This document shows, piece after piece, positions 1 through 24,900 of a stretch of 24,900 nt of DNA. The translations under genes were made by a program, and so were the position numbers. The notes beneath the pieces are model-generated. The model had not been told where the DNA came from. It saw only the letters and a list, made by a program, of their open reading frames with translations, and ran no database searches. Source of the stretch: a virus; IMG/VR virus record IMGVR_UViG_3300037584_000080, positions 1 to 24,900 of that record; one strand, written 5' to 3'. Within the stretch, counting starts at the first letter, position 1. Each line of letters opens with the position of its first letter.

Positions 1-1
1 T

Positions 2-469
2 AATGACACTGCTGGAGCAGGTGATTCTGATGATTGGAATGATACCGCACCTACTGCCAATGTGTTTTCCGTAAAAACTCACAATCAAGTAAATGAAAGT
101 GGTGACGATTACCTAGCGTATGTATTTTCCTCGATTGAAGGCTATAGTAAATTTGGTTCGTTTTCAGGAAATTCAGCCGCTGATGGCACCTTTGTATATC
201 TAGGTTTTCGTCCCGCTTACATCTGGCTAAAACGCCATGATTCAGGTGGTGTTGATTGGTCTTTATATGACAATAAGCGAGAAGGCTATAACGTAGATAA
301 CGATAATTTACGAGCTTTTGCAGCTTCAGCAGCAACAGAGCAAACGGATAATGATATAGACTTTTTGTCAAATGGATTTAAATGTCGTAGAAATTTTGCG
401 AACAATCAAGGAAGTGTGCTGTTCTTTGCTTGGGCTGAAGCGCCATTTAAATTTTCTAATGCTCGATAG
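2..469 (+). CDS. Tail fibre/receptor-binding protein, C-terminal fragment (DUF7483-like)
   Basis: The reading frame is open from the window edge, so the start lies upstream and only about 155 C-terminal residues are visible. The segment runs from a Gly/Asp-rich linker into a compact module with the landmarks GSFSGN, FVYLGFRPAYIWLKR, IDFLSNGFK and FFAWAEAPFKFSNAR. These match the C-terminal module I know as DUF7483 in tail fibre-like proteins of marine phages. In that family the module sits at the distal end of large virion proteins and is presumed to contact the host surface. It opens the structural cluster and is followed after 9 bp by a small gene with its own GGAG ribosome site. An internal GTG at 62 is not a convincing start, because the upstream frame encodes similar sequence. 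Family call fairly sure; receptor binding is inferred. Confidence 0.8.
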   Translation, partial: NDTAGAGDSDDWNDTAPTANVFSVKTHNQVNESGDDYLAYVFSSIEGYSKFGSFSGNSAADGTFVYLGFRPAYIWLKRHDSGGVDWSLYDNKREGYNVDNDNLRAFAASAATEQTDNDIDFLSNGFKCRRNFANNQGSVLFFAWAEAPFKFSNAR

Positions 470-478
470 GAGATAATT

Positions 479-1045
479 ATGCCTTGGAAACTAGGAGATG
501 ACACAGTCAGAGAAGGGCGCGGATGGGTACATAACAATATCCAACACCCAAAAACTTGGATGCGTTACAGCGATGATTTAAAAAAACAATACGGTTTAAC
601 ATGGGAGGATCCACCAGCATCTGAAGCACCGTTTGATAACAGGTTTTATCATGGCAGACAGGTTAATGGCACCCTTATCCCTAAAAGCCTGGCAGATGTT
701 AATGAAGTGGACGCAGATGGTAATCCAGTAAATGATGCTGATGGCAATCAAATTGTAACACCCGGATTAAAAACAACATGGGTAGCACAAACAAAACGCA
801 CAGCAAATAACAAACTTGCAGTGCATGATTGGTATATTACTCGCAAAGCTGAAAAGTCTACAGCCATACCAAGTTCAGTCACAACATACAGGGATGCAGT
901 TCGCACTAAATGTGCAGAAATAGAGACAGCTTTAAATGGTGCGTCTGATTTAGCGGCATTTATGGCTTTGTTTGAGGATGAGCGTAATTCAGATGGCACA
1001 CTAAAAACTATTGCTAAAATTAATGATTGGCCTGATGAAATTTAA
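479..1045 (+). CDS. Hypothetical tail-fibre-associated protein (188 aa)
   Basis: 188 residues, starting at an ATG preceded by TAGGAGAT about 6 bp upstream; the fibre gene's stop codon overlaps this ribosome site. The N-terminal half is Trp/Tyr-rich (WKLGDDTVREGRGWVHNNIQHPKTW) and carries an acidic repeat (VDADGNPVNDADGNQ, residues about 78-92). The C-terminal half is probably helical: a charged segment followed by ALNGASDLAAFMALFEDERN and a final KINDWPDEI. Small proteins with this layout often follow fibre genes in marine phages and may act as fibre chaperones or accessory fibre parts, but I see no diagnostic motif. The location supports a structural or assembly role. Gene reality is secure; function unknown. 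Confidence 0.75.
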   Translation: MPWKLGDDTVREGRGWVHNNIQHPKTWMRYSDDLKKQYGLTWEDPPASEAPFDNRFYHGRQVNGTLIPKSLADVNEVDADGNPVNDADGNQIVTPGLKTTWVAQTKRTANNKLAVHDWYITRKAEKSTAIPSSVTTYRDAVRTKCAEIETALNGASDLAAFMALFEDERNSDGTLKTIAKINDWPDEI

Positions 1046-1056
1046 AGGAGAACTTC

Positions 1057-2943
1057 GTGCCTTTAACCAAGTTACAGTTCAAACCCGGAATCAACCGTGA
1101 CGTAACATCATACTCAAACGAAGGTGGTTGGGTTGATTGTGACAAGGTGCGTTTCCGGCAAGGATATCCAGAGGTTATTGGCGGTTGGGAAAAATACAGC
1201 CCTGAAACATATATTGGTACTGTAAGAGGATTGCACAACTGGGTAGCTCTTGATGGTGGAGATCTTTTAGGTCTGGGCACAGAGTCGAAGTACTATGTTG
1301 AGCAAGGTCAACAGTTCTATGATGTTACTCCTATAAGAAAAACTTCGACCAATAGCATAACTTTTGCTGCAACCAACGGCTCTTCTACTATTACTGTTAC
1401 GGACGCTAATCACTTAGCCGTGCAGGGTGACTTTGTTACCATATCTGGTGCGACTAGTTTGGGTGGACTTGTTACTGCTGCGGTTCTTAATCAAGAGTAT
1501 CAGATAGACTCAGTTCCAACTGCAAACACATATACAATTATTGCTAAAGATACCACTGGAGCAACAGTTACAGCAAATGCTAGTGACAGTGGTAACGGTG
1601 GCTCTGGTGTCGATGGCGTATATCAGATTAACTCTGGCCTTAATACAGGTGTTGGCGGCACAGGCTGGGGAGCGGGTACATGGGGCAGAGGCACATGGGG
1701 GTCTGCTGCGACACAGACTGTAGCAACACAGCTACGAATCTGGAGTCACGATAATTTTGGTGAGGATCTGTTAATAAACCCTCGTGATGCAGGCATATTC
1801 TACTGGGACAAAAGTGACGGTCTTACCTCAAGAGCGGTGAACATCAGCACTTTAGGTGGAGCAAGTGACGTTCCAACCATTTGCAAGCAGGTCATGGTGT
1901 CCGACGTTGATCGTCATGTCATAGCATTTGGGGCAGATACAATTAACACAGGTGAGCAAGATCCTTTGTTGATACGTTTCTCGTCACAGGAAACTGCCAC
2001 AGACTGGACACCAAAAGCTACAAACACAGCAGGAGATTTGAGGATCGGCGCTGGTTCCGAGTTTGTTCGAGCCGTAGAAACCAAACGTGAAATTATAATC
2101 TTTACTGATAGCTCCATGCATTCGATGCAATTTATCGGACCTCCATTTACTTTTGGCATACAGCCTTTGGCAACTAACATAACTATTATGGGGCCGAATG
2201 CTCCTGTCGCGGTCAATGATGCCATCTTCTGGATGGGCAGACAGAATTTCTATCTGTACGACGGACAGACAAAACAGTTGCCATGTACTGTTAAAGAAAG
2301 AGTTTTCTTCGACTTTGATTATGATCAGGCTGACAAGGTGTATGGCTCTGCAATATCAGAGTTTGGAGAGATAATCTGGTTCTACACTTCAAACACTAAC
2401 TCACTTGCTAATGGAGGCACAGGTGAGAATGATCGTTATGTAATCTATAACTATCAGGAGGGTGTCTGGTATTACGGAGATCTGGGTCGTTCAGCTTTCT
2501 TGGACAGAGGTATACGCACCTTCCCTATAGGTGCGGCAGACAATTATCTTTTCAATCACGAAACAGGGTACACTGACGATGGGGCAGTGATGACATCCAG
2601 ACTTGAATCCAGTCCCATTGATATGGGTGATGGAGATTTCTTCACATCTATACGACGAGTAATACCTGATTTTACATTCAATGGTTCTACAACCCCAGAT
2701 CCAACGGTCAACTTAACGCTACAGTCTAACAACTTTCCCGGTGGCAACTATCTACAAACGGAGCTATCCAAGGTAGACAGAACTGCAACCACGACCACGG
2801 TGCCTTTTGAACAGTTTACGAATAAAGCTGACGTTAGACTACGAGGCAGGGCGTTTACGTTGAAGGTTGATTGTGCTACGGCTGGTGTCCGGTGGAGACT
2901 TGGCAGTCCGAGGGTAGATCTTAGACAAGATGGCAGGCGCTAA
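1057..2943 (+). CDS. Phage tail/packaged-DNA stabilisation-type structural protein
   Basis: 628 residues with a GTG start, chosen because AAAGGAG lies 6 bp upstream and the conserved N-terminus begins there. The N-terminal block (KLQFKPGINRDVTSYSNEGGW, then VRFRQGYPEVIGGWEKY) is typical of a large marine-phage structural family often annotated as a tail tube or head-tail stabilisation protein, comparable in role to P22 gp10 or T7 gp12. Residues about 190-215 hold a Gly/Trp-rich stretch (GWGAGTWGRGTWG). The rest looks beta-rich, and the C-terminus ends in a basic RLGSPRVDLRQDGRR tail. It follows the fibre genes and overlaps the next gene by one base (TAATG). The virion role is well supported by family resemblance; the exact place in the tail is inferred. 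Confidence 0.8.
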   Translation: MPLTKLQFKPGINRDVTSYSNEGGWVDCDKVRFRQGYPEVIGGWEKYSPETYIGTVRGLHNWVALDGGDLLGLGTESKYYVEQGQQFYDVTPIRKTSTNSITFAATNGSSTITVTDANHLAVQGDFVTISGATSLGGLVTAAVLNQEYQIDSVPTANTYTIIAKDTTGATVTANASDSGNGGSGVDGVYQINSGLNTGVGGTGWGAGTWGRGTWGSAATQTVATQLRIWSHDNFGEDLLINPRDAGIFYWDKSDGLTSRAVNISTLGGASDVPTICKQVMVSDVDRHVIAFGADTINTGEQDPLLIRFSSQETATDWTPKATNTAGDLRIGAGSEFVRAVETKREIIIFTDSSMHSMQFIGPPFTFGIQPLATNITIMGPNAPVAVNDAIFWMGRQNFYLYDGQTKQLPCTVKERVFFDFDYDQADKVYGSAISEFGEIIWFYTSNTNSLANGGTGENDRYVIYNYQEGVWYYGDLGRSAFLDRGIRTFPIGAADNYLFNHETGYTDDGAVMTSRLESSPIDMGDGDFFTSIRRVIPDFTFNGSTTPDPTVNLTLQSNNFPGGNYLQTELSKVDRTATTTTVPFEQFTNKADVRLRGRAFTLKVDCATAGVRWRLGSPRVDLRQDGRR

Positions 2944-3233
2944 TGGCTACTAACGTAACTCCATTTCCGAGGCTACCCACCCCCGGTCAGCAGATTGACA
3001 CACAATATATAACGGATCTTGTAAGGGCTTTAGAGATCTTCTTGAAGCAGGCACAAAACCCACAGCTTAACTTTCCAGAAGTTCCAACTGATGGAAACAA
3101 CAATCTTCTTCAGCAAGGTGACATATATATTGCAGACGGTGGGTTTTTGAAAGTAGCAGGTAAGACAGAGATATTTAGCGGAAGCGTAGCAGCAACGGCA
3201 TCACTTGGAACTGTTACAGTTGCCGTTTCTTAG
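2943..3233 (+). CDS. Small virion-cluster protein of unknown function (96 aa)
   Basis: 96 residues. The ATG shares one base with the preceding TAA stop, so translation is probably coupled. The N-terminus is Pro-rich (FPRLPTPGQQIDTQYI), followed by a probable amphipathic helix (LVRALEIFLKQAQN) and a short beta-rich C-terminus (GDIYIADGGFLKVAGKTEIFSG). There is no signal peptide or membrane segment. Proteins of this size and layout sit directly downstream of the stabilisation-type protein in related marine phages; I do not know a demonstrated function. A minor tail or connector role is only suggested by position. Confidence 0.75.
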   Translation: MATNVTPFPRLPTPGQQIDTQYITDLVRALEIFLKQAQNPQLNFPEVPTDGNNNLLQQGDIYIADGGFLKVAGKTEIFSGSVAATASLGTVTVAVS

Positions 3234-3247
3234 CAAAACTGTATAAT
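3220..3247 (+). promoter_or_regulatory. Possible sigma70-type promoter inside the late block
   Basis: A perfect TATAAT hexamer (3242-3247) lies 16 bp downstream of TTGCCG (3220-3225; 4 of 6 matches to TTGACA). Predicted transcription would begin near 3254, about 20 bp before the next ATG. This 40-bp gap is the widest gap among the plus-strand genes, which fits a secondary promoter driving the internal virion proteins. The hexamer could also occur by chance in AT-rich spacer, and phage late genes often use other signals. Confidence 0.4.
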
Positions 3248-3273
3248 GACAGCACTATAAAAAGGTTTTTTTA

Positions 3274-4233
3274 ATGGCATTATTCGGCGGCATCGGTAAA
3301 AAACTAGGACTAGGCAGCGCCAGAGATACCTTTGGTGATAGCCTTGGCGGTCTTGTTGAAGGTGTTGGCGACACAATAAATGAGGCTCTGCCTACGATTG
3401 GTGCTGCTGTGGGATTTGCGATGGGTGGACCACAAGGCGCAGCCATAGGTTCTGGTCTTGGAACCTTTGCACAAGGTGGTAACAGCACAGAAGATATCCT
3501 GATAAACTCAGCCTTGGCCTTTGGTGCTGGGTCCGTGGCCCAAGGTTTTGGCATTCAGCCATCAACACAAACATCAGGTATAGGTCAGTTTATACCAGAC
3601 ACATCCGGGTTTTCGGCTTTTGGAATGGGACCGGGGGCAGAAGCTGCCGCAACAATTCCTGATGAGCTTGCCTTCTCACAGGGTACGTCAGGTTTGGCGG
3701 GAACTGATGCCGCTGGCGGTGGCATAGCTGACTTCTTCTCTGGCATGGATGCGGGTGATTATCTTTTGGCAGGGTCACTTGGCCTTGGTGCGTTGGGTGC
3801 GTTGGGTGGTTTAGGTGAAGGTGAAGGCGAAGCAGTTCCTGACAGACCACAGCCAAAGGGCGAAGCTTTTGGCACAGTTCAGGACAGAGATGGTAAGGTC
3901 TATGAAATAGCTGATCCTGTCCAACTTGCCGAGTACAATAAAAAGCTACAAGAGTACCAAAACCCAGACTTTAGATACGATACTGACAGAGTTGTAGTCA
4001 GAGCAAACGAAGGCGGTATCATGAACATGGCTCATGGTGGATCTTTCGATGAGGCTGTTGATGGTGAAGTGCAGGGTCCCGGAACTGGGACCTCGGACTC
4101 TGTACCTGCCAAGCTATCAGACGGGGAGTTTGTACTAACAGCCAAATCGGTACGAGGTGCTGGCGGTGGAGATAGAGATATCGGAGCAGCACGATTGTAT
4201 GATATGATGGCGGAACTGGAGGCAACAGCGTAA
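3274..4233 (+). CDS. Gly-rich virion protein with C-terminal SDGEF module
   Basis: 319 residues; ATG preceded by AAAAGG about 8 bp upstream. Residues 1-100 are Gly/Ala-rich with hydrophobic segments (TIGAAVGFAMGGPQGAAIGSGLG and LINSALAFGAGSVAQGFG), and another such stretch occurs near 165-183 (LLAGSLGLGALGALGGLG). They resemble the membrane-active glycine-zipper segments of proteins ejected into the host envelope. The C-terminal 70 residues form a distinct module: MNMAHGGSFDEAVDGEVQGPG, then SDSVPAKLSDGEFVLTAKSV, then DIGAARLYDMM. I recognise this module at the ends of many marine phage structural proteins. The gene ends in a TAATG overlap with the next. A virion or ejection role is inferred from composition and neighbours. 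Confidence 0.75.
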   Translation: MALFGGIGKKLGLGSARDTFGDSLGGLVEGVGDTINEALPTIGAAVGFAMGGPQGAAIGSGLGTFAQGGNSTEDILINSALAFGAGSVAQGFGIQPSTQTSGIGQFIPDTSGFSAFGMGPGAEAAATIPDELAFSQGTSGLAGTDAAGGGIADFFSGMDAGDYLLAGSLGLGALGALGGLGEGEGEAVPDRPQPKGEAFGTVQDRDGKVYEIADPVQLAEYNKKLQEYQNPDFRYDTDRVVVRANEGGIMNMAHGGSFDEAVDGEVQGPGTGTSDSVPAKLSDGEFVLTAKSVRGAGGGDRDIGAARLYDMMAELEATA

Positions 4234-5087
4234 TGTCAACACAGAACGTAACACAAACCACCCGTCTAGCTCCTTTTCAAGAGGACTTTCTTGCGGACAT
4301 CTTTGCACAGGCCGAGGCGCTCAAAGGCGCACAAATGCCGTATGCGCCGCAACAACTTGCCGGACTAAGTCAGCTTCAACAAGATGCCATTGCACAAGGT
4401 CAGGCAGGCATCGGTGCTTATCAGCCGTTCATGCAAGCAGCTACTCAAGCCGCGCAGCAGTCAGGTGCTTTTAATCAGCCGGGCGCAGTGTCTCAGTTTA
4501 TGAATCCATACGAGCAGGCTGTTATTGATCAATCGATGCAGGACATTGCACGGTCTGGTCAGATGCAGCAGAATCAGCTTGCAGCACAGGCCGCAGGTGC
4601 GGGGGCCTTTGGTGGATCTCGTCAGGGCATTGCACAAGGGGAACTATCTCGTAACATTATGGATCAGCAGGCTCGAACCGCAGCGCAGTTAAGGGCTTCC
4701 GGTTATGGTCAGGCGCAGCAGGCCGCACAAAACGCAGCACAACTCGCAGGCCAGCAAGCAGCACAGTATGGTACAATGGCTGGACAAGCACAGCAATTTG
4801 GTACACAGGATCTCAATACATTGCTTGGTCTTGGCAGTATGCAGCAGCAGCAAAGTCAGGCCGCTCTGGATGTGTCAAGACAGAATGCGTTGGCGCAGCA
4901 GGCTTTGCCGTTCCAGCAGGTAGGATTTATGTCGGACATCTTCCGTGGTGTGCCATCACTACAACAGACAAGCACGGCTACCACAACGCCGCCGCCTAGC
5001 ACGGGGTCACAGTTACTTGGTCTTGGTATTGCTGGCCTCGGTGCAGTTGGTCAGGCTGGTGGCTTTAACCAACTGTTTGGGGGCTAA
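4233..5087 (+). CDS. Gln/Ala-rich putative internal virion protein (284 aa)
   Basis: 284 residues, starting on the last base of the preceding stop. Composition is extreme: Gln and Ala dominate residues about 40-225 (for example AAQLAGQQAAQYGTMAGQAQ), as expected for long helices or a helical bundle rather than an enzyme. Recognisable blocks are FMNPYEQAVIDQSMQDI and GAGAFGGSRQGI, seen in homologous marine phage proteins of unknown function. The C-terminus is Pro/Thr-rich and then hydrophobic and Gly-rich (LLGLGIAGLGAVGQAGG). Between two other large virion-type genes, a role as an internal or ejected protein is plausible but unproven. Confidence 0.75.
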   Translation: MSTQNVTQTTRLAPFQEDFLADIFAQAEALKGAQMPYAPQQLAGLSQLQQDAIAQGQAGIGAYQPFMQAATQAAQQSGAFNQPGAVSQFMNPYEQAVIDQSMQDIARSGQMQQNQLAAQAAGAGAFGGSRQGIAQGELSRNIMDQQARTAAQLRASGYGQAQQAAQNAAQLAGQQAAQYGTMAGQAQQFGTQDLNTLLGLGSMQQQQSQAALDVSRQNALAQQALPFQQVGFMSDIFRGVPSLQQTSTATTTPPPSTGSQLLGLGIAGLGAVGQAGGFNQLFGG

Positions 5088-5089
5088 CG

Positions 5090-7252
5090 ATGAATCCGCT
5101 ACACCGTAAAATGTTTCGTCAGCCCGGTATGTCAAGACAACCTGCCGGGATCTTGGCCTCATCACCTGAGTTATCCAACGTGGTTCGTCAACGTATGGGT
5201 CAGCCTGTGCAGATGGCGAATGGTGGGCAGACCGTGACAGATTACATGTCTGCCATTAGAGACTTGGCAGCAAAGGGTGACAAGGCAACGCTTAACAACA
5301 TTGCCACAGATCAACGCCTCCCACGTTCTGTGCAGATGGCAGCGGCAAATGCTTTGGCTGGTCGCTCCGGTGTGCCAGATCAAATTCAAGCAGCACCTGT
5401 GTCCGATGCTGAAAGAATGGCAGCTAATCGTTCAAACTTAGCTGCGCTTCGCTCGGCGCAAGGTCTGGGTCAAGGCGCTGATATTGAAACTGTTCCAAGT
5501 GATCCGTTGCTTAAAGTCGGAAAAGTAAACTTTGGAAACATCCTGTCAGATGCTACAGGTCGTCAGCCAGTTGGTCAGTCTGAAGGTGGTAAAAAGCGCA
5601 GTGCAGCCTTGACTGATGCTCCGGGCAAGATAGCCTCCGGTCTTACGTCAGGTATAGGACAGGTGTTCGATGAGTTGGGTAATATAATGCCTCAAGCAGC
5701 AGGATACGCCCCTTCTGGACCTCGTTCTTCTTATGTGACTCCTCGCGGTATTAAAGATCGCGGTAAGGCAGCAATGGGAATGACAGACGATCCTTATGTA
5801 AATCCAGATGGCTCTGAAAGACTAGTTCGTAATCCTGTCACAGGAGAGTTAGGACCCGGAACGGCTAGAAACATTGACGCAGCTATTTCTGCAAGACTCG
5901 CCGATGATGATGTTACAGCAGGCGAAGAGTTAGCCGCGTCTTCACGCATTTTCACGGATCCTGATGAAATTTTCCCAGATGCGGCCAGCGCAACCAAACC
6001 TCCAACAGATGTAACACCAAGAAAAGTTAGCACGATAGACTCGGATGCTAAAACCACCCCGGCAGGGCAGCTTCAATCAATTTTTGGTCGAGACCTGAGT
6101 CCTTCAGAAGTTACACAGTCCTTTGAAGCTGACATTAATAAATTTAATAATGCTTATTTGACAGGTATTACTGAAAATAAAGAGGCTGTCATAGACTCTG
6201 AGGCGAGACTAAAAAGCGCAACAGAACTGTTTGACAAAACTCTTAACGAAAAAAGAAAAACCGCGAAAGAATTTACCCTTGAGGATGTAAAAGACGAAGC
6301 CTTAAAAATTTCTGGAATAGATAAGACAGACTACGACGATAAGAGGAAAGATGCATTTTTCATGGGTCTGATGAGAGCGGGATTAGCTATTGCAGCAGGC
6401 GAAAGTCCAAATACATTGACTAATGTTGCTCGAGGATTGGGTGTTGGCTTAGAGGGATATGGAAAAGATATTTCAACTCTAAATGCACAAGAGCGCGAAG
6501 ATAGAAAAGAGCTTCGTGCCATATCCATGGACCTTATAAAAACAAAAAATGATAGAGAAATGGCGCTAACCGCCGCTGAAAACGAACATCTTTATCAAAG
6601 ACAGAGGTTGGCTCAAGCAGAAAAACAAGGTGCTGATTCAGCCTTATTGGCCGCTCAAAACAGAGAAAACAGCTACAAGTTAAACGGTTTGCAATTGCAG
6701 GCTAATCTTTCGTATCAGTTAAATCAATTAAAACAAGCTGATAAAAAACTAGCAGTAGACACTGCTTATAAAGAGTGGTCTGCCAAAATAGCGATGCTAC
6801 CGGAAGAAGCTAAACAAACAATGGTTATTGATGGATTCGGTGGGTACAACGCAAAAACTGGACAGTTTGAACTAACTGAAGAAGGTCAAACATATTACAA
6901 AAATCTTGTAGCTTTGGGATCCAAATCTAGTTACAAAATCACTGACTTGGATAAGCAGGCAAACGCTTTATCAACTGGAGGCAATTTATTCGGTGTAAAT
7001 TTAAGCACTGATTCTGCTACTGCAAAAAATCAGTCTTTAAGATGGATGACTAATTTTAAAGAACGCTACGATAAGGCTAGTCAAGACATAACTGATCCTT
7101 TGAAAAAAACAGAAGCGGAAAAACAAAGAACAGCGATTCTCACCGAGTGGCAGATGAGTGAGTCTCCAACTATTAGTACGAAAGAAGAGTTTGACGCTCT
7201 TCCATCTGGATCCATGTTTGTACAAAACAATGTACTACAAAGAAAACCATAG
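5090..7252 (+). CDS. Large putative internal virion protein (720 aa)
   Basis: 720 residues, starting 2 bp after the previous stop. The N-terminus carries FRQPGMSRQPAGILASSPEL followed by VRQRMGQPVQMANGG, a block I associate with large internal proteins of marine phages. Residues about 20-400 are low-complexity and probably poorly ordered. Residues about 340-560 are charged and helical, a likely coiled coil (ESPNTLTNVARGLGVGLEGYG, then dense Glu/Lys/Gln heptad-like sequence). No catalytic motif was seen. Base composition changes within the gene: two 60-base lines in the first part count 31 and 33 G+C, whereas three after position 6120 count 14, 25 and 22. This suggests a recombination boundary. 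The function, probably structural or ejected, is inferred from size and position. Confidence 0.75.
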   Translation: MNPLHRKMFRQPGMSRQPAGILASSPELSNVVRQRMGQPVQMANGGQTVTDYMSAIRDLAAKGDKATLNNIATDQRLPRSVQMAAANALAGRSGVPDQIQAAPVSDAERMAANRSNLAALRSAQGLGQGADIETVPSDPLLKVGKVNFGNILSDATGRQPVGQSEGGKKRSAALTDAPGKIASGLTSGIGQVFDELGNIMPQAAGYAPSGPRSSYVTPRGIKDRGKAAMGMTDDPYVNPDGSERLVRNPVTGELGPGTARNIDAAISARLADDDVTAGEELAASSRIFTDPDEIFPDAASATKPPTDVTPRKVSTIDSDAKTTPAGQLQSIFGRDLSPSEVTQSFEADINKFNNAYLTGITENKEAVIDSEARLKSATELFDKTLNEKRKTAKEFTLEDVKDEALKISGIDKTDYDDKRKDAFFMGLMRAGLAIAAGESPNTLTNVARGLGVGLEGYGKDISTLNAQEREDRKELRAISMDLIKTKNDREMALTAAENEHLYQRQRLAQAEKQGADSALLAAQNRENSYKLNGLQLQANLSYQLNQLKQADKKLAVDTAYKEWSAKIAMLPEEAKQTMVIDGFGGYNAKTGQFELTEEGQTYYKNLVALGSKSSYKITDLDKQANALSTGGNLFGVNLSTDSATAKNQSLRWMTNFKERYDKASQDITDPLKKTEAEKQRTAILTEWQMSESPTISTKEEFDALPSGSMFVQNNVLQRKP

Positions 7253-7261
7253 GAGAATACT

Positions 7262-10200
7262 ATGGCAGAGGATCTGTTCGGTGTACCCGTAGCAGAAGAA
7301 GAACAGCTTTTCGGTGTGCCTGTATCACAAGAACAATCACTCTTGGGTCAGCCCGTATCACAAATTACTGAACCGGATGCAGAGAAAGAAGAAGAGACAA
7401 GTACTTTTTCTGACATAGCACAGGGCGTGGGTGCAGGCTTGATTGGCTTGCCCCAAGGCATTGCTGAAACTGGTGCTGCCGTTATAGATTCTATCGCCGA
7501 CACTAACACCAGCAGAGCGGTTACCAAAGGTTTTGAATCAGCTAAAGATTTTCTTGGATTTACTCCCGAGACAACAGCAGGTAAGACAGCAGAGTCCATA
7601 ACCACATTTGGTGCAGCATTGATTCCTGTAATCGGATGGGTAGGCAGGGCAAGTTCCGTTGCTCGAGGTGCCGCCACACTGCCCTCAAAAAGCATACTGA
7701 AAGCTGGCGCTGATACCTTTGGTAAGTCAAAACCCGGTAAAGCTCTTCTTGGATCTGACAATACATTCACTGCCAGAGCAAAGTTAGCTGCAACAACGAG
7801 TCTTACGGCTGGTGCTGCTGAGATGATTATTGCTCCAGATGGTACAGCAACTCTTGCAGACTCTTTTGATGTGTTACCAGATGCACTGGAGACAGAAGTT
7901 GATAGTGGACTTCAAGGCAGAGATGAAGCGTTTCGCAGACTCAGAAATAAATTAAGAATGGGAGTTGAAGGCACGGCTGTAGGGGTGGGCTTTGAAGCTT
8001 TGTTCCCGGCTCTTGGAGTTACAACCAGAGCCGTGAGTATGATTCCGGGTGTGCCAGCAGCCGCTCGAGCTTTTAGTGCAGGTTTTGATTATCTGGGCGG
8101 AAAACTATCTGGAGCCTTTGATGGTAGAGTGGGTAAATATTTTACATCAGCAGGTGAGACACCAAAAAATATTTTTGAAGATCTAAGAACAATAGACAAC
8201 GTAACAGATCAAGAGGCACAGACTGCTGCAAATCTTTTCGCATCATTTGACAGAGAAGCTCGTAAAGTTGTGAAAGGTCAGAAGCTCTTTGGTCGCGGCA
8301 AAGAGGGAGTGCAAAAAGCTTATGATGATTTGTTGTCTTTTCTTGAGGGTGATGTAAAGGCTCTTGATGACTACGGAAAAAATGTGGTGGCTGCTGCCAA
8401 CAAGATGCGTAATCAGGTGGATGAGTTAACTGACAGAGGTATAAAAGAGTTAGAGGATTCTGTTGCCGCTGGAACTGTCAACAGAGATTTAGCAGATGCT
8501 GCAATAAAAGAGATGGAACACAACCGTGGTTCTTACTTGCGTAGACTATACGAGGGTGCATTCGATCCTGAGACAGTCACCATGAAAGACGTTGCTAAAA
8601 AGCCAGCTTACAAAAAAGCCGTAGATCAAATCGCTAAAGCCATGCAAAAAGCTGATCCAAAGCTGACTACACCAGATGCTGTTAGCAACGCTAAGATGGA
8701 GATAAATAAGTTTTTTACCAAAGCTTCTCTTGATGAGAGATTAGATCCAGAGGCAGCGGTCAAGATAATGGAGAGGGCTGCAACAACAGGTAAGGTTGGC
8801 GCAGCATCAAGACCTTTGTATCAGTTGTCAGAAGAGATGTTTAAAAAACGGACTAAGTTTATGGAAAGAGCACCCGCCTTGCGTGAGCTTTTGAATGAAG
8901 TTCGAGAACCAAAAGAACTGTACATTAGAACTGTATCAGATCTATCTAAGTTTGAAACAAGCAGTAAGTTTTTTCGTGAGTTTGCTCAAACAGAAAGAGT
9001 TTCTTACGACGATGCAATTAATTTCTTTAATGCCGGAGCTAGGCCGTTAGTTATTTCAGGTGAAAACGTAGGAAAAGGTGCACAGAAAACTTTACAGGAT
9101 GCCGGATATATTAGACTTGGAGACAGAAAAGCTATAGAGGGCAAAGGCTCTGGCAAAACAATATTTTCTGGAAAGTTTGGAGATTTAACGGGTGAGTATG
9201 TACCAACAGAAATATATAATGCTTTAACCACACCTGTTAGAAACACAAACATAGCAACAGAATTGCTGGCTATATCTTTGCAGGCCAAGGGCATATCTCA
9301 GATGGGTAAGACTGTCCTTAACCCGATAGGACAAATGCGTAACTTTTTATCAGGCACCTTTATGGTGGGTGCGAATGGTAACCTGCCACGAAATACAGAA
9401 CTTGGAGAAGCTTTTGACGCGGTGTTCAAAAAGGCTTCAGCATTATCCGATGAAGAATCTGACAGATTCTTTTCTATGATTGGTGATCTTGGTCTTGTTG
9501 ACGAAAACCTAGCGGTCAACGAGATGCAACTGTTGCTGCGAGAACAGTATGGAAGAGCTTCTGCAAAGTCTGCAACTAATCTAAATAGTCTAATAGAGAA
9601 AACTCCCGGAGTCAGGGGCTTACAAAAAATATATTCAGACACTGATACTTTTTGGAAGACAGTTGGGTTCATCGGAGAGAAAGCAAAGTACGGAGCAGCA
9701 TTCCGTAAAGCTGGTTTAGATCCTGACAATCTTGGTGATATTTCTTCTGGCCTTGTACAATCCGGTCTTGCACCTCGAACCTCGGAACTCACTGGCAGGC
9801 ATGGTTTTTTAAATGTGTTCGCATCAGACATTGTTAAAGAGACAATGCCTATATATTCACGGGTGCCAGAGGTTATAAAATCTATCCGTAAGATACCTGT
9901 GGCTGGAAACTTCGTGGCCTTTCCGGCAGAGGTCATCCGTAACACTGCCAACATCGTGCAACGCGGGACCAGAGAACTTGGATTTAAAGCATCAGATGAA
10001 CTTATTGAATCAATTAAATCTTCAAGAAATTTTACAGACGAGCAGGCTATTGCTGCTGCGAGACAACTAGAACGTGAAGTAAGAGCCATCGGTGCTAATC
10101 GCTTGACCAGCTACATCGCATCGGCAGGTGTCATACCTGCCGCCGTTGCAAAAGCTAGTTACGCAGCAACAGGTGTATCTGAAGAAGATGTTGAGGCTAT

Positions 10201-11467
10201 GAAGCCTTTGATGCCGTATTTCATGGAAGGTCATTTGGTTATGTCACTTGGCAAGCCAAAAGATGGTAAATGGGAACACGCTGATCTTAGTTACATGATG
10301 CCATACGACTTTGCTTTTACTCCCGCTAGAAGAGCCATGGAGATATACAAACAAAAAGGAGAGATAGGAGCAGGAGAAGCAGAGCAGATAACTGCATCAA
10401 TGTGGGGTGCATTTGCCTCTTTCATGGATCCGTTTGCTGGCGAGTCACTGATTGCAGAAAGAGTTCAAGACGCTTTGCCTCAGAACTATTTTGGACGAGG
10501 CGGCGAAACAGCTACTGGATCTCCAATATGGCAGGACAGTAATGACTTTGGAACAAAGCTTGGTAACAGCTTCACACACATACTTGGTGGCTTCACACCT
10601 ACCTTTTTAGAACTGTTTGTCAAACCAACTGCTCGAGGGCTAGAAGCAGGTCGTGTGTCAAGCGCAGCCACTGGTGACCCAACAAGAACGGGCAGAGAAT
10701 ATAACATACATGAAGAAGCTTTTACTGCTGCTACTGGCATGAGAAAATTAGAACTAGATATTCCAAAGTCTCTTTCCTATAAAGGCTACCAATTTACATC
10801 ATTAAGATCACAGTCTCTTGGAGACTTTTCTAGGGTAGCAAAAGCTAATAATTCTACAAAAGAGGATGTAATCGCTGCGTATATATCTGCAAATGAAGAT
10901 GCATTTCGAGCGCAAAGACAAATGTATGGTTTTATAAAAGCGGCTGAAGCGGCTGGCTTATCTATGCAACAAATTATAGTGGCGTTGAAGCGTGATTCTA
11001 ATTTAGGGTCAGAAGAATTAGGCTTTATAAGTCAAGGAATGTTTAGACCTGTGAGTTTAAGTGAAAAAGTTTTTCGTGATGTTTATATAGAAACAGCAAT
11101 AAAAGGTGAGGCTAGGACAATATCAGAACTTCCTGCATCAGAACTCTCAGATATTTACAACAATTTCGCAGGTAAATCATTGGTTTCTGAAACAATTCAA
11201 GAAAGCACACAACAAGAACCTGATATACAACAACCAGACACACCCTTGTTTGGAGAACCTGTGTCACAAGCACCTACAATAACAGCACCGACCCAACAAG
11301 TTGCTGCTGATGGCGCTCCTCCGTCATTAGCGCAAGCGGGGGTCGCACCCCTTGGCGGCTCCCGCACCTCTTCTGCCGCTAACAACTCACAGCTTCAACA
11401 GCAGCTTGCCGGAGGAGGCAATCCGGTTGCTGCTCTCAAAAACTTACAAGCAACAGGAAAAATCTAA
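7262..11467 (+). CDS. Giant putative internal/ejected virion protein (1401 aa)
   Basis: 1401 residues, ATG with AGGAG 7 bp upstream. The N-terminus has three tandem copies of a short motif (LFGVPVA at 5-11, LFGVPVSQ at 16-23, LLGQPVSQ at 27-34), and a fourth copy (LFGEPVSQ at 1329-1336) lies near the C-terminus. A hydrophobic, Gly/Ala-rich region follows (residues about 55-140: GVGAGLIGLPQGIAETGAAV), then a long helical charged central part. Residues about 1000-1035 hold PYFMEGHLVMSLGKP and YMMPYDFAFTPARRAMEIY. Size, place and overlap with the lysozyme gene resemble T7 gp16-like or N4-like giant internal proteins. I saw no lytic transglycosylase Glu motif and no polymerase motifs. The ejected-protein role is an inference. 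Confidence 0.75.
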   Translation: MAEDLFGVPVAEEEQLFGVPVSQEQSLLGQPVSQITEPDAEKEEETSTFSDIAQGVGAGLIGLPQGIAETGAAVIDSIADTNTSRAVTKGFESAKDFLGFTPETTAGKTAESITTFGAALIPVIGWVGRASSVARGAATLPSKSILKAGADTFGKSKPGKALLGSDNTFTARAKLAATTSLTAGAAEMIIAPDGTATLADSFDVLPDALETEVDSGLQGRDEAFRRLRNKLRMGVEGTAVGVGFEALFPALGVTTRAVSMIPGVPAAARAFSAGFDYLGGKLSGAFDGRVGKYFTSAGETPKNIFEDLRTIDNVTDQEAQTAANLFASFDREARKVVKGQKLFGRGKEGVQKAYDDLLSFLEGDVKALDDYGKNVVAAANKMRNQVDELTDRGIKELEDSVAAGTVNRDLADAAIKEMEHNRGSYLRRLYEGAFDPETVTMKDVAKKPAYKKAVDQIAKAMQKADPKLTTPDAVSNAKMEINKFFTKASLDERLDPEAAVKIMERAATTGKVGAASRPLYQLSEEMFKKRTKFMERAPALRELLNEVREPKELYIRTVSDLSKFETSSKFFREFAQTERVSYDDAINFFNAGARPLVISGENVGKGAQKTLQDAGYIRLGDRKAIEGKGSGKTIFSGKFGDLTGEYVPTEIYNALTTPVRNTNIATELLAISLQAKGISQMGKTVLNPIGQMRNFLSGTFMVGANGNLPRNTELGEAFDAVFKKASALSDEESDRFFSMIGDLGLVDENLAVNEMQLLLREQYGRASAKSATNLNSLIEKTPGVRGLQKIYSDTDTFWKTVGFIGEKAKYGAAFRKAGLDPDNLGDISSGLVQSGLAPRTSELTGRHGFLNVFASDIVKETMPIYSRVPEVIKSIRKIPVAGNFVAFPAEVIRNTANIVQRGTRELGFKASDELIESIKSSRNFTDEQAIAAARQLEREVRAIGANRLTSYIASAGVIPAAVAKASYAATGVSEEDVEAMKPLMPYFMEGHLVMSLGKPKDGKWEHADLSYMMPYDFAFTPARRAMEIYKQKGEIGAGEAEQITASMWGAFASFMDPFAGESLIAERVQDALPQNYFGRGGETATGSPIWQDSNDFGTKLGNSFTHILGGFTPTFLELFVKPTARGLEAGRVSSAATGDPTRTGREYNIHEEAFTAATGMRKLELDIPKSLSYKGYQFTSLRSQSLGDFSRVAKANNSTKEDVIAAYISANEDAFRAQRQMYGFIKAAEAAGLSMQQIIVALKRDSNLGSEELGFISQGMFRPVSLSEKVFRDVYIETAIKGEARTISELPASELSDIYNNFAGKSLVSETIQESTQQEPDIQQPDTPLFGEPVSQAPTITAPTQQVAADGAPPSLAQAGVAPLGGSRTSSAANNSQLQQQLAGGGNPVAALKNLQATGKI

Positions 11468-11916
11468 TGAACAAAGACAAACTACGCGAAGAAATCGCGG
11501 AGGATGAAGGATGTAAATACGAGATTTATCTCGACCATCTTGGACTCCCAACCTGTGGCATAGGCCACCTCATCACAGAAAGTGACGAAGAACACAGCAA
11601 ACCTGTGGGCACAGTCGTGGAACAGGAGCGAGTAAAGCAGTTGTTTGCTCTTGATATGATGGTAACTATCGATGAGTGCAAAGTATTGTACCCAGACTTT
11701 GATGATTTGCCAGAGGAATGCCAGCATATCATTGCAAACATGATGTTCAACATGGGTAGGCCCAGACTCAGCAAGTTCAAAGGCATGAAGGCCGGGGTCG
11801 ATGCCCGTGATTGGAACGCCGCAGCCGACGAAATGGTGGACTCGAGGTGGTATACACAGGTTACAAACCGTGCAAGGCGATTAGTCGATAGAATGCGTAG
11901 CCTTGCAGATGACTGA
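11467..11916 (+). CDS. T4-type lysozyme (endolysin, GH24)
   Basis: 149 residues. Cleaves peptidoglycan beta-1,4 bonds at the end of infection to release virions. The N-terminal signature DEGCKYEIYLDHLGLPTCGIGH lines up with T4 lysozyme, giving the catalytic triad Glu14, Asp23 and Thr29 (T4 Glu11, Asp20, Thr26). The C-terminal helix pattern MMFNMGRPRLSKFKGM followed by DEMVDSRWYTQV and ARRLVDRM is also typical of the family. Length is slightly below T4 lysozyme (164 aa). There is no signal peptide, so it should need a holin; none was recognised next to it. The ATG overlaps the stop of the giant virion gene (TAATG), and the gene closes the plus-strand block just before the convergent terminator. 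Confidence 0.93.
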   Translation: MNKDKLREEIAEDEGCKYEIYLDHLGLPTCGIGHLITESDEEHSKPVGTVVEQERVKQLFALDMMVTIDECKVLYPDFDDLPEECQHIIANMMFNMGRPRLSKFKGMKAGVDARDWNAAADEMVDSRWYTQVTNRARRLVDRMRSLADD

Positions 11917-11928
11917 AATCATTGAATA

Positions 11929-12004
11929 AAAACATCGATTCTCGTGGACCTCGTGAACGATAGACGTACCAGTGTACCTTCAGGTCGCTGAGAATTGATG
12001 TTTT
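11929..12004. terminator. Bidirectional terminator between convergent blocks
   Basis: Arms 11929-11943 and 11990-12004 form a 15-bp stem with a single G-T position (a wobble in RNA). Inside it, 11947-11951 pairs with 11982-11986 (GACCT/AGGTC), and two GTAC tetramers flank the centre. Each strand ends in a T run (TTTT on plus; TTTTT on minus, from the A run at 11928-11932). It begins 12 bp after the lysozyme stop and is where the two gene blocks meet, so termination of both is the obvious role. The right arm is inside the 3' end of the minus-strand 72-aa gene. Confidence 0.7.
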
Positions 12005-12198
12005 GTAGTCTCAACAGGTTCGCATCTACCAGTTACAACAAAGTATCTCTTGTCGATTGTTAAAATATCAGCCGACATCTCCACTGTTCTATCCGCGCAT
12101 GTCCTTGCGTTGACATACGGACCTCGAGTGTCCTCAATAACAGCGCATTCCTTTTGTTCGGCGGACATGCATACAACTATCAATGCTTCAAACATCAT
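11980..12198 (-). CDS. Small cysteine-containing, possibly exported protein (72 aa)
   Basis: 72 residues; ATG preceded by GAGGGAGG about 6 bp upstream, overlapping the previous gene by 11 bp. The N-terminus is short and hydrophobic (MMFEALIVVCM), and four cysteines follow a spaced pattern (10, 18, 34, 59) around the landmarks ECAVIEDTRGPY and CADRTVEM. I recognise this type as a small gene common in marine phages, usually without a known function. The hydrophobic start and paired cysteines suggest envelope localisation or disulfides, but the segment is short for a true signal peptide. It is the last gene of the minus block, and its 3' end forms one arm of the terminator. Confidence 0.75.
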   Translation of the reverse strand: MMFEALIVVCMSAEQKECAVIEDTRGPYVNARTCADRTVEMSADILTIDKRYFVVTGRCEPVETTKHQFSAT

Positions 12199-12355
12199 CT
12201 CGAACCTCCCTCTCTGCCTTTTGGATCAGGCTTTCTACTTCATGCAGCTTGCTAATGGCTTCGTCCAGCAGCCCAGACTCGTGCTTCAGGAACAACTGAG
12301 TCACGGACTGAACTGACTGGCTTACTGACAGCTTTGCGTCAGAAAAGTTACTCAT
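12188..12355 (-). CDS. Small charged helical protein (55 aa)
   Basis: Read directly from the minus strand: 55 residues, MSNFSDAKLSVSQSV to AEREVRDDV. The start ATG shares an ATGA with the stop of the AT-hook gene, and its stop lies 11 bp inside the following gene, so it fits the overlapping operon exactly. Residues about 13-52 look like one long amphipathic helix (VQSVTQLFLKHESGLLDEAI, then SKLHEVESLIQKAEREV), possibly a coiled coil. No cysteines, membrane segment or catalytic motif. Its reality is supported by junction geometry rather than by a recognised family; function unknown. Confidence 0.7.
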   Translation of the reverse strand: MSNFSDAKLSVSQSVQSVTQLFLKHESGLLDEAISKLHEVESLIQKAEREVRDDV

Positions 12356-12555
12356 TTTTTCTTCGGTGGTCTGCCGCGCTTCTTGGCCTTCGGTGGACGG
12401 CCTCTCTTTTTGGCAGGTGCTTTACCACCCTTCCATGCTTCGTTGATGGTCGGAGTTTTCTTATCGTCCCCCTTCAAACGTCCATCCATATACCTAGCTC
12501 TCTCTGGCTCTTTAACGAGACAGGGAAAGAACAGTTTTAAAAATTTAGTCCACAT
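12352..12555 (-). CDS. Double AT-hook small basic protein (67 aa)
   Basis: 67 residues. The start is placed at 12555 because GAGGAG lies about 8 bp upstream; an upstream in-frame ATG at 12603 lies inside the zinc-ribbon gene and lacks this support. The N-terminus is hydrophobic and basic (MWTKFLKLFFPCL); the C-terminus carries two tandem KKRGRPPK motifs (residues 49-56 and 58-65) followed by Lys residues. This is the classical AT-hook core GRP, which binds the minor groove of AT-rich DNA. Length and arrangement suggest a small DNA-binding or nucleoid-modifying protein, possibly membrane-tethered by its N-terminus (inference). It sits in the operon downstream of DNA polymerase. Confidence 0.8.
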   Translation of the reverse strand: MWTKFLKLFFPCLVKEPERARYMDGRLKGDDKKTPTINEAWKGGKAPAKKRGRPPKAKKRGRPPKKK

Positions 12556-12709
12556 CTTCTTGCTCCTCTTGTTTTGGAAGATACACTTCCACAAATGCCC
12601 CACACTCGGGACAAGTTAAATTGGTGACCATGCAGAAAAACTCACTGTCTTCTTCACAATCATGATCACCACCCCAAATAAGTTCTGTCTTACAATGCCA
12701 ACAATTCAT
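12545..12709 (-). CDS. Small zinc-ribbon protein (54 aa)
   Basis: Read directly from the minus strand: 54 residues, MNCWHCKTELIWGGDHDCEE to LPKQEEQEDVD. Two CxxC knuckles (Cys3/Cys6 and Cys33/Cys36) with the sequence CWHC and CPEC form a zinc ribbon; additional Cys18, Cys26 and His16 lie between. The start ATG overlaps the DNA polymerase stop in an ATGA, and the stop lies 11 bp inside the AT-hook gene, so translation is probably coupled to the polymerase. I recognise this as a recurrent small protein of marine phages with no assigned role. A nucleic-acid or protein-binding function is typical of such ribbons but is inferred here. Confidence 0.8.
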   Translation of the reverse strand: MNCWHCKTELIWGGDHDCEEDSEFFCMVTNLTCPECGAFVEVYLPKQEEQEDVD

Positions 12710-14616
12710 CCGACCTCTCCCCAGTTATCACCAAGTTCTGCGTCAACTTCAAAGGGCACCTTTAAATCTGGCACACAAGTTGACATAATTTCAACAATCT
12801 TGTCCGATTGTTCTTGACTGCTAATGCTAAAGCACAATTCGTCATGCACTGTAAGCATGGGTGTCAGGCCCTCGGCATGGCAATCTACCATGGCTTTCTT
12901 CGTCTGATCGGCACTCGAACCTTGGATGAGTTTGTTCAGAGCCTTGTATGTAAAGGCACGACGTATCATACCCTTGCCACCATACTCTTTGATTGCATCC
13001 TCGAGCTTCATGGCCTTGTTGTACCCGAAAGACTTAGGTTCCCACATATCAAACCTGCATTTACGTCCCAGCCATGTCCGTATTGACCCGGACTTACTAG
13101 CGGTTGACGCTGCCAGATCTGCAATACCTTTCACAAACGGCACTCTTTCATGATACTTTTCGAGCAAAGACTTGGCCTCCATCTCATCGATGTCCATAAC
13201 ACCAGCCAGTTTCTTACGCCCCATACCGTACATGATACCAAGGTTTACAGTCTTGGCTTCCTTACGGGTTATATCTGCGATGTCTGCAACCATCTGATGG
13301 AAGTCAGCGTTGCCCTGTTGATACATATCAATTACACTATCTATCTGAGGGTGCCTGTGAACTCCCGTTAGTTGAGCACAGTAGTGTGCCAGCCAGCGTG
13401 GTTCTTGTGACGCATAGTCGAAGCTGCCCCACTTTGTACCCTCTTCGGGTATGAATAGACCACGGATCATGGACTTTATTTCTGGATCTCTTGCCGGGAT
13501 CTGCTGTAGATTCGGGTGGGACGACGAAAATCTTCCTGTAACTGTCCCCCCTTCATCAGAACGAAGAGGGTTAAAATCACAATGGATGCGACCATTACAC
13601 GAATGTTCAAGTATTGTCTCAACAAAGGTAGTGTTTGCCTTATTAAATTCACGCAACTTCACAATCTTCTGCGCGATGGGGTGAGTATGATTGCTAAGAA
13701 ACTGCTTTGTAAAGGACGGAGCATTAGAATTTTCTGTCCTATGGTATTTAAGCCCAAGGGCATCGAACGCCTTTGCCACAGATGCAGCCGCCCACGGCTC
13801 GACAGTCACCCCGGTTTCGGTCCTTATTTCTTTTAAGAGTTCCTTCTCACGGTTGCCAAGCTCGATCTGAATCTGCTCTGCACCATCGATATCAACACGC
13901 ACACCTTTAGTTTTCATCTCAAGAAGTACGGGTAACAGACTGGATTCTAACTCGAATATGCCTGTGACTTCATCCTTCTTAATGTCTACACGCAGCCTGT
14001 CCCAAAGCCGCAGTGTTACCGCAGCATCCTGTTCGGCATAGCTGCCCACAAACTTCGACGGCAATCTCCACATGTCACTCTTCGGATCCACATGGTACAT
14101 AGCAGCCGCAGCCTTGAGCATCTTCTCGTTCTTGTATTCGCCAAGGTACTCGCCTGTCAGAGAGTTTAGATTGTAGAACCTACGGTTTTCGTTGAGCAGT
14201 GGCGCGGCTATCATGGTATCGATTATCGGACCTTGAACCTCGATCCCTGCCCAGCGCATCCAGCCCAGATCATACATGGCATTGTGCATAACCTTCTCGA
14301 TCTTGGGTGTAGCCATCTGTTTCTTCAGCCAGTTAACCACCAGCTTCTCCGGCAGGTTGCCCTCCTCGTGACGCACAGGATAGTAGCCAACAAAATCACC
14401 AGCCGCCACAGCGTAGCCTATGACATAGCCATCGTTCCTGCACCACCCCGGCCCCAGCTTCATCAAGTTCGGATCTCTTGTCTCCAAGTCAATAGCGATA
14501 CGATCATAGCCTGTAAGATCAGGAAAGGATGACGGCGGCTCCCACTCATCATCACCGAATCCAAGGGCAGCTTCTTTGACATCAATATCAAGAAGGTTCA
14601 TCTGCTTGTCAGTCAT
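12706..14616 (-). CDS. polA: Family A DNA polymerase with 3'-5' exonuclease
   Basis: 636 residues; replicates the phage genome. The proofreading domain shows ExoI (Asp43, Glu45 in IDLET), ExoII (NAMYD, 112-116) and ExoIII (YAEQD, 193-197). The polymerase domain shows motif A (FDYASQEPR, Asp400 and Glu405), motif B (RKEAKTVNLGIMYG: Arg451, Lys455, Leu459, Tyr463) and motif C (VHDE, Asp592/Glu593). No 5'-3' exonuclease domain is present, as usual for phage enzymes. Leu459 aligns with E. coli Phe762 and T7 Tyr526, a residue linked in the marine-virus literature to phage lifestyle and enzyme fidelity. The start overlaps the end of the DUF6378 gene by 8 bp, and its stop overlaps the zinc-ribbon gene. 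All catalytic residues are present. Confidence 0.96.
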   Translation of the reverse strand: MTDKQMNLLDIDVKEAALGFGDDEWEPPSSFPDLTGYDRIAIDLETRDPNLMKLGPGWCRNDGYVIGYAVAAGDFVGYYPVRHEEGNLPEKLVVNWLKKQMATPKIEKVMHNAMYDLGWMRWAGIEVQGPIIDTMIAAPLLNENRRFYNLNSLTGEYLGEYKNEKMLKAAAAMYHVDPKSDMWRLPSKFVGSYAEQDAAVTLRLWDRLRVDIKKDEVTGIFELESSLLPVLLEMKTKGVRVDIDGAEQIQIELGNREKELLKEIRTETGVTVEPWAAASVAKAFDALGLKYHRTENSNAPSFTKQFLSNHTHPIAQKIVKLREFNKANTTFVETILEHSCNGRIHCDFNPLRSDEGGTVTGRFSSSHPNLQQIPARDPEIKSMIRGLFIPEEGTKWGSFDYASQEPRWLAHYCAQLTGVHRHPQIDSVIDMYQQGNADFHQMVADIADITRKEAKTVNLGIMYGMGRKKLAGVMDIDEMEAKSLLEKYHERVPFVKGIADLAASTASKSGSIRTWLGRKCRFDMWEPKSFGYNKAMKLEDAIKEYGGKGMIRRAFTYKALNKLIQGSSADQTKKAMVDCHAEGLTPMLTVHDELCFSISSQEQSDKIVEIMSTCVPDLKVPFEVDAELGDNWGEVG

Positions 14617-14875
14617 TTACAATCTCTCCGCCAAGGGCAGCGTATCCTATGATATCCACCCATGAGTCATCCTTTGTCATGTCTTCGGTTAATCTAGCTA
14701 ATTTGAGGCCCACCATGCAAGCCACCACCTGTTCAGGTGTGATCTCCTGCTCGAGTATGATGCTCCATATCTTTGCTATGCGCTCATGGTTCTTTCTGGC
14801 CGGACCATACTCCTTGGCTCTTGGACCGTTGATAAGCTCTTCTGCCGTCTTCAAAAAGAATTGTCTGTCTTTCAT
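14609..14875 (-). CDS. DUF6378-like protein (88 aa)
   Basis: 88 residues matching the small phage family I know as DUF6378: landmarks RAKEYGPARKNHERIAKIWS, ITPEQVVACMVGLKLARL and DSWVDIIGYAALGGEI. The conserved Asn-His-Arg and Asp-Ser-Trp-Asp residues in a helical fold recall the metal-binding helices of MazG-like or dUTPase-like all-alpha phosphohydrolases, but that comparison is my inference. It overlaps the helicase stop (ATGA) and runs 8 bp into the polymerase gene, so it is made together with replication proteins. A nucleotide-metabolism role would fit the position but is not shown. Confidence 0.8.
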   Translation of the reverse strand: MKDRQFFLKTAEELINGPRAKEYGPARKNHERIAKIWSIILEQEITPEQVVACMVGLKLARLTEDMTKDDSWVDIIGYAALGGEIVND

Positions 14876-16386
14876 AGCTGAAACCCATAATATGATTGTG
14901 ACTCTACAATGTGCAGGGACTTTCGAGCGCGAGTCAGGCCAACATAGAATGTCCTGATCTCAGAGTCCTGATCCCTGCTCTCCACACAAGCCCTCGAAGA
15001 GTCGAGCAGCAGAGCCACATTGTCTGCCTCACCGCCCTTGGCTTTATGTATGGTTGATATCTTTATGCGCGGTGTACCTGTCAGGATTGACTCACCCATC
15101 CGGCGCACAGATGTAATGTATATCCGCTCTCGTTCGGATACCTTGAGCACCTCGTGCCATGGTGTGTCTGTCTCTGCTGTCAACTCGCCCAGAGTTTTGA
15201 CATCACTGAAACCATATGTCTCTTCAGCATCCAGATTACCTAGTTGTCTTCTGCCTCGCTTAGTGGTGGCATCCGCCGCCAGTATCGTAGATAGCTTCTT
15301 GATGTCTGCCGCAGACAGGAATCTTCCCCTACACAGATCCAGCCACATCTCGATTCCGCTCAACACGTTTGGTGATATCGACCAGCCCGACCCCTCGCGC
15401 CAGTACAAGAAGCCCTGATCCTTGAGATCACTCGCCACCTTGTTAGCTATGAAGTTTGTTCGAGTCAGTATAAGCCACTCACCCTCTCTGATATCCACAT
15501 CCATGATGTCACGGTGCCAGACAATCGCACCTTGCTCATCGGTGCCCGACCATGTCTTTGGTTGCCGTGTTATCAAACGCCTGACCATATTGTCAGCTTG
15601 TTTGTGTATCGACACAGGCAGGCGGTAGGACTTGTCCAGTATTATCTTATTATCGCAGGCGTTCAGAAAATCCTTAACGTCCACACCCATCCAAGAATAG
15701 ATGCACTGATCGTCATCTCCGGCATAATATATGCGCTTGGCGTTGGGTTTCATCACCTCATGTACCATGCGCCACTGCAACGGAACCAGATCCTGCGCTT
15801 CGTCCACAATCAAAACATCGAGCAGCGGACTGTCACCCTGTTCGATAAAGTCCTCGATCATATCTACAAAGTCTACCTTGCCTGTCTCTTTCTTGTAGTC
15901 ACGAAACACCTGATCCACCAGTTTGAGTTGCTGGTAGTGCAGCCTGCGATCAGCTACATCGTTAAACTGTTGCTCGATACTCACACCTCGAACCCGTGCC
16001 ATCTGAATGATGGACAGGTACGCATCACCGCTCTTGCCGGGTCTGAACAGAATACCATCAGCCATCGTTGCAGATGAGTTGGACGTAAACTCAAGACCCA
16101 AGAGTCCACCCAGCTTGGAATAGTCCTTGCCTCCCAACACCTGCTTGACCTGCAACCCTAGCATTTGAAATGCGAAGCTATGCAATGTGCGGAACCAGAC
16201 CATTTGATTCACATCCATGTTTAGCTTTGCAGCCGCCCTCTCTCGAGCTTCTTCTGCCGCCTTGCGACTGAACGATACGAATGCTATCGACTCAGGTCTG
16301 GTGCCACTGTCCAGTTCCTGCTGTACAATCTCGATGAGTCTTGTTGTCTTGCCCGTGCCCGGGGGTCCGAAGATAGTTGTTTCCAT
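14872..16386 (-). CDS. UvrD/Rep-like superfamily 1 DNA helicase
   Basis: 504 residues. ATP-driven DNA unwinding, probably 3'-5'. Visible motifs: Walker A GPPGTGKTT (7-15), motif Ia SFSRKAAEEARERA (38-51), Walker B VDEAQD (194-199), motif III GDDDQCIYSW (223-232), motif IV-like KSYRLP (252-257), motif V TIHKAKGGEADNV (445-457) and motif VI YVGLTRAR (481-488). It is shorter than UvrD (720 aa) because the 1B/2B insertions are reduced. The ATG overlaps the primase stop (TAATG), and its stop overlaps DUF6378, so primase, helicase and polymerase are translationally linked. It may be the replicative helicase, since no ring helicase is seen in the window. Confidence 0.93.
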   Translation of the reverse strand: METTIFGPPGTGKTTRLIEIVQQELDSGTRPESIAFVSFSRKAAEEARERAAAKLNMDVNQMVWFRTLHSFAFQMLGLQVKQVLGGKDYSKLGGLLGLEFTSNSSATMADGILFRPGKSGDAYLSIIQMARVRGVSIEQQFNDVADRRLHYQQLKLVDQVFRDYKKETGKVDFVDMIEDFIEQGDSPLLDVLIVDEAQDLVPLQWRMVHEVMKPNAKRIYYAGDDDQCIYSWMGVDVKDFLNACDNKIILDKSYRLPVSIHKQADNMVRRLITRQPKTWSGTDEQGAIVWHRDIMDVDIREGEWLILTRTNFIANKVASDLKDQGFLYWREGSGWSISPNVLSGIEMWLDLCRGRFLSAADIKKLSTILAADATTKRGRRQLGNLDAEETYGFSDVKTLGELTAETDTPWHEVLKVSERERIYITSVRRMGESILTGTPRIKISTIHKAKGGEADNVALLLDSSRACVESRDQDSEIRTFYVGLTRARKSLHIVESQSYYGFQL

Positions 16387-17921
16387 TAGAACGGCACCTC
16401 ACTATCTTTAACCTCGATACTTGGAACTTGAACCTCTGTATTGAACGCAGGCACCCACCACACCCGAAGCTGCTTTGATTCACCCTTAGTTGTAACAAAT
16501 CTTTTCTTACCATTTGCAGGAGAACCAGAGTTTATCTCTTTCAATCGCTCCTGAATCTGACCCCTGCTATATGTCTCGAACTTGTTGTTGCGAAGAAACT
16601 TCATCAGTGCCTCGATCTTGAAGTACGTCATGTTGTCTTCTTCATCAGTGAAGGGCTTGCCAAGTGTGATCTCTTCGGCTGACTGAGCCTGTACCCTGCC
16701 ATCACAAAACGACTCAAGCAGATCCATGAACTGGCCTTTGTATGTCAGTTCTTCCGGCACCTCGATCTCACTCATATCCTCCATCATCAACGACACAATG
16801 ATCTGCCACTCCGCCAGCTTCATCAGCGGCGGCATCTTGCGTATCTGTTCCATGCAGGCTTTCTGGAATCTCTGTGGTGTTTGCAGATCGTCCGTTGTCA
16901 TCTCGACACGTTGCCCAGCCACATCACAAAACCACACAGGTGGCTCCGACTTGACTACACATAGCCCCGATATCTCTACGTTCGATGCGTGACCACCAAT
17001 GCCATACTTCTTTGTCTTGCATAAGTTCTTGTTGCAAAAGCTCTTGAGCGGCTCCTGATCACACGGGAATCCATACTCTTTCTTTTCATGCTGGTTCTGT
17101 ATCGTCACAACCTCAGACGCTGGTAGCGGAGGTGTGCAATGCTTGTTGTTTATTTCCTCGAGTCGAGCTTTCCAGTTGTCTGGCTGCTCTTTCTTACAGC
17201 CCACGGCTGCTGCAAACATCACTGTGTTGCGTGTGCCTTCGGGAATCCCCTGCCCAAACATACAGTTCAGGCAGGGTGCCCACTCATCAAACTCATCGAT
17301 CTGTTTGCCAAAAGTCAAACCAACAAAAACTTCTGGCTCAACACTCCTCCTATCGACAAGCTCCAAGAATTCTTTTAACGTCGCTGGTTCGCCATCTTCC
17401 TTAATAGCGTAGCGGAGCGTCTGTTTCGCATCAAAGTACGGAAGGTTAATAAAGTTCCCCACATCACCACGCTCGACAATAACCTGCTCCTGCTTTGGAA
17501 ATATCTCACAGCCACCATATCCAAGATACGATGCAATCTCTGACGCTTTGTCACGAAACTCTCCTGCGCTTATGTAACCTTTGAAGAAGAAAAATATATG
17601 TGCCCCACCAGACTTGGATCGACATACGACTGCCGGAACCTCCATCTTCTGTATCTTCTTATCAAGTGCCGCTAAGTCGAGCGGATACTGATCGATGTCT
17701 AACGCACCGAACCTGCACCTGTTATCTTCATTGATGGGTATGGAACCCACGCCAAGACCACCCTTTAGATGATCGGCAATGAGTTCCACTGTAAGTGGTT
17801 TGCGAACGATGATAGACTTGGCCTTTTGTTTGCCAGCCCTTCGCTCTTCTGATATTTGTGTCTGTCCATGTGCCGCACTAAATCCCTCAAACGCAGCCAT
17901 GAACCTTTGTAGGTAGCTCAT
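16386..17921 (-). CDS. Archaeo-eukaryotic (AEP/TOTE-type) primase
   Basis: 511 residues. Probably makes primers for phage DNA synthesis. The AEP catalytic core lies in residues about 35-170: FGALDIDQYP with the metal-binding pair Asp75/Asp77, RSKSGGAHIFFFF (101-113, His108), CEIFPKQ (138-144) and GNFINLPYF (155-163). A second domain (about 213-310) begins WAPCLNC and has Cys217, Cys220, Cys287, Cys296 and Cys301, like the cysteine-bearing domain that follows AEP cores in phages and mobile elements; a metal or Fe-S site is possible. The C-terminal part (about 340-490) is unassigned. The last residues are KDSEVPF, strikingly like the SSB C-terminal peptide. AAGGGG lies about 7 bp upstream of the ATG, behind a structured leader. 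Confidence 0.88.
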   Translation of the reverse strand: MSYLQRFMAAFEGFSAAHGQTQISEERRAGKQKAKSIIVRKPLTVELIADHLKGGLGVGSIPINEDNRCRFGALDIDQYPLDLAALDKKIQKMEVPAVVCRSKSGGAHIFFFFKGYISAGEFRDKASEIASYLGYGGCEIFPKQEQVIVERGDVGNFINLPYFDAKQTLRYAIKEDGEPATLKEFLELVDRRSVEPEVFVGLTFGKQIDEFDEWAPCLNCMFGQGIPEGTRNTVMFAAAVGCKKEQPDNWKARLEEINNKHCTPPLPASEVVTIQNQHEKKEYGFPCDQEPLKSFCNKNLCKTKKYGIGGHASNVEISGLCVVKSEPPVWFCDVAGQRVEMTTDDLQTPQRFQKACMEQIRKMPPLMKLAEWQIIVSLMMEDMSEIEVPEELTYKGQFMDLLESFCDGRVQAQSAEEITLGKPFTDEEDNMTYFKIEALMKFLRNNKFETYSRGQIQERLKEINSGSPANGKKRFVTTKGESKQLRVWWVPAFNTEVQVPSIEVKDSEVPF

Positions 17922-17939
17922 GGGTATCCCCTTGTTGGT

Positions 17940-17985
17940 TTGGGGTGCCGTTAGTTAATACCTAGACGACACCCCAAGAGGTATT
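17940..17985 (-). promoter_or_regulatory. Interleaved inverted repeats ahead of the primase (possible pseudoknot)
   Basis: In the 63-bp gap between the SSB-like stop and the primase start, two perfect inverted repeats interleave: 17979-17985 with 17957-17963 (7 bp, AATACCT/AGGTATT on minus) and 17970-17977 with 17940-17947 (8 bp, TTGGGGTG/CACCCCAA on minus). The a-b-a'-b' order is that of an H-type pseudoknot or of two competing hairpins. The primase ribosome site AAGGGG lies just downstream and could pair with the CCCC of b', so folding could control primase translation. No T run follows, so simple termination is unlikely. Confidence 0.5.
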
Positions 17986-18767
17986 TAAAACGGCACGTCT
18001 GAGTCTTCTTGTTTTTCTTTCTCCTCACCAGTTCCAGTTTTAATCTCACCAGCCCTGAACGAATTGTACAGATCACGAGCCTCGATAATCGCTTCAGGTG
18101 GTACGCTATCCATCTCTTCCTGCGCTACTGCGTAGTTGAACCACGAACCTTTGTCGTTGCTCTCCTGCACAGTGGTTAGCTTCCACGGCACAGCCCACAT
18201 CGGTGGGTTAAACATACCCTTGCTTGGATGCGCGATCTTCAGACCAGCCCGACGAGTATTCCATTGCTTGGCAATCTTCATCTGGGTCTTCTTCATATCG
18301 CAGATCATCTGAGTAGTTGCACCATTTTCATCGACACCCAACACCAAAAACTGAGCAGAGCGGACAAGCTCGTTACCGCTTGGTAACATCTCAATAGAAC
18401 CATTACGCTCAGTCTTACGGATATCTGGATCATCGGCACTCAACTCACCCATGAATCCACCTTGGTTCTCCCGGAGTGCGAACTCCAGAAACTTGGTAGT
18501 ATATGCACACATCAGTACAGTCAGACCAGTATCGGCCTCCCAGAACTGACCAGTTACAGTATTGAAGATATCACCTGCCGAAGCACCCTTAATAAACTTT
18601 GAGTCAGTCTTCAGCAGTTGCGGTGACAGAGGCTGTAAGATCCGCAAGAACGGAATCTGCATATCATCTGCACCAATAGTCTCCATACCCTGACCTTGAC
18701 TATCAAACAGGTCATCCATTAGATTTGCCACCGCAGTGGTCTTTGCATTTGCTACTTCTGTTGCCAT
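17985..18767 (-). CDS. Putative ssDNA-binding protein with SSB-type tail
   Basis: 260 residues; ATG with GGAG about 8 bp upstream. The main domain (about 30-215) is beta-rich and carries MQIPFLRILQPLSPQLLK, GDIFNTVTGQFWE, LTVLMCAYTTKFLEF and WAVPWKLTTV. I associate this layout with phage proteins annotated as ssDNA-binding, although no OB-fold motif can be proven by eye. Residues about 245-260 are acidic and end in EDSDVPF, almost identical to the bacterial SSB C-terminal tip that recruits replication and repair enzymes. It lies directly upstream of the primase, which ends in a near-identical peptide. Upstream is a coiled-coil gene 4 bp away. The SSB role is probable rather than proven; a recombination mediator is the main alternative. 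Confidence 0.72.
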   Translation of the reverse strand: MATEVANAKTTAVANLMDDLFDSQGQGMETIGADDMQIPFLRILQPLSPQLLKTDSKFIKGASAGDIFNTVTGQFWEADTGLTVLMCAYTTKFLEFALRENQGGFMGELSADDPDIRKTERNGSIEMLPSGNELVRSAQFLVLGVDENGATTQMICDMKKTQMKIAKQWNTRRAGLKIAHPSKGMFNPPMWAVPWKLTTVQESNDKGSWFNYAVAQEEMDSVPPEAIIEARDLYNSFRAGEIKTGTGEEKEKQEDSDVPF

Positions 18768-18771
18768 GATC

Positions 18772-19335
18772 TTAGCTCCTCGATATCTTGGCTTCTGTTC
18801 CTACGAAAACTCCGAACGTGTCGAAGTCGATCTCCTGACCCTTCTCAATACGCTCCTTCACCCATGCTTTTAGTTTCATGGGATGGACATGCGTCTTCTG
18901 GGCTGGGTCTAGTCCCTTGCTTTTAAGATCCTCAACGACGGCTCCTGCCACATTATCCTGACCTGCATTAAACGATACAGTCACATCATTCTTGATAATG
19001 TCACCCTCACCGATAGAACGTATCCAAGCGAAAGCCTCATCGCGTTTCTCCTCACTTATACGAGCGTGGACAAACTGACGTAAAGTAACCTTGTTACCAT
19101 CAACTGTAATACCATCCATACCCATCTCCTGCATAAGAGATGGTATGTCTTCTTCGTTTACTTTCTTTTTACGGAACTTCAGATCTTTAAGATGCTGCTC
19201 TGTTGCTGCAATATCTTCATCGATCTTCATAGACTGACGGATAAGAGTAGACAGCGCACTGCCCTTCTCTCCATCTACTTTGTCGAACTTTTGGGCATCG
19301 ACCTCCTCATCAATCAGCGAGAATATATCGCTCAT
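18772..19335 (-). CDS. Coiled-coil replication-operon protein of unknown function (187 aa)
   Basis: 187 residues; ATG with AAGGAG about 8 bp upstream. The N-terminus (MSDIFSLIDEEVDAQ) leads to a charged helical stretch (about 27-70) with heptad-like spacing (IDEDIAATEQHLKDLKFRKKK), likely a coiled coil. The second half is mixed alpha/beta, with FAWIRSIGEGDIIKNDVTVSF and a basic KTHVHPMKLKAWVKERIEKG segment. This family recurs in phage replication clusters next to putative ssDNA-binding proteins, but I cannot name a function. It is separated by only 4 bp from the SSB-like gene, so the two are probably co-translated; a partner or accessory role is inferred. Confidence 0.72.
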   Translation of the reverse strand: MSDIFSLIDEEVDAQKFDKVDGEKGSALSTLIRQSMKIDEDIAATEQHLKDLKFRKKKVNEEDIPSLMQEMGMDGITVDGNKVTLRQFVHARISEEKRDEAFAWIRSIGEGDIIKNDVTVSFNAGQDNVAGAVVEDLKSKGLDPAQKTHVHPMKLKAWVKERIEKGQEIDFDTFGVFVGTEAKISRS

Positions 19336-19406
19336 CTTCCTTCTCCTTCGTTAAAGTTTTACCCCTTCGGGTTGAATGCAGACGTTATCGCCTGCAACCT
19401 GCTTGG

Positions 19407-19559
19407 TCAAGCAGATTTCTTAGTCAGCTTATCAGCCTCCTTTTCAACTATCCAAGTGATCTGCATCGGCACACTCCTGTGCTCCTTCTCTGCAAGATCC
19501 TGTAATATTTTGTATGTATCGACGGGCACTGCCACCGATTTGAACTTCTTTGTATCCAC
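19407..19559 (-). CDS. Ribbon-helix-helix (CopG/Arc-like) regulator (50 aa)
   Basis: 50 residues with a GTG start at 19559, chosen because GAGGAG lies 6 bp upstream. An upstream in-frame ATG (19610) would add a Cys/Arg-containing stretch unlike this family. The sequence KKFKSVAVPVDTYKILQDLAEKEHRSVPMQITWIVEKEADKL fits the ribbon-helix-helix pattern: a short beta strand (KSVAVPV), a helix, a turn with Ser-Val-Pro, then a second helix. Such dimers bind operators through the strand pair. It is encoded between the SNF2 helicase and the primase/SSB genes, with a possible promoter and untranslated gaps on both sides (75 and 71 bp), so it probably regulates this part of the block. Target unknown. Confidence 0.75.
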   Translation of the reverse strand: MDTKKFKSVAVPVDTYKILQDLAEKEHRSVPMQITWIVEKEADKLTKKSA

Positions 19560-19593
19560 AGTACGCTCCTCTTGATTAAGATACTTTGCACAA

Positions 19594-19621
19594 CTTATCC
19601 TATGTATCATCCGATAGTCAA
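19594..19621 (-). promoter_or_regulatory. Possible promoter upstream of the RHH regulator
   Basis: On the minus strand TTGACT (19616-19621; 5 of 6 matches to TTGACA) is followed after 16 bp by GATAAG (19594-19599; 4 of 6 matches to TATAAT). It lies in the 75-bp AT-rich gap after the SNF2 helicase stop, one of the few gaps in the minus block, and would start transcription about 25-30 bp before the GTG of the regulator. The -10 match is weak, so this is tentative. Confidence 0.35.
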
Positions 19622-19634
19622 ATAATAATTAGGA

Positions 19635-21086
19635 TTACTCTTTACGAGGCGATAGCTCGAGCCATTGCCTTGCTTCTTCCCCCAGTGTCTTTGCTGACAG
19701 ATCGATCTTAGCCCGAAGACTCTTAACGATATGCTCATCGACTGTGCCCTTCGAGACAAGATCAACATAGGTCACTGTATTCTTCTGACCGATACGATGA
19801 CATCGATCCTCTGACTGCACCCGTGTCTCCAGATTGAAGTCATTGGCGTAGTAAATCACATTGGTTGCTGCGGTCAGCGTCAGACCATAGCCTGCGGTCT
19901 GAGGGTTAGCCACGAAGAATCTCGCATCTCCGAACTGGAAACTCTTGATTGCTTTCTGCCTGTCCTCGTCCGATGTATCCCCGAAGTAGTTGACTGTCGA
20001 GTCCGAACCATAGGCTTTCTTCAGTGCGGCCTCGATGTTTCGTATGTCATACCTGAACCTCGACCAGATGATTACTTTGCCGGACATCTCCTCGACTGTC
20101 TCCAGCACCGCATCGACACGCCTGCTCTTGAACTCCACAAGCTCTTTGTCATCGGTCATAATGTGACCGCACAATACCTGTTGGAGTCTGAGTAACTGAG
20201 TCATGGCCGCAGGTGCAGACACCAGCCCACCATCCTCGAGCAATGCAATAGCTGCATTCTTCAGTGACATATAGTGCTTGATCTGCTCGTCAGTCAGACT
20301 CACATGCCGGACTGTGTATATCTTTTCTGGCAGATCGAGAGCATCTTCTTTGGTAACTCGATATGAGAACTTGTCCAGCTTGGTAGAAAGCTCGTCAAGA
20401 TTTCTGTATCCCACGACTTGCTGAAAACTGTGACCGCCCATCCGTTGAGTTCTCGTAATTGCGTATCGTCCCTGAAAGGAATAGAACGACTCGAAACCAA
20501 GCAGGACTTTGTCCATGAATCCACACTGTGCGTATAGATCCATCGGCGATTTAGTAACGGGCGACCCTGTAAGTATACGCCGAAACGATGCTGCTTTACC
20601 AAGTGCAACCAGAGCCTTAGTCCTCTTGGCTTTCGGGTTCTTAATAGTTGTTGACTCATCAACCGCAAGTAGGAAAGTCGATCCACGAACAAACTTCTCC
20701 ACGAACGCTCTGACCTTTGGCGTTGCAAATCCCTCCACGTTGACCAGTAAGATGCGGAGCTTACCACACTCTTCAATGCCTGATAGTAGGTGTTCTTTCT
20801 GACCCTTGTTCGGGTTCGGATTCCAAACATAAACCTCGTGTTTAATATCGTCCCGGAGGTGTGCCGGGATCTCTGATATCTGCCAGTTGCGGTACACGCC
20901 CTTGGGTGCAACGATGATTGCAGTGTCGATCTTTTTGTTTTCGTACAGCCATGCCATGTTGTCGATAAGAACTTTTGATTTACCACAACCCATCTCCATG
21001 AAGTAGCCATAGTTTATCTTATCGTATGAACGCTCGAGCGCAATGCGCTGATGCTCATATGGCTTGGTTTTATATTTGAATTTCAT
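19635..21086 (-). CDS. SNF2-like superfamily 2 helicase/translocase
   Basis: 483 residues. ATP-dependent DNA translocase of the SNF2 group, common in phage replication/recombination modules. Motifs: Q-like YEHQ (10-13), Walker A MGCGKS (32-37), motif Ia APKGVYRNW (60-68), motif II DEST (143-146, in VDESTTIKNPKAKRTK), motif III TGSP (173-176), motif IV IIWSRF (339-344), motif V NPQTAGYGLTLT (394-405) and motif VI QSEDRCHRIGQ (424-434). The DEST box replaces DEAH/DEGH, a variant I know from phage members. No nuclease or HNH domain is fused. AAGGGGCAGTT precedes the ATG. It is probably involved in replication fork remodelling or recombination; the exact substrate is unknown. Confidence 0.93.
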   Translation of the reverse strand: MKFKYKTKPYEHQRIALERSYDKINYGYFMEMGCGKSKVLIDNMAWLYENKKIDTAIIVAPKGVYRNWQISEIPAHLRDDIKHEVYVWNPNPNKGQKEHLLSGIEECGKLRILLVNVEGFATPKVRAFVEKFVRGSTFLLAVDESTTIKNPKAKRTKALVALGKAASFRRILTGSPVTKSPMDLYAQCGFMDKVLLGFESFYSFQGRYAITRTQRMGGHSFQQVVGYRNLDELSTKLDKFSYRVTKEDALDLPEKIYTVRHVSLTDEQIKHYMSLKNAAIALLEDGGLVSAPAAMTQLLRLQQVLCGHIMTDDKELVEFKSRRVDAVLETVEEMSGKVIIWSRFRYDIRNIEAALKKAYGSDSTVNYFGDTSDEDRQKAIKSFQFGDARFFVANPQTAGYGLTLTAATNVIYYANDFNLETRVQSEDRCHRIGQKNTVTYVDLVSKGTVDEHIVKSLRAKIDLSAKTLGEEARQWLELSPRKE

Positions 21087-21098
21087 AACTGCCCCTTG

Positions 21099-21341
21099 TT
21101 AGTCCTCGAAATCTCCAGACATTAACGAATGCTTTGCCGCCTCCAAGTGCCAGATGATCTCAGCTACGTCCTCTATCGTAGTCATCATCTTGATACTGCC
21201 ATCTGCCGCCGTGCCCACAATAATTGCACTATCCATCATCTTTGCGGCTATGCCACACACCGCAGGCACTGAGGCCATTGGCACTTTGCTTACCTTCTGC
21301 TTTGGCTTCAGGTAAACCACATTGTCAGCATCATCCGTCAT
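21099..21341 (-). CDS. Hypothetical protein (80 aa) of the replication block
   Basis: 80 residues from ATG 21341, selected because GAGGA lies about 8 bp upstream and this start overlaps the previous stop by 11 bp, the same spacing as other junctions here. A longer in-frame start at 21422 would bury it in the upstream gene. The N-terminus is hydrophilic (MTDDADNVVYLKPKQKV), then a hydrophobic alpha/beta stretch (ASVPAVCGIAAKMMDSAIIVGTAAD), then an acidic helix (IEDVAEIIWHLEAAKHSLM). There is no membrane segment of convincing length and no recognised family. It sits just upstream of the SNF2 helicase gene (12-bp gap), so coexpression is likely. Confidence 0.65.
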   Translation of the reverse strand: MTDDADNVVYLKPKQKVSKVPMASVPAVCGIAAKMMDSAIIVGTAADGSIKMMTTIEDVAEIIWHLEAAKHSLMSGDFED

Positions 21342-21504
21342 CCAACTTTCCTCGTAGCTCTTTGGCTTTGTTACGCATTTCCATATAGACCTCGAGTCTG
21401 CCTCGAGTCTTCTCCGCCTCACGATATAAGCCTGAGTCCATGAGTAGTGTCAACTCATCGTCAAGAATGCGGATGATTCTGTCCATCGACTTTGTGTCAC
21501 TCAT
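21331..21504 (-). CDS. Small helical protein (57 aa)
   Basis: Read directly from the minus strand: 57 residues, MSDTKSMDRIIRILDDELTL to RNKAKELRGKLDDG. The ATG overlaps the stop of the 165-aa gene (ATGA), and its own stop lies 11 bp inside the next gene, so it fills what would otherwise be the only uncovered stretch in this part of the operon. It is highly charged and almost entirely helical (LLMDSGLYREAEKTRGRLEV), possibly a coiled coil. No family recognised. Support is from junction geometry and composition. Confidence 0.65.
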   Translation of the reverse strand: MSDTKSMDRIIRILDDELTLLMDSGLYREAEKTRGRLEVYMEMRNKAKELRGKLDDG

Positions 21505-21998
21505 GCTACGTCAGCCTCTTTGTCATCACGCAGCATACGAACCATCTCTTCGATGTAAGCCACGTCCAGACCTATGTTCTCAGTGCAGCCACGGAAGCGG
21601 TTGAGCCATGCCGCCAGCGACACACCTGCCTGCCTCCGCAACTCAGCCTGAGACTCTTCGTTTTCTGGATCGAACGGCTCGTAGCCGCCACCCTCTTTGC
21701 GCTTGGCTACAGGCGAGATGTACGCAGGGTATTCAATCGTCAACACCTTGTCGCTCTGCTTGATATCTGTCTGTTCGACCACGATCCTAAGACCGCTTGC
21801 CATGCGCCGTGCCATGTCGATACGCCACTGCCTAGCCGCCGTTGCATCATCGATGCCATAGAAGGCATCATACATTTCATGCTCCGGTTGACCAGACAGC
21901 CAGTCAACGAACTCATCCGCTTTGAACATGTTAAATCCTGTTACCTGTAGGTACTCATCGATGATTCTTTGTTTAGTCTTCCTTGCAAAATTACTCAT
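21501..21998 (-). CDS. Conserved phage protein of unknown function (165 aa)
   Basis: 165 residues; ATG with AAGGAG about 8 bp upstream. Landmarks are IIDEYLQVTGFNMFKADEFV, PEHEMYDAFYGIDDATAARQ and RIDMARRMASGLRI, which I recognise as a conserved but unassigned phage family. The first 70 residues look helical, possibly a winged-helix-like DNA-binding unit (inference). Residues about 70-115 are mixed (KVLTIEYPAYISPVAKRKEG), and the C-terminus is helical and acidic. It is the first gene after the period-5 tract, so its mRNA leader would carry that G-rich repeat. No catalytic motif seen. Confidence 0.75.
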   Translation of the reverse strand: MSNFARKTKQRIIDEYLQVTGFNMFKADEFVDWLSGQPEHEMYDAFYGIDDATAARQWRIDMARRMASGLRIVVEQTDIKQSDKVLTIEYPAYISPVAKRKEGGGYEPFDPENEESQAELRRQAGVSLAAWLNRFRGCTENIGLDVAYIEEMVRMLRDDKEADVA

Positions 21999-22027
21999 TA
22001 CTTTCTCCTTGTTAAAAATTTACTTGA

Positions 22028-22319
22028 CCGCCTTGCCGCTCCGCGCCTTACCAAGCCACGTCAAGCCATGCCCCAACCGCCTGACCTCGCCCCAACTTAC
22101 CTTGCCCCAACGCACCTGTCCTGACCACAACCGCCTTGCCAAGCCTCACCGCATCACGCCATACAAAAACAGACCCAACCCTGCCAAAACCGCCATCCCT
22201 GACCCGAACCGACCATACCCGAACCTACCATAACCCAACCGCCGTAACCCGCCGCGCCTCGCCATTCCGAAACTTACCTCGCCACACCATATCTCACCGC
22301 ACCATAACCGCCACAACCC
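22028..22319. repeat. Degenerate 5-bp periodic C/G tract (non-coding)
   Basis: About 290 bp between two minus-strand genes. On plus, CC dinucleotides recur every 5 bases with three variable bases between (GG-N3 on minus, the transcribed sense). In phase blocks at 22031-22071, 22080-22125, 22134-22184, 22193-22218 and 22242-22317, 40 of 52 five-base slots are CC and the other 12 hold one C. The phase shifts by minus one base at each block boundary. No repeat unit is copied verbatim. Frames here are open only because of this composition; they lack ribosome sites and family-like sequence. The GG-N3 spacing on the G-rich strand allows two-layer G-quadruplexes. Function unknown. Confidence 0.85.
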
Positions 22320-22335
22320 ACGACAGGGATATGCT

Positions 22336-22362
22336 GCAACGCACACGCTCGATGTGCGTTGC
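22336..22362 (-). promoter_or_regulatory. Perfect 10-bp inverted repeat, hairpin
   Basis: GCAACGCACA (22336-22345) and TGTGCGTTGC (22353-22362) are perfectly complementary around a 7-base loop. In minus-strand RNA the hairpin starts 14 bases after the stop of the RAMP-like gene and ends 17 bases before the period-5 tract. No T run follows on either strand, so it is not a standard intrinsic terminator. A protein operator, an mRNA 3'-end protector, or a boundary element of the tract are possible. Confidence 0.7.
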
Positions 22363-22376
22363 CCCATGTCTAATAA

Positions 22377-23159
22377 CTAAGCAGCCCTCCGCAACCGCTC
22401 TTCTTGTAAGAACTGCATAAGCTCTGCTGTTTCCTGATCCGCACATTCTGGATTGTCTCGAGCCGCTTCTTGAACCTCGCGACCTTCCTGCATCAAGATA
22501 TCCCAGGACTCCTGATGCTCTTCATCCATGCTGAATTCACCACCTGCACTGGCACCAGCTATCGTAAACGTACCAAACGAACCGCGACCCTTTTCCTGTC
22601 GGAAATCACCAAGACCAATCAACTGTCCTGCGTTCGCTACCAGTGCCGATATCGAAGCATTGCTGAATGTTGGCGTAACAAACCGGATCTCGATCTCAGC
22701 GCACCAGTCTGGCAGATAGGCTCGAGTCCGCATGTCAGGTGTCTTGTTCATGTCAGCCGAACGCACCACATCGATCTTCAGATAGGGCTTGCCCCATATA
22801 TTGATGTTGGTCTGCGGCAGGAAGATCAAACGATTGACGCTTGTCTTGTTTACACCTGCCGTTTCCAGTGCGGCTGTAGCCATCGCACCTTTCACACCTG
22901 CCGCCGGAAAGCACAACAGTGTCTTGCCCTTTGGTTGCGTATGAAAAGAGTCCACGAACTCCTGCTCTGGATTGTGCTTGATCTCTTTCTTTTCAGCCGC
23001 AGTCTTACGACCTGCACCGACAAGTAGATCACGCTTTGCTTTTGATGACATACTATTAAAGTACATCGGTGTTTGTCCGATCAAACGTAACTTGATCAAA
23101 CCTTGCTTCAATACCGGAATGTTGATTGATTCCGTAGTAGTCTTCTTTGATACTGCCAT
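22377..23159 (-). CDS. Phage protein with RAMP/Cas7-like signatures (260 aa)
   Basis: 260 residues; ATG with GAGGAG about 8 bp upstream. I recognise this as a conserved phage family without an assigned role. The order of elements resembles RAMP-superfamily RNA-binding proteins: an N-terminal strand (KLRLIGQTPMYFNSM, 23-37), then CFPAAGVKGAMATAALE (83-99), similar to the P-G-S-S-hKG-hhR segment of Csm3/Cmr4 proteins, and a C-terminal glycine-rich loop GLGDFRQEKGRGSFGTF (182-198). Residues 210-260 are an acidic/helical tail. No cas genes or CRISPR array accompany it. It directly precedes the hairpin and the period-5 tract. The RAMP comparison is by eye only; a different phage-specific fold is possible. 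Confidence 0.75.
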   Translation of the reverse strand: MAVSKKTTTESINIPVLKQGLIKLRLIGQTPMYFNSMSSKAKRDLLVGAGRKTAAEKKEIKHNPEQEFVDSFHTQPKGKTLLCFPAAGVKGAMATAALETAGVNKTSVNRLIFLPQTNINIWGKPYLKIDVVRSADMNKTPDMRTRAYLPDWCAEIEIRFVTPTFSNASISALVANAGQLIGLGDFRQEKGRGSFGTFTIAGASAGGEFSMDEEHQESWDILMQEGREVQEAARDNPECADQETAELMQFLQEERLRRAA

Positions 23160-23198
23160 TTTCTTACTCCTCTAATAAATGACATTGAGTTTGTGACA

Positions 23199-23525
23199 CT
23201 AACCTCTCAGGATCCTGTGCCACGCCAAGGCTACCTTCATAGCCCTATCCAAATCCTCATCCTCTTTAGTATCAAGAGTCTTGAGTTTTTCGTTGATGAC
23301 TTCTTCCATCACATGAACCGCATCAGACCAAGTTAGTTCCTCGATGGGTTTCGCTTCCGACTCTGTCAGCATTGACTCCTCCTTTGCTGAATTGTAACCA
23401 ATCATCAGACCACAGATCGTGCACCTAGCCTGCGACTCACCGCTCATGGTGACTTGACCCTCGCACCTTGGACAACGATCATCCTCGATAACCTTGCCCC
23501 ATGATTCATCCCCTTCAATAATCAT
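23199..23525 (-). CDS. Zinc-ribbon protein with acidic helical tail (108 aa)
   Basis: 108 residues; the ATG overlaps the upstream stop in an ATGA. The N-terminus is acidic (MIIEGDESWGKVIEDD); a zinc ribbon follows with CPRC (Cys18, Cys21) and CTIC (Cys35, Cys38) separated by 13 residues. The rest is acidic and helical (SDAVHVMEEVINEKLKTL and LDRAMKVALAWHRILRG). The cysteine spacing is good for one structural zinc. Function unknown; such ribbons often bind nucleic acid or RNA polymerase, but nothing here decides it. It lies upstream of the RAMP-like gene with a 39-bp gap. Confidence 0.75.
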   Translation of the reverse strand: MIIEGDESWGKVIEDDRCPRCEGQVTMSGESQARCTICGLMIGYNSAKEESMLTESEAKPIEELTWSDAVHVMEEVINEKLKTLDTKEDEDLDRAMKVALAWHRILRG

Positions 23526-23767
23526 TTGAATATTACCTTGCGACCTTGTGTGTATAACGACAATGGTATTACGAACTCGTCTGGTTCTTCATCAGGCTCC
23601 ATACCAGACTCTATCTGATTGCGTTGGAGTTGCTGAAAATCATCCATGACTTCCTTTTCTGCCTCTTCCTTGGAATCAAACAGGGCAGGATTTTCTTCGC
23701 CGTCCATCACGGCCTGCCAGCCATCGCACACAGTATCGAACACGATCACATACTTTTCTAATGACAT
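23522..23767 (-). CDS. Small acidic protein (81 aa)
   Basis: 81 residues: MSLEKYVIVFDTVCDGWQAV, then DSKEEAEKEVMDDFQQLQRN, then an acidic loop EPDEEPDEFVIPLSLY ending in basic GRKVIFK. The ends look like beta strands flanking one long helix, a simple compact domain. The start overlaps the previous gene by 10 bp, and its stop overlaps the zinc-ribbon gene (ATGA). Similar small acidic proteins are common in phage early regions; no function can be assigned. Confidence 0.7.
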   Translation of the reverse strand: MSLEKYVIVFDTVCDGWQAVMDGEENPALFDSKEEAEKEVMDDFQQLQRNQIESGMEPDEEPDEFVIPLSLYTQGRKVIFK

Positions 23768-24015
23768 GTCTCATCCTCCTCGTCAGCTAGATTGTTCGAG
23801 GCACATACCATCGATGCAGTCATCAGTCGCATCAGTTCGACTGAACTACCCATGTTATTCTGCATGGCAAGAGTCAGGCCTGCGGACATCAACAGATAGG
23901 CCGCAAAGTCTATGTCTAGTTCCATGGCCTCGAATTCGCGCAATAACTTCTGCACACTCTTGCCAGCTTTATACTTTTCCTTCGACACACTAGTCATCTT
24001 TGACCATGCCCCCAT
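23758..24015 (-). CDS. Small helical protein (up to 85 aa)
   Basis: Two starts are possible. ATG 24015 has AAGGA 5 bp upstream but overlaps the previous gene by 26 bp. ATG 23997 (seventh codon, MTSVSKEKYKAGKSVQK) gives an 8-bp overlap, typical of this operon, but a weaker ribosome site. The protein is nearly all helical: KSVQKLLREFEAMELDIDFA, a Met/Ala-rich hydrophobic helix (AYLLMSAGLTLAMQNNMGS) and LMRLMTASMVCASNNLADEE. The hydrophobic stretch could be a membrane-embedded or packing helix. No family recognised. Confidence 0.65.
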   Translation of the reverse strand: MGAWSKMTSVSKEKYKAGKSVQKLLREFEAMELDIDFAAYLLMSAGLTLAMQNNMGSSVELMRLMTASMVCASNNLADEEDETCH

Positions 24016-24226
24016 ATGCTTCCTTGCCAGCGGACTCCTGATGTTCAGTCCAGATCTCAGCCATCATGTTCATCACGTCATCAAGACCCATGTGATTCAC
24101 CAGACCCATGTGACTCTCCATCTTGCTGGAGAACTCGTGCCACGTCTCACAATCATCAGCCACCATGACAGCCTTGTCCGCGAACTTCTCTTCGAGATCC
24201 ATCATCATCGCTTTGACTCTACCCAT
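23990..24226 (-). CDS. Met-rich acidic small protein (78 aa)
   Basis: 78 residues from ATG 24226, chosen because AAGGAG lies about 7 bp upstream. The longer in-frame start at 24418 would overlap the neighbouring gene completely and adds an Arg/Cys-rich stretch typical of antisense translation. The protein (MGRVKAMMMDLEEKFADKAV to SAGKEAYGGMVKDD) is acidic and helical, with Met clusters (VNHMGLDDVMNMMAEIW). It overlaps the upstream gene by 8 bp and the downstream one by 8 or 26 bp. Function unknown. Confidence 0.7.
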   Translation of the reverse strand: MGRVKAMMMDLEEKFADKAVMVADDCETWHEFSSKMESHMGLVNHMGLDDVMNMMAEIWTEHQESAGKEAYGGMVKDD

Positions 24227-24422
24227 GTGCCATCTCCTTAAAAAATGTACCAGTCGCCTTCTTCGCGTTCCTGATAGTACGCTCCTCATAGCCCCACAGA
24301 TCCTCGCCATTGCCGGACTTGAACATTGACGATAAGCCAACGCCCGAAAACAAACGAGTCTCGACTCTGCGAACTGTGCCGTGCCGATCAAAGTCGTCGG
24401 CTGTTGGATCATCCTCAAACAT
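24219..24422 (-). CDS. Hypothetical small protein (67 aa)
   Basis: 67 residues, MFEDDPTADDFDRHGTVRRV to AKKATGTFFKEMAHG: an acidic N-terminus and a basic C-terminus (RTIRNAKKATGTFFKEM). The ribosome site is weak (GGTGAG), but the start overlaps by 8 bp the stop of a possible 14-codon ORF, so translation could be coupled. Its stop overlaps the next gene by 8 bp, and a ribosome site for that gene sits in its last codons, which supports it being real. No family recognised. Confidence 0.6.
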   Translation of the reverse strand: MFEDDPTADDFDRHGTVRRVETRLFSGVGLSSMFKSGNGEDLWGYEERTIRNAKKATGTFFKEMAHG

Positions 24423-24459
24423 TACTCACCGCCATTTCATACTTATCTGGTCTTCCCAT
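24415..24459 (-). CDS. Possible 14-aa leader peptide
   Basis: Short frame MGRPDKYEMAVSNV with a strong AGGGAG ribosome site 7 bp upstream. It shares its leader and first three residues (MGR) with the next upstream gene through a 24-bp near-exact repeat. Its stop overlaps the 67-aa gene start by 8 bp. It may be a leader used for translational coupling, or only the remnant of a disrupted gene; such a short frame cannot be proven by eye. Confidence 0.35.
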   Translation of the reverse strand: MGRPDKYEMAVSNV

Positions 24460-24474
24460 TATCTCACTCCCTTC
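24451..24474 (-). repeat. 24-bp direct repeat, copy 1 (ribosome site plus MGR start)
   Basis: Differs at one base from 24876-24899. It contains the GAAGGGAG ribosome site, the ATG and the codons for Gly-Arg. The two copies bracket one gene, suggesting that gene arrived or was duplicated through this sequence. Confidence 0.75.
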
Positions 24475-24884
24475 TAACATTCTGCTTCGAACACGCACTG
24501 CCCGTGCTTAATGATAGACCCTAAAATTTCAGTGCCTAAATCATACCTTGCATACCATCCTAATAAATCTATTACTTCATTTTCCGAGTATCTCCATCCC
24601 ATCTTAGATTGAAGATAATCAATTAAAATCTTATCATTATAGCTATCATTCTTCATAAAAAATTCATCCAAGTGAGGCTTGGTATCTCCTAATTCTTTAA
24701 GACATGTTTTCAAGCCATCACGAACACTGGGTTCGTGTTCTTTATAAAACTCATAATCAAGAGCTTCCGGTTCATCTGGGTCTTCTACTTCAATACCCTC
24801 TACACCAAAAAAATCTGCATCATCGGATGGTTGCACACCGACCCAAAATTTGCCCTCAATATCGCCTTGATAAAATCTTCCCAT
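24474..24884 (-). CDS. Conserved marine phage protein, MGRFY family (136 aa)
   Basis: 136 residues; ATG with AAGGGAG upstream. The N-terminus MGRFYQGDIEGKFWVGVQPS is followed by DADFFGVEG, an acidic helical centre and a C-terminus LLGWYARYDLGTEILG ending CVFEAEC. I recognise this as a small family recurring in marine phages with no known activity; aromatic and acidic residues dominate. Base composition differs sharply from its neighbours: 34 of 120 bases (28%) are G or C at 24541-24660, against 31 of 60 at 24301-24360. The gene is framed by a 24-bp direct repeat that includes its own start. Both features suggest recent acquisition. Confidence 0.8.
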   Translation of the reverse strand: MGRFYQGDIEGKFWVGVQPSDDADFFGVEGIEVEDPDEPEALDYEFYKEHEPSVRDGLKTCLKELGDTKPHLDEFFMKNDSYNDKILIDYLQSKMGWRYSENEVIDLLGWYARYDLGTEILGSIIKHGQCVFEAEC

Positions 24885-24899
24885 TATCTTACTCCCTTC
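24876..24899 (-). repeat. 24-bp direct repeat, copy 2 (ribosome site plus MGR start)
   Basis: Partner of 24451-24474, 23 of 24 bases identical, 425 bp apart. This copy provides the ribosome site and first codons of the 136-aa MGRFY gene. Confidence 0.75.
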
Positions 24900-24900
24900 C

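Follow-up and report, generated by a model that had tools for sequence, protein, structure and literature searches.

What is preserved in an intergenic tract that keeps its rhythm and lets its letters change? The question is raised by a stretch of 24,900 nucleotides of viral DNA (the window; positions 1 to 24,900 of IMG/VR record IMGVR_UViG_3300037584_000080), in which paired C residues recur every five bases across positions 22028–22319. The tract lies in an intergenic gap of 378 bases (21999–22376) between genes for proteins of 260 and 165 aa, both on the minus strand. We consider it very probable that the tract serves a VIPR (Viral Interference Programmable Repeat) system as its guide array, with the blocks acting as guide RNAs (vrRNAs), their variable dinucleotides as addresses, and gene silencing as the outcome. 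The kind of system is already known; the targets decoded here and the marine, handle-less form of the array may be new.

The rhythm itself is real, as a first-pass annotation of this DNA had held. CC pairs occur 30 times at a lag of 5, compared with a mean of 14.3 and a maximum of 25 in 2000 dinucleotide shuffles (z 5.0). For single C residues at the same lag, z is 5.9 across positions 22028–22319, and for identity at lag 15 it is 7.4. The tract stands alone in this respect, with a lag-5 score of 6 or less in every 292-base window elsewhere in the 24,900 nt. The sense strand is the minus strand, which is the G-rich strand that had been put forward as functional, and its register is G-(G/T)-Y-N-N. 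Of 52 pentamers, 51 have G at position 1; position 2 holds 36 G and 13 T, position 3 holds 32 T and 16 C, and positions 4 and 5 are free. Hence two bases per unit vary rather than the three first described. The earlier count of 40 CC among 52 slots hinges on how boundaries are assigned; in the G-(G/T)-Y-N-N register about 36 slots are GG.

The array (22033–22312, minus strand) is built of G-K-Y-N-N pentamers in five blocks, and GGCGGTY opens each block. Block 1 (22244–22312, minus strand; 69 nt) carries 13 variable dinucleotides (NN): AT GC GA AT GT GA AA TC AT GA GC GG AC. Block 2 (22195–22243, minus strand; 49 nt) carries nine, GG AT AG CG AT CG CG CA AT, and block 3 (22136–22194, minus strand; 59 nt) carries 11, TT AG TG CT TT AT GT GC GA TT AA. 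The block 3 string recurs in a relative (L010) on a differing block sequence. Block 4 (22082–22135, minus strand; 54 nt) has ten, GT CA CA GC GG AA AA GG GA CA, and block 5 (22033–22081, minus strand; 49 nt) has nine, GG AT TT GT TT AA GC GC AA. A terminal boundary motif, GGCGGTC (22026–22032, minus strand), follows, after which the leader of the next gene begins. Every block is 5n+4 bases long and opens with the 4-mer GGCG followed by GTY, and this fixed opening is the source of the constant phase step of −1 that had been noticed at the boundaries. Between the stop codon of the 260-aa gene and the array there is a predicted hairpin, GCAACGCACA...TGTGCGTTGC (22336–22362, minus strand), which is possibly a processing or stability element. 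A strong predicted hairpin of differing sequence occupies the same place in seven relatives (L005, L012, L042, L048, L065, L068 and L080). No promoter-like or terminator-like sites were found near the array, and an Rfam search of the array region gave no match.

Is the design conserved? Eighty relatives of the 260-aa gene were taken from IMG/VR, and the 74 with at least 300 bases downstream were scored. All 74 have a GG lag-5 tract downstream of the gene, which is the outcome of a search, proposed earlier, for tracts of the same spacing and different bases at the homologous locus. From one GGCGGT motif to the next, the gap is 4 modulo 5 in 332 of 398 cases and 3 modulo 5 in 50 more, as expected where one boundary motif has been lost. 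The clade consensus is G (95%), G or T (92%, with T at 27%), Y (94%), N, N. The content of the blocks is hypervariable (310 of 340 are distinct) and the frame is kept, such that the only common parts are GGCGGTY and the pentamer frame; the earlier impression that rhythm rather than sequence is retained was right. Hypervariability also makes it unsurprising that blastn of the tract against phage records found no match. To compare blocks, pairs were taken as homologous from one half of the block, and differences were counted in the other half. Homologous blocks differ by 7–18% at NN and 13–21% at positions 2–3, whereas unrelated blocks differ by ~73% and 43–46%, respectively. Relative to unrelated blocks, NN is thus the more conserved part. 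The same array design follows a remote homologue of the 260-aa protein in the Gordonia phages UmaThurman (28% identity) and Ecliptus (27%); there the boundaries read GGCAGG, and the phase again steps downward. In UmaThurman, gp40 (L109 6613–6936, NC_031249), annotated as a hypothetical protein, overlies the VIPR array and is probably not a gene. The closest relatives of the window phage DNA polymerase belong to an unclassified phage, a gammaproteobacterial phage and Pelagibacter phages (46%–52%).

The first-pass annotation knew of no named element of this design. One was described in 2026: the available text of a preprint (bioRxiv 2026.04.26.720920, PMC13142463) presents VIPR as a phage-borne, CRISPR-like silencing system in which a RAMP protein works with vrRNAs that alternate GGY and NN. 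According to that text, GGY is the scaffold and NN pairs with DNA, one target base being skipped between pairs; the RNA consensus is “GGY/NN or a related consensus”, with 9–16 repeats per vrRNA (PMC13142463). The system was worked out in E. coli and Pseudomonas and has seven types, and in the type II system of phage SUSP1 the line-up of Vipr on RNA, DNA pairing and silencing are reported as demonstrated (PMC13142463, available text). The intergenic regions of SUSP1, used as a positive control, contain the same pentamers. Tandem pentamers adjoin the putative vipr gene of the window phage, with consensus GKYNN. The five blocks hold 13, 9, 11, 10 and 9 NN, and guides across the clade hold 7–15, most of them 9–13, to be set against the published 9–16.

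The 260-aa gene (22377–23159, minus strand) is predicted from profiles to encode a RAMP-like Vipr protein with a G-loop, GLGDFRQEKGRGSFGTF. The profile of the family finds PDB 36pp, “SUSP1 Vipr protein”, the one relevant solved structure, at E 2.3e-6, and hhalign of the family against SUSP1 Vipr gives 95.9% (E 6e-9) over the C-terminal 63 columns, which include the G-loop. PHROG 4652 is common to the SUSP1, UmaThurman and window Vipr proteins. The best 50 Foldseek matches listed are all CRISPR RAMP-containing complexes, mostly Csm (best E 1.4e-3), for a poor AlphaFold model with a mean pLDDT of 49.6. Together, the sequence profiles and this weak model suggest a RAMP fold. The protein is likely the binder of the tract RNA, and an analogy drawn earlier with proteins that contact RNA at fixed spacing has proved the best of the initial ideas. 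The 165-aa gene (21501–21998, minus strand) lies directly downstream of the array and is a candidate VIPR accessory gene (vap, for vipr accessory protein). Its product matches PHROG 15946 weakly (E 9e-4); for the gene after the UmaThurman array the value is 2e-66. Pairwise hhalign of the 165-aa protein was not significant against either the Gordonia protein after the array or SUSP1 vap1, and a structure search with its model (pLDDT 62) found no match. Pfam and PADLOC searches of the two array-flanking genes also gave no match. PHROG 4652 and PHROG 15946 are both listed as of unknown function; the former contains SUSP1 Vipr, and the latter contains the gene after the UmaThurman array and, weakly, the gene after the array in the window clade.

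Do the dinucleotides spell addresses? Each block was converted to a string of its NN letters, giving 239 distinct strings from 102 loci, some of which overlap. There are two lines of agreement with a code that skips one base, both from guides of the clade. First, the NN of 190 non-redundant guides correlate with the dinucleotides at codon positions 1–2 of these phages' ORFs (r 0.87), compared with −0.45 to 0.15 for the other five frames. This is what a code that skips the wobble base and is aimed mostly at coding sense would give. It is possible that a position-specific base bias unrelated to targets explains the correlation, since a model with independent frequencies at N1 and N2, itself fitted to these data, does slightly better.

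Second, the most shared guide family fits tRNA-Arg genes. Its members begin TC AT CA CT AG TA, end variably and are present in 26 of 73 arrays. Under a 1-nt skip, at least 120 stretches of IMG/VR matched, and the matches listed correspond to antisense tRNA 5′ halves. ARAGORN found a tRNA-Arg gene, mostly with anticodon TCT, in 12 of the 12 matched loci examined, the guide site running from about −2 to about +24 of the gene. Matches to the tRNA set with at most one mismatch were given by the 1-nt skip only: none of 4640 shuffled guides had one, nor did the guides at skips of 0, 2 or 3. Since the tRNA set had been partly selected by the guide, the test was repeated on independently chosen E. coli tRNAs, where two guides match argQ-type genes at 18 of 18 letters and shuffles have at least four mismatches. 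In 257 Gb of prokaryote genome sequence, a variant ending GA TA AA matched no more than three times; where it fits the tRNA set perfectly, the gene is a tRNA-Arg (CCG, TCG). Between phages the scaffold letters differ and the NN of the tRNA-Arg guide stay.

The place of the tRNA-Arg guide varies from array to array, late in some and early in others (L005 4195, L012 ~4104, L068 ~3833 and 23 more), indicating that blocks move within arrays; exchange of blocks between arrays is likely. Another guide, GT GT CC GG GG GG (C/T)T GA (L031, L008, L009, L016 and L019), is one or two mismatches from antisense E. coli tRNA-Leu at skip 1 and is possibly a second tRNA guide. A third, GA GT GA GG AT GT AC AA, is common to six loci (L051, L052, L053, L055, L057 and L072) and may have a conserved target. 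A role of the tRNA guide in marking an attachment site is less likely: the site is on the tRNA 5′ half and integration cores usually overlap the 3′ end, as in CRP-3 (PMC6918029). Guides with a GT-GC-CC repeat in L225 and L254 have perfect skip-1 matches that were set aside as low-complexity repeats, off the wobble frame of the longest ORF. Against 1.5 Mb of the relatives' own DNA, the guides gave nothing above control except skip-3 matches in residual array sequence.

Among the window's own guides, only block 1 gave near matches. It decodes as (I/M)A(D/E)(I/M)V(D/E)(K/N)S(I/M)(D/E)AGT, a GHKL ATPase motif. The nine NN at its centre have six exact matches in IMG/VR. Four of these fall within genes for GHKL ATPases (Pfam HATPase_c_3), in the reading frame that puts the skipped base at the wobble position. 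Of the four NN that flank this core, most also match at these sites, in full or in one letter. A full-length exact scan of IMG/VR with block 1 found no match; the block is probably aimed at a relative of the matched genes that is absent from databases. Exact IMG/VR scans with block 3, in full and as a 9-NN part, found no match. Three of the four GHKL proteins resemble MzaB (PADLOC). The neighbours searched lack Mza partners, so a link to the Mza defence system was dropped and the claim is limited to “GHKL ATPase”. Genes near the matches encode IMP dehydrogenase, adenylosuccinate synthetase, chaperonin, ClpP and amidase; in the phage contigs L319 (9439–11118) and L321 (688–2367), an MzaB-like GHKL ATPase lies near IMP dehydrogenase or adenylosuccinate synthetase genes.

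How well do other explanations account for these observations? The one that fares best, and it is still very improbable, is that rhythm is all that matters, the tract being a structural element of DNA or RNA (two-layer G-quadruplexes or a TRAP-like leader). GG every five bases does meet the loose spacing of a G-quadruplex. Yet a G-quadruplex neither requires nor tolerates well a pyrimidine at position 3 in 94% of pentamers and T at position 2 in 27%, and this proposal of the first-pass annotation leaves the pyrimidine, the conservation of NN in homologous relative to unrelated blocks, the codon-position statistics and the matches to tRNA-Arg genes unexplained. Less probable again is a loading, annealing or origin site for nearby replication proteins, another early idea. 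The neighbours are indeed replication genes (DNA polymerase, primase, helicases), but cumulative GC skew turns at ~11–12 kb, where gene orientation flips, and not at 22 kb; the array follows vipr in a different genomic setting in the Gordonia phages; and hypervariable NN would be unexpected in an origin. A low-complexity coding repeat has next to no chance of being correct: the UmaThurman array is annotated as a coding sequence, but the tract's minus-strand ORFs of at least 50 aa are short, at 73 and 50 aa, and extend beyond it, block lengths that differ by five let no reading frame persist, and block sequences are nearly all different, so that the tract is not coding, as had been judged from the outset.

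If the tract is a VIPR guide array, how might it work? Array, conservation, kinship with Vipr and agreement with the 1-nt-skip code are seen in the window phage and its clade. For expression, RNA processing, DNA binding and silencing, the published SUSP1 system serves as the model. On that model, vipr, the array and the gene after it are probably co-transcribed from the minus strand, and each 5n+4 block would be one vrRNA. GKY triplets would form the scaffold that Vipr (RAMP) subunits grip in succession, and NN would be the address; it would pair with double-stranded DNA, and between one dinucleotide and the next a single target base, usually the wobble base of a codon, would be passed over. 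A gene bound by the complex would be silenced. The GGCG four-mer, with its register shift of −1, would mark the block boundary, and GGCGGTY would mark the end of one vrRNA and the start of the next. A more tentative idea, to which we give somewhat less than an even chance, is that a standing vrRNA against tRNA-Arg is kept beside fast-changing guides, that VIPR silences a host or rival-phage tRNA and not only prophage regulators, and that, with tail-less vrRNAs, the 4-nt shift may set the ends of the Vipr filament.

What are the implications of these findings? First, the gapped VIPR code gains support from uncultured marine phages, a clade remote from the E. coli and Pseudomonas systems in which the preprint worked it out. 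Second, the findings supply a large natural set of guides and show that guides can be decoded from the letters alone. Third, they point to two targets, tRNA-Arg genes and a GHKL ATPase gene, that are not mentioned in the available main text of PMC13142463.

Three known systems invite comparison. One is class 1 CRISPR-Cas, in which a Cas7/Csm3 RAMP backbone forms on crRNA. The likeness lies in RAMP fold neighbours and in a protein repeated along a guide RNA; the window differs in having a non-contiguous guide, and it contains neither the identical CRISPR repeats with contiguous spacers nor the cas genes of those systems. Another is that of the Gordonia phages UmaThurman and Ecliptus, with a PHROG 4652-type protein, a GGYNN array with −1 steps and then a small gene (PHROG 15946 in UmaThurman). 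They differ in having a GGCAGG rather than a GGCGGTY boundary and a Vipr that is 27–28% identical, and they carry no VIPR annotation. The SUSP1 system, as far as the available text describes it, shares a phage-encoded Vipr RAMP protein, an adjoining intergenic GGY/NN RNA and a 1-nt-skip code with which the guides tested here are consistent. Its four vrRNAs of ~100 nt are separate, each with a structured 3′ tail, whereas the window has tail-less blocks that abut head to tail; its GGCGGTY boundaries with a −1 phase step are unlike SUSP1, and by hhalign the gene adjoining the array is unrelated to SUSP1 vap1. The available text of PMC13142463 also names “staggered arrays with overlapping vrRNAs”, a description that fits blocks overlapping at GGCGGTY and shifting by −1, and this arrangement, matched here by name alone, may be the one found in the window.
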